From Tropicibacter oceani (GTDB lineage Bacteria; Pseudomonadota; Alphaproteobacteria; Rhodobacterales; Rhodobacteraceae), in the NCBI RefSeq assembly GCF_029958925.1, contig NZ_CP124616.1, positions 1,550,001 to 1,614,000 on the forward strand: DNA of 64,000 bases. Direction: 5' to 3'. Both the position numbers and the translations under genes were made by a program. Positions 1 through 64,000 of this stretch are shown here, piece by piece (the stretch's first letter is position 1; the number at the start of each line of letters is the position of its first letter). A model generated the notes under the pieces. The model saw nothing but the letters and a program-made list of their open reading frames with translations, had not been told where the DNA came from and searched no databases.

Positions 1-1953
1 ATCCTCCATCCCGCCTTCGAGCGCGCGGCGTGTCTGGCGATAAAGCGCACGCAGCAGCGCGGCCTTCCAGTTGTTCCAGGTGCCCGGCCCGACGCCGCGA
101 ATGTCGCAGACCGTCAGCACACACAAAAGGTCTAGCCGTTCGCGGGTTTTCACCGCCTTGGCAAAGTCGCGCACGGTGCGCGGATCGGCGATGTCGCGTT
201 TCTGCGCCATGTCGGACATCAGCAGGTGATGGCGCACCAGCCATTCGGCGGTTTCGGCCTCTTTCTTGTTCAGGCCAAGGCGCGGCGCGACCTTGCGGGT
301 GATGCGCGCGCCCAGGATCGAATGATCCTCGTCCTGGCCCTTGCCGATGTCATGCAACAGCAGGGCGACATACAGCACCCTGCGGTTGATGCCTTCGGCC
401 AGGATGGTCGAGGCAACGGGCAGCTCTTCCTTCAGGTGGCCCAGCTCGATCTCGGACAGGTTCCAGATACATTGGATGATGTGTTCGTCCACCGTGTAGT
501 GGTGGTACATGTTGAACTGCATCATCGCCACGATGGGCGCGAATTCGGGGATGAAGGCGGCCAGCACGCCCAGTTCGTTCATCCGGCGCAGGGCGCGGTC
601 CGGGTTGCCATGCTTGAGCAGCAGCCCAAGGAACAGCTTTTGCGCCTCCTTGTCGTTGCGCATCCCTTCGTCGATCAGGTTCAGGTTGGCCTTGACCAGC
701 CGCATGGCGCCGGGATGGATCAAAAGCCCGGTGCGCAGCGCCTCTTCGAAGATGCTGAGCAGGTTCAGCTTGTCCGCCAGAAAGGCCTTGTTGTCGCTGA
801 TGGCCAGGCGATTGTTCACCACCTTGTAACCCTGCTTGACCTTGGGCTGGCGTTTGAAGATGCGCTGGAACAGCGGCGCGCCCTTGGTATGGTCCGCCTC
901 GAGCGAGGTCAGCAGGATGCGTGTCACATCGCCCACCGCCGTGGCGTTGCGGAAATAGTCCTGCATGAACCATTCCACGGCCCGCCGCCCGCCGCGGTCG
1001 TTGTATCCCATGCGTGCCGCCATCTCGACCTGCATGTCAAAGCTGAGCACCTCGTTCGCGCGGCCCGAGGCCAGGTGCAGGTGACAGCGCACCGCCCACA
1101 AGAACCGTTCGGCCTGGCAAAAGCCGTCGTATTCCTCGGGGCGGAACACGCCCTTGGCGACCAGTTCGGACACATCGTCGGTGTGGTGGACGTACTTGAT
1201 GATCCAGAACAGCGATTGCAGGTCACGCAGGCCGCCCTTGCCTTCCTTGACGTTGGGTTCGACCATGTAGCGCTGGCCCTGCTTTTCGTGGCGGGCGTCG
1301 CGTTCCTCCAGCTTGGCCTCGACGAACTCGCGCTCGGTGCCTTCGAACAGGTCGCGCCAAAGGCGGGTGTCCAGATCCTTGGCCAGCGGCGCGTGCCCGA
1401 TCACAAAGCGGTGTTCCAGCATGGCGGTGCGGATGGTGAAATCCTCGGCGCCAAGGCGCAGGCAATCCTTTACCGTGCGGGACGAATGACCAACCTTCAG
1501 CCGCAGATCCCACAGGATATACAGCATCGATTCAATGACGCTTTCGGCCCAGGGGGTGATCTTGTAGGGGGTCAGGAACAGCAGGTCGACATCGGAAAAG
1601 GGCGCCATTTCGCCCCGGCCATAGCCACCCACCGCCATCACGGCCAGCCGTTCGCCTTCGGTGGGGACGGGCAGGCGGTGCAGTTGCTGGGTCGCGACCT
1701 CGAAGGTCAGGCGCACGATGCCGTCGGTCAGCCAGGTATAGGACCGGGTGGTCCGCCGCGATCCAAAGGGTTCCTTTTCAAAGGCGGCAGCGATCTTTTC
1801 GCGCCCCTTTTTCTGGGCTTCGGACAGGATCTGGACTGTGATCTTGCGAATGTCGGCCTCGGCTGCGTCGGCGGGAAAGGCGCCGAACAGGCTTGCGCGC
1901 AGGGCCGGAAGGTCGAAGATATCGGATGCCGGCGCGATCAGATCGTCCGGCAT
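1..1953 (-). CDS. glnD: Bifunctional uridylyltransferase/uridylyl-removing enzyme GlnD, 3' part beyond the window
   Basis: GlnD senses glutamine and adds or removes UMP on PII proteins, controlling nitrogen assimilation. The frame runs open from an ATG at 1953 to the window edge, giving 651 codons of a family usually about 900 or more residues long. The nucleotidyltransferase signature GGYGRGEMAPFSDVD is at residues 109-123, with metal-binding Asp121 and Asp123. The GlnD linker region follows, and the HD-domain motif HDIGKGQDEDHS lies close to the edge. The C-terminal ACT domains must lie outside the window. The start is 28 nt after the stop of the upstream lipoprotein gene, so the two are probably co-transcribed. 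Confidence 0.97.
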   Translation of the reverse strand, partial: MPDDLIAPASDIFDLPALRASLFGAFPADAAEADIRKITVQILSEAQKKGREKIAAAFEKEPFGSRRTTRSYTWLTDGIVRLTFEVATQQLHRLPVPTEGERLAVMAVGGYGRGEMAPFSDVDLLFLTPYKITPWAESVIESMLYILWDLRLKVGHSSRTVKDCLRLGAEDFTIRTAMLEHRFVIGHAPLAKDLDTRLWRDLFEGTEREFVEAKLEERDARHEKQGQRYMVEPNVKEGKGGLRDLQSLFWIIKYVHHTDDVSELVAKGVFRPEEYDGFCQAERFLWAVRCHLHLASGRANEVLSFDMQVEMAARMGYNDRGGRRAVEWFMQDYFRNATAVGDVTRILLTSLEADHTKGAPLFQRIFKRQPKVKQGYKVVNNRLAISDNKAFLADKLNLLSIFEEALRTGLLIHPGAMRLVKANLNLIDEGMRNDKEAQKLFLGLLLKHGNPDRALRRMNELGVLAAFIPEFAPIVAMMQFNMYHHYTVDEHIIQCIWNLSEIELGHLKEELPVASTILAEGINRRVLYVALLLHDIGKGQDEDHSILGARITRKVAPRLGLNKKEAETAEWLVRHHLLMSDMAQKRDIADPRTVRDFAKAVKTRERLDLLCVLTVCDIRGVGPGTWNNWKAALLRALYRQTRRALEGGMED

Positions 1954-1981
1954 CCGGTCTGTTTGGTTTTCGAGGTCAGGC

Positions 1982-3175
1982 TCAGAAGCCGGCGCCGCCG
2001 AAGTTGCTTGGGGCAGGGTCAAGGATCACCACCTGTTTGTTGCGCACGGTCGCAACGGCCAGCCCACGCTGGTTGGTACCGTCCGACATCAGACGGAATA
2101 CACCGCTCACGCCGGTAAAACCAGTGCTGCGGGTCAGGGCCGCGCCGGTCAAAGCGTCACCCCTGCCTTGCGCGGCCAGCGCGCCGATGGCGGCGACACC
2201 GTCATAGGCCAGGCCCGCCAGCGGGTGCGGCGCGCTGCCATAGGCGGCGGCATAGCGGCTGTTGAACGCGTCCTGCGCCGCCTGGTTGGGCAGCGTGAAC
2301 CAGGCGCCTTCGGCACCGGGCAGATCGAAAAGATCGGGGCGCACGTCGAACCGGGTCAGCCCGATATACTGGACCGAACCGGGGGCGGCGCCGTTTTCCG
2401 GCAGCATGCTCAGCAGCATCGGCATCGCAGCGTTGGTGGCATCCGTGGTGATAAAGATCGACTCGGCCCCGGCCTGCTTGGCAACTGCGCCCGCAGATTG
2501 TGCCGCGGCGGTCACGCCTTCGACCGAAAGGGTATAGGCTTCCGAGCTGAGCACCTGAACTCCGGCCGAGGTTGCGGCCTGCTGGATCGCGACCTTGCCG
2601 AACTGGCCCGGCACGTCGTCGGAATGGACGATCACGACGCTGTCCTTGCCTTGCCCCTTGGCGTATTTCATCAGGCGCTGCGCGGTGTTGGCAAATGTCG
2701 GCCCAAGAACAAAGACGTTGCCGCCCGCGATCGAGGGGTTGTTGGAAAAGCTCAGGACGTTGACGCCTTCGTCGGCGACGGCAAGGCCGGCAGCGTTTGC
2801 CGCTTCGCCGAACAGCGGACCAAGGATGATCTTGGCACCCTCATCGACGGCGCGCTGCGCCTGCGCGGCGGCCGTGCTGGAATTGCCGGCCGTGTCATAG
2901 ACCCGCAGGTCGACCTTGGCGCCTTTGAGTTCCGAGATCGCAAGGCGCGTGGCGTTTTCCAGGGCCTGCGCCACCGGGCCTGCACCGGGGTCGGATTTGG
3001 GCACCAGCAGCGCGACCTGGATCGGCTTGTTCGGGTCGATCTTGGGACCGCCGGTTGATGCGCCGCCCCCCGCCGAGGGAATCATCGTGGCATCACAGGC
3101 GGATAGCCAGACAGCGGCAAGAATGGCTGCTGCGGGGCGTAACGCCTTGCGCATGGGGGACAAAACAGCAAACAT
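1982..3175 (-). CDS. Penicillin-binding protein activator lipoprotein (LpoA / periplasmic-binding-protein fold)
   Basis: The product is a predicted 397-residue lipoprotein of the penicillin-binding-protein activator family, which resembles type I periplasmic binding proteins. From the chosen ATG at 3175 there is a hydrophobic signal and a lipobox LSAC with Cys27. The segment IQVALLVPKSDPGAGPVAQALENA then begins the binding-protein fold. GAGGGAG lies about 10 nt upstream of 3175; a second ATG at 3154 is possible. The longer open frame to 3337 overlaps the divergent rsmI and is unlikely to be used. By family analogy it would stimulate outer-membrane-side peptidoglycan synthases; a binding role in transport is an alternative. 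Confidence 0.85.
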   Translation of the reverse strand: MFAVLSPMRKALRPAAAILAAVWLSACDATMIPSAGGGASTGGPKIDPNKPIQVALLVPKSDPGAGPVAQALENATRLAISELKGAKVDLRVYDTAGNSSTAAAQAQRAVDEGAKIILGPLFGEAANAAGLAVADEGVNVLSFSNNPSIAGGNVFVLGPTFANTAQRLMKYAKGQGKDSVVIVHSDDVPGQFGKVAIQQAATSAGVQVLSSEAYTLSVEGVTAAAQSAGAVAKQAGAESIFITTDATNAAMPMLLSMLPENGAAPGSVQYIGLTRFDVRPDLFDLPGAEGAWFTLPNQAAQDAFNSRYAAAYGSAPHPLAGLAYDGVAAIGALAAQGRGDALTGAALTRSTGFTGVSGVFRLMSDGTNQRGLAVATVRNKQVVILDPAPSNFGGAGF

Positions 3176-3264
3176 GGACGGCGAACTCCCTCGTTGTCGG
3201 GCGCGGGCGTGGATCGCCCGTGCGAGATTGCGTGCGAATATAACCAAGCCATGTGAGGGGTCCA

Positions 3265-4140
3265 GTGACGATTGAGGGGAAAAAAGGCGCTTTGACGCCG
3301 GGGTTGTATCTTGTCGCGACGCCCATCGGGAATGCACGCGATATCACCCTGAGAACGCTGGACATTTTGCGGGACGCCGATGTGCTGACCGCCGAGGACA
3401 CGCGCAGCCTTCGGCGATTGTTGGACATCCACGGGGTCGCTTTGGGCGATCGCCCGCTGGTTTCCTACCATGATCACAGCAGTGCAAAGGTGCGCGACCG
3501 GATCATCGCGGCGCTGGAGGCAGGGCAATCGGTGGCCTATGCCTCCGAGGCGGGCACGCCGATGATTTCCGATCCCGGCTTTGATCTGATGCGCGCCGCA
3601 CAATTGGCCGGGTATCCGGCAACCAGTGCGCCGGGGCCCTCGGCGGTCGTGACGGCGCTGACCCTGGCCGGATTGCCGACCGACCGGTTTCTGTTTGCCG
3701 GATTCCTGCCCAATGCTTCGGGGGCGCGCAAGAAGGCGCTGACCGAATTGCGCGGCGTTCCGGCCACGCTGGTAACCTACGAATCCCCCAAACGGCTGGG
3801 CGCCATGCTGCGCGACGCGGCCGAGGTGCTGGGCGCCGAACGCCCCGCCGCCGTCTGCCGCGAGTTGACCAAGAAATTCGAAGAGGTCCGGCGCGGTACC
3901 CTGACCGAACTGGCCGATCACTATTCGGACGCGCAGGCGCGCGGCGAAATCGTCGTGCTGATCGGCAAGGGCGATTCAGACTCTGTTAGCGAAACCGACC
4001 TAGAGTCCGAGGTGCGCAAGGCGCTGGAAACCATGTCGGTGCGTGATGCGGCGGACTATGTCTCGGCCCGGCTGGGGGTGAAACGACGTGCGGTGTATCA
4101 GCTGGCCATGCAGATGGAATCGGAGCAGGGGGATGCCTGA
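3265..4140 (+). CDS. rsmI: 16S rRNA (cytidine(1402)-2'-O)-methyltransferase
   Basis: RsmI 2'-O-methylates C1402 in the decoding centre of 16S rRNA using S-adenosylmethionine. The N-terminus carries the tetrapyrrole-methylase-fold signature GLYLVATPIGNARDITLR followed by AEDTRS. SYHDHS, SEAGTPMISDPG and PGPSAVVTAL then follow in the family order. No ATG is available: GTG at 3265 is preceded closely by GAGGGG, whereas the GTG at 3253 has no ribosome-binding site, so 3265 is preferred. The stop overlaps the next start as TGATG, linking it to the yraN-like gene. It is divergent from the lipoprotein gene. Confidence 0.95.
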   Translation: MTIEGKKGALTPGLYLVATPIGNARDITLRTLDILRDADVLTAEDTRSLRRLLDIHGVALGDRPLVSYHDHSSAKVRDRIIAALEAGQSVAYASEAGTPMISDPGFDLMRAAQLAGYPATSAPGPSAVVTALTLAGLPTDRFLFAGFLPNASGARKKALTELRGVPATLVTYESPKRLGAMLRDAAEVLGAERPAAVCRELTKKFEEVRRGTLTELADHYSDAQARGEIVVLIGKGDSDSVSETDLESEVRKALETMSVRDAADYVSARLGVKRRAVYQLAMQMESEQGDA

Positions 4141-4541
4141 TGGCAACACCGCAAGGGGTGGCGCGCGACCCAAGGAACCGGCAATCGCGCGGGCAAACCA
4201 GCCACTTTGCCGGCCATGCCGCCGAGGAAAACATCGCGCGTGACTACGAGGGGCGCGGATACCCCATCGTGCACCGCCGCTGGCGCGGCAAGGGCGGTGA
4301 GATCGACCTGATCGCGCAGGATGGCGCGGGTTTTGTCTTTGTCGAGGTCAAGCAAAGCCGCTCTTTCGACCGCGCCGCGTCCCATGTCAGCCCGCGGCAG
4401 ATGCTCCGATTGCAGACCGCGGCCGAGGAATTTCTGGGCTCTCAGCCCCTTGGCGCGCTGACCGACGTGCGCTTTGATGTGGCCCTGGTGGACGGGCGCG
4501 GCGATATTCGGGTCATCGAGAATGCCTTTGGTCAGTTCTGA
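4140..4541 (+). CDS. yraN: YraN family (UPF0102) endonuclease-like protein
   Basis: The product is a 133-residue protein with the YraN pattern: GHAAEENIARDYEGRGYPIVHRRWRG, then GGEIDLIAQDG and VFVEVKQS. The E-x-D...E-V-K arrangement is a PD-(D/E)XK nuclease-like core. The family's cellular role is not settled. It starts inside the rsmI stop codon (TGATG), the usual rsmI-yraN coupling in proteobacteria. gshB follows after 58 nt. Confidence 0.9.
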   Translation: MATPQGVARDPRNRQSRGQTSHFAGHAAEENIARDYEGRGYPIVHRRWRGKGGEIDLIAQDGAGFVFVEVKQSRSFDRAASHVSPRQMLRLQTAAEEFLGSQPLGALTDVRFDVALVDGRGDIRVIENAFGQF

Positions 4542-4599
4542 GCGGCATTGAACCTGCGCGCCGGTTGCGCCATCTATGCAAGGCAACCGGAGACTGCCC

Positions 4600-5535
4600 A
4601 TGAAAATCGCCTTTCAGATGGACCCGATCACAGGGGTCAATATCAACGCCGACAGTTCCTTTCGCCTGGCCGAAGAGGCGCAGAACCGCGGGCACGAGCT
4701 GTTTTACTACGGCCCGGACCACCTGGCCTATGAAGAGGGGCGCATCACCGCGCGCGGGCACTGGATGACCGTTCAGCGCGTCGCCGGGACACCCGCCATT
4801 CTGGGCGACGAGGTCAAGGTCGACCTTGCCGAGATGGACGTGGTCTGGCTGCGCCAGGACCCGCCCTTTGACATGCATTACATCACATCGACCCACCTTC
4901 TGGACCGGCTCAAAGGGCAGGCGCTGGTGGTGAACGACCCGTTCTGGGTGCGCAATTTCCCGGAAAAACTGCTGGTTCTGGATTTCCCCGACCTGACGCC
5001 GCCGACCACCATCGCGCGCGATCTGCAGACCATCCGCGAATTCAAGGCCAAGCACGGCGATATCATCCTCAAACCGCTTTACGGCAATGGCGGCGCCGGG
5101 GTGTTCCGGCTGGATGCCAACGACAAGAACCTGTCGTCGCTGCACGAATTGTTCACCGGTTTTTCGCGCGAACCGCTGATCGCGCAGAAATACCTGCCGG
5201 ACGTGACGGCGGGTGACAAACGCGTGATCCTTGTCGACGGCGAACCGGTCGGCGCGATCAACCGCGTGCCCGCAGCAGGCGAGGTCCGCTCGAACATGCA
5301 CGTGGGCGGGCGCCCGGAAAAAATCGACCTGACCGCCCGCGACCGCGAGATCTGCGCCGCCATCGGACCCACCCTGCGCGATCGGGGGCAGGTGTTCGTG
5401 GGCATCGACGTGATCGGCAACTACCTGACCGAGATCAACGTGACTTCGCCCACCGGCATTCAGGAACTGGAGCGGTTTGACGGCATCAACGTCGCCGAAA
5501 AGATCTGGCAGGCGATCGAGGCCAAGCTGACATGA
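4600..5535 (+). CDS. gshB: Glutathione synthetase
   Basis: This ATP-grasp enzyme joins gamma-glutamylcysteine and glycine in the second step of glutathione synthesis. [20 protein letters not shown] is the family N-terminus. [16 protein letters not shown] contributes to ATP binding, and [23 protein letters not shown] is the C-terminal metal/ATP region. The ATG at 4600 has GGAG about 9 nt upstream; the frame extends to 4576 but with no better signal. The length of 311 residues is normal. The stop overlaps the next start by 4 nt (ATGA). Confidence 0.96.
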
Positions 5536-6431
5536 GCTGGCAGCTGAGGCTGCTGAACGTGCAGCTTCGGCTGGTGGCAAAGCGCACCTTGGCGCGCTTG
5601 CCCGACGTGGCGACCGCGCGGCGGCGCCTGGACGCGGGCGCGCGCTGGAGCTTTCGCCCGACGCCCTTGACCCGGCATTTCGTGCGCCCCGGGGATCTGC
5701 ACTGGATCGGGTCGGGCCCGGCCCAGGCGGGGCGGGTGATCCTGTATTTTCATGGCGGTGGCTATATTGCCGGCAGCCCCTCGACACACGAGGGCATGAT
5801 CGCGCGCATCGCCCGCCTGTCCGGTATCGAGGTGTGCGCCCCGCAGTATCGCTTGGCCCCTGATACGCCCTTTCCCGGCGCGCACGACGATGCCTTGGCC
5901 GCTTGGGACCAACTGCAGGCCATGGGGTATGCGCCCGGCGACATCGTGCTTGGTGGCGATTCGGCTGGCGGCGGTCTGGCCTTGGCGCTTTTGGCGCAGC
6001 TTTGCGCCCGGGGCGAGCCGCCGCGCGCAATCTTTGCCATGTCGCCCTGGACCGATCTGACCCTGTCCGGCGCCAGCCTTTCGGAAAACGCCAAACGTGA
6101 TGCGATGTTGCCCGTCGGCCGGATCGAAGAGTTGCGTGAATACTATCTGCAGGGCGCGGATGCGGATGACCCGCGTGCATCCCCCTTGTTTGCGGATTTC
6201 CCGGGCTGTCCGCCCGTCTTGCTGCATTATTCGATGTCCGAAGTTCTGCGCGACGACACATTGCGCATGGAAAAGCACTTGCAGGCGCAGGGCGCCGAGG
6301 TCGACGTCGAGGCACAAGAAGATGCGCCGCACGTCTGGCACCTGTTTGACGGCTGGATACCCGAGGCGCGGGACAGCCTGCGGCGCATCGCGCGGTTTGT
6401 TCAGGTCTCTTTCGAGGACACGAGCCGATAG
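5532..6431 (+). CDS. Alpha/beta hydrolase of the hormone-sensitive-lipase family
   Basis: The product is a 299-residue carboxylesterase-like protein. [10 protein letters not shown] at residues 74-83 is the oxyanion-hole signature and GDSAGG centres on nucleophile Ser144. Asp241 or Asp242 in VLRDD and His267 in DAPHVWH complete the triad. There is no signal peptide, so it is probably cytoplasmic. The substrate is not evident. It overlaps gshB by 4 nt and is probably translationally coupled. Its last 31 nt overlap the end of the convergent ComM-like gene. Confidence 0.9.
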
Positions 6432-7915
6432 CTTAGCGCCTCGGCCAGGTGGGGGCGTTGGATGGCCTTTGCGCCATCCAGATCGGCGATGGTCCGGGCG
6501 ACGCGCAACACCCTGTGATAGCCGCGCGCCGACAGGCCGAACCGCTCGGCTGCCTTGTTCATCAAATCGCGGGTTTCGCTGTCCAGCGTGGCGATCTCTT
6601 CCAGGTGCTGGCCTTCGGCGTCGGCATTGGTGCGCATCCCCGGGGCGCCGGCAAAGCGCACGTCCTGGATGGCGCGCGCGGCGGCGACGCGGGCCGCCAC
6701 GGTTGCCGATGTATCCCCGGACGGCGGCAGGTCGAGATCGGAAAACCCGACCGGAGGCACCTCGATCCGTAAATCGAACCGGTCCATCAGGGGGCCGGAA
6801 ATGCGGCCAAGGTAGTCTTCGCCGCAGATCGGGGCGCGGGAACAGGCGCGCGCAGGGTCTGACAGGTAGCCGCATTTGCAGGGGTTGGCCGCCGCCATCA
6901 GCATGAAGCGGCTGGGATAGCGGATATGGGCATTGGCCCGGGCGATCATCACCTCGCCGGTTTCGATTGGCTGGCGCAGGGTTTCCAGCGTTGCGCGGGC
7001 GAATTCGGGGAATTCGTCCAGGAACAGCACGCCGTTGTGGGCCAGGCTGATCTCTCCGGGTTTGGCATTGCGCCCGCCGCCCACGATGGCCGCCATCGAG
7101 GCCGTGTGATGCGGTTCGCGAAACGGGCGGGCGCGGGAAATGCCGCCTTCGTCCAGCAAACCTGCCAGCGAATGGATCATCGAGGTTTCCAGTGCCTCGA
7201 CGGGGGACAGGGGCGGCAGGATGCCGGGCGAACGCTTGGCCAGCATGGATTTGCCCGACCCGGGCGTGCCCACAAGCAACATGTGGTGACGCCCCGCCGC
7301 GGCGATTTCCATCGCGCGTTTGGCGCGTTCCTGGCCCTTGACGTCGCGCAGGTCGCGGGTGCTGTTGCCCATGTCGACCTCGCCGGGGGTGGCCGGGTCC
7401 AACACCGCCTTGCCGGTGAAATGCTGGACCACGTCCAGCAGCGTGCTTGCCCCGATGACATTGCAGGCGGCGACCCAGGCCGCCTCGGCCCCCGAGGCGC
7501 GCGGGCACAAGAGCGACCGGTCGTCCTGCGCCGCGGCCATGGCGGCCGGCAAGGCTCCGATCACCGGCACAAGCGAGCCATCGAGCGATAATTCCCCCAG
7601 CGCCACGGTCTGCGCCACGGCGTCGCGCGGGATGACGTCCAGTGCGGCCAAAAGGCCAAGCGCGATGGGCAGGTCGAAATGCGACCCCTCTTTTGGCAGG
7701 TCGGCGGGCGACAGGTTGATCGTGATGCGTTTCGACGGCAGGGCGATGGCCATCGACGACAGCGCGGTGCGCACCCTGTCGCGCGCTTCGGACACGGCCT
7801 TGTCGGGCAGGCCGACGATGGAAAAGGCCGGCAGGCCGGGCGTGATGGCGCATTGCACTTCGACCGGGCGGGCCTCGACCCCTTCGAAGGCGACTGTATA
7901 GGCGTGCGCGACCAT
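6401..7915 (-). CDS. comM: YifB/ComM family Mg-chelatase-like AAA ATPase
   Basis: The product has 504 residues, normal for the family. The N-terminal part (MVAHAYTVAFEGVEARPVEVQ, then LPAFSIVGLPDKAVSEARDR) is the Lon-like domain typical of YifB/ComM. A central AAA module has Walker A GTPGSGKS and Walker B VLFLDEFPEF. It is followed by the cysteine segment ANPCKCGYLSDPARAC and the C-terminal Mg-chelatase domain. In naturally transformable bacteria ComM is a helicase promoting branch migration during DNA integration; whether this host is transformable is not shown here. Confidence 0.93.
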   Translation of the reverse strand: MVAHAYTVAFEGVEARPVEVQCAITPGLPAFSIVGLPDKAVSEARDRVRTALSSMAIALPSKRITINLSPADLPKEGSHFDLPIALGLLAALDVIPRDAVAQTVALGELSLDGSLVPVIGALPAAMAAAQDDRSLLCPRASGAEAAWVAACNVIGASTLLDVVQHFTGKAVLDPATPGEVDMGNSTRDLRDVKGQERAKRAMEIAAAGRHHMLLVGTPGSGKSMLAKRSPGILPPLSPVEALETSMIHSLAGLLDEGGISRARPFREPHHTASMAAIVGGGRNAKPGEISLAHNGVLFLDEFPEFARATLETLRQPIETGEVMIARANAHIRYPSRFMLMAAANPCKCGYLSDPARACSRAPICGEDYLGRISGPLMDRFDLRIEVPPVGFSDLDLPPSGDTSATVAARVAAARAIQDVRFAGAPGMRTNADAEGQHLEEIATLDSETRDLMNKAAERFGLSARGYHRVLRVARTIADLDGAKAIQRPHLAEALSYRLVSSKET

Positions 7916-7980
7916 TCCCCGAACTTTCGAAATTGGTTAACGGGGTGAGACTGCGGCAAGCATGGTTAGAGAAGTGTTAA

Positions 7981-8001
7981 CGCCGCCCTGTTTGGGCGGC
8001 G
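7981..8001 (-). terminator. GC-rich hairpin after the arsenite transporter gene
   Basis: CGCCGCCC (7981-7988) and GGGCGGCG (7994-8001) form an 8-bp perfect stem with a 5-nt loop, 20 nt past the stop of the ACR3 gene on the minus strand. The following T-run is weak, so this is a terminator or 3'-end stabiliser by position rather than a textbook intrinsic terminator. Confidence 0.5.
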
Positions 8002-8020
8002 GGGATGCAGGGCGCGGCGT

Positions 8021-9064
8021 TTATGTCGCAAAGCGAGCGCGCGTGCGGTTGGCAAAGGCGACCAGCGACAGCATCACCGGCACTTCGACCAGCACGCCGA
8101 CGACTGTGGCCAGCGCCGCGCCTGAATGCAGGCCGAACAGGCTGATCGCGACGGCCACGGCCAGTTCGAAAAAGTTCGATGTCCCGATCATGGCGCAGGG
8201 GGCGGCGATGCGGTGGGGCACCTTCAGGGCCCAGGCCGCGCCATAGGCCAGGGCAAAGATGCCGTAGCTTTGGATCAGGATCGGAACGGCGATCAGGGCG
8301 ATCACCATCGGGCGCTCCAGGATCACTTCGCCCTGAAGGCCGAACAGGATCATCACCGTGGCGATCAGGCCGATGACCGACAGCGGTTTGACCCGTGCGG
8401 AAAAGGCCTCGATCGCGGTTTTCGACCCCAGCATGCGCCGGGTGATCAGCCCGGCGATCAGCGGCAGCACGACATAAAGCACTGTCGCCAGAACCAGCGT
8501 TTCCCATGGCACGACGATGTCGGTGACGCCCAGTAGAAAGGCGACGATGGGGGCAAAGGCGACGACCATGATCAGATCGTTCACCGAGACCTGGACCAGC
8601 GTATAGGTGGCATCGCCGCGCGTCAGTTGCGACCAGACAAAGACCATGGCCGTACAGGGCGCCGCCCCCAGAAGGATCAGCCCGGCAATGTATTGCGCCG
8701 CGTCCTCGGGGGCGATCCAGGGGGCAAAGACATGCTCGAAGAACAGCACCGCAAGCAGCGCCATGGTAAAGGGCTTGATCAGCCAGTTCACCACCAGCGT
8801 GACGATCAGCCCCTTGGGTTGCCGGGCAACCCCCGCGACAGCGCGGAAATCCACGCCGACCATCATCGGATAGACCATGGCCCAGATCAGCACCGCAACC
8901 ACAAGGTTGATCGAGGCAACCTCGGCCGCGGCCACGGCCTTGACCAGGCCCGGCGCCACGCTCCCGATCCCCATCCCCGCCAGCATGGCGAGGGCGATCC
9001 AGACCGACAGGTAGCGTTCAAAGAAACCGATGGCCTGGTCTGGTTTGGGCGTGCTGGTGGTCAT
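8021..9064 (-). CDS. arsB: ACR3 family arsenite efflux transporter
   Basis: This 347-residue integral membrane protein has about ten hydrophobic segments. The ACR3 motif [19 protein letters not shown] contains the conserved Cys needed for arsenite transport in the family, and NDLIMV and [12 protein letters not shown] are further family motifs. ACR3 exports As(III) driven by the proton gradient. The ATG at 9064 ([10 protein letters not shown]) has GGAAAG upstream; the much longer open frame to 9727 is a shadow over the GST gene. No arsR or arsC lies beside it, so the resistance function is inferred only from family. Confidence 0.9.
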
Positions 9065-9156
9065 GGCTGCGGCTTTCCGGGTCTTGTTGTCGAATCCTTG
9101 CTTTGGGCAGGCATAGCCCCGTTCGTCGCGGCAGAAAACGCCGGAGTGGCACGGTA

Positions 9157-9191
9157 CCCCCACCCGGGCGCGCCGCGCACCCGGGTGGGGG
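9157..9191 (-). terminator. 12-bp perfect inverted repeat between GST and arsenite transporter
   Basis: CCCCCACCCGGG (9157-9168) and CCCGGGTGGGGG (9180-9191) pair perfectly around an 11-nt GC-rich loop, 8 nt past the GST stop. There is no T-run, so it may be a factor-dependent terminator, an mRNA 3' stabiliser or a protein site. Confidence 0.55.
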
Positions 9192-9198
9192 CAGGGTT

Positions 9199-10062
9199 TC
9201 ATGCCTCCAGCAATTGCATGAAGGCGGGCCATGCCTCGGGGTCGGCGACGGTCTTGTCGCGGCAAAAGGCGTTGCAGAACCCAAAGGTGCGGCCCTGCAT
9301 CCGCATCAGATGCGTGACCGGATCGCCGGAATAGGGGCAGGTCTGGTTTTCGGGGGTGCCTGTGTCGGTGGCCTCGGCCGGGATGGGCGCGGGGCCGGGC
9401 CAGGGTTTCTGCGCATGGTCGCGGGCATACCAGGGTAGTGTCGCCCCCTTGGCAAAGCCCATGGCGCGCCAGCGGCGGAAGGCCGGGTCGTTCAGATGCT
9501 GATCGACATAGGCCTGAGCAGGGGCCGAAACGGCAATGCCATAACCCGCGATCCGCGCGGCAACCGGGGCATAAAAGGCATCGGCTGCGCTGTAGTCCCC
9601 GCACAGCCAGGGCCCGTCTGACCGCTTTTGCGCATGGGCCCAAAGCTCCTCGATCCGGGCGATATCGGCCTTGGTCGCATCCGACGGGGTGAAATCGGCA
9701 TAGGCCGTGCGCAGGTTCATCGGGCATTCATTGCGCAAGGCACCAAAGCCCGAATGCATTTCGGCGGCCAGGCTGCGGGCCAGGGCGCGCAGGCCAGGAT
9801 CGGCAGGCCAAAGACCGGCCTCGGGGTGGCGCGAGGCAAGCTCCTCGGCAATGGCCAGGCTGTCCCAGACCACCGCGTCGTCCATCACAAGTGTCGGCAC
9901 AGTCCGGGCCGGAGCATGGCGCGCCATCTGCTGGGCCACGTCCTTGTCCTGAAAATCGACGTTGTGGATGTCGGCGTCGATGCCAAAGCGACGGAACAGC
10001 AGCCAGCCGCGCAAGGACCAGCTGGAATAAGAATAATCACCGATAAAGAGAGCGTAAGCCAT
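9199..10062 (-). CDS. Glutathione S-transferase with cysteine-rich C-terminal tail
   Basis: Residues 1-230 form a GST: thioredoxin-fold start [20 protein letters not shown] with candidate catalytic Ser residues, RTVPTLV with the cis-proline, then a helical domain with [11 protein letters not shown]. After residue 235 comes an extra module, [12 protein letters not shown] followed by [10 protein letters not shown], with Cys242, Cys263 and Cys267. This resembles the C-x(~20)-C-x3-C of TRASH/YHS metal-binding domains. The natural substrate is unknown. It is transcribed divergently from rpoHII. Confidence 0.85.
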
Positions 10063-10199
10063 GGAACCCTTTCCTGTTTGCTGCGTTGACCACGATAGGG
10101 CCGCCTTTGCGGGCAGGGAAATTCAAAATTGCGCGCCTTGCATCACCGATGCTGATGGGTGCCCCGGGGGTCATTGGCGCATCTGGTTTGCGCGAAAAG

Positions 10200-10229
10200 T
10201 GATCCGGTTCGGCCTGCGCTGCGTACACT
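10200..10229 (+). promoter_or_regulatory. RpoE/ChrR-type (ECF11-like) promoter upstream of rpoHII
   Basis: TGATCC at 10200-10205 is followed after exactly 18 nt by TACACT at 10224-10229. It resembles the TGATCC-N18-TA promoters that sigma-E uses for the singlet-oxygen response in Rhodobacter sphaeroides, which include the rpoHII promoter. It sits about 57 nt before the start codon. Confidence 0.6.
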
Positions 10230-10286
10230 GATCAAACACGAGAGCCGACAGGCGACAACAGCAGGGAAGACCTCAAGGGGGCAACC

Positions 10287-11165
10287 ATGGCACTTGATGG
10301 ACTGAACGACCAGACGCTATCCCGCCGGGCCATGAAGGCCGAGCTTCTGGACGCGGAAACCGAGCGGGAGCTGGCCTATGCATGGCGCGACCACCGCGAT
10401 GAACAGGCCCTTCACCGGCTGATCACGGCCTACATGCGGTTGGCGATTTCGATGGCGTCCAAGTTCCGCCGCTATGGCGCGCCGATGAATGACCTGATCC
10501 AGGAGGCCGGGCTGGGCCTGATGAAGGCCGCGGACAAATTCGACCCCGATCGCGGCGTGCGTTTTTCGACCTATGCGGTGTGGTGGATCAAGGCCAGCAT
10601 TCAGGACTACGTGATGCGCAACTGGTCGATGGTGCGCACAGGGTCCACGTCGTCTCAAAAGTCGCTGTTCTTCAACATGCGTCGGGTGCAATCGCGGCTG
10701 GAGCGTGAGGCATCGGCGGCGGGCGAGACACTGGATCGCCACCAGCTGCGGGAAATGATTTCAAAGGAAATCGGCGTGCCGCTGCGGGATGTCGAGATGA
10801 TGGAAGGGCGCCTGTCAGGGTCCGACTTTTCGCTGAACGCAACCCAGTCGGTCGAGGACGAGGGCCGCGAATGGATCGACACGCTGGAAGACGACAGTGC
10901 GCAGGCCGAAGAGCTGGTCGAAAACAGCCATGACCGCGAACAGCTGCGAGACTGGTTGATCAAGGCGATGAATGCGCTGAACGATCGCGAACGGTTCATC
11001 GTGCGCGAACGCAAGCTGCGCGACGAGCCGCGGACCCTGGAAAGCCTGGGAGAAGAGTTGGGACTGTCGAAAGAGCGCGTGCGCCAGCTCGAGGCGGCGG
11101 CCTTTGTGAAAATGCGCAAATCGCTTGAAGCGCAGTCCGGCGAAGTGCAACACTTTCTCGCATGA
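10287..11165 (+). CDS. rpoH2: RNA polymerase heat-shock sigma factor, RpoHII type
   Basis: This 292-residue group 3 sigma factor directs RNA polymerase to heat-shock and photooxidative-stress promoters. Region 2 contains MNDLIQEAGLGLMKAADKFDPDRGVRFSTYAVWWIKASIQDYV. The RpoH-specific box is around residues 124-135 (QKSLFFNMRRVQ); SQKSLFFNMRR rather than QRKLFFNLRR favours the RpoHII paralogue. Region 4 ends with LGLSKERVRQLEAAAFVKMR. An ECF-type promoter lies upstream. The stop overlaps the ChaN-like gene by 4 nt (ATGA). Confidence 0.93.
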   Translation: MALDGLNDQTLSRRAMKAELLDAETERELAYAWRDHRDEQALHRLITAYMRLAISMASKFRRYGAPMNDLIQEAGLGLMKAADKFDPDRGVRFSTYAVWWIKASIQDYVMRNWSMVRTGSTSSQKSLFFNMRRVQSRLEREASAAGETLDRHQLREMISKEIGVPLRDVEMMEGRLSGSDFSLNATQSVEDEGREWIDTLEDDSAQAEELVENSHDREQLRDWLIKAMNALNDRERFIVRERKLRDEPRTLESLGEELGLSKERVRQLEAAAFVKMRKSLEAQSGEVQHFLA

Positions 11166-11965
11166 AACCTTTTCTGGCCGTCCTTTTCTGTCTCGCCTCG
11201 GCCCTGTCGGCCGGGGCGCAGGCATTGGACCTGAGCGCTGACATCGTGTTCCTGGGCGAACAGCACGACAATCCGGCGCATCACGCGCGGCAGGCCCAGT
11301 TGGTGGCAGAGCTGGCACCCAAGGCCCTTGTTTTCGAGATGTTGACGCCAGAGCAGGCCTCCAAGGCCACCCCGGACATCCTGAGCGACGCCAAGGCGCT
11401 GGGCGATGCCCTGCAATGGCAGCAAAGCGGATGGCCGGATTTTTCCTGGTATCACCCGATCTTCACATCCGCGCCGGGCGCCATGATCGTCGGCGCGGCG
11501 GTCCCGCGCGAGGCGGCGCGCGAGGTCATGGAGCAGGACGTGGCACAGGTGTTCGGCCCGGCCGCAGCGGATTTCGGCCTGACGGAACCCTTGTCAGAGG
11601 ACCAGCAGGCGACACGCGAAGCGCTGCAAATGGCCGCCCATTGCGATGCCCTTCCCAAGGAAATGCTGCCGCTGATGGTGTCGATCCAGCGCCTGCGCGA
11701 CGCCAGGCTGGCCGAGGCGGCGCTGCAGGCCTTTGAACAGACCGGCGGCCCGGTGGCGGTGATCACGGGCAACGGCCATGCCCGAAAGGACTGGGGCGCG
11801 CCTGCGGCGCTGGCGCTTGCCGCGCCCGGGGTTCGGGTGGTGGCGCTGGGGCAGGGTGAAACCGATGTCGGCGCGCCGGACGGTGTCTTTGACGTCACCG
11901 AGCTGAGCGCGCCGATCCAGCGCGAAGATCCCTGCAAGGCGTTTCTTGAGCAGCGCGGCAATTGA
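11162..11965 (+). CDS. ChaN family protein (haem-binding-uptake-like, Tiki fold)
   Basis: The product is an exported 267-residue protein. An N-terminal signal (MKPFLAVLFCLASALSAGAQA) precedes the ChaN signature IVFLGEQHDNPAHHARQ, a central PDFSWYHPIF, and the C-terminal VAVITGNGHARKDWGAP. ChaN of Campylobacter is an iron-regulated, haem-binding surface lipoprotein; here there is no lipobox, so it is more likely periplasmic. Four-nt overlap with rpoHII implies co-expression with the stress sigma factor, which fits a role in haem or oxidative stress handling. Confidence 0.82.
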   Translation: MKPFLAVLFCLASALSAGAQALDLSADIVFLGEQHDNPAHHARQAQLVAELAPKALVFEMLTPEQASKATPDILSDAKALGDALQWQQSGWPDFSWYHPIFTSAPGAMIVGAAVPREAAREVMEQDVAQVFGPAAADFGLTEPLSEDQQATREALQMAAHCDALPKEMLPLMVSIQRLRDARLAEAALQAFEQTGGPVAVITGNGHARKDWGAPAALALAAPGVRVVALGQGETDVGAPDGVFDVTELSAPIQREDPCKAFLEQRGN

Positions 11966-12020
11966 GTTTCCCCGCGTGACGCCCTAACACTTGGCAGACT
12001 TGTCCATCTGGGAGCGCGAC

Positions 12021-13214
12021 ATGCTGACCGGCAAACGCATTTTGTTGATCGTCGGGGGCGGGATCGCCGCCTACAAATGCCTCGACCTGATCCGCAGGCT
12101 GCGTGAACGCGGCGCAATGGTCACCCCGGTGATGACCCGCGCGGCGACGCAATTCGTCACTCCGCTCAGCCTGTCGGCGCTGGCGGGCGAAGAGGTGCAC
12201 CAGGACCTGTTCGACCTGACCAAAGAGGCCGAGATGGGCCATATCCAGCTAAGCCGCGTGGCGGACATGGTGCTGGTGGCCCCGGCCACGGCGGACCTGA
12301 TGGCCAAAATGGCCGGGGGCCATGCCAACGACCTGGCCACGACGCTTTTGATGGCGACCGATACGCCGGTGATGATCGCCCCGGCAATGAACGTGCGGAT
12401 GTGGGACCATCCCGCGACCCAGCGCAACCTTGCGGTTCTGCAGGGCGACGGGGTCCGGGTGATCGGCCCCAACAGCGGCGACATGGCCTGCGGCGAATAC
12501 GGGCCGGGGCGCATGTCCGAACCGCTGGAAATCGTCGCGGCGCTGGAAACGGCGCTTGCCGGTGGGCCGTTGCAGGGCAAGCGGGTGCTTGTCACCTCGG
12601 GCCCCACGCATGAACCCATCGACCCGGTGCGCTATATCGCCAACCGGTCCTCGGGGGCGCAGGGCACGGCGATCGCCGAGGCGCTGCGCGATCTTGGGGC
12701 GCATGTGGTCTTTGTCACCGGCCCGGCCGAAGTGGCGCGCCCCGCAGGGGTCGAAGTGGTCGAAGTCGAAACCGCCCGCGAAATGCGCGCGGCCGTGCTG
12801 GGCGCCTTGCCGGTCGATGCCGGGGTCTTTGCCGCCGCCGTCGCCGACTGGCGCGTGGCGCGTGAAAGCGGCAGCAAGATCAAGAAGGACAAGGGCGCGC
12901 TGCCGGTGCTGGAATTCGCGGAAAACCCGGATATCCTGGCCGAGGTGTCGCAGCTGAAGGACAATCGCCCGGCGCTGGTGGTCGGTTTCGCCGCCGAAAC
13001 CGATGACGTGCTGGCCAATGCCACGGCCAAGCGCAAGCGCAAGGGCTGTGACTGGATCGTTGCCAATGACGTCAGCCCGGCGACAGGGATCATGGGCGGG
13101 TCCGAAAACGCGATCGTGCTGATTTCCCAGGATGGCGCAGAGGACTGGCCGCGCATGGCCAAACCCGAGGTCGCCCGCCGCCTGGCGCAAAGGATCGCCG
13201 AGACCCTGGGCTGA
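12021..13214 (+). CDS. coaBC: Bifunctional phosphopantothenoylcysteine decarboxylase/synthetase
   Basis: CoaBC couples 4'-phosphopantothenate to cysteine and then decarboxylates it, on the route to coenzyme A. The CoaC flavoprotein half starts MLTGKRILLIVGGGIAAYKCLDLIRR and contains the PAMNVRMWDHP motif. The CoaB half has VLVTSGPTHEPIDPVRYIANRSSG and the KIKKDKG segment. GGGAG sits about 8 nt before the ATG at 12021; the open frame extends to 11991 without support. The length of 397 residues is standard. dut follows, a usual alphaproteobacterial neighbour. Confidence 0.96.
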   Translation: MLTGKRILLIVGGGIAAYKCLDLIRRLRERGAMVTPVMTRAATQFVTPLSLSALAGEEVHQDLFDLTKEAEMGHIQLSRVADMVLVAPATADLMAKMAGGHANDLATTLLMATDTPVMIAPAMNVRMWDHPATQRNLAVLQGDGVRVIGPNSGDMACGEYGPGRMSEPLEIVAALETALAGGPLQGKRVLVTSGPTHEPIDPVRYIANRSSGAQGTAIAEALRDLGAHVVFVTGPAEVARPAGVEVVEVETAREMRAAVLGALPVDAGVFAAAVADWRVARESGSKIKKDKGALPVLEFAENPDILAEVSQLKDNRPALVVGFAAETDDVLANATAKRKRKGCDWIVANDVSPATGIMGGSENAIVLISQDGAEDWPRMAKPEVARRLAQRIAETLG

Positions 13215-13277
13215 TCCCCACACGAACCTTGCGCCGCCTGGCGCAGGCATTGGACCCAAACAGAAAGAACAAGCAGC

Positions 13278-13739
13278 ATGAGCCAGGTCGAGATTGCGAT
13301 CATGTGGGAGGACGGGGCGGACCGGTCGCTTGGGCTGCCGTTTTATGCCACCGCCATGGCGGCGGGGGCCGACCTGCGCGCCAACCTGGCCGATCGCGGA
13401 AGGCTGGTGCTGGACCCCGGCGCGCGCGCGCTGGTGCCGACCGGCCTGCGCCTGGCGATCCCGGAAGGGTACGAAGTGCAGATCAGGCCGCGGTCGGGCC
13501 TGGCGCTGAAGCATGGCATCACCCTGCCCAACGCGCCGGGCACGATCGACGCCGACTACCGCGGGCCGCTTGGGGTGATCGTGATGAATGCCGGCTCCGA
13601 ACCCTTTGCCATCAGCCACGGTGACCGGATCGCTCAGATGGTGGTCGCGCCGGTGGTGCAGGCCGGATTTCGCAGCGTCGAGGCCCTGCCGGAAACGGCG
13701 CGCGGGGCCGGTGGCTTTGGGTCGACCGGGAGGCACTGA
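13278..13739 (+). CDS. dut: Deoxyuridine 5'-triphosphate nucleotidohydrolase
   Basis: dUTPase hydrolyses dUTP to dUMP and pyrophosphate, keeping uracil out of DNA and feeding dTMP synthesis. The trimeric dUTPase motifs appear in order: [49 protein letters not shown] and the C-terminal [11 protein letters not shown] that closes over the active site. It has 153 residues. It ends in TGATG overlapping the next gene. Confidence 0.97.
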
Positions 13740-14776
13740 TGGGACTGGTTCTGGCACTGGCCGCCGCGCTTTGGGCGATAGGCTATCTGATGGGCGCGCC
13801 AAGGCGGGCCCGGCTGACGATGATCGGGGTCTTGTACCTAGGCGTGGTGCTGCTGCATCTTGTCCTGCCGGGCGGGCATGCCCTGCGGCTGGCGACGGGC
13901 GGCACGGCCGCGCCCTGGTTGATCCTGGGCGGTCTGGCCGGGCTGGGTCTGCTCTACGCCGTGGGGGTCAAGCGGCTGAAAGCACGAGCCAGCCAGCGAG
14001 AGGCGCGCGAGGCCGCGCCCAAAACCGGGCTGTTCGCCGAGGGCGAGCTGGAGCGCTATGCCCGGCACATCGTGCTGCGCGAATTGGGCGGCCCCGGTCA
14101 GAAAAAGCTGAAAGAGGCAAAGGTGCTGGTGATCGGGGCGGGGGGGCTTGGATCGCCTGCGCTGCTGTACCTGGCGGCGGCGGGCGTCGGGCGCATCGGC
14201 GTGATCGACGATGACGTGGTCGACAGCGGCAATCTGCAACGCCAGGTGATCCACCGCGACGCGACCATCGGCATGCCCAAGGTGTTTTCCGCCGAAGCCG
14301 CGATGAAGGCCCTGAATCCCTATATCGAGTTGCGCCCCTATCACCGCAAGCTGACCGAGCAGATCGCGGAGGACCTGGTGGCCGACTATGATCTGCTGCT
14401 GGACGGGACCGACAATTTCGACACCCGCTACCTGGCCAACAAGGTGGCCGTGGCGCAGGGCAAACCGCTGATCTCGGGGGCGCTGAGCCAGTGGGAAGGG
14501 CAGATCAGCGTCTTTGACGCCAAGGCGGGCGGGCCGTGTTACCAGTGCATTTTCCCGCAGGCACCGGCGGCGGGCCTGGCGCCATCCTGCGCCGAGGCCG
14601 GCGTGCTGGGGCCCTTGCCCGGGGTTGTCGGGTCGATGATGGCGGTGGAAGCGATCAAGCAGATCACCGGGGCGGGGCAGGTGCTGCGATCACAGATGCT
14701 GATCTACGATGCGCTGTGGGGCGAGACCCGCAAGATCGGTCTGAAACGCCGCGCGGACTGCCCGGTGTGCGGCTAG
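13739..14776 (+). CDS. moeB: MoeB/ThiF/HesA-type adenylyltransferase with N-terminal membrane anchor
   Basis: Residues from about 100 onward form an E1-like adenylating enzyme: GAGGLGSP at 133-140, DGTDN at 222-226, a zinc site of C267-x2-C270 and C341-x2-C344, and a candidate catalytic Cys284. Such enzymes adenylate the C-terminal Gly-Gly of sulfur carriers such as MoaD or ThiS. The first 80 residues are unusual, with about three hydrophobic segments (around 1-20, 27-43 and 58-76) before a charged linker. No rhodanese domain is present. A possible partner is the MoaD-like protein at 48225-48473. It is coupled to dut by TGATG. Confidence 0.88.
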   Translation: MGLVLALAAALWAIGYLMGAPRRARLTMIGVLYLGVVLLHLVLPGGHALRLATGGTAAPWLILGGLAGLGLLYAVGVKRLKARASQREAREAAPKTGLFAEGELERYARHIVLRELGGPGQKKLKEAKVLVIGAGGLGSPALLYLAAAGVGRIGVIDDDVVDSGNLQRQVIHRDATIGMPKVFSAEAAMKALNPYIELRPYHRKLTEQIAEDLVADYDLLLDGTDNFDTRYLANKVAVAQGKPLISGALSQWEGQISVFDAKAGGPCYQCIFPQAPAAGLAPSCAEAGVLGPLPGVVGSMMAVEAIKQITGAGQVLRSQMLIYDALWGETRKIGLKRRADCPVCG

Positions 14777-14950
14777 GGCGCGCTGCCCGCCGGGCCGCGG
14801 CGCGCGCGGATGGGGCAGGAGCCTCCGGCGGGGATATTTGATGCACAAAGAAACCGCGATGTCCGGGTTTTTCGGGGGGTTTTGGTCCCCCGCAGGTCGG
14901 ATGGGGCGGTGACGGTGATTGAAGCGGGGGCGCCGGGCGCCTAGCTTTGG
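14777..14950. other. Intergenic stretch with a compact GC-rich extragenic motif
   Basis: No gene is visible. Around 14816-14858 there is a GC-rich motif (GAGCCTCCGGCGGGGATAT followed by an ACAAAG tract). I recall similar extragenic elements between genes in Rhodobacteraceae genomes, but this is recollection and not tested. It could act as a 3' processing or termination element for the moeB transcript. Confidence 0.35.
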
Positions 14951-14971
14951 ATGAGCAGACAGGAGAATTGC

Positions 14972-16993
14972 ATGACAAACCCGCTTCTTGCCGATTGGGA
15001 TACGCCCTTCGGCCTGGCACCGTTCGACCGGATTTCGGACGAGGATTTCGCACCCGCGCTTGAGGTGGGGCTGGCCGAGCACATGGCCGAGATCGAGGCG
15101 ATCGCCAACAACGAAGAGGCGCCGAGTTTTGCCAATACCATCGAGGCGATGGAAGGGGCGGGACGAGCGCTGGACAAGGTTCTGGGCACCTTTTTCAACG
15201 TTGCGGGGGCGGACAGCAATCCGGCGCGCCAGGCTTTGCAGCGGGCGTTTTCCCCAAAGCTGGCGGCGCACAGTTCGGCGATCTATGCCAACAAGGCCCT
15301 GTTTGCGCGGGTCCGCACCCTGTGGGACGGGCGCGAGGCGTTGGGGTTGGACGATCAGGAAGCGCGGGTTCTGATGCTGACCCATCGCGGTTTTGTCCGG
15401 GCGGGGGCGGCGCTGGAAGGGGCGCAGGCCGAGCGCATGGCCGAGGTCAAGTCGCGGCTTGCGGTGCTGGGAACGCAGTTCACGCAGAACCTGCTCAAGG
15501 ACGAGGCCGACTGGTTGATGGAGCTGGATGAGACGGATCTTGAGGGGCTGCCCGATTTTGTCGTCGACGCCGCCCGTTCGGCCGGTGAGGCGGCGGGCAA
15601 GGCCGGGCCGGTTGTCACCCTTTCGCGGTCGATCATCGTGCCGTTCCTGCAGTTTTCGCCGAACCGTGCGCTGCGCGAGAAGGCCTGGCGCGCCTGGACC
15701 GCGCGCGGCGCCAATGGCGGCGAGACGGACAACCGCGAGATTGCCGCCGAAACGCTGAAGCTGCGCGAAGAGCGTGCGCGCCTGTTGGGCTATCGTGATT
15801 TCGCGGACTACAAGCTGGAAACCGAGATGGCCGGTACGCCGGACCGGGTGCGCGGGTTGCTGATGGATGTCTGGGGGCCTGCCAAGGCCGCCGCCATGGC
15901 GGACGCGGCCGAGATGGAAAAGATGCTGCAGGCGGACGGGATTGCCGGCCCGCTGGAGCCCTGGGACTGGCGCTATTACGCGGAACGGCGGCGCAAGGCG
16001 CTGCATGACCTGGACGAGGCCGAGCTGAAGCCCTATCTGCAGCTGGATCGGATGATCGAAGCCGCCTTTGCCTGTGCGCAGCGCCTGTTCGGGCTGGAGT
16101 TCACGCCGCTGGACGTCCCGCTGTACCATGCCGATTGCCGCGCCTGGGAGGTCACGCGCGATGGCGCGCACCTGGCGGTGTTCATCGGGGATTACTTTGC
16201 CCGCGCCTCCAAACGGTCGGGGGCCTGGTGTTCGGCCATGCGGTCGCAAGCGCGCCGGCCGCGGCTGGAAACGCCCATCGTGGTGAATGTGTGCAACTTT
16301 GCCAAACCGTCCTTGGGCAAGCCTGCGCTGCTGTCCTATGACGATGCGCGCACGCTGTTCCATGAATTCGGCCATGCGCTGCACCAGATGTTGTCGGATG
16401 TGGACTTTGGGTCGATCTCAGGCACCTCGGTGGCGCGTGATTTCGTCGAGCTGCCCAGCCAACTGTACGAACATTGGCTGGAGGTGCCCGAGGTTCTGAG
16501 CGAATTCGCCACCCATGCCGACACCGCAGAGGCGATGCCGCAGGCACTGCTGGACAAGGTGCTGAAGGCTGCGACCTTTGACATGGGGTTCCAGACGGTG
16601 GAATACGTCGCCTCGGCGCTGGTGGATCTGGAGTTCCATATCGGCGCGGCCACGGCTGACCCGATGCAGAAACAGGCCGAGGTGTTGGAGAGCATCGGAA
16701 TGCCCCGGGCGATCGGCATGCGCCACGCAACGCCGCACTTTGCCCATGTCTTTGCCGGCGACGGCTATTCCAGCGGCTACTACAGCTACATGTGGTCCGA
16801 AGTGATGGACGCCGACGCCTTTGCCGCCTTTGAAGAGGCGGGCGGGGCCTTTGACCGGGCGATGGCCGAACGTCTGGAACGGTTCATCCTGTCGCGCGGC
16901 GGTTCCGAAGAGGCGGCGGATCTGTACATGCAGTTCCGTGGCAAGATGCCGGGGGTCGAGGCGCTGCTGAAAGGGCGCGGCCTGGCGGCGTGA
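14972..16993 (+). CDS. M3 family zinc oligopeptidase (peptidyl-dipeptidase Dcp / oligopeptidase A type)
   Basis: The product is a 673-residue cytoplasmic metallopeptidase that degrades short peptides. The HEFGHALHQML segment contains the HExxH zinc motif; the surrounding DARTLFHEFGHA and downstream YSSGYYSYMWSEVMDADAFAAF are typical M3 signatures. AGGAG is 6 nt before the ATG at 14972, so this is preferred over the in-frame ATG at 14951. Assignment as Dcp versus oligopeptidase A is not certain. Its stop lies 2 nt from the end of the convergent TraB-like gene. Confidence 0.93.
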   Translation: MTNPLLADWDTPFGLAPFDRISDEDFAPALEVGLAEHMAEIEAIANNEEAPSFANTIEAMEGAGRALDKVLGTFFNVAGADSNPARQALQRAFSPKLAAHSSAIYANKALFARVRTLWDGREALGLDDQEARVLMLTHRGFVRAGAALEGAQAERMAEVKSRLAVLGTQFTQNLLKDEADWLMELDETDLEGLPDFVVDAARSAGEAAGKAGPVVTLSRSIIVPFLQFSPNRALREKAWRAWTARGANGGETDNREIAAETLKLREERARLLGYRDFADYKLETEMAGTPDRVRGLLMDVWGPAKAAAMADAAEMEKMLQADGIAGPLEPWDWRYYAERRRKALHDLDEAELKPYLQLDRMIEAAFACAQRLFGLEFTPLDVPLYHADCRAWEVTRDGAHLAVFIGDYFARASKRSGAWCSAMRSQARRPRLETPIVVNVCNFAKPSLGKPALLSYDDARTLFHEFGHALHQMLSDVDFGSISGTSVARDFVELPSQLYEHWLEVPEVLSEFATHADTAEAMPQALLDKVLKAATFDMGFQTVEYVASALVDLEFHIGAATADPMQKQAEVLESIGMPRAIGMRHATPHFAHVFAGDGYSSGYYSYMWSEVMDADAFAAFEEAGGAFDRAMAERLERFILSRGGSEEAADLYMQFRGKMPGVEALLKGRGLAA

Positions 16994-16995
16994 TC

Positions 16996-17988
16996 CTAGA
17001 AGGGCTGCCGCGTCAGGCGGTAGCCCTTTTGCGCAAGCAGGTTGAGCACGCCGTTCTCGCCTGACAGGTGGGCGGCGCCAAAGGCGGCGATCACCGGGCC
17101 GTCGGTATCGGCCAGGGCCTGTTCGATCACCGGTATCCAGGCGATGTTGCGTTCCGTCAGCAGCCGTTGTTCAAAGGCCGCCTCGGCCGCATCGTTTTGG
17201 GTGTCAGAGACGCCATCGGCGCCGGCGGCCAGCAACGTGGTGACCAGCCAGCTTTCGGCATGGCGTTCCTCGGCATAGGCCGCCATCAGCGTTTCCAGCA
17301 GGTCCTCTGCCCCTTCGGGGGCGATCAGGGCGGCGCGCAGCATGGTGATCTGAACCTCGATCGGAATTTCGCCAAAGATCCTGATGGCAGCATCGAAGTC
17401 TTCCAGCGCGCGCGTGGGCACGCCTGCGGCATCGGCCCGGGTTTCGATCTGGAAATCCAGCCCCTGTTGCGTGGCCAGGTCCTGCGCGAGGCAGGCCGGC
17501 ATGCTCAGCAGCATCGAAACGTACCAGGGCTGGAATTTCGCGGCGACAAAGGGCGGCACGCCCCGGGCCGTAACGGCGCTGGACAAAAGCTGCCAGTCAT
17601 CCTCGGTCATCAATTCGGGCAGGGTCGTGTCCTGCAAGATCATGATCCCGGGTTCGCGGGCCATGCTGGCGGTCAGCGCGTCGCGCCCCTGCGTGGTCAG
17701 TTCCACAAGAACCATTGCCGCGCTTTCGATCAGCGGGGTCAGCCGCGCCACGGGGGCGTCAAGGCGCGGGTCCTGCAGGTGGACGGTGCCGATCAGGTGC
17801 AGTCGTTCGCCATCCTTTTCGGCGGTCCAGTGGTTTCCCGTGCTGTAGGGGCGGCCGTCAAGCCGCTCGGCCAGCCGGGCCTGTTGGTCCATGTCCATCG
17901 CGGGGCGCAGGTCGTTGCCCTGACAGGCGGCAAAGGCCGGCGCGGCAAGGACGGTCAGGGCGATGAGGGGGGCAATCAGACGGAGCAT
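16996..17988 (-). CDS. TraB/GumN family exported protein
   Basis: The product is a 330-residue protein beginning with a Sec-type signal (MLRLIAPLIALTVLAAPAFA). It has the TraB-fold N-terminal motif LHLIGTVHLQDPRL, with GTVH, and the C-terminal FGAAHLSGENGVLNLLAQKGY. Tiki/TraB-fold proteins include metalloproteases, but activity of the bacterial GumN-like members is mostly unproven. GAAAGG precedes the ATG at 17988; ATG 18015 is an alternative. Confidence 0.85.
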   Translation of the reverse strand: MLRLIAPLIALTVLAAPAFAACQGNDLRPAMDMDQQARLAERLDGRPYSTGNHWTAEKDGERLHLIGTVHLQDPRLDAPVARLTPLIESAAMVLVELTTQGRDALTASMAREPGIMILQDTTLPELMTEDDWQLLSSAVTARGVPPFVAAKFQPWYVSMLLSMPACLAQDLATQQGLDFQIETRADAAGVPTRALEDFDAAIRIFGEIPIEVQITMLRAALIAPEGAEDLLETLMAAYAEERHAESWLVTTLLAAGADGVSDTQNDAAEAAFEQRLLTERNIAWIPVIEQALADTDGPVIAAFGAAHLSGENGVLNLLAQKGYRLTRQPF

Positions 17989-18051
17989 CTTGGCCTTTCG
18001 GGTCAGTTTGGGCATTGTCGCCCGTGGGTAGCACAAGGAACACGGCACAGC

Positions 18052-18723
18052 ATGCAGCGGGAAAGCGATCTTTATGCACCGCTCAAGTCCTACCTTGAGG
18101 CTCAGGGGTACGAGGTCAAGGGCGAGGTGGGCGCCGCCGATGTGGTTGCCCTGCGCAAAGACGAGGCGCCGCTGATCATCGAGTTGAAATTGCGCATCAC
18201 TCTGTCGCTGTTTCACCAGGCGATTGCCCGGCTGACGGTGACGGACCACGTCTATGTTGCCGTGCCCAGGCCCAAGGGCAAAACCGCGCGGCGCGCGCTG
18301 AAGGACAACCTGGCACTGTGCCGCCGGATCGGGCTGGGCTTTATCACCGTGCGCGAGGATGGCACGGTCGAGGTGCAGTGCGATCCCGGCCCCTACGCCC
18401 CGCGCAAGAGCAAGAAGAAACAGGAACGGCTGCTGCGCGAATTCCAACGCTTGCGCGGCGATCCCAACGATGGCGGGGCAACGCGCCACGGGATCGTCAC
18501 GGGCTACCGGCAGGACGCGCTGGCCTGCGCCGCCTACCTGGCCAACACCGGGCCTGAAAAGGGGGCGATCGTGGCAAAATCGACCAAGGTGGCCAATGCC
18601 ACGACGATCATGCGCGACAACCACTATGGCTGGTTCGAAAAGGTCGAAACCGGGGTCTATGGCCTGACCCGGGCCGGGCGGCAGGGCCTGAAGGACTGGG
18701 CCTTCAGCGCGCCGCTGGACTAG
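18052..18723 (+). CDS. DUF2161 family putative PD-(D/E)XK-type phosphodiesterase
   Basis: The product is a 223-residue protein. The N-terminus (ESDLYAPLKSYLEAQGYEVKGEVGAADVVA) with LIIELKLRITLSLFHQAI gives a D...E-x-K arrangement seen in PD-(D/E)XK nuclease-like folds, matching the DUF2161 pattern. The C-terminal half (about 145-220) looks like a winged-helix domain. The role is unknown. AGGAA lies upstream of ATG 18052. It is divergent from the TraB-like gene and ends convergently, overlapping the DMT transporter stop by 4 nt. Confidence 0.75.
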   Translation: MQRESDLYAPLKSYLEAQGYEVKGEVGAADVVALRKDEAPLIIELKLRITLSLFHQAIARLTVTDHVYVAVPRPKGKTARRALKDNLALCRRIGLGFITVREDGTVEVQCDPGPYAPRKSKKKQERLLREFQRLRGDPNDGGATRHGIVTGYRQDALACAAYLANTGPEKGAIVAKSTKVANATTIMRDNHYGWFEKVETGVYGLTRAGRQGLKDWAFSAPLD

Positions 18724-19637
18724 CCGCGCGCCTTGCGGTTGGCCAGCCTTTCGCGGTGCAGCGTATACAGCCCCGAGGCCATGATGATGCCGCAGCCCAG
18801 CAGGGTCCAGCCATCGGGCAGCTGCGCAAAGGCGATGTATCCATAAAAGGTGCCCCACAGGATCAGCGAATAATGCAGCGGCGCCAGCACCACCGCCTGC
18901 GCGATGTCCAGCGCCCGGATCACAAGGACTTCGCCGATTGCCGAGGTGCCCGCCAGCCCGAAGATCAGCGCCCAGGTCTGCCAGCCCTGCGGGGTCTGCC
19001 AGACAAAGGGTAAGGTCAGCGTCAGCAGGCCGGTCGCGGTGATCGAGGTATAGGCGACGGTCGTCATGGCGCCATCGGTCCCGGCCAGCATCCGTGACAG
19101 GATCTGCCGCGAGGCGAACAGCGAGGCAGCCAGAACCACCAGCAGGATCGCCGGGTGAAACACACCCAGCCCCGGGCGGATCACGATCAGCATGCCGCCA
19201 AAGCCGATGGCCACCGCCACCCAACGCCGTGGCCCGACCGGTTCGCGCAGCAGGATTGCGCCAAAGACGGTCACGACGAAGGGCGCGACAAAGGACACCG
19301 CCACCGCATCGGCCAGCGGCACATGCTGGATGGCAAAGATGAAAAGCGAGGCCGACCCCGCCGCCGCCACGCCGCGCAGGATCTGCACGGGGCGGTTGAC
19401 GGTCCGCAACAGGTGCAGCCCGCGAAACGACAGCATGATCATCACCCCCAGGAACAGCCCCGTCATCCGCATCCAGGTGATCTGCAGCGGGTTGAAACTT
19501 TCGGTCAGCAGTTTGGCCTGCACGTCCCCGGCGGCGAAGAAGGCAAAGCCAAGCGCCATCAGCACGATCCCGCGCGTGTTGTCGGGATGCGAAGGGGCGG
19601 GCGCCGAATGGATCGGCGAGGCGGGTTGTACGGGCAT
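18720..19637 (-). CDS. DMT superfamily transporter (EamA domains)
   Basis: This membrane protein of 305 residues has ten predicted transmembrane segments in two EamA repeats. The first repeat begins with RGIVLMALGFAFFAAGDVQAKLL and the second near HPAILLVVLAASLFASRQILSRML. VPLADAVAVSFVAPFVVTVFGAILLREPVG is the typical end of an EamA repeat. Substrates of these small-metabolite exporters cannot be read from sequence. ATG 19637 has GGAA upstream; 19691 and 19775 are weaker in-frame alternatives. Confidence 0.87.
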   Translation of the reverse strand: MPVQPASPIHSAPAPSHPDNTRGIVLMALGFAFFAAGDVQAKLLTESFNPLQITWMRMTGLFLGVMIMLSFRGLHLLRTVNRPVQILRGVAAAGSASLFIFAIQHVPLADAVAVSFVAPFVVTVFGAILLREPVGPRRWVAVAIGFGGMLIVIRPGLGVFHPAILLVVLAASLFASRQILSRMLAGTDGAMTTVAYTSITATGLLTLTLPFVWQTPQGWQTWALIFGLAGTSAIGEVLVIRALDIAQAVVLAPLHYSLILWGTFYGYIAFAQLPDGWTLLGCGIIMASGLYTLHRERLANRKARG

Positions 19638-19783
19638 GTCGGGTTCCGGATGGCGGACGCGTGTGGTCCTTCCCTGCAAGGGGTGGGGCATTGTGGCGGG
19701 CGCGTCAAGCCGGGCGGGCGCCTTGTTTGCCCAAGGCGCGGGGCCGGGCCGCCGGACGATGAATTTTTTTGGCAACTGGGCTG

Positions 19784-19812
19784 TTGACTCGGGTCGGGCA
19801 GGTGCCTAGCTA
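19784..19812 (+). promoter_or_regulatory. Sigma-70-type promoter of groESL
   Basis: TTGACT (19784-19789), a 17-nt spacer and TAGCTA (19807-19812) form a near-consensus -35/-10 pair. The expected transcription start falls at about 19820, where the CIRCE operator begins. Confidence 0.75.
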
Positions 19813-19819
19813 TGCGTCG

Positions 19820-19846
19820 TTAGCACTCGACCAGGGTGAGTGATAA
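19820..19846 (+). promoter_or_regulatory. CIRCE operator (HrcA binding site)
   Basis: TTAGCACTC (19820-19828), a 9-nt spacer, and GAGTGATAA (19838-19846). This matches the CIRCE consensus TTAGCACTC-N9-GAGTGCTAA except for one base in the right arm. HrcA bound here represses groESL at normal temperature. hrcA itself is not in the window. Confidence 0.93.
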
Positions 19847-19902
19847 CGCCTCTCGGAAACGAGGAGGCAAAGGGACGTAACTTTGAGCAAGGAGACTCGA
19901 AG

Positions 19903-20190
19903 ATGGCATTTAAACCGCTTCATGACCGTGTGCTGGTTCGCCGCGTAGAGAGCGACGAAAAGACCAAGGGTGGTCTGATCATCCCCGAAAGCGCCAAGGA
20001 AAAGCCCGCCGAGGGCGAGATTGTCGCTTGTGGTGAAGGCGCGCGCAAGGACAGCGGCGAGCTGATCGCGATGGCCGTCAAGCAGGGCGACAAAGTCCTG
20101 TTCGGCAAGTGGTCCGGCACCGAAGTGACGATCGACGGCGAAGAGCTGCTGATCATGAAAGAAAGCGACATCCTCGGCATCATCGCCTGA
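19903..20190 (+). CDS. groES: Co-chaperonin GroES
   Basis: GroES caps the GroEL ring during ATP-driven protein folding. The 95-residue product has the typical start [20 protein letters not shown], the mobile loop [16 protein letters not shown] and the end [20 protein letters not shown] precedes the ATG at 19903. It is the first gene of the CIRCE-controlled operon, 63 nt before groEL. Confidence 0.98.
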
Positions 20191-20226
20191 GGATCGGCGG
20201 GGAAACCCGGTCCGACGCTTTCTTAA

Positions 20227-21900
<1,674 letters not shown>

Positions 21901-21988
21901 TCACGCTTCGCTTTGCGAGGTGTGATGGCGGCGGCGGGCCGATTGCCCGGCAAGACTGGCCCGACGCCGCACCGCACAGACCCACAGC

Positions 21989-22012
21989 AAAGGCGCCCCT
22001 TGGGGCGCCTTT
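21989..22012 (+). terminator. Intrinsic terminator of groESL
   Basis: AAAGGCGCCCC (21989-21999) and GGGGCGCCTTT (22002-22012) form an 11-bp perfect stem with a 2-nt loop as written, 89 nt after the groEL stop. Confidence 0.8.
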
Positions 22013-22109
22013 GTCATGTCCGGGGCAGGGGGCTGGGCTGCGGCCAGGGGCGTCGCCTGTGCGCGCCTGGCCCTTGCCCACGGGCGGCGTTTGCTGTTTC
22101 ACCTGTCCC

Positions 22110-22724
22110 ATGATCGCATTGAACACGAATTACGAGTCGCCCTTCTGGGATCGGGGCCTGCGCGTGGCAGGGGTTGACGAGGTCGGCAGGGGTCCTTTGG
22201 CGGGCCCCGTGGTGGCCGCCGCCGTCATCCTGAACCCCGAGGCCTTTCCTGACGGGCTGAACGATTCAAAGAAGGTGTCGCCCAAGCGGCGCGAAGCCAT
22301 GACGCTGTTGATCCGCCAGCAGGCGCTGGTCGGTATCGGAGAGGCGACAGTCGAGGAGATTGACCAGGTCAACATCCTGCAGGCGACCTATCTTGCGATG
22401 CGCCGCGCCGTGGCCGCGCTGCCCCATCAACCGGACCATCTGCTGATCGACGGCAACCGCCTGCCGCCCGATTTGCCCTGCCCGGCGACGACGATTGTGA
22501 GGGGCGACAGCAAATCACCATCCATCGCGGCGGCCTCAATTGTGGCCAAAACGTGGCGGGATAATGTCATGAAAATGATCGCGACACAGTTCCCGGGATA
22601 TGGTTGGGAAACAAACGCCGGTTATCCGACAAAGTGTCACAAATCTGCCCTTCAAAATCTTGGGGTAACCCCACACCATAGACGTTCGTTCAAACCGGTC
22701 CACAATATCTTGTATCAAGACTAA
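22110..22724 (+). CDS. rnhB: Ribonuclease HII
   Basis: RNase HII removes ribonucleotides embedded in DNA. The 204-residue product carries the signature GVDEVGRGPLAGPVVAAAV with metal ligands Asp23 and Glu24, then LNDSKKVS, HLLIDGN and GDSKSPSIAAASIVAK. The C-terminal GYPTKCHKSALQNLGVTPHHRRSF is also typical. ATG 22110 gives the natural N-terminus; the open frame extends back to 22011 into the groESL terminator. It lies directly upstream of ccrM. Confidence 0.95.
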   Translation: MIALNTNYESPFWDRGLRVAGVDEVGRGPLAGPVVAAAVILNPEAFPDGLNDSKKVSPKRREAMTLLIRQQALVGIGEATVEEIDQVNILQATYLAMRRAVAALPHQPDHLLIDGNRLPPDLPCPATTIVRGDSKSPSIAAASIVAKTWRDNVMKMIATQFPGYGWETNAGYPTKCHKSALQNLGVTPHHRRSFKPVHNILYQD

Positions 22725-22760
22725 ATCGCAAGTCGCTGATTTAAAAAAGAAATTGACCGC

Positions 22761-23944
<1,184 letters not shown>

Positions 23945-24010
23945 GGGCTCCCCCACTCAAACAGGTTACACCGCCGGTGCCTTGTGAGTGTCATCCAAGG
24001 CATCAACTTT

Positions 24011-24039
24011 CCCCGCCTGCGTGTCAGGCGGGGCTTTTT
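24011..24039 (+). terminator. Intrinsic terminator of ccrM
   Basis: CCCCGCCTG (24011-24019), 5-nt loop, CAGGCGGGG (24025-24033), then C and five T. It is a textbook intrinsic terminator 67 nt after the ccrM stop. Confidence 0.92.
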
Positions 24040-24083
24040 GGCGTTCGCACCCCCGGGGCGCGCAGGTCCACGGCGGCCTTTGA

Positions 24084-24539
24084 CTACCAGTCGATGAACT
24101 CTTCGAACTCGCCCATCACCTTGGTCCACATCTTGTAGTTGTCGACAAAGTTGTCTTCGCTTACGCCGTGGTCGATGTTCACGTCCATTTGCAGGTATGG
24201 GTCCATCTCGTCGTCCAGATAGACCGCGCCATACCGCATTTCGGCGTTCCATTTGTTGGCCTGGGCAAAGTCCATACCGTCCGTCAGGTTATAGCCGACC
24301 TGGAACTGCAAGGTCCGGCAATCGACGTTTTCCGAACAATCGTAAAAGAACACCTGAAACTGCGTGCCATTGTGCTTGCCGGTGATCTTGGGGTCGCCAA
24401 CCCCGTCGGCGCCCAAGTCGACGGCAAAGCCTTCTGAGCGCAAGAGGTCCAGAAGCCGTGCGGGATTGGACGCGTCCACTTCGGCCAGCGCGGCGCTGCT
24501 GACCAGAACAAGCGCAGCGGAAATAAGGGAAATCTTCAT
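24084..24539 (-). CDS. Exported YbjN domain protein
   Basis: The product is a 151-residue protein with a Sec signal (MKISLISAALVLVSSAALA). The mature part is a YbjN-like domain: LLRSEGFAVDLGADGVGDPKI, FYDCSENVDCRTLQFQVGY, KWNAEMRYGAVYLDDE. Two Cys in CSENVDC could form a disulfide in the periplasm. YbjN folds resemble type III secretion chaperones, but the exported versions have no known function. Monocistronic, with its start facing the next transporter gene. Confidence 0.82.
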   Translation of the reverse strand: MKISLISAALVLVSSAALAEVDASNPARLLDLLRSEGFAVDLGADGVGDPKITGKHNGTQFQVFFYDCSENVDCRTLQFQVGYNLTDGMDFAQANKWNAEMRYGAVYLDDEMDPYLQMDVNIDHGVSEDNFVDNYKMWTKVMGEFEEFIDW

Positions 24540-24645
24540 TTCAAAAAGTCCTCAAATGATCTTTCTGGTGAAAGCCTAGCAAGAACCGGTTTGTCGGGCA
24601 ACGCGCAGCCTTCACACCGATCATTTCCGCAGTTACTGGTTTTGG

Positions 24646-25539
24646 ATGGATATACGCTCGCTCTTGATGGGACTCGCCTTTGCGGCCATGTGGTCCTCGG
24701 CTTTCACCTCGGCCCGGATTATCGTCGCGGCGGCGCCGCCGTTGTCGGCTCTGGCGCTTCGGTTCCTGATCTCGGGGCTGTTGGCGATCGTGATCGCGCG
24801 GATGCTGGGGCAAAGCTGGCGCCTGACGCGGGCGCAATGGCGGGCGACGATCATCTTCGGGATCTGCCAGAACGCCTTGTACCTGGGGCTGAATTTCGTT
24901 GCCATGCAAACGGTCGAAGCCTCGCTGGCGGCGATCATCGCCTCGACCATGCCGCTGCTGGTGGCGCTGGCCGGATGGCTGTTCCTGGGCGACAGGCTGC
25001 GCCCGCTCAGCCTGATCGGGCTTCTGGCCGGTGTGGCCGGGGTGGCGCTGATCATGGGCGCGCGGTTTGGCGGTGCCTTCGATCCCTACGGTGTTGCGCT
25101 TTGCGTGGTCGGGGCGCTGGCCCTTGCGGTGGCGACGCTGGCCTTGCGCGGGGCCATGACGGGGGGCAACCTGTTGATGGTCGTGGGGCTGCAAATGATG
25201 GTCGGAAGCGTCGTGCTTTGGCCCTTTGCGCTGGGGTTCGAGACTGTCCAGATTGTCTGGTCGACGAAACTGGTCCTTGCCTTCCTTTATACCACCGTGG
25301 TTCCCGGTCTGGCGGCGACGCTGGTCTGGTTCCTTCTGGTCAACCGGATCGGTGCCGTGCGCGCCGCGACGTTCCACTTTCTCAACCCCTTTTTCGGGGT
25401 GGCGATTGCCGCGGCCATCCTGGGCGAAACGCTTGGGCTGCTTGATATCTTGGGCGTTGCTGTGATCGCTGCGGGCATCCTGGCCGTCCAACTGTCAAAA
25501 CTGCCCGCGCAGACACAAAGCAAACAGCAGAAATTGTAG
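24646..25539 (+). CDS. DMT superfamily transporter (EamA domains)
   Basis: This 297-residue protein has ten hydrophobic segments in two EamA repeats. The start is MDIRSLLMGLAFAAMWSSAF; VEASLAAIIASTMPLLVALAGWLFLGDRL ends the first repeat and TFHFLNPFFGVAIAAAILGE the second. The substrate is unknown. It is only distantly similar to the other EamA protein at 18720-19637, so it is not a recent duplicate. Confidence 0.87.
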   Translation: MDIRSLLMGLAFAAMWSSAFTSARIIVAAAPPLSALALRFLISGLLAIVIARMLGQSWRLTRAQWRATIIFGICQNALYLGLNFVAMQTVEASLAAIIASTMPLLVALAGWLFLGDRLRPLSLIGLLAGVAGVALIMGARFGGAFDPYGVALCVVGALALAVATLALRGAMTGGNLLMVVGLQMMVGSVVLWPFALGFETVQIVWSTKLVLAFLYTTVVPGLAATLVWFLLVNRIGAVRAATFHFLNPFFGVAIAAAILGETLGLLDILGVAVIAAGILAVQLSKLPAQTQSKQQKL

Positions 25540-25644
25540 GAACTTCGTCGGGACCTTGTCCTGATGTTGTTAACACTGTTCCCTTAGAACACCCCGGGAT
25601 TGATAGGTGCAGAAAGCGCCCGCCAAATGAACTTGGGGTCAAAG

Positions 25645-27609
25645 ATGAGTGTTTTTCTGAGTCGCTTTTCCGTGCGCACACAGGTGCTGTTTTCCGCTGC
25701 GGTTCTTCTGGTCGCGCTTGTTGCGGTCACTGCCATGGCTTGGGCAGTCAAGGATTCCATGGCGACCAGCGTCGCCGAACTGAACACAAACGCCGAAAAA
25801 GCCAACGTCCTCAAGCGGGCCGAGCTTGAGCTGTCCTCGGCCAGCAGGAACGCAGCCTATTTTGCGTTGCAACCGGACGCGGGCTGGGCCGCGGTTCAGA
25901 ACACCCTGAACGCGGTCACGCAAACGCTGACAACGGTCAAGGCGCAGCCCTGGGGCACAGATAACCTTGCGCAGGAACTGGAAAGCATCGCGGCGGGTCT
26001 TTTGGGACTTGAACCGCTTGCGGCGGACGCAAAGGACGCGCAAACGCCCGAACGGCGCGCCGAACTTTCTGGCATTGCGGATTCGGCGATCAGAACTGCT
26101 TTGTTCCACCTGTCGGCGGTCACGAAGCAAGCCGATCGGGCCATCGTGCAGGCGGCGGACCAGGTTCGATCCACCGAGGTCCGCGCTGACAGGGTTTTCC
26201 TTGGTGTCGGTCTTGCGGCCCTGGTCTTCGGCCTGATCGTGGCCATTGTGTTCGGGCGGCTGTTGACGGCGCCTATCCTCAGCCTTGAACGCTCGGTGAA
26301 AAAGCTGGTTGAACAGGACTATGACAGCGATATCCAAGGCACCGGGCGCAGCGATGAAATCGGCGGCATTGCCCGCAATCTGGCCGAGTTGAAGACCAAA
26401 CTTGCCTTGGCGCAGACTGCCGCAACCACCCAGAAAAAGACAGGCGAACGCCGCACTGCCCTGTTCCACCAACTGGGGCAGGCAATGAACCGCCTTAAGG
26501 GTGGTGACCTGGCGCAGACCATGTCGGCGGCAGAGTGGTCGGACCTGGGACAAGACTATGTCGCCCTTTGCGGCGATTTCAACGCCCTTGCCAGCGGGCT
26601 TCAGGATCTGGTGGGGCAGCTTCGGCACAGCGGCGAAATGGTGCAGTCGAATTCGCATGAACTGTCCAACATGTCCTCGGAAATGTCGCGCCGGGCGGAA
26701 ATGCAGGCGGCCACGCTGGAGCAAAGCGCAGCGGCGCTGGAGGAACTGGCCAGCAGCGTAAAATCTGCCTCGGAGCGCGCGCAAAGCGCCGACGCGATGG
26801 TGGTCAAGGGGCGCGAACGCGCCGAGCGGGGCGGCGAGGTCATGGCCCGGGCGCAGGCGGCCATGGGTTCGATCGCCCGGTCGTCCGAACAGATCACCCA
26901 GATCATCGGCGTCATCGACGACATCGCCTTTCAGACAAACCTGCTGGCGCTGAACGCCGGGGTCGAGGCCGCGCGCGCCGGCGAATCCGGCAAGGGTTTT
27001 TCCGTCGTCGCATCCGAAGTCCGCTCGCTTGCGCAGCGGGCGTCGGAATCGGCCCGCGAGATCAAGGAACTGGTGTCCAACAGCTCGGCCCAGGTCGAGG
27101 ATGGCGAACGGCTGGTCGAGGAAACCTCGGTCACGCTGAAAGACATCGTTGACAGCGTGAACGAGGTTTCGGTCATGGTGTCGGACATCGCGGTTTCCGC
27201 GAAAGAGCAGGCCAGCGGTGTGCAGGAAATCAACGTCGGGGTGGCAGAGCTGGACAAGGCCACGCAACAGAACGCCGCGATGGTGAACCAGACGACCTCG
27301 GCCAGCCGCCAGTTGAACCAAGAGGCCGAGCGCCTGTCGGCCCTGCTGGCGCAATTCTCGGGCGGGAAAGCGCGGGCAAACCTTGCGCCATCACAGCCCG
27401 AGGCCGCCAGACCGGCGCAGGCGACCAGGCAGCATTCGGTTGTCATGCATGGCGCCGCTGACCTCGAGGTCGAGCCTGAACCCCTGGAACGCCAGACCAA
27501 AGCCCAATCCGATTGGGACAAGGCGGTGATAGAGCCTGCGGTGGCAAAACCGGCGGCGGGTCACTTTCAGTCCACCGGCACCGGGGGAGAGATCTGGAAA
27601 GATTTCTAG
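25645..27609 (+). CDS. Methyl-accepting chemotaxis protein
   Basis: This chemoreceptor has a first transmembrane helix near residues 10-30 ([20 protein letters not shown]) and a periplasmic helical sensor of about 160 residues. A second transmembrane helix ([20 protein letters not shown]) and a HAMP segment follow. The signalling domain hairpin tip reads [41 protein letters not shown]-like in order. The C-terminus ends EIWKDF, with no obvious methyltransferase-docking pentapeptide. ATG 25645 has GGGG upstream; ATG 25627 is an alternative. No chemotaxis genes adjoin it. Confidence 0.93.
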
Positions 27610-27613
27610 GCGG

Positions 27614-28723
27614 TCAGGATGCGGGGCCGATCTTGCCCCCGGCCTGACCGATCTGCCCGCGATGCAACAGCAGGTGGTCAAGGATGACACAGGCCATCAT
27701 CGCCTCGCCCACCGGGACGGCGCGGATGCCGACGCAGGGATCGTGACGGCCCTTGGTGATGATGGTCGTTTCCTCGCCCGACTTGGTGATGGTGCGGCGC
27801 GGGTTCAGGATCGACGAAGTCGGTTTGACCGCAAAACGCAGCACCACGTCCTGCCCGGTGGAAATGCCGCCCAGGATGCCGCCCGCGTGGTTCGAGCTGT
27901 AGACCGGGCCATCCGGCCCCATGGTGATCTCGTCCGCGTTTTCCGATCCGGTCAGGGCGGCGCTGTCCATGCCATCGCCAATCTCGACCGCCTTGACGGC
28001 GTTGATCGACATCATCGCGGCGGCCAGATCGGTATCCAGCTTGCCATAGACTGGCGCGCCAAGCCCGGCAGGCACGCCGCGCGCGACGACCTCGATCACC
28101 GCGCCGACGCTGTCGCCGCTTTTGCGCAACTGGCCCAGGTAGTCGGCCCAATCCTCGGCGGCCTGCGCATCCGGCGTCCAGAACGGGTTCTGGTCAATCT
28201 GGCCCCAGTCAAAACGGCTGCGATCAATCTTGTGCGGGCCGATCTGGACCATGTAGCCCTTGATCTCGATCCCAGGCACAGCCGCTGCCAGCGCCGCGCG
28301 GGCCAGGCCGCCCGCCGCAACCCGCGCCGCCGTTTCACGCGCCGAAGACCGCCCGCCGCCGCGATAATCGCGAATGCCGTATTTCTGCCAATAGGTGATA
28401 TCGGCGTGACCGGGGCGGAATTTCTCGGCGATATCGCCATAGTCTTTTGACCGCTGGTCGGTGTTCTCGATCATCAGCTGCACCGGGGTGCCGGTGGTCT
28501 TGCCTTCGAAGACGCCCGACAGGATGCGCACCGCGTCAGGTTCCTGACGCTGGGTGGTGAACTTGTTCTGCCCCGGCTTGCGCTTGTCCAGCCACTGCTG
28601 GATCATCGCCTCGTCGATCGCAACGCCCGGGGGGCAGCCATCCACCGTCGCGCCCAGGGCGGGCCCGTGGCTTTCGCCCCATGTGGTGACGCGGAAGAGA
28701 TGACCAAATGTGTTAAGGCTCAT
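27614..28723 (-). CDS. aroC: Chorismate synthase
   Basis: AroC converts 5-enolpyruvylshikimate-3-phosphate to chorismate using reduced FMN, ending the shikimate pathway. The 369-residue product shows the signatures [54 protein letters not shown] and the C-terminal [17 protein letters not shown]. It converges on the chemoreceptor gene with a 4-nt gap. A GC-rich inverted repeat at 27611-27650 spans its last codons. Confidence 0.97.
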
Positions 28724-28823
28724 GGGCGTTGTCTCCTTTGATTGCTGACTTAGGCCAGCGCGCCCGCACCCTCAAGCCATTTCCCTCTTGAAGGCCCTGT
28801 CGCCGCGCCCTAGGTTCGCGCTT

Positions 28824-28916
28824 ACCTCGGGGTGCAGGGTCTGACCTGCTGAGATTTGCGCGATCGCATCAACCCGTTGAACCTGAACCGGTTAACACCG
28901 GCGGAGGGAAGGTTAG
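28824..28916 (+). promoter_or_regulatory. TPP riboswitch (THI element)
   Basis: The conserved core is visible in order: CTCGGGGTGC, CTGCTGAGA, then ACCCGTTGAACCTGAACCGG, TTAACACCGGCG and AGGGAA. Binding of thiamine pyrophosphate would reduce expression of the thiBPQ importer, whose first start codon is about 50 nt downstream. GGAG before that start probably lies in the expression platform. Confidence 0.93.
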
Positions 28917-28966
28917 GTGGCGACACTCCAATCTTGCCCTCTCGCCGCAGATTTGGAGATTGGCCC

Positions 28967-29947
28967 ATGAAGGCACTCACTTTTGCAGCGGGATTGTTTG
29001 CGGCCAGCACGGCGCTGGCGGACGATGCCGTACTGACGGTCTATGCACCGGATTATTTCGTTTCCGAATGGGGCCCGGGCCCCAAGATCGAAGAGCTGTT
29101 CGAGGCGCGCTGCGCCTGTGACCTGCAGTTCAAACCCGGCGATCTGCTGCCGCGTATCCTGCTGGAAGGCGACAAGACCGAGGCCGACGTTGTCATCGGC
29201 TTGAACACCGATGTGACCAAGAAGGCGCGCGAAAGCGGGCTGTTCGCGCCGCATGGGCAGGATCTTTCGCCGCTGACCCTGCCGATCGACTGGACGGACG
29301 ACACGTTCCTGCCGTTCAACTATGGCCACACGGCGTTCATTTATGACACGACCAAGGTGGCCAACCCGCCCGCCTCCTTTGACGAACTGCTGAACGCGCC
29401 GGACGATCTGCGGCTGGTGATTCAGGACCCGCGGTCGTCGATTTCCGGGCTGGCCCTGGTGCTGTGGGTGCAGGCGGTTTATGGCGACGGCGCGCAGGCG
29501 GCTTGGGAAAAACTCGCACCCAAGATTGTTACCGTGACGCGCGGGTGGTCGGAAAGTTACGGCCTGTTCACCGATGGCGAGGCGGACATGGTGCTGTCCT
29601 ACACGACCTCGCCCGCCTACCACATCATCGCCGAAGAGGATGAGACCAAAAGGGCGGCGATTTTCCCCGAAGGGCATTATTTCATGGTCGAACTGGCCGC
29701 CAAGCTGGCCGGCACGGACCAGCCGGAACTGGCGGATCAGTTCATGCAGTTCATCCTGTCCGAAGATTTCCAGGGCATGATCGCCACGGGCAACTGGTCT
29801 TTCCCGGCGGCGCTGCCGCAGGACAAATGGCCCGAAGGTTTCCAGAAACTGGACCTGCCGGAAAAGGCGCTGTTCTATTCCGAGGACGAAGCCGCCGCGC
29901 TGCGGGATGAGGCCATCGAGGCATGGCGCCGCGCGCTGTCGCAATAA
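28967..29947 (+). CDS. thiB: Thiamine ABC transporter substrate-binding protein
   Basis: This periplasmic binding protein of 326 residues captures thiamine or its phosphates. A Sec signal (MKALTFAAGLFAASTALA) is followed by VLTVYAPDYFVSEWGPGPKI. VIGLNTDVTKKARESGLF, PFNYGHTAFIYD and TVTRGWSESYGLFTDGEADMVLSYTTSPAYH are typical of ThiB. GGAG lies 7 nt before ATG 28967. It overlaps thiP by 25 nt and is under the TPP riboswitch. Confidence 0.94.
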   Translation: MKALTFAAGLFAASTALADDAVLTVYAPDYFVSEWGPGPKIEELFEARCACDLQFKPGDLLPRILLEGDKTEADVVIGLNTDVTKKARESGLFAPHGQDLSPLTLPIDWTDDTFLPFNYGHTAFIYDTTKVANPPASFDELLNAPDDLRLVIQDPRSSISGLALVLWVQAVYGDGAQAAWEKLAPKIVTVTRGWSESYGLFTDGEADMVLSYTTSPAYHIIAEEDETKRAAIFPEGHYFMVELAAKLAGTDQPELADQFMQFILSEDFQGMIATGNWSFPAALPQDKWPEGFQKLDLPEKALFYSEDEAAALRDEAIEAWRRALSQ

Positions 29948-31440
29948 TCGCGGGATCGGCCCTGGCGCTTTTGACGCTGGGGCCGATTGCCGTGGTCCTG
30001 ATCCGGGCCGAGGGCTTTGGCGCGTTGCGGCCCGGTGATCTTGAGGCGGTGCGTTTCACGCTGTGGCAGGCCTTTCTGTCGGCGCTGCTCAGCTGTCTGT
30101 TCGCGGTGCCGGTGGCGCGGGCCTTGGCCCGCAGGCGATTTCCCGGGCGCGGCGTTCTGGTGACGCTGCTTGGCGCGCCCTTTATCCTGCCGGTGATTGT
30201 CGCGGTGATGGGGCTGTTGGCCGTCTTTGGCGGCTCGGGCCTGTTGAACCGGGGGCTGGGGGCGCTGGGGCTGCCGCGTCTGGATATCTACGGGCTGCAC
30301 GGCGTGCTGCTGGCCCATGTGTTTTTCAACCTGCCGCTGGCGACGCGGATGCTGCTGCAAGGCTGGCTGGCCATTCCGGCGGAACGCTTTCGTCTGGCGG
30401 CCTCGCTGGGGCTGACCCCATGGGCGCAGTTCCGGGTTCTGGAATGGCCCTTGTTGCGCCGGATCCTGCCGGGGGCCTTTGCGGTGATCTTCGTCATTTG
30501 CCTGACCAGTTTTGCCGTGGCGTTGACGCTGGGCGGCGGCCCGCGCGCCACGACGGTTGAGCTGGCGATCTACCAGGCGATGCGCTTTGATTTCGACCTT
30601 GGCCGCGCCGCGCTGCTGGCGGTGATTCAGCTGGGGCTGGCGCTGGCGGCGGGGCTTGTGGCCTGGCGGGTCTCTGTCGGCAGTGGCTTTGGCGCGGGGC
30701 TGGACCGGGTGCAACCGCGCTGGGACGGGCGCGGCTGGGCCGCGAAGGCAGGCGACGCAGGCTGGATCGCGCTGGTCGCCGTGTTCCTGTTGTTGCCCTT
30801 GGGCATGGTGATCTTGCGCGGCGCGCCGGGGCTGCTGCTGCTGGGGGCGGACAGCTTTCGCGCGGCGGGGCATTCGCTGATCGTGGCGCTGGGGTCGACC
30901 GCATTGTGCATGCTCTGGGCCTTGCCGCTGGCAAACCGGCGCGGCGAATTGCTGGCGCTGGCGGCCATCGCGATATCGCCCTTGGTGCTGGGCACCGGGC
31001 TGTTTCTGATCCTGCGCCCCTTCGTGAACCCGTTCAGCATGGCCTTGCCGGTGACGGGGTTGGTGAACGCGCTGATGGCGCTGCCCTTTGCCTTGCGCAT
31101 CCTGCGCCCCGAGGCCGAGGCGATCCGCCAGGATTTCGGGCGGCTGTCGGCCACATTGGGCCTGACACCGCGGGCATGGACCATGCTGGTGTTCCTGCCG
31201 CGCCTGCGCCGCCCCTTGGGCTTTGCCGCGGGGCTGACGGCGGCGCTGGCGATGGGCGATTTGGGGGTGATTGCGCTGTTCGCCGATCCGGACCGCGCGA
31301 CGCTGCCCTTGCAGGTCTATCGGCTGATGGGGTCCTATCAGATGGAGGCGGCATCAGGGGCGGCGCTGCTGTTGCTGGGGCTGAGCCTGAGCCTGTTCTG
31401 GCTGCTGGACAGAGGAGGGCGCGTGGGTGCTGGTCGTTGA
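29923..31440 (+). CDS. thiP: Thiamine ABC transporter permease
   Basis: This 505-residue inner-membrane permease is a fusion of two permease units with about twelve transmembrane helices. Each half has an EAA-type loop: FRLAASLGLTPWAQFRVLEWPLL in the first and GRLSATLGLTPRAWTMLVFLPRL in the second, which dock ThiQ. The start ATG lies inside thiB, and the end overlaps thiQ by 14 nt, so translation is coupled. Confidence 0.93.
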   Translation: MAPRAVAIIAGSALALLTLGPIAVVLIRAEGFGALRPGDLEAVRFTLWQAFLSALLSCLFAVPVARALARRRFPGRGVLVTLLGAPFILPVIVAVMGLLAVFGGSGLLNRGLGALGLPRLDIYGLHGVLLAHVFFNLPLATRMLLQGWLAIPAERFRLAASLGLTPWAQFRVLEWPLLRRILPGAFAVIFVICLTSFAVALTLGGGPRATTVELAIYQAMRFDFDLGRAALLAVIQLGLALAAGLVAWRVSVGSGFGAGLDRVQPRWDGRGWAAKAGDAGWIALVAVFLLLPLGMVILRGAPGLLLLGADSFRAAGHSLIVALGSTALCMLWALPLANRRGELLALAAIAISPLVLGTGLFLILRPFVNPFSMALPVTGLVNALMALPFALRILRPEAEAIRQDFGRLSATLGLTPRAWTMLVFLPRLRRPLGFAAGLTAALAMGDLGVIALFADPDRATLPLQVYRLMGSYQMEAASGAALLLLGLSLSLFWLLDRGGRVGAGR

Positions 31441-32134
31441 GAATTTGAGCGTGTCGCTGGACGGATTTGCCTTGCAGGCAGACCTGTCGCTGGCGCCGGG
31501 GCGCCGAGTGGCGGTGATCGGACCATCGGGGGCCGGAAAATCCATGCTGCTGGATGTGATCGCGGGGTTCCGGGCGCCGGACCGGGGGCGGGTCCTGTGG
31601 CAGGGGCGCGACCTGACCGCCCTGCCGCCACAAGAGCGGCCGGTGTCAATGCTGTTCCAGGACCAGAACCTGTTTCCCCATCTCAGCGTGACACGAAACC
31701 TGTGGCTGGCGCTGCGGCCCGATGGCGGCAAGCCCGATCCGGCGCAGCAAACCCGCGTCGCGCAAGCGCTGGAGCGGATGGGGCTGGGCGGCATGGGGGA
31801 ACGCAAACCGGCCGAGTTGTCCGGCGGGCAACAGGCGCGCGCGGCCTTGGCGCGGGTGCTGTTGCAGGCACGACCGATCATCCTGCTGGACGAACCGTTT
31901 GCCGCGCTTGGGCCAGCGCTGCGCGCCGAAATGCTGGAGCAGGTCCGCGCGGTGGCGCAAGAGGCGGGGGCGCTGACCCTGCTGGTCAGCCACGACCCAA
32001 CCGACGCGCGCGGCTTTGCCGAGGAAGTGGTCTTTGTCGAGGCGGGGCAAGTGCAGGCGCCGGTCGAGACGGCGGCTTTGTTCGACAACCCGCCCGAGGC
32101 ATTGCGCGCCTACCTGGGGGACAGTGGGGCATAA
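31427..32134 (+). CDS. thiQ: Thiamine ABC transporter ATP-binding protein
   Basis: This 235-residue ATPase powers thiamine import. Walker A GPSGAGKS, Q-loop FQDQNLFPHL, signature LSGGQQAR, Walker B IILLDEPFAALGP and switch histidine SHDPTD are all intact. GTG start at 31427 is preceded 8 nt upstream by a full AGGAGG inside thiP. It is the last gene of the riboswitch-controlled operon. Confidence 0.94.
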   Translation: MLVVENLSVSLDGFALQADLSLAPGRRVAVIGPSGAGKSMLLDVIAGFRAPDRGRVLWQGRDLTALPPQERPVSMLFQDQNLFPHLSVTRNLWLALRPDGGKPDPAQQTRVAQALERMGLGGMGERKPAELSGGQQARAALARVLLQARPIILLDEPFAALGPALRAEMLEQVRAVAQEAGALTLLVSHDPTDARGFAEEVVFVEAGQVQAPVETAALFDNPPEALRAYLGDSGA

Positions 32135-32167
32135 CCCGGGCCGACAGCCTGTTGTGCCTGCGGGGCG

Positions 32168-33079
32168 CTAAAGGGCATCGGGGGGCCCAAAGCGCGCGAT
32201 ACAGTGCCAGACCCGTTTGAGCGTCTGGGTGTGTTCAGGCCCGTTGCGACGCGCCTTTCCAAGGCAGGAGGGGGTAAGGAATTCGCCGTCAAACAGCGAT
32301 CTGGCCAGATCGGCGGTGGGTTTGTCCCGGTAGCGGGCGCAATCGTCCAGCCGCGCGCGCGACATGCGGAACCCGGGATGCCATTCGGTTGCGCACCCGA
32401 GGGCCCTGGCCCAGTCTTCGACAGCGGTGCCCCTGTGGCTTGGGTCAAGCACGATGGCGTGGACGTCGTTTTTCAAGCTGAGGGGGCCGTGGATATGCGC
32501 CTCGATATAGTGGTCGAGGGGGTCAGCGGTGGCCTGCGATGCGCCAAGCAGGGCCAACAGCCCCATCCGGTCGGCGACGCCGAAGTCGTGCGGGCCAAGG
32601 TGGCTGTCAGGATGGCAAAAGGTGGTCCGGGGCAGGACCCCGGGTTTCAACCGCAGATGCGCCGAGCCAAAGCGCGGCGATCCCCCTGTGATCCGATTGG
32701 CGTGGTTCAAGGCGCCGTACTTTGGACGGGCGGCGGGGGTGTCATCTTCATAGGCGCCGCCGAACACGCGACTTTCCCACAGCCATCGCCCTGCGCCGCG
32801 GCCCGTGGCCAGAGCGCCGTTGCTGATGCCGGTTTCGAACTGCGAACGATAGAACCCGTCGCGCGCCAGAGACGCGATCATCGGGGCGCCATCATGCAGG
32901 GCGTCGGGATGAAAGTTGATCGTGACGCAAAGGCCTGGTGCCAGCGGCGGGCCTTTGGCCTTTGCGCGGACATGGTCAATGGCGCGGTCGGCGCTGCAAG
33001 GCGTGTTGGACTTGGGGGTCGGAATCGCTGTCTCCTTGCTTGCTGGCGGCGGCTTTGGCGTGGGCGCGGGTTTGACCAA
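32168..33079 (-). CDS. DUF3626 family protein
   Basis: I recognise the DUF3626 pattern: CSADRAIDHV, then VTINFHPDAL, then DGFYRSQFETGISNGAL, WESRVFGGAYEDDTPAARPKYGALN, SPRFGSAHLRLKP, ATFCHPDSHLG-like and YIEAHIHGPLSL. Invariant His, Glu and Arg residues in these blocks suggest an enzyme, but I know no established reaction. There is no signal peptide. The only available start in frame is TTG at 33079, with a proline-rich N-terminus, so the true start is uncertain. It converges on thiQ. Confidence 0.75.
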   Translation of the reverse strand: MVKPAPTPKPPPASKETAIPTPKSNTPCSADRAIDHVRAKAKGPPLAPGLCVTINFHPDALHDGAPMIASLARDGFYRSQFETGISNGALATGRGAGRWLWESRVFGGAYEDDTPAARPKYGALNHANRITGGSPRFGSAHLRLKPGVLPRTTFCHPDSHLGPHDFGVADRMGLLALLGASQATADPLDHYIEAHIHGPLSLKNDVHAIVLDPSHRGTAVEDWARALGCATEWHPGFRMSRARLDDCARYRDKPTADLARSLFDGEFLTPSCLGKARRNGPEHTQTLKRVWHCIARFGPPDAL

Positions 33080-33223
33080 TGCGGCCTTGGGGACAGGACC
33101 GGCCGGCAGGTGAGGGCAGGTTAGCCGGATCGTCGCCCTTCGGGCCAGCGCTATCCGTGCGTGCCCTTGGTATCGGTTCGCAGGGCGGCGGATGCCTGAC
33201 GAGGTCAGCCCAAGCAGACCCCA

Positions 33224-33254
33224 AAGAAAAAGCCCCGCCGATTGGGCGGGGCTT
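33224..33254 (-). terminator. Intrinsic terminator of the petABC operon
   Basis: On the minus strand AAGCCCCGCC (33254-33245) pairs with GGCGGGGCTT (33239-33230), followed by a T-rich stretch interrupted by one C, just after petC. Confidence 0.9.
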
Positions 33255-33281
33255 GGTGTTTTCAGATCCGCAAGCGGCGGA

Positions 33282-34076
33282 TCAGCCTTGCTTGGCCTTG
33301 CGCTTGACCGGCGACCAGATGCGCTTGTTGGTCAGGTAGAGCAGCACCGAGAGGATCACCAGGAACAGAACGCCGGTGAAACCGGCCTGTTTGCGGGCCA
33401 TCATCTTGGGCTCGGCAGTCCACATCAGGAAGGCCGAAACGTCCTGCGCCATGTGGTGCACCGAGTTGTCGTGACCGTCGGCATATTCCACCAGACCATC
33501 GGACAGCGGCGGGGCCATCGAAATCCAGCCGCCCGGGAAGGCGTGGTTTTCGTACAGGATGGTGCCTGCCTCTTCCTTTTCCTCACCGGTGTAACCGGCA
33601 AGCAGCGAAGCGATATACTCGGGGCCGCCAATGCCCTTGACGAACTGGTTGATGCCCAGACCGTAGGGGCCGTGGAAACCGGCACGGGCCTTCGCCATAA
33701 GCGACAGGTCAGGGGCGCCAGCACCGGTGTTGGCCGGGAAGTTGTCAGACGGCTTGGCCGGGCGGAAATCTTCGAGCTCTTCGTCGTAGACCTCAAAGTT
33801 CTGCTCGGCGTAGGCGCGCACTTCGTCCTCGGAGTAGTGCGGGCCACCTTCGTCGGCCAGGGTGCGCAGCGGCACGAACTTCAGCCCGTGGCAGGCTGCG
33901 CAGACTTCGGTAAAGACCTGAAGGCCACGCTGCAGCTGGAACTGGTCGTAGGTGCCAAAGGGGCCTTCGAACGAGAACGCAAAGTCCTCGACGTGGGCCT
34001 CGCCACCGGCAGCATAGGCGCTGCCGGCAGAAAGGGTCAGGGCCGTCAGGGCCGAGAGGGTGAGTTTCTTGAACAT
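33282..34076 (-). CDS. petC: Cytochrome c1 of the bc1 complex
   Basis: This haem c subunit passes electrons from the Rieske protein to soluble cytochrome c. A Sec signal ([22 protein letters not shown]) precedes the mature protein. The haem motif CAACHG is in [17 protein letters not shown]-terminal membrane anchor ([22 protein letters not shown]) follows the distal-ligand region. Last gene of petABC, 18 nt after petB. Confidence 0.97.
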
Positions 34077-34094
34077 CTCAAACGGTCCTTTCGA

Positions 34095-35432
34095 TTACTC
34101 AGCCGGGGTGCCGGCTGCGTCACCCTTGGCTTTGCCATAGTGATCGTTGAAGTCGGCTTCGATGGTGTCGGGGGTCGGAAGCGGCTTTTCGATCACGCCC
34201 AGCAGGGGCAGGATGACGAGGAAGTAGGCAAACCAGTAGGCCGAGGCGATCAGCGAAATCCAGTCATAGGGATATTCGGCGGGCATCGCACCAACCCACA
34301 TCAGCACCATGAAGTCGATGGCCAACAGCCAGAACCACCATTTCAGCATCGGACGGAACCGTGCGGAACGAACCGAAGAGGTGTCCAGCCAGGGTGCCAG
34401 CGCCATCACGGCAATCGCACCGAACATCGCCAGCACGCCAAAGAACTTGGCGTCGATGATGCCACCGGTCACGAAGGACGCGATCTGGACAACCCAGACA
34501 TCGGCGGTAAAGGCGCGCAGGATCGCGTAGAACGGCAGGAAGTACCATTCGGGAACGATGTGTGCGGGCGTCGCCAGCGGGTTTGCCTCGATGTAGTTGT
34601 CGGGGTGGCCCAGGTAGTTGGGCATGAAACCGACGATGGCGAAGAACACGACCATGACGACCGCCAGGGCAAAGACGTCCTTGATCACGAAATACGGCCA
34701 GAAGGGCAGGGTGTCCTTTTCGGCGTCTGCTTTCGAGGTGCGGCGCACTTCGACACCGGTCGGGTTGTTGTTGCCCGTGGTGTGGAAGGCCCAGATGTGA
34801 ATGGCGACAAGCGCGGCAATCACGAAGGGCAGCAGGTAGTGCAGCGAGAAGAAGCGGTTCAGCGTGGCGTTGTCCACGGCCGGTCCGCCCAGCAGCCAGG
34901 TCTGGATCGGCTCACCGATCAGCGGGATCGCCCCGAACAGGCCGGTGATCACGGTCGCACCCCAGAAGGACATCTGACCCCAGGGCAGAACGTAGCCCAT
35001 GAAGGCGGTGCCCATCATCGCCAGGTAGATCAGCATACCGATGATCCAGGTGATTTCGCGCGGCGCCTTGTACGACCCGTAATAGAGGCCGCGGAAGATG
35101 TGCAGGTAGACCGCAACAAAGAACAGCGATGCGCCGTTGGCGTGCATGTAGCGGATCATGTGACCGCCGTTCACGTCGCGCATGATGTGCTCGACGCTGG
35201 CAAAGGCCAGGTCGACATGGGGGGTGTAGTGCATCACCAGCACGATGCCGGTGACGATCATGTGCACCAGGCAGTAGGCCAGGACGATGCCCCAGATCCA
35301 CATCCAGTTCAGGTTCTTGGGTGTGGGGATCATGATCGTGTCATAGATCAGGCCGACGATGGGAAGCCGCTTGTGCAGCCACTTTTCGCCGCCCGTCTTT
35401 GGTTCGTAATGGTCGTGCGGAATACCAGACAT
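34095..35432 (-). CDS. petB: Cytochrome b of the bc1 complex
   Basis: The 445-residue quinol-oxidising subunit has eight transmembrane helices and two b haems. [17 protein letters not shown] and the paired His residues in [20 protein letters not shown] are haem-ligand regions. [12 protein letters not shown] contains the PEWY motif of the quinol-oxidation site. The length matches alphaproteobacterial cytochrome b. Central to respiration in this host. Confidence 0.98.
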
Positions 35433-35444
35433 TCGCGCGTCTCC

Positions 35445-36008
35445 TTATCCCAGCAGGATGGTGGTTTCGTCGACAAACTCGGCCGGCGGGACCGGCAGGT
35501 TCTCGGGGGCGGGGCCTTTGCGGATGCGGCCAGCGGTGTCGTAGTGCGACCCGTGGCAGGGGCAGAACCAGCCGTCATATTCGCCGGCGCCATCGCCCAG
35601 CGGAACGCAGCCAAGGTGCGTACACACGCCCATCATCACCAGCCATTCGCCGTTTTCGTCCAGCGTGCGGTTGGCATCCGAAGCGTCTGCGCCGCCGTCG
35701 ATGTTGGCGTTGCGCGCAACCGGGTCGACCAGCTGCGACATTTCGACGGCGCGGCCTTCCTCGATCTCGGTCTCGGTGCGGCGGCGGATGAAGACGGGCT
35801 TGCCCAGCCATTTCACCGTCAGCTGCGAGCCGATTTCAAGACCCGACACATCCACGCGGATGGACGACAGGGCCCGGACATCGGCCGAGGGGTTCATTTG
35901 ATTGACCAAGGGCCAGACAACCGCGCCAGCGGCGACGGCCCCGGCACCGGCGGTGGCATAGTAGAGAAAGTCCCTACGGGTGCCTTCGTGATCTTCTGTG
36001 TGTGACAC
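35445..36008 (-). CDS. petA: Rieske iron-sulfur protein of the bc1 complex
   Basis: This 187-residue [2Fe-2S] subunit has a Tat-type N-terminal anchor with [23 protein letters not shown]. The cluster boxes are CTHLGC and CPCHGSHYD, with both Cys-His pairs intact. The start is GTG at 36008, preceded 8 nt upstream by GGAG; an open frame to 36080 lacks support. First gene of petABC. Confidence 0.97.
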
Positions 36009-36218
36009 GAGCTTTGCTCCATTGCTTCGGGGCCGTTGGTCGGCCGCAATACAACCCGGGCCGTGGGAGTCCACAGCCATTCCGCGGGGTATTTAGCGGG
36101 GGTAGACTGAGGCGTCCAGCACACAAAAGCCTTGTGGCTCAATAAGCGCGGATGTGTCGCGGTTGAAACGCGGTTCTGCGGGTGATTATGTAGGACCCGA
36201 GACAAAAAGGGCGCCCAG

Positions 36219-36872
36219 ATGCGACAACTGATTCTTTCCTCCGCACTGCTTGCTGCCATGGCCATTCCCGCCTCGGCAGAGGTGGAACTGTCGTTCTATA
36301 CCGGTTGGCAGACGCTGCCGCACAGCCGCATCACCGGCAAGCTGCCCAACGGTGGCGGCAGCTATGACGAACTGGTCGGATGGGAAGGCAAGCCCTTTGA
36401 AATGCCGCCCTATTATGGCGCGCGCGCAACTTGGTGGCGCAGCGAAACCTTGGGATTCGGCGTCGAATACACGCACACCAAGGCCTATGCGCCCGACAGC
36501 ACGAAAAAGGCGCTTGGCTTTTCCCGGCTCGAGTTTTCCGATGGTCACAACGTTCTGACCGCCAACGTGATCCGCCGCTGGCCGGCCCAGTGGGGGGCAA
36601 TGACGCCCTATGCCGGTGGCGGCCTCGGGATTGCCTTTCCGCATGTGGATGCGGACCATGCCAGCGGCAGCCGCACCTATGGCTTTCAGGTCACAGGCCC
36701 GGCGATGCGCCTGCTGGCCGGTGTGAGCTATCCGATCAACGACCGCTTTTCGATGTTCGGGGAATACCAGTTCACCTATTCGACCAACGAAGGCGAGTTC
36801 GACCAGGGCGGGACCTTCAACACCGACATCAAGACCAACGCGCTGAACGTCGGTATCTCGTTCAACTTCTGA
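36219..36872 (+). CDS. Outer-membrane beta-barrel protein (possibly LpxQ-like lipid A oxidase)
   Basis: This 217-residue exported protein has a Sec signal ([20 protein letters not shown]) followed by alternating amphipathic strands. It ends in the outer-membrane signature ...NVGISFNF with terminal Phe. [28 protein letters not shown] and [17 protein letters not shown] resemble proteins annotated as lipid A oxidases in related bacteria. I cannot confirm catalytic residues, so a general eight-stranded porin-like barrel is equally safe. Confidence 0.75.
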
Positions 36873-36877
36873 CGACT

Positions 36878-36900
36878 AGGGCGGGGTAACTCCCCGCCCT
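36878..36900. terminator. Bidirectional hairpin between convergent genes
   Basis: AGGGCGGGG (36878-36886) pairs with CCCCGCCCT (36892-36900) around a 5-nt loop, between the barrel gene and the GST gene. There is no T-run on either side, so it is a terminator by position. Confidence 0.6.
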
Positions 36901-36911
36901 GCCCATGTCGC

Positions 36912-37514
36912 TTATGCCGGGGCGGTGGCCTGCATCGATTCGCGTTGCGCATAGCCGGCGTACCAATCGGCCAGGCCTTCGTGACCGGTGCGCCAGCCGC
37001 GCACGTCATGGCGCAGGTCCAGATACCCCAGCGCGCAGCCGACGGCGATCTGCCCCATGTCCAGCGGCCCGTGCAGATGGCTGAGCCAGCGGGTTTCAAG
37101 CGCATCCAGCGCGCGCGCGATCTTGCCCCATTGGCCGTCGATCCAGTCCTGGAACACCATGTCCGCCGGGCGGAAGCGCATTTCATAGGTGATCAGCACC
37201 GCGGCCTCCATGATGCCATCGGCCGTCGCCTCAAGCGTCAGCGTGTCCCACAGGCGGTCCTGGGGATACAGGGCGGTGCCGGCGCGGTCGTCCAGATAGC
37301 GACAGATCACGCGGCTGTCGTACAGGGTCGGGCCGCTGTCGCGCAGCAGCGCCGGGATCTTGCCCATGGGGTTGGCGGCAATCAGCGCGGAATCCGGCGC
37401 CAGCGGGGTCGTCGCCACGTCGATCAACGTCACCTCGGGCAACAGCCCGGTTTCATGCAGCGTCACCACGACCTTGCGGACAAAGGGAGAGGCGTCGGAT
37501 TTCATCAGTTTCAT
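36912..37514 (-). CDS. Glutathione S-transferase
   Basis: The product has 200 residues. The thioredoxin-like half begins MKLMKSDASPFVRKVVVTLHETGL, with Ser9 or nearby as the likely glutathione-activating residue, then NPMGKIPALL with the cis-proline and LYDSRVICRYLDD with the glutathione-binding Ser. The helical half has MGQIAVGCALGYLDLRH. It is unlike the GST at 9199 in lacking the cysteine tail. Substrate unknown. Confidence 0.9.
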   Translation of the reverse strand: MKLMKSDASPFVRKVVVTLHETGLLPEVTLIDVATTPLAPDSALIAANPMGKIPALLRDSGPTLYDSRVICRYLDDRAGTALYPQDRLWDTLTLEATADGIMEAAVLITYEMRFRPADMVFQDWIDGQWGKIARALDALETRWLSHLHGPLDMGQIAVGCALGYLDLRHDVRGWRTGHEGLADWYAGYAQRESMQATAPA

Positions 37515-37560
37515 GGGGATGTCCTTTGGCTTTTTCGGCAGCCTAGCATGAAAACCCGGC

Positions 37561-38493
37561 TTACCCAGCCTTTGGATGCGTCGCCTCGTAAACCTTCATC
37601 AGATGCACCTGATCGACCGAAGTATAGGCCTGCGTCGTCGACAGGGAGGCATGGCCCAGCAATTCCTGGATCGCCCGCAGATCGCCCCCCGCCGACAGCA
37701 GATGCGTGGCAAAGCTGTGGCGCATGGCATGCGGCGTGGCCGTGGCGGGCAGGCCCAGCTGCATCCGGGCCTTTTCGGTGACCTTCTGGATCAGCCGCGG
37801 GTTCAGCGGACCGCCGCGGGCGCCGCGAAACAGCGGTTTGTCCGGCTCCATCGGGTGTGGGCACAGGCTCAGGTAGGTGTCGACCGCGCGGCGGGCGACC
37901 GGCAGCACCGGAACGATGCGTTCCTTGCGGCCCTTGCCCAGAATGCGCATCGTCTCGCCCAGCGGCAGATCGCGGCCGGTGATGCCGAGGGCCTCGGATA
38001 TGCGCAGCCCGCAGCCATAAAGCAGCGTGACCACGGCCGCGTCGCGCGCCCCGATCCAGCCTTGCGTTGCCTGCAGTTCGACGGTGTCGATCATGGCGCG
38101 CGCGGCGTCTTCGGTCAGCGGGCGGGGCAGCTTTTTCTGGAACTTGGGGGCGCGGGCCGACAGAACGGCGGTGGGTTCATACCCTTCGCGTTCGGACAGC
38201 CAGCGGTAAAAGCTTTTGACCGCCGACAGCTTGCGCGCCATGGAACGTGGCGCCACGTCCTGTGCGCGCAGATGGGCCATCCAGGCCCGCATGTCCGGGG
38301 TCGTCACCCGCGCCAGCGGCGCCAAGCCCTGGGGCTGGCCATGGTGCAGGGTCAGGAAGGTGATGAAATCCAGCACATCGACCTGATAGGCCTTGATGGT
38401 GTTGTCGGACGCGGCCTTGAGCGCCTTGGCCGCCTCAAGCCAACTGGCCAGCGCATCCCGCGCCGCCGCGGAGATTTCGAAAGGCGTGGACAT
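37561..38493 (-). CDS. xerC: Tyrosine recombinase XerC
   Basis: XerC with XerD resolves chromosome dimers at dif. The 310-residue protein has an N-terminal SAM-like core-binding domain and a catalytic domain with Arg164 (CGLRISE), Lys188, His255-x2-Arg258 (HAMRHS), His281 (LLGHAS) and the nucleophile Tyr290. All six catalytic residues are present. It follows DUF484 on the same strand after 12 nt, the typical DUF484-xerC pair. ATG 38493 is preferred over the adjacent GTG. Confidence 0.95.
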   Translation of the reverse strand: MSTPFEISAAARDALASWLEAAKALKAASDNTIKAYQVDVLDFITFLTLHHGQPQGLAPLARVTTPDMRAWMAHLRAQDVAPRSMARKLSAVKSFYRWLSEREGYEPTAVLSARAPKFQKKLPRPLTEDAARAMIDTVELQATQGWIGARDAAVVTLLYGCGLRISEALGITGRDLPLGETMRILGKGRKERIVPVLPVARRAVDTYLSLCPHPMEPDKPLFRGARGGPLNPRLIQKVTEKARMQLGLPATATPHAMRHSFATHLLSAGGDLRAIQELLGHASLSTTQAYTSVDQVHLMKVYEATHPKAG

Positions 38494-38505
38494 CACGCCC
38501 GCCCC

Positions 38506-39216
38506 TCAGGACAGCCAGCGCCGCATGGCCCGTTCGAAAACGCCGCCGAAAAAGGCCAGAAGGTCGGTGCCTTGCTGCGGGGTGAACATGTGCGGATCTT
38601 CCGATCCCATGACCAGAAGGCCGGGCAGGCGGCCGGGGCCGAAGTCCAGCTTGAGACAGGCCTCGGAGCGCATCCAGCCGGATTTGTCGCCGTAAATTCG
38701 CGTCTCTCCGGTTTCGATCTGGCGCAGGGTCACCGGGCGCAACGGCGCCTCGCGCCCGTCCGAGACATAGTCGCTGACAAAACCGGGTTCGGCCACCGAC
38801 AGTACATCGCCCAGCCGCGTCACGGCCAGCTCGCCCTCGGCGTTGGCGGATTCAAGCACAAGGCGCACGGTGTCGACGCGCAGGATCTGCGCCACTTCGC
38901 CGGCCAGGTCATGCAGGAAGGGTTCGAATTCGACCGGGTCCAGCATGCGCAGCACGGCGCGGTGAATCTGGTTGGTGCCGGCCAGGTTTTCATAGGCCGC
39001 CGCGATGACAGAGCGATGGGTGTCCTCAAGCCGGTCAAGCCGCGCCTCGAGCCGTTCCATCGCGATGCCGCGCAGGTCGATGATGTTGCCACCCATGGCG
39101 CGTTCGTTCGCCGCGATCAGCGCATGCATCAGATCCTTGTCATCCAAGATGATGTCAGGTTGGGAAATGATGGTTTCCCGAATCGAATCTTCGATGCGCT
39201 GGCTGCTGCTGGTCAT
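38506..39216 (-). CDS. DUF484 family protein (GAF-like)
   Basis: The product is a 236-residue cytoplasmic protein. Its N-terminal helical part (IRETIISQPDIILDDKDLMHAL) leads to a GAF-like domain, ending RLPGLLVMGSEDPHMFTPQQGTDLLAFFGGVFERAM. This is the DUF484 pattern. Function is unknown; it is commonly encoded just before xerC in proteobacteria and may be linked to chromosome segregation. Confidence 0.9.
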   Translation of the reverse strand: MTSSSQRIEDSIRETIISQPDIILDDKDLMHALIAANERAMGGNIIDLRGIAMERLEARLDRLEDTHRSVIAAAYENLAGTNQIHRAVLRMLDPVEFEPFLHDLAGEVAQILRVDTVRLVLESANAEGELAVTRLGDVLSVAEPGFVSDYVSDGREAPLRPVTLRQIETGETRIYGDKSGWMRSEACLKLDFGPGRLPGLLVMGSEDPHMFTPQQGTDLLAFFGGVFERAMRRWLS

Positions 39217-39369
39217 GGCGATCCTGTACTGCTTTCGGGCCGCCCCTTTGCGGGTCGGTCATCTTTTGGTTGACCCTGTTTGGCCCCGCGCCCCCGCCGC
39301 TGTCAAGAAAAAGGGGGCAAGAGAGGCGGGAAACCGGGGCGGGCGCGGAATGCGGATCACAGCGCCAGA

Positions 39370-40062
39370 TCAGGCGGCGATGGCCGCGCTGTCCATATCG
39401 CCCGAGACAAAGCGAAAGCCCGCGCCGCGCGCCGTTTCGATGTCGACCGCCCCGCCCGAGGCGGCCAGTTGCGCCCGCAGGTTGCACATGTAGACGTCGA
39501 AAACCCGGGGGTCGGGTTCGTTTTCCAGGCCGTAGATATGCGTCAACAGGGTTTCGCGCGTGACCAGCCGGCCGGGGCGCAGCGCGATGAATTCGAGGAC
39601 TTCATAGACCTTGGGGGTCAGTTTCAATCGGACATCGCCCAGATGCGCGCGGTGGTGCATCAGGTCGATGCGCAGCGGGCCGTATTGCAGCACCGGACGG
39701 CCCAGCCCATGGGCGCGCCGGGCAACCGCCTGCAGGCGTGCAAGGATTTCCTCGGTCGGGCTTTGCGGGTCGATGACTGTATCGGCCCCGGCCATCAGCC
39801 AGGCGGCTGTTTGTTCGGGGGTGGCATCGCGGGCGATCAGGGCGATGGGCGCGCGCGAACGGGCGCTGCGCAGGCTTTCCAGGTCGATTCCGTCGCGGTC
39901 AAGCTGGCTGGCGGCCAGAACCAGCAGGTCCGCCTGACCGATCTGCAAATAATGCATCAGGTCCTCGGGCCGGTCGGTCCGGGTCAGCAGTGTCCCGTTG
40001 GTCACCAGCTCTTGTGCCAGGGTCATCATGTCCCAATTGGTTTCGGCGATCAGGTAACGCAT
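39370..40062 (-). CDS. CtrA-like winged-helix regulator with degenerate receiver domain
   Basis: This 230-residue protein has the OmpR/CtrA layout. Residues 1-118 follow the receiver fold but lack its chemistry: the acidic pocket reads ETN (7-9), the phospho-acceptor position is Ala50 in DLLVLA, the switch Thr/Ser is Ala77, and the conserved Lys is Asp98. Residues 125-225 form a winged helix close to CtrA (LKLTPKVYEVLEFIALRPGRLVTRE, RVFDVYMCNLRAQL). It should bind DNA without phosphorylation. AAGGAG lies 7 nt before ATG 40062. Its target genes are unknown. Confidence 0.88.
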   Translation of the reverse strand: MRYLIAETNWDMMTLAQELVTNGTLLTRTDRPEDLMHYLQIGQADLLVLAASQLDRDGIDLESLRSARSRAPIALIARDATPEQTAAWLMAGADTVIDPQSPTEEILARLQAVARRAHGLGRPVLQYGPLRIDLMHHRAHLGDVRLKLTPKVYEVLEFIALRPGRLVTRETLLTHIYGLENEPDPRVFDVYMCNLRAQLAASGGAVDIETARGAGFRFVSGDMDSAAIAA

Positions 40063-40250
40063 CCGCTTGCTCCTTGCTGTTCTGGCCGGGAGCCCCCAAG
40101 GCCATGACAGCCCGCAAAGGGGCCACCCACATGGCAAATCGTGATCCGTCCCGGTGTCTTCTGACGGCAGGATGGATCGGAATCAGTGCGTTCTGTCACC
40201 AAGGTCAGGGATAGCGGCGAAATATGGTCGAAATGTGGACAGAACGCGGC

Positions 40251-40292
40251 ATGACCTGCGTCAATGCGCGGCCTGCCGTCCCGCGCGATACT
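40251..40292 (+). promoter_or_regulatory. FNR/CRP-type box and -10 element upstream of usp
   Basis: ATGACCTGCGTCAA at 40251-40264 matches the FnrL-type consensus TTGAY-N4-RTCAA in all but the first base. GATACT at 40287-40292 is a good -10. With a start site at about 40299 the box is centred near -41.5, the class II activator position. Confidence 0.6.
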
Positions 40293-40317
40293 GACGGGCA
40301 AAACGGAGATCAGGACC

Positions 40318-40731
40318 ATGTATACCAACATTCTTGTGCCCATCGCCTTTGAAACCGGCGGCGATGAAAAGTCGAAGGCAGCGATCGAAATCGCGCAGGT
40401 TCTTGCGGCGAAAGGGGCCAGGATCACGCTTTTGCACGTCATGGAGCGCGTTCCTGGCTATGCCATCAGCTACCTGCCAGCGGATTACTCGGCGCAGGCG
40501 CGTCAGGCGATCGCGGGCGAGCTGGCCGATATGGCCGCCGATATCAAGGGCGGCCGCGGGCTGGTGATCGAAGGCCACTCCGGGCGCACCATCCTGGACT
40601 GGGCCAAGGATCACGAAGTCGATCTGATTGTCATCGCGTCGCATCGTCCGGGCATGCAGGATCTTTTGCTGGGCTCGACCGCAGCGCAGGTTGTGCGCCA
40701 CGCCGCATGTGCTGTGCACGTACTGCGTTGA
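40318..40731 (+). CDS. Universal stress protein UspA family
   Basis: This 137-residue single-domain Usp starts MYTNILVPIAFETGG. The ATP-binding signature appears as VIASHRPGMQDLLLGSTAAQVVRHAACAVHVLR (G-x2-to-9-x-GST form). Usps help cells survive stasis and oxygen limitation. An FNR-type box upstream suggests induction at low oxygen, as for several alphaproteobacterial usp genes. A hemerythrin gene follows after 30 nt, probably in the same transcript. Confidence 0.93.
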   Translation: MYTNILVPIAFETGGDEKSKAAIEIAQVLAAKGARITLLHVMERVPGYAISYLPADYSAQARQAIAGELADMAADIKGGRGLVIEGHSGRTILDWAKDHEVDLIVIASHRPGMQDLLLGSTAAQVVRHAACAVHVLR

Positions 40732-40761
40732 CTTATCGCGCCCGGTCCACACTTTGCGGGT

Positions 40762-41313
40762 ATGGACACGAACCTTGATCTGAAGACCCGCGAAGGGTTG
40801 CCCGAGGCGCTGCGCCTTCTGCTGGAGGATTTCCCGCGGGACGAATGGCAGCATCACGCCAATTTTGCCGGACTGGTCGCCTTTTGGCTGGACCGGCACA
40901 TGATGTTCCGCCGGCTGTGCGACATGCTGCGCACCGACGCCGAGGCGGCGATCGACGGGCGTCTGGCCGCCTCGCAGTGGAATCCGCGCCTGTCGCGCTT
41001 TGGCGGGATGCTGGTGCAACAGTTGCACGGCCACCACCAGATCGAGGACATGCATTATTTCCCCGTGCTCAGCCGCCGCGAAGCCGCGCTGACGCGGGGC
41101 TTTGACATCCTGGACCGCGACCATCACGCGATGGACGGTCTGCTGGACCGGTTCACCCGGTCGGCCAATGGCGTGCTGCAAGGCCAGGCCGAGGCAGGCG
41201 CCTTTCACTCCGAGGCGCTGTCGTTCGAGGCGATGTTGCTGCGCCATCTGGAAGACGAAGAAGACCTGATCGTGCCGGTCATTCTGAAACACGGGCCGGA
41301 CGGGTTGCAGTAG
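40762..41313 (+). CDS. Hemerythrin HHE domain protein
   Basis: This 183-residue four-helix protein has the expected iron ligands distributed as H and E residues: NFAGLVAFWLDRH, LHGHHQIEDMHYFPVL, ILDRDHHAMDG and LLRHLEDEEDLIVPVIL. Such diiron proteins bind O2 or NO or serve in redox stress. Position after usp and the shared FNR-type promoter support a role under low oxygen or nitrosative stress. Confidence 0.9.
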   Translation: MDTNLDLKTREGLPEALRLLLEDFPRDEWQHHANFAGLVAFWLDRHMMFRRLCDMLRTDAEAAIDGRLAASQWNPRLSRFGGMLVQQLHGHHQIEDMHYFPVLSRREAALTRGFDILDRDHHAMDGLLDRFTRSANGVLQGQAEAGAFHSEALSFEAMLLRHLEDEEDLIVPVILKHGPDGLQ

Positions 41314-41328
41314 CGGCGCGTGCCGGGG

Positions 41329-41715
41329 CTACAGTCCGGCCATCTCGTCCTTGTGGAAATCGACGTGGATGTGGTTCCCGTCGGGATCGCGGAAATTGAC
41401 CTGCACGATGGGGAAATCCGGCACCGGGTCGATGCTGTGTTCTATCCCCGCCTGCGTCAGCCGGGAGATGAAAGTGGCCATGTCCGTGGCGCGAAAGGCG
41501 AAGTGTTCCAGCGTGCAATCGCCGCCCGCCTGCGGGGTGCTGCCCACCTCGACCAGGTGGATATAGGGCTGATCGGCCAGATACAGCCAAGCCCCGCCCA
41601 TGCGAAAGGGCGGGCGCGGCCCGGGGTGCAAACCAAGGATCGCGCCATACCAGTCAACCATGGCCCGCAGGTTCGCGGTGCGGACATTGACGTGATCAAA
41701 GGCGGTGATGGGCAT
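41329..41715 (-). CDS. VOC family protein (glyoxalase/dioxygenase superfamily)
   Basis: The product is a 128-residue protein of paired beta-alpha-beta-beta-beta modules. FDHVNVRTANLRAMVDWYGAILGL with His8, HLVEVG, CTLEHFAFRATD with a His, and NFRDPDGNHIHVDF with Asp/His/Asp positions provide likely metal ligands. Substrate is not predictable. ATG 41715 (MPITAFDHV) is chosen; the extension to 41823 looks non-coding. Confidence 0.88.
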   Translation of the reverse strand: MPITAFDHVNVRTANLRAMVDWYGAILGLHPGPRPPFRMGGAWLYLADQPYIHLVEVGSTPQAGGDCTLEHFAFRATDMATFISRLTQAGIEHSIDPVPDFPIVQVNFRDPDGNHIHVDFHKDEMAGL

Positions 41716-41917
41716 GGGCAGGCTCCTGTTGGCTGCGGCGGGGGCTGGCCAGGTGACACCTGCACCGGAGGTCTTGGGCCTGTCCTGTCGCGCAGGGGCG
41801 ACACTACGGCTTTTGCGGCGCATCTCAAGCGCGGGCTTGGAAATATTTGCCGCGCCGGGCTGAAAACGCCGCCGGATTGCCTATCTCTGACACAGGTTTT
41901 GAAAAGGAGAGCGCGCC

Positions 41918-42175
41918 ATGAAATGTCCCGTCGATGGAACCGATCTTGTGATTACAGACCGCACCGGGGTCGAGATTGACTATTGCCCGACCTGCCGGGG
42001 TGTCTGGCTGGACCGGGGCGAGCTGGACAAGATCATCGAACGCGCCGCCAGCTATGCGGTGCCGCCTGCGCCGCAGTCCCAGGACGTTTACGAAGACACG
42101 GTCAGCCGGTCAGAGGGCGCGCCCAGGAAAAGGGGCGGCATCGCCGATATCCTGGGCGACATCTTTGATTTCTGA
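41918..42175 (+). CDS. TFIIB-type zinc-ribbon protein
   Basis: The product has 85 residues. CPVDGTDL and CPTCRGVWLDRGELDKIIE form the small zf-TFIIB ribbon: Cys3, Cys23 and Cys26 with a nearby Asp or His as the fourth ligand. The C-terminus (GGIADILGDIFDF) is charged and hydrophobic. Function unknown. An intrinsic terminator follows at 42197. Confidence 0.88.
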   Translation: MKCPVDGTDLVITDRTGVEIDYCPTCRGVWLDRGELDKIIERAASYAVPPAPQSQDVYEDTVSRSEGAPRKRGGIADILGDIFDF

Positions 42176-42196
42176 AACGGGGTCGTTGGAAACACG

Positions 42197-42222
42197 AAAG
42201 GCGGGCCAAAAGGCCCGCCTTT
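42197..42222 (+). terminator. Intrinsic terminator after the zinc-ribbon gene
   Basis: AAAGGCGGGCC (42197-42207), AAAA loop, GGCCCGCCTTT (42212-42222). It is 22 nt past the stop and, being symmetrical, may also serve the minus-strand gene ending at 42243. Confidence 0.88.
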
Positions 42223-42242
42223 GTTGATTTGAATGCAGCGTA

Positions 42243-42428
42243 TTACACCCGAGCCACGGCGCCGCGCGGGCCTGCCACCAGCCAGGCGATAAAGCCAAGC
42301 ACCGGCAGGATGAGGATGGCCAGCGTCCAGACGATCTTGCCCGCGGTCGAGGCGGACGACGTCAGGACCTGATAGATCGCATAAAGGTCCGCGATAAGGA
42401 TGAGCAGTCCGAAAAAGCCGTATTCCAT
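42243..42428 (-). CDS. Small PLDc_N domain membrane protein
   Basis: The 61-residue protein has two transmembrane helices: YGFFGLLILIADLYAIYQVL and GKIVWTLAILILPVLGFIAWLV. This is the phospholipase-D/cardiolipin-synthase N-terminal membrane domain found alone. The family's function as a stand-alone protein is unknown. Terminates into the hairpin at 42197. Confidence 0.85.
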   Translation of the reverse strand: MEYGFFGLLILIADLYAIYQVLTSSASTAGKIVWTLAILILPVLGFIAWLVAGPRGAVARV

Positions 42429-42530
42429 GGGTCTTACTCCCTTTGGGTGTGATGTTCCTATGGTTAATCAACCCTGAAATGCGGCTTTGGTTCCAACCGG
42501 GGCGGTGAAATCGTTCAGGCGACCTTGGGG

Positions 42531-42959
42531 CTAGCCGCCGCAGGCTTCGGGAATGACGGGGGCCCAGGTCGGGCAGAATTCGTCCCAGTACCACCAGGCG
42601 TCGGTGGCGCCGATGGCGTGATGGGTTGCGACCCAGACGTTGCCGGATTTCTGCAGCAAGGCCTGCACCGTCGCGCCGTCCCCCACGGTCGGGTCGATTT
42701 CCTGCCGACGCGCGGCGGGCGTCCGGGCGACGTCGATGACACCGCCTCCGGGGCGCTGGGCCATGACGCTGGCAAAGCCGACATTGCCGTCAACGCGCAA
42801 ATCCCAGATCACGAATTCGATCGGTGCGCCAAGCGCCCATTCGATATGCGGGCGGATCGCATCCATCATGTCGGTGCGGGTCTGGGTGCCGCGCTGCGGT
42901 TCGTCCCAGGCGGCGGCCGGCGTGGCGGCAAGAAGGGCGGTGATCAGCAAGGCGCGCAT
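42531..42959 (-). CDS. Small exported protein of unknown function
   Basis: The protein has 142 residues with a clear Sec signal (MRALLITALLAATPAAA). The mature part has DMMDAIRPHIEWALGAPIEFVIWDLRVDGNVGFASVMAQRPGGG and is tryptophan-rich near the end; two Cys near the C-terminus may form a disulfide. I do not recognise the family. The longer open frame to 43235 overlaps the next gene and is rejected. Confidence 0.7.
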   Translation of the reverse strand: MRALLITALLAATPAAAWDEPQRGTQTRTDMMDAIRPHIEWALGAPIEFVIWDLRVDGNVGFASVMAQRPGGGVIDVARTPAARRQEIDPTVGDGATVQALLQKSGNVWVATHHAIGATDAWWYWDEFCPTWAPVIPEACGG

Positions 42960-43011
42960 GGAATTGACTCCTGAAACCATGGGCGAACAGTGCGGATCGC
43001 GCGGCCCTTGG

Positions 43012-43782
43012 TCAATCGAAAAACCCGTCCTTTTCCGGTGCAGCGCAGGCATAGGCGCGCCCGTCGGGCAGGCGGCACAGCTGATCGTAAAAGGCGGGCG
43101 ACAGGTGTTGGTACTGCGGCAGGAGGTGGTCGCGCTCGGTCTGGTCAAGGTAATCCATGCAGCTTGCCACGTAATAGGTCTGCAGCCGGGCGGGATTGTC
43201 GAACCAGGCGTCAAAGGCCTGCGCCGCCGCCGCACCCAGATCGGCGTGCCGGGTCCAGGCCTGCTGAAAGACCTGCGCGATATCGCCTTGCAAGGGCCAG
43301 GCGATCAGGGCCTCCCACATCCGGGGCTGGCCGTTGTCCAGCAGGTACCGGGCCACCACAAGGCTGGCAACGCTGGCATCGGCCTCCATCGCGAAAACCG
43401 CCTGGGCATAGTCGGTCATCGCCAGGTCAAGAGAGGGACAGCTGCCCATGCCGAATTGCTGTGCGTGGCGCAGTTCGTGGATCAGCACTGCCTGTTGCAG
43501 GCCGGGCGAGAGCCCGTCGGACAGAACCAGCCTGCGGGTTTCGGGTTCGAAATACCCCTGCGCATCACGCAGCTGCGACGAAATGCAGATTTCCCGTACG
43601 CGGGTTTCCAGCGCGGTCTGCAGCGTCGGAAAGGCCTGCATCGCCGGGGCAAGCGCCGTCAGGGTGCCTTGCAATTCCGGCAGATCGTCAAACGGGGGCG
43701 GGGCGCAGCGCAGCGGCTCGGCCGATAGCGGCGCGAGGGGGCAGAACAACAGGGCAAGGGTCGTGGCAAGGCGGGTGCGCAT
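43012..43782 (-). CDS. Exported putative metallopeptidase (HELRH motif, DUF6782-like)
   Basis: This 256-residue protein has a Sec signal (MRTRLATTLALLFCPLAPLSA). LQQAVLIHELRHAQQFGMG carries an HExxH zinc motif, and AMEADASVASLVVARYLL downstream supplies a possible third Glu ligand (MEADA), like gluzincins. Several Cys suggest disulfides. Substrate unknown. AGGA precedes ATG 43782; the extension to 43839 is not supported. Confidence 0.75.
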   Translation of the reverse strand: MRTRLATTLALLFCPLAPLSAEPLRCAPPPFDDLPELQGTLTALAPAMQAFPTLQTALETRVREICISSQLRDAQGYFEPETRRLVLSDGLSPGLQQAVLIHELRHAQQFGMGSCPSLDLAMTDYAQAVFAMEADASVASLVVARYLLDNGQPRMWEALIAWPLQGDIAQVFQQAWTRHADLGAAAAQAFDAWFDNPARLQTYYVASCMDYLDQTERDHLLPQYQHLSPAFYDQLCRLPDGRAYACAAPEKDGFFD

Positions 43783-43872
43783 CTGGTCCTGACAGAGTAT
43801 GATCAGGCCAACATTGCGCGCGCCGCGCCTTGGGGTCAACTCGGGCCGCGCGCCACGGTCGGGCGCGCACAG

Positions 43873-43900
43873 AAAGGGGCGCGCCCAGTGGCGCCCCTTT
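43873..43900 (-). terminator. Terminator hairpin after the DUF1344 gene
   Basis: AAAGGGGCGC (43873-43882) pairs with GCGCCCCTTT (43891-43900) around an 8-nt loop, 48 nt past the DUF1344 stop. Confidence 0.75.
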
Positions 43901-43948
43901 TGGGCTGTGCGATCTGTTTCGGCCGCATTGCTGGCGGCCGGTCCGGTC

Positions 43949-44200
43949 TTATTCGCGAACGATGCTGTTGATCCGAGTCAGCCCGTTTTCGCCATCGCTT
44001 TGATAGTCGATCTTGATCATGTCGCCGGCGCCCAGATCGGACGGCATGTCCAGATCGGCGGCAATGTTCCAGACGGTTTTGTCGGTCAGGACAAGGATGC
44101 CGTCGACACGATCAAAGGCCAGAACCTGACCCGAGGTTTCGTCGGCCAGTACAGGGCTGGCGACAAGGGCGGTCATGACCGCGGCGAAAAGAATGCGCAT
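43949..44200 (-). CDS. DUF1344 family exported small protein
   Basis: The protein has 83 residues with a Sec signal (MRILFAAVMTALVASPVLA). The mature OB-like core SGQVLAFDRVDGILVLTDKTVWNI...LGAGDMIKIDYQSDGENGLTRI fits DUF1344. It is probably periplasmic. The function is unknown. The very long open frame reaching 45982 is an antisense shadow of the molybdoenzyme genes. Confidence 0.82.
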   Translation of the reverse strand: MRILFAAVMTALVASPVLADETSGQVLAFDRVDGILVLTDKTVWNIAADLDMPSDLGAGDMIKIDYQSDGENGLTRINSIVRE

Positions 44201-44632
44201 GGGGGTGTCCCGTAGGAGGAAGGCGCTCTCGACGCGAACCCCGCGTCTGCAGCCGCCGGACGGAGCCTCGCGCCCGGATGCGGGGAAGATGGTGGGATTT
44301 TCGGTCCGCGCAAGGGGGTGCGCAACATTTCTTTTTGCGTCGCCGGAATGCTGTGGGGTGGCGGTTTCGGCGGCGGGTCGAAATCGCCGGGAACGTCGGG
44401 GCGCGTCGCCGGATTTGCCCAGAATTGCATTGCGCAGGCTTGGCAGACTGACCACAATGCGGCCAGCTGGATTTGCAGGTTTCAACAGGCGCAGGATGCG
44501 CTCTGACAGGATCAGTGTTCCCGGGTATGGGGAACGGACGACACGCGCAGGCGGCACGCCCTGCGCTGCAACCATTCCGGCGGCGGGGCGTTGCGCCCGG
44601 CAAGACCGGACACAAGACAACAGGGAGGCGAC
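44201..44632. other. 432-bp intergenic region between divergent genes
   Basis: No convincing gene. It must hold the promoters of the DUF1344 gene and of the molybdoenzyme operon. A short inverted repeat GTTCCC/GGGAAC lies at 44517-44522 and 44530-44535, about 100 nt before the first molybdoenzyme start, and could be an operator. An open frame at 44318-44506 has no family match and atypical composition. Confidence 0.4.
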
Positions 44633-45493
44633 ATGCGCTATCACAATCCGACATCCTTCGAAGATGCGGTCGGCATTGCAGCCGCCGCGCAGGGCGTGAC
44701 GCGGTATCTGGCCGGGGGCACGGATGTTCTGGTCCAGATGCGCGCGGGCATGGTCCTGCCGGACGATCTGATCGATCTCAAGAATATCCCGGGGGTGCAT
44801 GACATCGCGCAGACGCCCGACGGCGGCTGGCGGATCGGCATCGCGGTTTCGGGGGCCGAACTGGGCGCTCATGCCGGGCTGTGCGCCGATTGGCCTGGCG
44901 TGGTCGAGGGAATGGAGCTGGTCGGCTCGACCCAGATCCAAGGCCGGGCGACGCTGACCGGCAACCTGTGCAACGGCTCGCCCGCGGCGGATAGCGTTCC
45001 GGGGCTGGTGGCGGCGGGCGCCCTGGTGTCCGTGACGGGCCCCAAGGGGGTGCGCGAGGTTGCCGTTCAGGATATCCCGGTGGGGCCGGGCAAGACCTCG
45101 CTTGGGGCGGGCGAAGTGATCTCGGGGATCACGCTGCCGCCGCGCGGGGCAGGGGGCGGCGATGCCTATCTGCGCTTTATCCCGCGCACCGAAATGGACA
45201 TTGCGGTGGTGGGCTGCGCTGTGAACCTGCGGGTTGACGGCGACACCATCACCGAGGCCCGCATCGTGCTGGGGGCGGTTGCGCCCACCGTGATCCTTGT
45301 GCCCGAGGCGGCACAGGCAATCATTGGCACCACGCTGGACGATGCGGCGGTGGACAGCCTGATCGCTGCCGTGACGGCCGCCTGCAAACCGATTTCCGAC
45401 AAACGCGGCACCGCCGAGTTCCGCACCGAAGTGGCGGGCGTTCTGGCCAAGCGTGCCGCGCGCATCGCGCTTGAACGCGCGAAAGGAGCCTGA
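44633..45493 (+). CDS. Xanthine-dehydrogenase-family FAD-binding subunit (CoxM-like)
   Basis: This 286-residue medium subunit passes electrons from the iron-sulfur subunit to an acceptor through FAD. FAD-binding loops are AGGTDVLVQMRAGM and the GSTQIQGRATLTGNLCNGSPAADSVPGLVAAGA region. GGGAGG precedes ATG 44633. Gene order is medium-small-large, as in coxMSL operons. The substrate of the holoenzyme is not known. Confidence 0.92.
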   Translation: MRYHNPTSFEDAVGIAAAAQGVTRYLAGGTDVLVQMRAGMVLPDDLIDLKNIPGVHDIAQTPDGGWRIGIAVSGAELGAHAGLCADWPGVVEGMELVGSTQIQGRATLTGNLCNGSPAADSVPGLVAAGALVSVTGPKGVREVAVQDIPVGPGKTSLGAGEVISGITLPPRGAGGGDAYLRFIPRTEMDIAVVGCAVNLRVDGDTITEARIVLGAVAPTVILVPEAAQAIIGTTLDDAAVDSLIAAVTAACKPISDKRGTAEFRTEVAGVLAKRAARIALERAKGA

Positions 45494-45496
45494 GAA

Positions 45497-45976
45497 ATGA
45501 GCAAGATACATGTGACGACCACCGTCAACGGCGATACGGTCGAATTCCTCGCCGATCCGCGCGAAACGCTGCTGGACTGCCTGCGCGACCACCTTGGGCT
45601 GACTGGCTCGAAAGAGGGTTGCGGCACGGGCGATTGCGGTGCCTGTTCGGTGACGCTGGATGGCACGCTGGTCAGTTCCTGCCTTGTGCTGGGCGTCGAG
45701 GCCGAGGGCAAGCAGATCGGCACCATCGAAGGCATGGCCGAGGGCGCGGCGCTGCACCCGTTGCAACGCAAGTTCATCGAACACGCAGCGCTGCAATGCG
45801 GGTTCTGCACGCCGGGCATTCTGGTGGCGGCGAAATCGCTGCTGGAAAAGAACCCGGACCCAAGCGAAACCGAGGTGCGCTATTGGCTGGCGGGCAACCT
45901 GTGCCGCTGTACCGGATATGACAAGATCATCCGCGCCGTGATGGATGCGGCGGCGGAAATGCGGGGGGCTGCGTGA
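45497..45976 (+). CDS. Xanthine-dehydrogenase-family [2Fe-2S] subunit (CoxS-like)
   Basis: This 159-residue small subunit has a plant-type cluster (GCGTGDCGACSV with a later Cys in SSCLVLG) and the second C-terminal cluster CGFCTPG...NLCRCTGYDKII. Both clusters are intact. It lies 3 nt after the FAD subunit and its stop overlaps the next start as TGATG. Confidence 0.95.
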   Translation: MSKIHVTTTVNGDTVEFLADPRETLLDCLRDHLGLTGSKEGCGTGDCGACSVTLDGTLVSSCLVLGVEAEGKQIGTIEGMAEGAALHPLQRKFIEHAALQCGFCTPGILVAAKSLLEKNPDPSETEVRYWLAGNLCRCTGYDKIIRAVMDAAAEMRGAA

Positions 45977-48219
45977 TGGCAAAGGACGAGTTCAAGGAAT
46001 TCAAGCTGGTCGGCACCAGGCCCAACCGCCCCGACGGGCTGGACAAGGTCACGGGCCGGGCGCGCTATGGCGCGGATATCTCGGCGCCGGGGATGCTGTT
46101 CGCGGCGGTGGTCCGATCGCCCCACGCCCATGCGCGGATCGTCAGCATCGACACGTCAAAGGCGATGGCGCTGGACGGGGTCAAGGCGGTCATCACCCGC
46201 GCCGATTTCCCAACCGGGCTGACCGGCGAGGACTGGGACCTGCAGGAAAACACCATGGCGGGGGAACGCGCGCTGTATGACGGTCATGCGGTCGCCGCCG
46301 TCGCCGCGACCTCGGCGCTGCTGGCACAGGATGCCGCGCGGCTGATCAAGGTCGAATACGAGGTCCTGCCGCATGTCACCGACGTCGACGAGGCGATCAA
46401 GCCCGACGCCCCGGTGATCCGCCAGGGCGCCGCCGATGCCACCGTGCCCGAAGGCAGCCCGCCCAACGTGGTGCGCTACATGGAATTCGGGCACGGCGAC
46501 ACGGATGCAGGCTTTGCCAAGGCCGATCTGGTCATGGAAAAGACCTACAAGACCGAGGCCACGCATCAGGGCTATATCGAACCGCACGCCTGCCTTGGCC
46601 AGTTGGGCGAGGATGGCAAGGGCGAGATGTGGGTCTGCACGCAGGGCCAATGGTATATCCGCAAGATGTGCACCGCCGTGCTGGGGCTGGAAACCTCGCA
46701 ATTGCGTGTGACCCCGTCGGAAATCGGCGGCGGTTTTGGCGGCAAGACCACGATCTTCATGGAACCCCTGTCGCTGGCGCTGTCGCGCAAGGCAGGCGGG
46801 CGTCCGGTGAAACTGGTCATGAGCCGCGCCGAGGTGTTGCGCGCAACGGGGCCGACCGCTTCGGCGTCGATGGACGTCAAGATCGGCATGACCAAGGATG
46901 GCAGCATCACCGCCGCCACCGCCGAGTTCCGCATGCAGGGCGGCGCCTTTCCCGGCGCGCCGGTCGACATGGCGCTGTATTGCGCCTTTGCGCCCTATAA
47001 ACTGCCTGCGGTGCATCATGTGGGCTATGACGTGCTGGCCAACCGCCCGAAATGCGCCGCCTACCGCGCGCCGGGATCGCCGATGGGCGCCTTTGCGGTC
47101 GAAAGCCTTGTGGATGAAATGTGCCGCGAACTGGCGCTTGACCCGATGGAGGTGCGCCTGAAGAACGCCGTGCGTTCGGGCGATGCCTCCAGCTATGGGC
47201 CCAAGTTCGGCTCGATCGGGTTGATCGAAACCCTCGAGGCGACAAAGGCGCACCCGAACCTGTCGGCGCCGCTGGGCCCGAACCAGGGCCGGGGCATCGC
47301 AGCGGGCTATTGGTTCAACCATGGCGGCGAAACCTCGGTGTCGATGGCGATTTCCGAAGATGGCACCGCGCAGGTGTCGGTGGGCACGCCCGACATTGGC
47401 GGCAGCCGCGCCTCGATCGCGCTGATGACGGCGGAAACGCTGGGCATTCCTTACGAGGACGTGCGGGTCAACGTGGTCGAAACCGGCGCCTTGGGCGTCA
47501 ATGAACCCACCCACGGCAGCCGCGCCACCTTTGCCAGCGGCAAGGCCGCGGTCGAGGCCGCAGAGGCCGCGATCAAGGAAATGTGCCGCCGCGCCGCAGC
47601 CGAATGGGGGATCGAACCCGAGGCGGTGGAATGGGTCGATGGCGCGGCGCAGCCCGCCGGGCCCAACGCCGGCAAGTTCCCCCCGATGACCATCGCCGAA
47701 ATCGCCGGCAAGATGGGCAGCACGGGCGGGCCCATTTCGGGCCACCATGAATCGGTGCCGGGGGGTGTCGGGGCCAGCTTTGGCGCGCATGTTGTCGACG
47801 TCGAGGTTGATCCCGAAACCGGGCGCACGACCATCCTGCGCTACCTTGTGGTGCAGGACGCAGGCCGCGCGATCCATCCGTCCTATGTCGAAGGCCAATA
47901 CCAGGGCGGCGCCGCGCAGGGCATCGGCTGGGCGCTGAACGAAGAGTATGTCTATGACAAGGACGGTCGCCTTTTGAACCCGGTGTTCCTGGACTACCGC
48001 GTGCCGGTCGCCTCGGACCTGCCGATGATCGACACGGTCATCGTCGAGGTGCCGAACCCCGGCCATCCCTACGGCGTGCGCGGGGTCGGGGAAACCGGCA
48101 TCACGCCGCCGCTGCCGGCGATCGCCAACGCCATCCACGCGGCCACCGGCGCGCGCCTGCGCCACCTGCCGATGAGCCCGCCCAAGGTGCTGGCGGCGAT
48201 CAAGGCGCTGAAAGGGTAA
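45976..48219 (+). CDS. Xanthine-dehydrogenase-family molybdopterin-binding subunit
   Basis: This 747-residue catalytic subunit binds molybdopterin cytosine dinucleotide. GGGFGGKTTIF binds the cofactor, and Glu706 in GVGETGITPP is the expected active-site base. The active-site loop reads CAAYRAPGSPMGAFAVES (Ala362-Pro369), neither AYxCSFR of true CO dehydrogenase nor AYRGAGR of the form II group. It is thus a hydroxylase or dehydrogenase of unknown substrate. The start is ATG 45976 overlapping the small-subunit stop. A MoaD-like gene follows after 5 nt. Confidence 0.93.
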   Translation: MAKDEFKEFKLVGTRPNRPDGLDKVTGRARYGADISAPGMLFAAVVRSPHAHARIVSIDTSKAMALDGVKAVITRADFPTGLTGEDWDLQENTMAGERALYDGHAVAAVAATSALLAQDAARLIKVEYEVLPHVTDVDEAIKPDAPVIRQGAADATVPEGSPPNVVRYMEFGHGDTDAGFAKADLVMEKTYKTEATHQGYIEPHACLGQLGEDGKGEMWVCTQGQWYIRKMCTAVLGLETSQLRVTPSEIGGGFGGKTTIFMEPLSLALSRKAGGRPVKLVMSRAEVLRATGPTASASMDVKIGMTKDGSITAATAEFRMQGGAFPGAPVDMALYCAFAPYKLPAVHHVGYDVLANRPKCAAYRAPGSPMGAFAVESLVDEMCRELALDPMEVRLKNAVRSGDASSYGPKFGSIGLIETLEATKAHPNLSAPLGPNQGRGIAAGYWFNHGGETSVSMAISEDGTAQVSVGTPDIGGSRASIALMTAETLGIPYEDVRVNVVETGALGVNEPTHGSRATFASGKAAVEAAEAAIKEMCRRAAAEWGIEPEAVEWVDGAAQPAGPNAGKFPPMTIAEIAGKMGSTGGPISGHHESVPGGVGASFGAHVVDVEVDPETGRTTILRYLVVQDAGRAIHPSYVEGQYQGGAAQGIGWALNEEYVYDKDGRLLNPVFLDYRVPVASDLPMIDTVIVEVPNPGHPYGVRGVGETGITPPLPAIANAIHAATGARLRHLPMSPPKVLAAIKALKG

Positions 48220-48224
48220 GGCGC

Positions 48225-48473
48225 ATGGCCAGGATCGAGGTCAACCTGTGGTCCGGCCTGCGCCGTCTGGCGGACGGTCAGCAGGTGGTTACGGTCGAGG
48301 CAACGACCGTCGGGGAAATGCTGGATGCGCTGGTTGCGGCGCATCCGGCCCTTGGCCCGCTGTTGCAGGCGGGCGTGTCGGTGGCCATCGACGGCGAAAT
48401 CACCAACGGGCGCCATCTGCCCGTGACCCCGGAAAACGAGGTCTTTTTGATGCAACGGCTCAAGGGCGGCTGA
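48225..48473 (+). CDS. MoaD/ThiS-like sulfur-carrier protein
   Basis: This 82-residue beta-grasp protein has the MoaD pattern (VNLWSGLRRLADGQQVVTVEATTVGEMLDAL...NEVFLMQRLKGG) and ends in Gly-Gly, the site of adenylation and thiocarboxylation. It lies 5 nt after the molybdoenzyme gene, so it is probably produced with it. It may be a dedicated MoaD for cofactor supply or a different sulfur carrier. The E1-like protein at 13739-14776 is a plausible activator. Confidence 0.88.
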   Translation: MARIEVNLWSGLRRLADGQQVVTVEATTVGEMLDALVAAHPALGPLLQAGVSVAIDGEITNGRHLPVTPENEVFLMQRLKGG

Positions 48474-48512
48474 CGCCCTTGCTTTTTGCCATGAATCCCG
48501 GCATTCCAATCG

Positions 48513-48653
48513 CGTTCTCAGGGCGGGGCGAAATTCCCCACCGGCGGTTACAGCCCGCGAGCGCCTGCCAACGCCCCTTTGCGGCGTGGCAGGGTCAGCA
48601 GACACCGGTGAAATTCCGGGGCCGACGGTCATAGTCCGGATGAAAGAGAACCA
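48513..48653 (+). promoter_or_regulatory. FMN riboswitch (RFN element)
   Basis: Conserved segments are present in order: TTCTCAGGGCGGGGCGAAAT, CCCCACCGGCGGT, then GTCAGCAGACACCGGTGAAAT, TCCGGGGCCGACGGTCATAG and CCGGATGAAAGAGAAC. The outer stem TTCTC/GAGAA closes it. It controls the lumazine synthase at 48726; a following GGGG/CCCC hairpin at about 48660-48675 may be the expression platform. Confidence 0.95.
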
Positions 48654-48725
48654 GCCGACGGGGTTTGCGCCCCGCGCGGGTGGAATCGCCTTGGGACCAT
48701 TTGTTGACACCTCAAGGATGGTTCC

Positions 48726-49163
48726 ATGACTGAAAAACTGAAAATCGCCTTTATCAAGGCCCGTTGGCATTCCGACATCGTCGATCAGGCCCTTGTGGGG
48801 TTCCAGGCCCGGATGAAGGCCTGTGGCACCGCGCATGAGCTCACGGCTTTTGACGTGCCGGGGGCCTTTGAAATGCCGCTGCTGGCCAAGAAACTGGGGG
48901 CAAGCGGCACGTATGACGCAGTGGTCTGCGCCGCTTTGGTGGTGGATGGCGGCATCTATCGCCACGATTTCGTCGCCGCCGCGGTGGTCGACGGGCTGAT
49001 GCGGGCGCAAATGGACACCGGGGTTCCGGTGTTTTCGGTGTCGCTGACGCCGCACCATTTCCAGCCCAGCGACGAACATGTCGGGTTCTTCCGCGCCCAT
49101 TTCGTCAAAAAGGGCGAAGAGGCGGCCGATGCCGTTCTGATGGTCGCCGCTACTGGCGCTTGA
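48726..49163 (+). CDS. ribH2: 6,7-dimethyl-8-ribityllumazine synthase, type II (RibH2)
   Basis: It condenses 5-amino-6-ribitylaminouracil with dihydroxybutanone phosphate in riboflavin synthesis. The 145-residue sequence resembles the decameric RibH2 of Brucella: IAFIKARWHSDIVDQALVGF, VPGAFEMPLLAKKL, ALVVDGGIYRHDFVAAAVVDGLM, FSVSLTPHHFQPSDEH. No other rib genes adjoin. The FMN riboswitch implies induction under flavin shortage. Confidence 0.93.
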   Translation: MTEKLKIAFIKARWHSDIVDQALVGFQARMKACGTAHELTAFDVPGAFEMPLLAKKLGASGTYDAVVCAALVVDGGIYRHDFVAAAVVDGLMRAQMDTGVPVFSVSLTPHHFQPSDEHVGFFRAHFVKKGEEAADAVLMVAATGA

Positions 49164-49171
49164 TCCAGCGG

Positions 49172-49213
49172 CCGCGCGCCCCGGCCTGTCACGGCATGGC
49201 GGCGCGCGGTTTT
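49172..49213 (+). terminator. Terminator of ribH2
   Basis: CCGCGCGCC (49172-49180) pairs with GGCGCGCGG (49201-49209) over a 20-nt loop, followed by TTTT. Confidence 0.7.
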
Positions 49214-49220
49214 GGCAGAC

Positions 49221-49499
49221 CTAGGGGCAGGGGCGGGTGTAATAGGTGCCGTCGCCGCGCGCATAGGCACAATTGCCAGTGGCCGCGTTCTGCGCGACCA
49301 GCGTACCGGCCGCAGCCCCGGCCAGCGCTGCGATCAGGCGCCAGTCCTTGTCGGCGTTCAGCGCGTTGGCGGTGATCAGGCCAGCGGCGGCCCCGGCGGT
49401 GATGCCGACGACGGTGCGCTGTTCGGGTGTCAGGTTTTCGCAGGCAGAGGCCAGCAGCAGGCTGGCCGCGGCAAGGACAACAGGAAAACGTAGGGTCAT
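49221..49499 (-). CDS. Small glycine-zipper lipoprotein
   Basis: The protein has 92 residues with a lipobox (LLLASAC, Cys20). It then has TVVGITAGAAAGLITANAL and LIAALAGAAAGTLVAQNAA, two alanine/glycine-rich segments with GxxxG-like spacing as in glycine-zipper membrane proteins. C-terminal CAYARGDGTYYTRPCP has two Cys. Unknown function; envelope protein. ATG 49499 is chosen. Confidence 0.75.
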   Translation of the reverse strand: MTLRFPVVLAAASLLLASACENLTPEQRTVVGITAGAAAGLITANALNADKDWRLIAALAGAAAGTLVAQNAATGNCAYARGDGTYYTRPCP

Positions 49500-49649
49500 G
49501 GTCTGGCTCCGGTTTGCTATGGCGGCCTGCCCAGGCTTTCGACACTTGGCAAAGCGTCTTGGCGCTATTGGGGTTGGAGCAAGCCGCCTGAACGCAGTTG
49601 AGCACGGCCGCCATCGACGGGCATTAACCTTGGGCAAGACCGCAAGGCG

Positions 49650-49898
49650 TCAGGTCTGGGGATGCTCGGCCTCGGCCGGGATCGTGTCCTGATCCGGGGG
49701 GATGCGCGGTTTGCGCAGCGCCGACAGCAGCGCCAGCCCGGCCAGCAACACCAGCACGGCGGCGAAAAAGAACGCCGACAGGGCGCGCGCGGTGTTGTGC
49801 ATGGCAACAGCGCTGGTCAGCCGGTCAGCGGCAAGGGCACCCGCCAGCCCAAGCAGGGACAGGGCCAGCGCAAAAAGGATCAGCTTGCGAAGGGTCAT
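49650..49898 (-). CDS. Small membrane protein of unknown function
   Basis: The protein has 82 residues and two hydrophobic helices (LILFALALSLLGLAGALAA and FFFAAVLVLLAGLALLSAL) with a short charged tail. There is no recognised family. The upstream sequence GGAGGCTGCC before the ATG is a good ribosome-binding site, which favours a real gene. Confidence 0.65.
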   Translation of the reverse strand: MTLRKLILFALALSLLGLAGALAADRLTSAVAMHNTARALSAFFFAAVLVLLAGLALLSALRKPRIPPDQDTIPAEAEHPQT

Positions 49899-50052
49899 GG
49901 CAGCCTCCTGCCCATATTTTGTGTGGTGAATAGCGTTGTGTCAACTACCATGGGTTGTGCGCGCAGATCTTTGCCAAGGCCGCGCGCGCCACTTTCGGGG
50001 GGCTGCGATCCACGATAGAGTATCGAAAACCAATAAGAGCAGGGTGAATGAC

Positions 50053-51306
50053 ATGACCATCAGCAGGCGGGCTTTCTCGATCGGGATCGCGGCGATTTCT
50101 CTTTCGGGGTGCGTCGGGACAGGTGGCGGGCGGGCGCCCGCCGTGGCACGCCCCGATCCGGCAACCGACCCGGATCTGCGGCCGCAACCCAACGCCTCCT
50201 ACGATGCTTGGGTCGCGGCGTTCCGCGATCGCGCCATGGCGCAGGGCATCAGCGCCGCCACCTTTGACGCGGGCTTTCGCGGGCAGGGCTATCTGCCCGG
50301 GGTGATCGAACGCGACCGCAACCAGACCGAATTCAAACGCTCGCTCGAGGATTACCTGGCCATCGTCGCCCCCGAGGAAAAGCTGCGCTTTGGCAAACCG
50401 CTTTATGCCCGGCAGATCGGCACCCTGCGCCAGATCGAGGACCGCTATGGCGTGCCGCCGCATATCCTGGGCGCGGTCTGGGGGTTGGAAAGCTATTTCG
50501 GCACCAAGCGCGGCACCATCCCGGTGATCTCTGCCACCTCGACGCTGGCCTGGGAAGGGCGGCGCGGGCGGTTCTTTGAATCCAACCTGATGGACGCGCT
50601 GCGCATCATCCAGACTGGTGACGCGCGGCCCGCGCAGCTGGTCGGCAGCTGGGCCGGGGCCATGGGTCATACCCAGCTGATCCCCAACGCCTATCAGGCC
50701 AATGCGGTCGATTTCAACGGCGACGGCAAGCGCGACATCTGGACCGAAGACCCCACCGACGCGCTGGCCAGCACCGCGCGGTTCCTGTCGCGGGCCGGTT
50801 GGCGCCGGGGCCAGACCTGGGGCCTGGAAGTGACGGTGCCCAATGGCTATTCCGGTCCCACCGGGCGCGGCAACACGCGTAGCGTCGCCACCTGGCGCGA
50901 TCTGGGGCTGCGTCCAGCCAAGGGCGGCTCGCTTCCCGATCACGGGTCTGCGGCGCTGCTGGCGCCGATGGGGCTGGGGCGGCCCAGCTTTCTGGTCTAT
51001 CACAACTTCAACATGATCCTGCGCTATAACCCGTCGGAAAACTACGGGCTGGGCATCGGATACCTGGCGGATCGTCTGAACGGGGGCGGCCCGCTCAGCG
51101 CCGGGTTCGGGCCGGACCAGTACGGGCTGACGCTGGACGACCGCAAGGCGCTGCAAAGGGGGCTGACCCAGCGCGGTTTCGACGCCGGAACCCCGGATGG
51201 GGTGCTGGGCAAAAAGACCGAAGCCGCCATTCGCGCCTATCAGCAAGAGCAGGGGCTGCCCGTCACCGGCACACCGTCAAGGGATCTGTTGCGCCGCTTG
51301 ACCTGA
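50053..51306 (+). CDS. Lytic murein transglycosylase (MltB-like) with peptidoglycan-binding domain
   Basis: This 417-residue lipoprotein cleaves glycan strands to anhydromuropeptides. The signal TISRRAFSIGIAAISLSGC has a twin-Arg pair and lipobox Cys20. The SLT-like catalytic domain contains the conserved Glu146 in GAVWGLESYFG, then WAGAMGHTQLIPNAYQANAVDFNGDGKRDIW. A C-terminal PG_binding_1 repeat (LQRGLTQRGFDAGTPDGVLGKKTEAAIRAYQQ) anchors it to the wall. Ends 3 nt from the convergent regulator gene. Confidence 0.93.
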   Translation: MTISRRAFSIGIAAISLSGCVGTGGGRAPAVARPDPATDPDLRPQPNASYDAWVAAFRDRAMAQGISAATFDAGFRGQGYLPGVIERDRNQTEFKRSLEDYLAIVAPEEKLRFGKPLYARQIGTLRQIEDRYGVPPHILGAVWGLESYFGTKRGTIPVISATSTLAWEGRRGRFFESNLMDALRIIQTGDARPAQLVGSWAGAMGHTQLIPNAYQANAVDFNGDGKRDIWTEDPTDALASTARFLSRAGWRRGQTWGLEVTVPNGYSGPTGRGNTRSVATWRDLGLRPAKGGSLPDHGSAALLAPMGLGRPSFLVYHNFNMILRYNPSENYGLGIGYLADRLNGGGPLSAGFGPDQYGLTLDDRKALQRGLTQRGFDAGTPDGVLGKKTEAAIRAYQQEQGLPVTGTPSRDLLRRLT

Positions 51307-51309
51307 CGC

Positions 51310-52914
51310 CTAAAGCAGGGCGCGGATCGGTTCCAGCATGCCGTTCTTGCGCAGGGTCGTGACCGGATAGCTGGCGTCGTTCACAAGACGATCCAGCGAA
51401 AAGCCCGGTTCGATCTTGGTCAGCTTGTCGGCCACGGCCCGCGCCTTGTCCAGATCGCCCTGCAGGGCATACAGCGCCAAAAGCTGGCGATGCGCCGGGC
51501 GCGACAAGGGCGCCGAACGGGTCGCCGCCTCGCCTGCCTCGATGGCTTCGTCGGGCTTGTTGCAGGCAATGGCGATCAGGCAGCGCCCGGTGTCCCACCA
51601 ATGCTTGAAAGGCGAGGTCGAGGCGATGTGGCTGGCCCGTTTCGACGCGGCCAGCGCCTGATCGAATTGCCCGGCGAACAGATGCGCCTCGGCCAGCGAA
51701 TTCCAGGCAATGGCATTGGCGGGGTTGCGTTCCACCGCGCGCTTGGCCAGTTCGAAAAAGCCGGCGCCGTCGCGCAGGGCGGTGCCCTTGATCTTGGCGG
51801 CCAGGGCCTGGACCAGGGCATTGTCGGTGCCGCTTTCCAGCGCCTTGTAGTGCAGTTCGACCGCCTCTTCGCGCAGCCCGGCGGCGTCGTCCTCGGCCAG
51901 CTCGACGATCTGGATGGTGCGGATCAGCGCCGTCCAGGCCAGGTAGACGCCATTGTTGTCGTGGTCATAGGCCTGTTTCATCAGGCCGTAAGCCTCGCGC
52001 AGGGCGCTGCGTTCAAAACTGAACATCCGGTATAGCCCCAGCCGCGACAGGGCGGTCGCGCGGGTTTCGGGGCGCGTGCCTTCCAGCACCTGCGGCAGTT
52101 TTCCGATGATCTGGTCAGCGGCTTCGAAGACGGTCTTGCCGACCGAAACCTCGGTTTCCAGAATGTCGTTCAACCGGTCCACATGCTGCAGCTTGGAATA
52201 CAGGATGCGCCCGCTGCTTTGATGCACGGCCTTGATGAACACCGAATGACCGGTGTCGTCGGGCACCAGCTGGGTTGAAATCGTCACGTCGCTGGGCGGC
52301 AGGTTCGACAAACCGTCGGGCAGGTCGCGGTCCTGGCGCCAGGCGCGGATCTGTTCCGAGATGTTTTCGCCGATCTGGTTGGCCAGGATTTCCCCCATCA
52401 TCCTTTCGCGCCCGGGGTCTTCGGCCAAGGCGTTGCAATGGATCAGGATGCCGGTGGCGGGGGTCGGTTTGGCGCGGGCAATGCGGGTGCTGAGCGCGGC
52501 GCGCTCCATCCGCAGCCATTCCTCGAACTCGGGGTCGCGCACGTCGATGCCCTGCAGCAGCTCGACCCGGTCGTCCAGGGGCAGCACATCGTCAAGGCTG
52601 TCGACCCAGATCTGTTTGCGATCCAGCGACACGGTGGTGCGGTCGGCCCGCAAGGCATCGGCATGATCGCCCAGGGCGCTGCGCAGTTTGCTGAGCGCCT
52701 GGCGCAGGTTGGCGCTGGCCTGTTCGGGGCCAAAGGTCGACCACAGCTTGTCCTCGATCCAGCGCCGGGGGCGGGACATGCCGGGGCTGAGCGCCAGCAG
52801 CGCCAGCAGGGCCTGGTTCTTGGCGCCCTTGGGGGTCAGCACGTCACCCTTGGCCCCAACCATCCGAAGCGGGCCAAGCAGTGAGATGCGAAGCGTCAGG
52901 GGCCTGTTGTCCAT
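51310..52914 (-). CDS. SARP-like regulator with TolB-like and TPR regions
   Basis: The product has 534 residues. An N-terminal winged helix resembles SARP/BTAD regulators (LRISLLGPLRMVGAKGDVLTPKGAKNQALLALLAL, then LWSTFGPEQASANLRQALSKLRSAL). A middle section (VPDDTGHSVFIKAVHQSSGRILYSKLQHVDRLNDI) resembles the TolB-like domain of CadC-type regulators. The last 220 residues form TPR-like helical pairs. No transmembrane segment is seen. It faces the haloperoxidase gene across 162 bp and is its best candidate regulator. Confidence 0.8.
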   Translation of the reverse strand: MDNRPLTLRISLLGPLRMVGAKGDVLTPKGAKNQALLALLALSPGMSRPRRWIEDKLWSTFGPEQASANLRQALSKLRSALGDHADALRADRTTVSLDRKQIWVDSLDDVLPLDDRVELLQGIDVRDPEFEEWLRMERAALSTRIARAKPTPATGILIHCNALAEDPGRERMMGEILANQIGENISEQIRAWRQDRDLPDGLSNLPPSDVTISTQLVPDDTGHSVFIKAVHQSSGRILYSKLQHVDRLNDILETEVSVGKTVFEAADQIIGKLPQVLEGTRPETRATALSRLGLYRMFSFERSALREAYGLMKQAYDHDNNGVYLAWTALIRTIQIVELAEDDAAGLREEAVELHYKALESGTDNALVQALAAKIKGTALRDGAGFFELAKRAVERNPANAIAWNSLAEAHLFAGQFDQALAASKRASHIASTSPFKHWWDTGRCLIAIACNKPDEAIEAGEAATRSAPLSRPAHRQLLALYALQGDLDKARAVADKLTKIEPGFSLDRLVNDASYPVTTLRKNGMLEPIRALL

Positions 52915-53076
52915 AGTCCTGTCTGCGTTGGAGTTCACCTGACACGCTAACACCGGGTCGAAGAGGCGGCAACTGTCGTGAATTCTTCGTTAATCCTTTG
53001 GCACAGGGCGATCGGGCTTTGACCCGTGGTCCGGTTTCGACAAAGGTTGGGGCATTGCATTTGAAAGGGACTTATT

Positions 53077-54159
53077 ATGCCGCGGTTGGGCTATGACGGA
53101 TATGATGGGTATGATGGTTACGACGGGTATGACGGTTACGATGGCTATGATGGGTATGACGGCTATGACGGCTATGATGGCCGCGGCGGCAGGGCGCCCA
53201 GCGGCGCGCTAGGCGCGGCCCGCGACGGCACGGTCGGGTTCTGGGACGGCACCGCGGACCGCACCCCCAAAAGCACCGGACGCGACAGTTGGGCAGCCTA
53301 TCAGACGCTGGGCGGCACGCCCAAGGCAAAGGTCCTGGACCAGGCCATCGGGTCCATGTTCGACGTCGCGCTGGACAATGCGGCGCAGGCCAACACCATT
53401 GGCACGGTCCGCTGCCAGGGCCAGCCCATCGTCACCCTGCACAAGCCGGCCGATGATTTCCTGGCCCAGCACCAGCTGCCCTATCTGCGCACGGCGGCCG
53501 ATCTGCGCCCCGACAGGCTGGGCGAGATCAAGGTGCAGATGAGCAACCTCAAATCCTTTTTCGGGCTGGTGGGGCACATGTCCCCGGCGGCGACCAAGTG
53601 GACCTTGATGCTGCACTACGCGGTTTTGCGGCTGATGCAGGGGATCGAACATCCGCTCAAGTTCGGGTTTGACGTCGCCCGGCCCATCGCCATGTCTTAC
53701 AAGGTCCAGCCGATCATCCAGACGCCGGGGCATGGCGCCTGGCCTTCGGGACACGCGACCGAAGCCTTTGCACTGGCGACCCTGCTGACCCGGCTGTTCT
53801 ACAACCGCGCCTTTGACCCGGCGTCCGAGATCGCCTCGGGGAACGAGTTGTACCGCCATGCCGCCCGGATCGCGATGAACCGGACCATCGCCGGTGTGCA
53901 TTTCCCCACCGACAGCATGGCCGGCGCCGTGCTGGGCGTCACCGTAGCCGAGGCCCTGGTGCGCAAGCTGGAGGGCGAGACGCAGACAACCGCGCGGCTG
54001 TACCACGGCGATACCTATAAGGGTGATTTTAACCTTTCCCTGCTTTCTTCTGCCCTCGACGATGCCTCGGTGATCGAGACGTCGTCGGCCCCGCTGTCGG
54101 GTGACGCGGTGCCGACCTGGCTGGCCCGGATGTGGGCCACCGCCAAGGACGAGTGGTAA
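53077..54159 (+). CDS. Vanadium-dependent haloperoxidase / PAP2-fold enzyme with N-terminal (Tyr-Asp-Gly)10
   Basis: The product has 360 residues. Residues 6-35 are ten perfect YDG triplets, followed by a Gly/Arg-rich linker. The catalytic domain has the full PAP2/haloperoxidase signature: K195-x6-R202-P203, P223-S-G-H226, and R269-x3-G-x-H275-x3-D279, where His275 would bind vanadate or form phospho-His. It could be a haloperoxidase or an acid phosphatase; the spacing fits bacterial vanadium-haloperoxidase-like proteins. There is no signal peptide. AAGGGA precedes the ATG. Its own terminator follows. Confidence 0.85.
   Translation: MPRLGYDGYDGYDGYDGYDGYDGYDGYDGYDGYDGRGGRAPSGALGAARDGTVGFWDGTADRTPKSTGRDSWAAYQTLGGTPKAKVLDQAIGSMFDVALDNAAQANTIGTVRCQGQPIVTLHKPADDFLAQHQLPYLRTAADLRPDRLGEIKVQMSNLKSFFGLVGHMSPAATKWTLMLHYAVLRLMQGIEHPLKFGFDVARPIAMSYKVQPIIQTPGHGAWPSGHATEAFALATLLTRLFYNRAFDPASEIASGNELYRHAARIAMNRTIAGVHFPTDSMAGAVLGVTVAEALVRKLEGETQTTARLYHGDTYKGDFNLSLLSSALDDASVIETSSAPLSGDAVPTWLARMWATAKDEW
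53092..53181 (+). repeat. Ten 9-bp in-frame repeats encoding Tyr-Asp-Gly
   Basis: Ten units of TAY-GAY-GGN. The amino acids are identical in every unit while third bases vary (TAT/TAC, GAT/GAC, all four Gly codons), so the repeat is old or selected at protein level rather than a fresh slippage product. Confidence 0.97.
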
Positions 54160-54214
54160 TCGGTTTTAGGTGGTGAACGTCGGGGCCCTGGCCCTGACCG
54201 AAGCGTATTGGTAG

Positions 54215-54245
54215 GCCGGGGCGCCGCAAGGCCCCCGGCTTTTTA
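54215..54245 (+). terminator. Intrinsic terminator of the haloperoxidase gene
   Basis: GCCGGGG (54215-54221) pairs with CCCCGGC (54233-54239) and is followed by TTTTTA. It abuts the stop of the convergent subtilase gene at 54246. Confidence 0.85.
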
Positions 54246-56321
54246 TCATCCCACCAGCGGGGCGGTGTCCTTGTCCTGCGGCGCATCCATCCGGGGCGGC
54301 AGGTCGCGCAGCTGCACCAGGTAATCCCCAAGGCGGGCGGCCTTGCCGTCCTCGACGGCCAGCAGGTCGATCCTTGCCGGATCAAGATCGGCGCTTGGCC
54401 TGCCTTTGCCGGCGTTCTTGACGATCCGTTTCGCCGAATGGCCCAGGGCCCGGGTCAACCGCGCGGCAGCGGCGCTGGTCCCCCCAATGGCGCGGGCCGA
54501 GCCGCTGAGCGTACCGCTGGCCAGCAGGCCGCGATGAAACACCCCGTCCTGCGCGCTGACCGCGGCCGTGGGGCCGGGAACCGACCAGGGCGCGCCTTGG
54601 GCGCTGTAGCGGGCGGGTTGATCGCCTTGCGGGCCGCCGCGATGCGCTGCTGCGGCGACGCAAAACACCTGCCGGGCCGGGGCTGTCGCCATGGCGCTGT
54701 GCGTGCCTTCATGGGTGATCGGGCAACCGGGGGCATAGGCCCCGTAGTCCATCGCCTCGGGGTTCCAGTCATGCGCGTCGGCGTCGTCGAAATAGCTTTG
54801 CCGTGCCTGGGCGCGATAGCCGCGCAGGGCATCGTCGCGCTGGATTTGCAGGACCGGCTCCAGCGCCTCGGGGCCCTCGTGGCGCAGCGTGACGCGCCAT
54901 GCGCCAGAAGGGGCCTCGGGCTCGGCCTGCTTGCGCGCTTCTGTGGGGGCAAGGGCCAGGACCACATGGGCCGGGCTCACCACTCCGGTGCCGAAGTCCC
55001 GCGCGGGCACGTGGTACAGGCGGGCGATGGCCTGGCCGTCCTGTTCAAGACTGCGTAGCTGGCCGGGGGCAAGTGGGCCAAACCCGGACGTCGTGCCATC
55101 GGGCGCGGTCAGGGCGACCTGAAGATCGCCCATATCCCTGCGCGGCAGGCGCAGTTCCAGGTAGCTTGGGGTCTGGTCGCAGGGTTGCACGCGCCAGGTG
55201 ATGTCGCGGTCGGTGCGCTTGCGATTGTCTGCCGCCTTGTACTTAAACCGGGCAACCAGGTGCCCCTGGTGGTCATTGCCAAAGGACCAGACGATGCGCA
55301 CCGGCTGGCCAGTGACCCGTTCCCATTCCGCCGCCTCGCGGGCGATCTGGTATTCGACAAAGCGGCTGCCGTCCTTGGGGCCGGCCAGCACGCCCAGCGA
55401 CAGGTTGACGATCACCGGCGCGGTCTTGTCGATCTCGCCGGCGCGGCGCAGGATCCAGCGCACCGCCTGCACCATGTAGCTTTCGAAGCGGGTGCCCGAG
55501 GTGTCCTCGATCGCCTGTGGCGGCAATTGCACCGCCAGCAGCGGCCAGTCGCGAACCGCGTCGTCGCCCGCCGGATCAGCCCCTGCCGCCAGATCAAGGA
55601 TATGGGTGCCGTGGGTCGTGGAAAACCCGGTGATCTGACGGGCCTCGCCTTTGAACAGGCGATCGTTCAGCGCGGCATAGGCGGCACATTCGGGCTGCGC
55701 CAGCAGGGCGGTGATCTGGGTCTGCGACAGGGTTTCGCCCAGCAGGACACCGCCACCGGGCCCGCGCTGTTCCAGCGACTGGAGCCAGAGCGCGTGAAAG
55801 CGGCTGGTCTGCGTGCCATCGGCCGCTTGCCTGCGGAACCGGGCGTTGAGAAAGCCGATGCCGTCGTCGACGACCGCGATGATCGGAGCACCCTTTTGCG
55901 GGTTGGCCGGGGCCGGGGCGACGGGCGCGGCAGGGCTGGCCGCATCGGAAATCACCACGGGAACGCCGGTATCGAGAACCTCGAACAAGGCGGCGAATTC
56001 GGCATCCGACGTGCCAAGGCGGCGGTAGAGCGCATATTCGTCCGGCAGTCCGGCCAAGGCATCCGTGGGGGCCGCCCGCGCCGTCAGCTCGGCATATTCA
56101 TGGCCATCCATCAAAAGCCGCCCCGAACCATCCGCCAGCGCTGCGATCAGCCCCGTGCGCGCGCCCGGTCCGACAAGGCGCACAAAGATCGGCTCGTACT
56201 CCTGGCCGGAGTCGGGTTGCGCAGGCGGCAAGGCCGCGCGCCGACGCGTCAGCAGGTCCGACCAGTCCAGATAGGCATCGCGAAAGCGCGCATCGCGCGC
56301 GTCGGTCCATTTCAATCCCAT
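54246..56321 (-). CDS. S8 family subtilisin-like serine protease, no signal peptide
   Basis: The product has 691 residues. The catalytic triad is Asp152 (AVVDDGIG), His237 (THGTHILDLAAG) and Ser616 (GGTSAAAA); oxyanion-hole Asn349 is in WSFGND. About 190 residues between the Asn and a late Ser segment form an inserted, probably beta-rich domain. The N-terminal 140 residues are not a typical propeptide, and no Sec or Tat signal is visible, so it may act in the cytoplasm. AGGAGG 5 nt before ATG 56321 sets the start. It is flanked by two haloperoxidase-like genes. Confidence 0.88.
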   Translation of the reverse strand: MGLKWTDARDARFRDAYLDWSDLLTRRRAALPPAQPDSGQEYEPIFVRLVGPGARTGLIAALADGSGRLLMDGHEYAELTARAAPTDALAGLPDEYALYRRLGTSDAEFAALFEVLDTGVPVVISDAASPAAPVAPAPANPQKGAPIIAVVDDGIGFLNARFRRQAADGTQTSRFHALWLQSLEQRGPGGGVLLGETLSQTQITALLAQPECAAYAALNDRLFKGEARQITGFSTTHGTHILDLAAGADPAGDDAVRDWPLLAVQLPPQAIEDTSGTRFESYMVQAVRWILRRAGEIDKTAPVIVNLSLGVLAGPKDGSRFVEYQIAREAAEWERVTGQPVRIVWSFGNDHQGHLVARFKYKAADNRKRTDRDITWRVQPCDQTPSYLELRLPRRDMGDLQVALTAPDGTTSGFGPLAPGQLRSLEQDGQAIARLYHVPARDFGTGVVSPAHVVLALAPTEARKQAEPEAPSGAWRVTLRHEGPEALEPVLQIQRDDALRGYRAQARQSYFDDADAHDWNPEAMDYGAYAPGCPITHEGTHSAMATAPARQVFCVAAAAHRGGPQGDQPARYSAQGAPWSVPGPTAAVSAQDGVFHRGLLASGTLSGSARAIGGTSAAAARLTRALGHSAKRIVKNAGKGRPSADLDPARIDLLAVEDGKAARLGDYLVQLRDLPPRMDAPQDKDTAPLVG

Positions 56322-56581
56322 CGGGGCCTCCTGCAAATGTCTCAATCTATGGTCTCAGGTAAGTCCGGCATGGGGCGCTGCGTCAAGAATGGCGCGGCTG
56401 TTTACGGTCTATTCACGCGGGAAATTGGCGACCCTTTGGGCATGTCTGGGCAATTTCTGGCGGATTCACCCATCATTCACGGCGGATTTGCGATGCGATC
56501 ACGCAGGCAGGCGCAGAGTGAGGTTAACCTATCGTCAACCACGCTGCCTTCCAGCGCCCTCTGCCGAACTGGACCTTTGCG

Positions 56582-58069
56582 ATGACCCGACACACCCCGC
56601 TTACCCATGGCTTCCTGCGCGTCGTCCAAGGCACTGGCCCGGCGCAGCCGATGCGCCCCGAACCGCTTGACCTGCCCGCGGCCCCGCGTTTGTCGGTTTC
56701 GGAACTGGCGGCGGAAATGGCCGAACTGTTTGCCCTGGCGCTGATGTCCGAATGCCACCTGGACGATCTGGACAATCCCCATTGCACGGTGCGCATCAAT
56801 GGCGCGACCCGGTTCAACCTGCACGAGCTGTTGTGCGAAATGCGCAGCCTGCCTTGGTGTGATGCTGCGGCGCCCTTGCCGGATCTGGCGGGGGCGGCGT
56901 CGCCCCCGGCCGCCGAGCGCCGGGCGATCCGGTGGAACGGTCAGGCGCAGATGACCTTGAAAACCCTGTTGCGATCCGGAGTCCGGCGCCCTGACGGTGC
57001 CGGGATGCGGCTGTCGGGGCTGTTTGCCACCGATCACCCGGTCGGTCCGGCCAAGGGGCCGCTGCCCGCGCCCGCCGCGTCGGCGCAACTGTCCGAGTGG
57101 TCGCAATGGTGCGCGGCGCACAGCGGCGCGGGGTTGGCATTGCCGGGGCGCGGCGCGGCCGGAGCGCAGATCACCACACTGGCGCAGCTGGCCCGGCACG
57201 TCTTTGATGCGCCCCCGGCGCGGGCCTTTCATTGCGCCACGCTGGCCAGCCTTGCGCATGGCACACCCTTTGACGAAGGGCTGGCGCCCGTGCCCGGTAC
57301 GCCCGGACGCTGGACGGGTGGCCGCCTTTTCGCGCTGATGGCCCAGGCCGAAGAGCAGGCGCGCTGGGCGGCCCTGCGCCGTCTGGCCCAGGCCGACAGG
57401 CTGACCCGCCCCGGCGTGACCGCGGCGCGGATGACCGTCTACCTGGCCCGCGAAGAGCGGCAAGAGCACATGCCCGATGCGCGCTATCGCCATGCGGCCG
57501 ACATGCTGGCCCGCCACAGCGCGAACCTGCTGGGCTGGGTCAGCCACGCCAACGCCGCCGCCCGCGGCCCGCAGCGGTTCGACCAAAGCCTGTTCCTGCC
57601 GCTCGGCAGCTGTTCGGGCTCGGTCTACCCGTCTGATGCCGCCGCGCATGTGGTGGTTGCCGGGGCGCTGGCCACCTTGATGAAGGCGGTGTTCGACACT
57701 TCGCGGCCCCGTCACCTGCGGCTGGCGGGCAAATCGGCGGCGCCCATGGACCTTGCCGACGAACTGGACCTGCTGGTCGCCAATACGGCCATGGCGCGGG
57801 TGGTGTCCGGCGGGTTCTACCCCTCCGAAAACCACCAGGACATGCGGCTGGGACAGGCCATCGCGCTTCAGGTCTTGCGCCAGGCGCTGTCCGAGGACAA
57901 CCGCAGCGCAACGCTGAGTTTCCGCGACTTTGACGGCAGGGCGCTGCGCATCGTTGCGCATCCGCGCCAGTTCGGGCGCGGGCTGGTCGAATTGCGCGAT
58001 GCGGCCGGCAGCCTGCCCTGGCCGCAAATGGCGGCGCCCCCGGCGGCCCACCTGACGGCGGTGATGTAG
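56582..58069 (+). CDS. Haloperoxidase-like protein lacking vanadate-binding residues
   Basis: The product has 495 residues. The C-terminal half follows the vanadium haloperoxidase pattern (VYPSDAAAHVVVAGALATLMKAVFD, then NTAMARVVSGGFYPSENHQDMRLGQAIALQVL). The key residues differ: the SGH element is AAH (His356 kept), the covalent His position is Phe412, the partner Asp is Glu416, and no K-x6-RP motif is evident upstream. It is probably a non-catalytic homologue. There is no signal peptide. It starts 260 bp from the divergent subtilase start. Confidence 0.7.
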   Translation: MTRHTPLTHGFLRVVQGTGPAQPMRPEPLDLPAAPRLSVSELAAEMAELFALALMSECHLDDLDNPHCTVRINGATRFNLHELLCEMRSLPWCDAAAPLPDLAGAASPPAAERRAIRWNGQAQMTLKTLLRSGVRRPDGAGMRLSGLFATDHPVGPAKGPLPAPAASAQLSEWSQWCAAHSGAGLALPGRGAAGAQITTLAQLARHVFDAPPARAFHCATLASLAHGTPFDEGLAPVPGTPGRWTGGRLFALMAQAEEQARWAALRRLAQADRLTRPGVTAARMTVYLAREERQEHMPDARYRHAADMLARHSANLLGWVSHANAAARGPQRFDQSLFLPLGSCSGSVYPSDAAAHVVVAGALATLMKAVFDTSRPRHLRLAGKSAAPMDLADELDLLVANTAMARVVSGGFYPSENHQDMRLGQAIALQVLRQALSEDNRSATLSFRDFDGRALRIVAHPRQFGRGLVELRDAAGSLPWPQMAAPPAAHLTAVM

Positions 58070-58079
58070 CGCACGGCGC

Positions 58080-58093
58080 TTGACGGGGATCAA
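58080..58093 (+). promoter_or_regulatory. FNR-type box upstream of cytochrome c gene
   Basis: TTGACGGGGATCAA is an exact match to TTGAY-N4-RTCAA, the FnrL-type site. It ends 56 nt before the cytochrome c start codon. A class II position would put the transcript start near 58128. Confidence 0.7.
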
Positions 58094-58149
58094 GGCCGGG
58101 GATCCCCGCCTGTGGCACTGTTCCTATCGGGAAACCGGAGAACAGACAG

Positions 58150-58548
58150 ATGAACAGAATTCTTTTCCTGGCCTTGTTGGCCGCAGCCCCTGCCGCTGCG
58201 CAGGACGCCGATATCGGGCGGGCGCAGTATCATACCCATTGCGCCACCTGCCATGGGCTGGAAGGGCGAGGCGACGGGCCGATGGCGGGCGTGCTGTTGG
58301 TCAAACCGGTCAATCTGACCGAGCTGAGCGTCCAGAACGGCGGCACCTTTCCGCTGGAGCGGGTGGTCATGCGCATCGACGGGCGCGAGCCCCTGGTCAG
58401 CCACGGATCGCCCATGCCGGTTTATGGCGACTTTTTCGAAGGGGCCTTTGACGTGCCGGTCAAGGCGCCGTCGGGCCAGCCTGTGCTGACATCTCAGCCG
58501 GTGGTTGATCTGGTCGCCTACCTGCGGGAAATCCAGCGGCTCGAATGA
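58150..58548 (+). CDS. Small periplasmic c-type cytochrome
   Basis: The protein has 132 residues with a Sec signal (MNRILFLALLAAAPAAA). The haem motif CATCHG is in HTHCATCHGLEGRGDG, and a downstream Met (SPMPVYGDFF) may be the sixth ligand, giving a class I-like monohaem cytochrome. The upstream FNR-type box suggests oxygen control. Stop and next start overlap (ATGA). Confidence 0.92.
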   Translation: MNRILFLALLAAAPAAAQDADIGRAQYHTHCATCHGLEGRGDGPMAGVLLVKPVNLTELSVQNGGTFPLERVVMRIDGREPLVSHGSPMPVYGDFFEGAFDVPVKAPSGQPVLTSQPVVDLVAYLREIQRLE

Positions 58549-58955
58549 CCCGCCTGCTGTTCTTTTTGCTGCTGATGGCCGGGCAGGTCAGCGCCGAAGC
58601 CCTGCGCATCACCGTTGACCTGTCCGACCAGCAGATGACGGTATCAACGGGCGTGGATGTCCTGCATGTCTGGCCTGTGTCGACCGCGCGCGCGGGCAAG
58701 TTCACTCCGGTCGGCAGTTTTACCCCCTACCTGATGAAGCGCATGCATTATTCGACGCTGTACGATTATGCGCCGATGCCCTGGACGATCTTTTTTACCG
58801 GCAATTTCGCCATTCATGGCACAACGCATGTCGACCAGTTGGGTACGCCCGCCTCGGCTGGCTGTGTGCGGCTTGCCCCTGAAAATGCGCAGGCTCTGTA
58901 CGAACAGGTCAAATCCGTCGGGATGAGCGAGACGCGCGTCGTGATCAAACCCTAG
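58545..58955 (+). CDS. L,D-transpeptidase (YkuD domain)
   Basis: The protein has 136 residues with a Sec signal (MTRLLFFLLLMAGQVSA). The YkuD fold ends in the catalytic signature HGTTHVDQLGTPASAGCVRLAPENA, with His and nucleophile Cys. It would form 3-3 cross-links or attach proteins to peptidoglycan. It is translationally coupled to the cytochrome gene, an odd pairing. Its stop shares bases with the convergent lipoprotein stop. Confidence 0.93.
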   Translation: MTRLLFFLLLMAGQVSAEALRITVDLSDQQMTVSTGVDVLHVWPVSTARAGKFTPVGSFTPYLMKRMHYSTLYDYAPMPWTIFFTGNFAIHGTTHVDQLGTPASAGCVRLAPENAQALYEQVKSVGMSETRVVIKP

Positions 58956-59635
58956 CGGCAGATGCCTTCGGTCTGGACCCCTGCCCAGGGCAGCCTGACG
59001 GTGCCCTGACCCAGCACCCTGTCCAAGCCGTCCACCGGCATGTGCTGCGCGATCATCGCGCGCAGCCGCGCGGTGCGCGGGGCCGCCGGATCAAGCAGGC
59101 GGCAACAGACGTATTCCTCGACGATGCTGCCCTGCTGTTCATAGCCATAGCTGAGGAAATCCGCCGTCTTGTCGGGATCGAACAGGTAGGGGTCGGCGCT
59201 GGCGGTGTGTTCCGACAAGGCCTTGAGCGGAGTATAGCCCGTGCGGTCGCGGTTCTGCCATTGCCAGACATGCACGCTTTCATGTGCCAGCAGCATGGCC
59301 TGCGCCAGGTCGATCTTGGTTGGCCACCCCTCCATCAGGTCATCGCGGTACAGGTCCTCGCGGAACAGCATGGTGTTGTAGATCACGCTGGCGGCGGGGG
59401 ACACCTCGACCGTCCTTTCCTTTTCCAGGGGCGGCCAGATGCGTTCCTGGCAGGTTGTCCGGGGCCGCACCGGGATGGTGTAGACGTAGGACCCCGCAAA
59501 ATGCCCATCCACCACGCGGATTTTCTGCGTGTCGATCTGATCGCCCTGAAGCGCCTTGAGATAGGCGGTTTCCATGGGCGTCAGGGGACGCCCGCAAGCG
59601 GACAGGAAAAGGAGGCAAATCAGGACAAGGCGCAT
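58952..59635 (-). CDS. Lipoprotein with HExxH motif, putative metallopeptidase
   Basis: The product has 227 residues. Signal and lipobox (MRLVLICLLFLSAC, Cys14) predict a lipoprotein. LLAHESVHVWQWQNRDRTGY contains HESVH, and SIVEEYVCCRLLDP provides a possible third Glu ligand downstream. Family not firmly recognised. Start ATG 59635; the extension to 59710 lacks a signal and is rejected. Confidence 0.75.
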   Translation of the reverse strand: MRLVLICLLFLSACGRPLTPMETAYLKALQGDQIDTQKIRVVDGHFAGSYVYTIPVRPRTTCQERIWPPLEKERTVEVSPAASVIYNTMLFREDLYRDDLMEGWPTKIDLAQAMLLAHESVHVWQWQNRDRTGYTPLKALSEHTASADPYLFDPDKTADFLSYGYEQQGSIVEEYVCCRLLDPAAPRTARLRAMIAQHMPVDGLDRVLGQGTVRLPWAGVQTEGICR

Positions 59636-59773
59636 GACCGCAGGGAAGCGCGGGAGGCCGCCAGAGGCAAGCGGATTAGGCCGGGACCCAAAATTTATTT
59701 CACTTTTCATGCAACCCTATGACCCGTTCGGCGGTTGGTGTGATGAAGACAGACAGCAAACGGAGGACACGCC

Positions 59774-59971
59774 ATGAATATGGACCAAGTCAAAGGCAAA
59801 TGGACCCAACTGGTTGGCAAGGCCCGCGAAGAATGGGGCGAGCTGACCGACGACGAAGTCATGGAGGCCCGCGGCGAACGCGATCAGCTGGTCGGCAAGA
59901 TCCAGGAAAAATACGGCAAGACCCGCGAAGAGGCAGAGCGCGAATTCGACCTGTGGGTCGCCAAACTTTGA
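59774..59971 (+). CDS. CsbD family stress protein
   Basis: The product is a 65-residue charged helical protein with the CsbD pattern MNMDQVKGKWTQLVGKAREEWGELTDDEVMEARGERDQLVGKIQ. These proteins are often induced by general stress; their action is unknown. GGAGGACACGCC before the ATG gives a strong ribosome-binding site. Its own terminator follows. Confidence 0.95.
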   Translation: MNMDQVKGKWTQLVGKAREEWGELTDDEVMEARGERDQLVGKIQEKYGKTREEAEREFDLWVAKL

Positions 59972-59996
59972 CCTGCCCTGTCCGTTGACGAGTAAC

Positions 59997-60019
59997 GCGG
60001 CCCTTCGGGGCCGCTTTTT
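59997..60019 (+). terminator. Intrinsic terminator after csbD
   Basis: GCGGCCC (59997-60003), TTCG tetraloop, GGGCCGC (60008-60014), then TTTTT. A strong terminator 26 nt after the stop. Confidence 0.93.
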
Positions 60020-60076
60020 CGTGTTTCAAGAATTGGGCTTATGGCGGGGTGCAGCGCGCCACCAAGCCATGCGGTC

Positions 60077-62035
60077 CTAGACGTCCAGTTCTTCGACAAA
60101 CCGCGCGTTTTCCTGAATGTATTGAAAGCGCAGCTCGGGCTTTTTACCCATCAGACGTTCGACCAGATCGCCGGTTTCGCCGGGCTCGTCCTCGTCGATC
60201 GTCACGCGGATCAGGGTGCGGGTCGCCGGGTCCATGGTGGTTTCCTTCAGGTCCTTGGCATCCATTTCACCCAGACCCTTGAACCGTTGCACGTCTATTT
60301 TCCCCTTGCCGCCCAGACCCTTGGCCATAGCTGCGTCTTTTGCGGCGTCGTCGGCGACATAGATCCGACGCGCGCCCTGCGTCAGCCGGTACAGCGGCGG
60401 GCAGGCCAGGTACAGGTGGCCATTGTCGATCAGCGGCCGCATCTGGGTAAAGAAAAAGGTCATCAGCAGCGCCGCGATGTGGGCGCCGTCGACGTCCGCG
60501 TCGGTCATGATGATGATCTTTTCGTAACGCAGGTCGTCCAGATTGAACTTGGTGCCGACGCCGACGCCCAGGGCTTCGCAAAGGTCACGGATTTCGGCGT
60601 TGGACGACAGTTTGTTCGAGGCCGCGCCCAGCACGTTCAGGATCTTGCCCTTGAGCGGCAGCAGCGCCTGCGTCTCGCGGAAGCGCGCGCCCTTGGCCGA
60701 TCCACCGGCCGAGTCGCCCTCGACGATGAACAACTCGGTGCCTTCGCGGGATTTGGCGGTACAATCGGTCAGCTTGCCGGGCAGGCGCAGTTTCTTGGTG
60801 GCGGACTTGCGGGCGGTTTCCTTTTCCTGGCGGCGGCGCAGGCGTTCTTCGGCCCGCAGCACAAGGAAATCAAGGATCGCGCCAGCGGATTTGGTGTCCG
60901 AGGCCAGCCAGTTGTCGAAATGGTCGCGGACCGAGTTTTCGACCAGACGCTGCGCTTCGGTCGTGGCCAGGCGGTCCTTGGTCTGGCCGACGAATTCCGG
61001 TTCGCGGATGAAACAGGACACCAGCGCGCAGCCGCCGGTGATCAGGTCGTCGCGGGTGATTTGCGCGGCTTTCTTGTTGTTGACCAGCTCGCCATAGGCG
61101 CGGATGCCCTTGAGAATCGCGGACCAGAAACCGGCCTCGTGGGTGCCGCCCTCGGGCGTCGGGACGGTATTACAGTAGGACTGGATGAAACCGTCGCGCG
61201 AGGGGGTCCAGTTGATGGCCCACTCGACCTTGCCGGGGACGCTGAACTTTTCCTTGAAATCGACCACACCGGCAAAGGGTTTTTCGGCGTAGGTGCTTGA
61301 TTTACCTAGGGTTTCTGTCAGGTAGTCCGCCAGTCCGCCGGGAAAGTGAAAGGTGGCCTCGCAGGGGGTTTCCTTGTCGTCGATCTCGGACTTCCAGCGA
61401 ATCTCGACGCCCGAGAAAAGATAGGCCTTTGAACGCACCATCTTGAACAGGCGGGCGGGCTTAAACCTATGATGTCCAAAGATTTCTTCGTCGGCGTGGA
61501 AGGTGACTGTGGTGCCGCGGCGATTCGGGGCGGCGCCGACCTTGGCGACGGGGCCAAGGGGGATGCCGCGAGAGAATCGCTGTTCGTAGAGTTCCTTGTT
61601 CTTGGCGACCTGCACGACCATGAAGTCGCTGAGCGCGTTCACGACCGAGGCGCCGACCCCGTGCAGACCGCCCGAGGTTTCATAGGCATCGCCGCTGAAC
61701 TTGCCGCCCGCGTGCAGGGTGCACAGGATGACTTCGAGCGCGGATTTGCCGGGAAACTTGGGGTGCGGATCAATCGGGATGCCGCGCCCGTTGTCTTTGA
61801 TTTCAACGGCATAATCGGCAAATAGCGTGATCTCGATGCGGTTGGCGTGGCCGGCGACGGCCTCGTCCATCGAGTTGTCGAGAACCTCGGCCACCAGATG
61901 GTGCAGGGCGCGTTCGTCGGTGCCACCGATATACATGCCGGGGCGTTTGCGCACCGGTTCGAGACCTTCGAGAACCTCGATCGAGGAGGCATCATAAGCT
62001 TTGGTTTCTGTGACATGCAGGAGGTCGTCGGCCAT
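60077..62035 (-). CDS. parE: DNA topoisomerase IV subunit B
   Basis: ParE is the ATPase subunit that decatenates daughter chromosomes. The 652-residue protein has the GHKL ATPase (RPGMYIGGTDERALHHLVAEVLDNSMDEA, GRGIPID, GGLHGVGASVVNAL) and the Toprim motifs EGDSAGGSA and MTDADVDGAHIAALL. It ends GKKPELRFQYIQENARFVEELDV. The short length and this C-terminus fit ParE rather than GyrB. ATG 62035 (MADDLLHV) is chosen over the frame opening at 62188. Confidence 0.95.
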   Translation of the reverse strand: MADDLLHVTETKAYDASSIEVLEGLEPVRKRPGMYIGGTDERALHHLVAEVLDNSMDEAVAGHANRIEITLFADYAVEIKDNGRGIPIDPHPKFPGKSALEVILCTLHAGGKFSGDAYETSGGLHGVGASVVNALSDFMVVQVAKNKELYEQRFSRGIPLGPVAKVGAAPNRRGTTVTFHADEEIFGHHRFKPARLFKMVRSKAYLFSGVEIRWKSEIDDKETPCEATFHFPGGLADYLTETLGKSSTYAEKPFAGVVDFKEKFSVPGKVEWAINWTPSRDGFIQSYCNTVPTPEGGTHEAGFWSAILKGIRAYGELVNNKKAAQITRDDLITGGCALVSCFIREPEFVGQTKDRLATTEAQRLVENSVRDHFDNWLASDTKSAGAILDFLVLRAEERLRRRQEKETARKSATKKLRLPGKLTDCTAKSREGTELFIVEGDSAGGSAKGARFRETQALLPLKGKILNVLGAASNKLSSNAEIRDLCEALGVGVGTKFNLDDLRYEKIIIMTDADVDGAHIAALLMTFFFTQMRPLIDNGHLYLACPPLYRLTQGARRIYVADDAAKDAAMAKGLGGKGKIDVQRFKGLGEMDAKDLKETTMDPATRTLIRVTIDEDEPGETGDLVERLMGKKPELRFQYIQENARFVEELDV

Positions 62036-62193
62036 GCTCGTGCCCTTTTTGTTCTTCTGAGGGTTTGGGGCATTATGGCAGAGCGGACGAGGAGGGGAAA
62101 GATTGGATTGAGCCAACGTACACTGACGATAACAGGTCGTTCGTTGGCCGTTGAGCCGGGGTTTTTGCGGTTTATTGGTACAAAACACCCCCC

Positions 62194-62285
62194 GGTTCGG
62201 TACAGATTGCCCGGCCCGCCATGGGGCCCCGGATCAGAGCTGTGCCCCGTTTAGTAGGATTTTGGCCGGGTTCGGTACAGATTGC
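62194..62285. repeat. Direct repeat GGTTCGGTACAGATTGC, two copies 75 bp apart
   Basis: Identical 17-mers at 62194-62210 and 62269-62285, each followed after a few bases by CCGC(C)ATGGGG. A further GGTACA occurs at 62177-62182. The units could be operators of a TetR-type repressor or remnants of duplication. Confidence 0.6.
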
Positions 62286-62305
62286 AAAACCCGCATGGGG
62301 TTTTT
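62286..62305. terminator. Terminator-like hairpin in the boundary region
   Basis: AAAACCC (62286-62292) pairs with GGGTTTT (62298-62304) around a 5-nt loop, followed by T. It is symmetrical with no adjacent confirmed gene, so the transcript it ends is unknown. Confidence 0.45.
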
Positions 62306-62333
62306 CGTTAAAATCGGAGGATAAGGGTTAAGA

Positions 62334-62384
62334 AGGTGCGTTCAGGGTGCGTTTAGGGTGCGTTTGTCCCATCAAACGCTCCCT
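62334..62384. repeat. Triplicated GGTGCGTT unit running into a hairpin
   Basis: GGTGCGTT occurs at about 62335, 62346 and 62357 with 11-bp periodicity. The third copy forms the left arm of a hairpin: AGGG-T-GCGTTTG (62355-62366), loop TCCCAT, CAAACGC-T-CCCT (62373-62384). Confidence 0.6.
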
Positions 62385-62849
62385 GTGGGCAGGGGTGTCT
62401 TTTCGCCCCACGAAAAGATCACCAGCCCACACAGCGAGGGCCTTGTCCGGGACGGCGGCAAGCCCCTGCACCGGCGTCTGCGATTTTGTCGTGCAGCACC
62501 TGCCACGACCCTTGGCGCGGGGCGTCAGCCCCGGGCAAGAATGGTTTTCGTCAAATGTTCCGCTTTTGGTTGCTAAGTGGACGGCAGGCAGTCTCGCCTG
62601 GGGCGTTTTCATCCATCTCAATAGCGTTTTTCCCGCTTTTTTTGCTGTTAAAACTGGCTTTGACCGGAAAAAATTCGAGGCGGTTTTTCGACTACTTCGT
62701 CAAAAGGTTGATGGTTCTCGGCTTTGCCGGGTGTGTTGTGCTGCTACGCGGTTCGCTACCTTGAGCTTGGATATAACATTTTCCACCTCCTGCTGCCAGG
62801 CGCATCCTGCCTCAAAACCTTTGATACCGCTTTTCGTGACTTGCCTTCT

Positions 62850-63947
62850 TCATTCGTCACAATCCAATTTTCTAAGGTGCAAGCCTTTGATAATCTGAGA
62901 GGCCTTGTTCTTCCCAGCCCTGTGGTCGCTAGGTGAATTTGAGAATGTTTGCGGTTTCAATCCTTCTAAGGAAGGGTCCGGGGTTAGTACCGGGTGCCCG
63001 CCATCAATTCTCTTAGTGAAACCAATTTCTTCTAGAATTTGGATGAGGCGAGCATCCGCTTTTCCACTATCATTGCCACAATTTTTTATTCTGGAAATCA
63101 TCGACTTCGCTCCTCCGCTGTATTGGGTAGTTCGCAAGAATTTGGAGGCAACAGATAGTGTACGTTCATCTAGATCGGGAGCGCCTGATTGTGTTACACA
63201 GCTAAGCGCGAATCTGATTCTGTCGGAAAACTCGTTCCGGTAGATTTCCTTTCCTGCAACTTTGGAAAACTCTGGACTAATGATGTTTCCATCTTCGTTT
63301 GAAGTGTCCAATATGACCGATTGAAGTTCTTCAACAGATCTTCGCAATCTCAAAATTTCCTCGTCTTTTTCTTTTAATTGATCTTGGACCAGAGTTTGCC
63401 AAGTATCGTGCTCTTCTGAGGAGTCCGATACTCGATCTCTGAGTTGCCTTGCTGTTTCCTCCAGAAGATCATTCCAGTCCCATCCGAAAACTGCTTGTTT
63501 GCTCGATATGAAATCGGTGGCCTTGAGGCACATCGCTTGAAGTACGTCCTGGTCTGAAGAGAACTTGCCGCCTTTGTAAAGCCTAGTGATAACGCCATTT
63601 GATGGCGAGATCAGGGCCATCGTCCCTCCGTACGGATTTCGGCCGCCGGTCTTCTCCATCAATTCAGACGAAAAATCTCTGTCTGGCTCGACAACAATAT
63701 GAGCCACCCCTCCCATTTGAAAAGCGTATCGAGAAATGTCATCTGGGTTGAGTCCAGAGGTTTGGAAGGGGGCGGAGAGATAGATTATTGGGAGGATATT
63801 GTCCCCCCCATGCAACAAAGCCTGGGAAACGAAATCGGATCCAAGTGCAAGTGCCGAGTGCGCGTAGTCTGCAAGAGGAATTGCACCGTCATCCACAGTC
63901 CAACCGTCGTCTATTGCCATTTTTACGAAGTATGGTTTCTTGGGCAT
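62850..63947 (-). CDS. Orphan protein of unknown function with central coiled coil
   Basis: The product has 365 residues from ATG 63947; the frame stays open to the window edge, so the start could lie further upstream. The N-terminal third has IIYLSAPFQTSGLNPDDISRYAFQMGGVAHIVVE and NPYGGTMALISP, suggesting an alpha/beta domain. A heptad-like segment (DQLKEKDEEILRLRRSVEELQ) follows around residues 190-220. The C-terminal part is helical. Base composition is clearly AT-richer than the neighbours and codon use differs, which suggests recent acquisition. I do not recognise the family. Confidence 0.7.
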   Translation of the reverse strand: MPKKPYFVKMAIDDGWTVDDGAIPLADYAHSALALGSDFVSQALLHGGDNILPIIYLSAPFQTSGLNPDDISRYAFQMGGVAHIVVEPDRDFSSELMEKTGGRNPYGGTMALISPSNGVITRLYKGGKFSSDQDVLQAMCLKATDFISSKQAVFGWDWNDLLEETARQLRDRVSDSSEEHDTWQTLVQDQLKEKDEEILRLRRSVEELQSVILDTSNEDGNIISPEFSKVAGKEIYRNEFSDRIRFALSCVTQSGAPDLDERTLSVASKFLRTTQYSGGAKSMISRIKNCGNDSGKADARLIQILEEIGFTKRIDGGHPVLTPDPSLEGLKPQTFSNSPSDHRAGKNKASQIIKGLHLRKLDCDE

Positions 63948-64000
63948 TTTCGGACGTGAGTTTCCTGTCGTCGAAAGGCATTGCGCCTTTACTCTCAACG

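Follow-up and report, generated by a model that had tools for sequence, protein, structure and literature searches.

The closest described relatives of the enzyme reported here are the class A acid phosphatases (PhoN/PhoC), with which it has the PAP2 fold and the catalytic motifs in common, and the vanadium bromoperoxidases (1qi9), with which it shares the PAP2 motifs and a TPxHxxxPSGHATx stretch. Compared to class A acid phosphatases, it shows ~20% identity, carries ~80 extra N-terminal residues including a tandem peptide array at or near the N-terminus, and sits in a module with a regulator and, in many cases, a protease. Compared to bromoperoxidase 1qi9, its core is only ~324 aa long and its fold less similar, and the haloperoxidase class is a prediction here. 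The S8 protease of the module has its nearest fold among the Csp subtilases of clostridial spore germination, but at only 13–16% identity (Csp rows), and the regulator has the domain layout of SARP/AfsR-type winged-helix TPR regulators, of which it is a subtype that often, though not always, stands beside array-PAP2 genes. Silk, antifreeze glycoproteins, and Gly-Ala repeats are likewise built from short units rich in small residues, and there the unit is a family signature; here, by contrast, homologues swap the unit and keep the uniformity. RTX calcium-binding repeats are Asp-rich nonapeptides, and the arrays described below do not belong to them, with periods of 2 to 6 residues and Asp or Glu in only 14 of 135 units. 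The RRNPP/Phr and dikaritin systems combine a TPR regulator, an S8 protease, and a repeated short peptide; in our case, however, the array is part of an intact enzyme, and a divergent group of loci has no protease.

The window analyzed here is a 64,000-nucleotide stretch of the Tropicibacter oceani genome and contains the following features:

51310–52914, minus strand: SARP-type winged-helix and TPR regulator, divergently transcribed, with a homologue near the enzyme in related loci
53077–54159, plus strand: array-bearing PAP2 enzyme (class A acid phosphatase / vanadium haloperoxidase fold), 360 aa
53092–53181, plus strand: (YDG)10 peptide array, residues 6–35, predicted to be disordered
53659–53685, plus strand: catalytic motif K195-x6-R202-P203, with K and P invariant and R in at least 90% of 74 sequences
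53731–53754, plus strand: H219 and PSGH (223–226), with H219 invariant in 74 sequences and also found in algal vanadium bromoperoxidase
53881–53913, plus strand: catalytic motif R269-x5-H275-x3-D279
54246–56321, minus strand: Csp-like S8 subtilase of ~691 aa, with D152, H237, N349, and S616 invariant in 57 sequences
56582–58069, plus strand: a further protein, a relative of algal vanadium bromoperoxidase, whose PSGH motif is altered to PSDAAAH

The enzyme belongs to the PAP2 superfamily by its K-x6-RP, PSGH, and R-x5-H-x3-D motifs together with a PAP2 fold, and it is intact, as an earlier sequence-only reading had claimed: all PAP2 motifs are present, and its single Pfam domain (PF01569) scores 51 bits against a cut-off of 27.2. 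In the structure model, the core has a mean pLDDT of 89.7 (pTM 0.86), and residues 1–37 stay below a pLDDT of 50. The best structural match of this model is the class A acid phosphatase PhoN (2akc; Z 18.0, rmsd 2.6, 193 residues aligned), followed closely by a second acid phosphatase (7f17; Z 17.9), compared to a Z of 13.9 for vanadium bromoperoxidase 1qi9 (rmsd 3.3, 197 residues aligned). However, an invariant His seven residues before the His of PSGH aligns with 1qi9 and is absent from 7f17, and we take it to be the counterpart of the second active-site His of this bromoperoxidase. The enzyme may or may not be the haloperoxidase of the first reading: the additional His points to one, and the overall fold comes nearest to the class A acid phosphatases. 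We regard it as a soluble PAP2-fold enzyme, putatively either a phosphatase or a haloperoxidase.

From its ATG at 53077, the protein reads MPRLG(YDG)10RGGRAPS..., and the ten repeats are thus confirmed at the position where they had been noticed. They are written with a mix of codons (TAT/TAC, GAT/GAC, and all four GGN) in seven distinct DNA units when read in the phase GYD, and all 13 codon differences are synonymous and none non-synonymous; the earlier observation of a peptide that is held while its DNA drifts is correct and, as shown below, generalizes to 135 of 137 homologues. Judging by the sequence, the array is translated, because the in-frame differences all fall on wobble positions and the arrays of homologues lie close to the start Met (in 49 of 76 homologues, with predicted start codons, the array begins 4 residues past the closest Met upstream). 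At 74 of 76 array loci, a small residue (A, P, S, T, G, or V) follows this Met, suggesting that the Met is probably removed and that the array lies close to a free N-terminus. The nearest relative, a protein from the same genus (apparently Pacificoceanicola onchidii; record L071 is the same protein), is 79% identical and begins with MPRFG(YDG)11. Tyr and Asp are kept in all 10 units of the window protein and in all 11 of this relative.

We collected homologues from 394 genomes of the family (96 with matches) and from a named collection (best 80 of 548 confirmed loci), which yielded 137 distinct members above 110 bits. An array was called from at least 12 residues of perfect repeat, a detector that can miss decayed arrays. 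A short tandem peptide array lies ahead of the PAP2 domain in 135 of the 137 distinct homologues; one of the two exceptions is cut by a contig end (L101), and the other has (GAQ)4 in another frame, apparently through a frameshift (L021). The 135 arrays are built from 84 different units, among them YDG, WEG, HEG, NQG, KEG, NSQ, NHQ, VEA, GGQ, TQG, SQG, QAA, GRA, NAE, GAGS, GQ, GS, GKM, GGF, AGR, and many more, and the unit has changed at least 89 times on the core tree (a quick tree without mixture model). Relatives without the repeat had been named as a possible refutation, and YDG is indeed absent from relatives, yet another uniform repeat stands in its place. The period of the 135 arrays is three residues in 106, four in 22, two in 4, six in 2, and five in 1, with a median array length of 30 residues. 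Gly is present in 106 of the 135 units, at least one of G, A, S, or N in 134, and Cys in none. Fifteen units consist of G, A, and S only, 19 are basic and 7 acidic; any of Y, W, H, M, or K occurs in 46, and units like GGA, GAGS, GQ, and GNA contain none of these and neither Asp nor Glu. Pairwise comparison of 63 loci showed matching unit composition for 23 of the 24 pairs whose cores are more than 70% identical, for 13 of 50 at 60–70%, and for 12 of 1867 at 30–60%. Genomes with two or three members show different units among these members in 17 of 17 cases, and the array as a common tag of paralogues in one genome was rejected on these grounds. We conclude that the repeat unit is replaced wholesale between lineages, with the copies inside each protein kept identical.

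The association of arrays with PAP2 enzymes is far beyond chance: the best 80 of 548 loci contain 2100 open frames that reach 200 aa or more, and 82 of them carry a perfect array (4 or more copies that span 12 aa or more), 79 together with PAP2 motifs. Arrays on other genes of related loci amount to a single (DPV) linker besides antisense shadows in a strict scan, and a looser scan found three other array frames besides the PAP2 ones. The linker is (DPV)17 with seven distinct DNA units and belongs to a separate, PAP2-unrelated protein near an array-PAP2 locus (L146:13242-15899).

Inside the 135 arrays, we counted 1867 synonymous and 57 non-synonymous differences from the commonest codon, compared to a chance expectation of 27% synonymous and 73% non-synonymous changes, and the measured omega is 0.011. 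Since arrays are found by their own repetition, we made a detector-matched simulation. The observed N:S ratio of 0.031 fits an omega of ~0.01 or less in this simulation with the same detector, as do the near-complete detection and the absence of non-synonymous changes from 112 of 135 arrays. At a simulated omega of 1, by comparison, 0 of 400 arrays were recognizable at each of three settings (in a model without slippage). Selection is also stricter inside the array than on the enzyme core, where a comparison of 14 Phaeobacter records gave 14 non-synonymous and 52 synonymous codon changes. Strong purifying selection thus keeps the copies within each array identical, and the swapping of units between lineages together with identity of copies within each protein shows that what selection keeps is uniform periodicity and not a particular side chain.

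Among the 107 of 135 arrays that are perfect and have at least six units, adjacent units differ more in DNA than in permuted order (lag 1, Z 12.7, 94 of 107 arrays; 23% of the 107 singly at p < 0.05), and units two apart are more alike (lag 2, Z −6.5). No dip was seen at lag 4 in these arrays, and a higher-order DNA repeat behind the codon alternation is therefore not favored. We read the surviving arrays as those with non-identical neighbor DNA and hence less slippage.

Change at the level of strains could be followed in Phaeobacter, which accounts for 21 of 35 matches in a search of plasmid records. All 15 of these 21 Phaeobacter records that were read have NSF arrays, with five copies in 1, six in 12, and seven in 2. 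Two of them, with six (L239) and seven (L244) NSF copies, lie just one 9-bp unit apart and have cores that are 100% identical over 1062 bases. Copy number thus moves quickly in Phaeobacter and the unit does not, and diversification of the unit by kin recognition or an arms race is not supported, with only copy number differing among the 15 records. The Phaeobacter module (L238–L252) resides on rep_cluster_636 plasmids, many of them typed as conjugative, and its genes carry the NCBI names “winged helix-turn-helix domain-containing protein”, “phosphatase PAP2 family protein”, and “S8 family serine peptidase”; the annotation of strain M647 (L252) gives all three genes as shorter pieces. A plasmid of Paracoccus zhejiangensis has array-PAP2 and S8 genes near the type VI secretion ATPase gene tssH (L253:463-3210), and the array there consists of SGH with SGQ and SGL variants.

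The gene neighborhood defines an accessory, conserved, mostly alphaproteobacterial module of SARP/TPR regulator, soluble PAP2-fold array enzyme and, in the main group, Csp-like S8 subtilase. In a scan of the 80 named loci (best 80 of 548) and L227, 76 of the named loci have the S8 gene no more than 600 bases from the enzyme and 79 have it within 2 kb; the only one without a nearby S8 gene ends at a contig edge. The regulator is likewise found within 600 bases in 76 of these 80 and within 2.3 kb in 77, with the enzyme at a contig edge in the other 3, and it is encoded on the opposite strand in 71 of 76 loci. All-against-all clustering of 81 loci recovered the three families of the module in 73, 72, and 71 loci and no other gene family as common as this trio. 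The next family, found in 25, is the bromoperoxidase-like protein, an optional neighbor. Its representative in the window (56582–58069) is related to the Corallina vanadium bromoperoxidase (E 1e-13), and the change of PSGH to PSDAAAH suggests that it may be inactive. The structure model of the S8 protein has its nearest fold in clostridial Csp proteases (PDB 4i0w and 9pr9; E 2e-20), and we presume from the subtilase motifs that its D152, H237, N349, and S616 are the catalytic residues. The regulator combines an N-terminal SARP-like winged helix with C-terminal TPRs and has a mean column identity of 42%. Among the PADLOC defense models, none fits the PAP2 enzyme, the S8 protease, or the bromoperoxidase-like protein of the window, and the regulator matches two models only weakly (E 0.0076 and 0.018).

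Partial Mantel tests on the 63 loci with three complete genes, with core distance removed, detected no coevolution of unit and S8 protease (partial r 0.013, p 0.415 by physicochemical distance; 0.033, p 0.259 by composition). For unit and regulator, the correlation is weak by composition (0.119, p 0.003) and absent by physicochemical distance (−0.035, p 0.708).

A divergent group, related to the main group by profile score only, comprises 19 loci that encode regulator and PAP2 protein on one strand, the regulator just upstream and the open frames anywhere from 88 bases overlapping to 122 bases apart. Eighteen of the 19 have arrays (codon differences N:S 7:178), and an S8 gene is found in 0 of 19 within the stretch read; processing by an S8 protease can therefore not be the general role of the array. 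These arrays begin 4–109 residues into the open frame and include (SR)12, (NR)14, (NK)8, (TK)13, (SK)11, (NRG)13, (NRD)13, (TGN)6, (DAR)7, (AGN)6, an imperfect GL array, GGNWF x3, and others. Polar-plus-basic units (SR, NR, NK, TK, SK, NRG, and NRD) occur at L213, L214, L223, L224, L226, L229–L233, and L236, in contrast to the main group, whose units vary freely. Twelve of the 19 loci were found via the regulator and seven via the PAP2 gene, so that only the latter seven test the link of regulator and array independently (7 of 7). Another locus, L186, has a QTQ array and all three module genes.

We further read 25 regulator regions from a subset of the regulator-bearing genomes without enzyme match, one of which is a previously known locus (L217). 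An array-PAP2 gene adjoins the regulator in 13 of the 25, including a (GVH)9 member cut by its contig (L220). Ten show neither an array protein nor a PAP2 relative beside the regulator in a neighbor listing made without family searches (L215, L216, L218, L219, L221, L222, L225, L228, L234, and L235); of these, L222 begins right at the edge of a contig, L216 consists of a short contig, and L218 and L219 have a neighbor that by eye resembles the bromoperoxidase-like protein. A PAP2 relative without array stands beside the regulator in L227 and L237, the latter relative being weak (26.7 bits). The enzyme of L227 (130 bits, outside the 137) also has an altered PSGH motif, its S8 gene is interrupted by a stop, and neither S8 gene nor regulator lies within 600 bases of it. 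Generic PAP2 proteins have no array, regulator, or S8 protease in the 12 loci inspected.

Our tentative first choice among mechanisms is a disordered, unit-agnostic array whose strict periodicity serves docking or assembly, with the regulator's TPR domain as the likeliest partner. This domain is the first suspect because the regulator is the only other gene observed beside the enzyme in both locus groups. Docking or assembly is favored because repetition is kept and letters are not, because generic PAP2 proteins and the decayed L227 have no array, and because the array starts close to the Met in the main group and 4–109 residues into the frame in the divergent one, with a TPR regulator in both. 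As a multivalent, register-free segment, the array would bind the TPR domain of the cognate regulator and tether the enzyme to it, the tether would couple the state of the enzyme to transcription, and the S8 protease, where present, may trim the enzyme or release it from the tether. The better conservation of the regulator (42%) next to freely varying units argues against side-chain recognition, and evidence against TPR docking comes from the missing coevolution of unit and S8, the weak and inconsistent signal for unit and regulator, and the regulators without array partner. We nevertheless rank TPR docking ahead of two alternatives that seem unlikely to us, and about equally so. One is a tail for homotypic assembly, in which the arrays of several enzyme chains would pack into a bundle, sheet, or condensate in any register and different units would keep paralogues apart. 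Such packing accounts for why uniformity matters and identity does not, and it agrees with the differing units in all 17 multi-member genomes and with the 15 of 135 units made of G, A, and S only, which are silk-like; however, the 19 basic and 7 acidic units should repel each other, and the single-chain model shows only disorder. The other is proteolytic control, with the array as a low-complexity segment that determines the attack on the enzyme, by offering a series of identical sites to the S8 protease or by giving AAA+ proteases so poor a hold that the folded domain is spared. In its favor are an S8 gene that lies close to the enzyme in 79 of 80 loci (best 80 of 548) and encodes invariant catalytic residues, the broken S8 gene of array-less L227, and a report that low-complexity tails can impair ClpX (PMC9531181). 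Yet 18 of 19 divergent loci keep their arrays without S8 gene in the stretch read, and a single substitution should hardly matter to a protease, which is at odds with an omega of ~0.01.

A multicopy precursor from which the S8 protease frees short peptides to be read by the TPR regulator appears improbable, though by analogy the repeated short peptide, the S8 protease, and the TPR regulator would be fitting parts and the units are lineage-specific. The sequence-only reading had raised a precursor cut by the neighboring protease, and the proximity of the protease in 79 of 80 main loci (best 80 of 548) fits this; but among the 19 divergent loci, of which 18 retain the array, none has the protease in the stretch read, so that not every array is accompanied by the dedicated protease expected of such a precursor. 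In addition, divergent arrays start up to 109 residues into the frame, no unit–S8 coevolution was detected at 63 loci, plain units like GQ and GGA would make poor signals, and no secretion signal was noticed by eye. Two further explanations are very improbable. A functionless, slippage-prone minisatellite homogenized by replication errors would explain the single-unit copy change between otherwise identical genes (L239 and L244), but a neutral process cannot yield an N:S of 57:1867 where 73% non-synonymous changes are expected, neutral arrays were undetectable in the simulation without slippage (0 of 400 at each of three settings), and slippage makes neighbors alike, the opposite of the lag 1 result; we rejected it on these three counts. 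Chemistry specific to YDG, that is, self-halogenation, dityrosine cross-links, or binding of Ca2+ or vanadate by Tyr and Asp as first suggested for the tail, fits the Tyr and Asp in every unit of the window protein and its nearest relative. As a general role it fails, because such residues are missing from homologues with an equivalent gene neighborhood (of 135 units, 12 have Tyr and 14 have Asp or Glu), and it could be at most a local extra.

A wider reading, itself with a probability approaching but not reaching even, is that repetitiveness itself is selected: the unit would be near neutral in the long term, uniformity held at an omega of ~0.01, and the DNA kept non-repetitive by codon alternation, with the repetition read by backbone-level or register-free binding to the TPR regulator or to the array itself and thereby controlling a cytosolic PAP2 phosphatase or haloperoxidase.

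Literature searches aimed at the array or the module, mostly in papers outside subscription, found no description of either. The parts are members of known families, and the behavior of the array and the module as a whole match no known kind to our knowledge. Protein sequence is usually explained by residue-specific roles, whereas more than 100 homologues here keep uniform repetition and exchange the residues, which raises the question of how repetition can be recognized regardless of the residues that form it; a new way of docking or assembling may be the answer, for which the 84 units of the set examined are a natural library. The arrays also are a clean natural record of how tandem repeats originate, turn over, and are protected from slippage, and they define an unnamed regulator–enzyme(–protease) module that in Phaeobacter is plasmid-borne.
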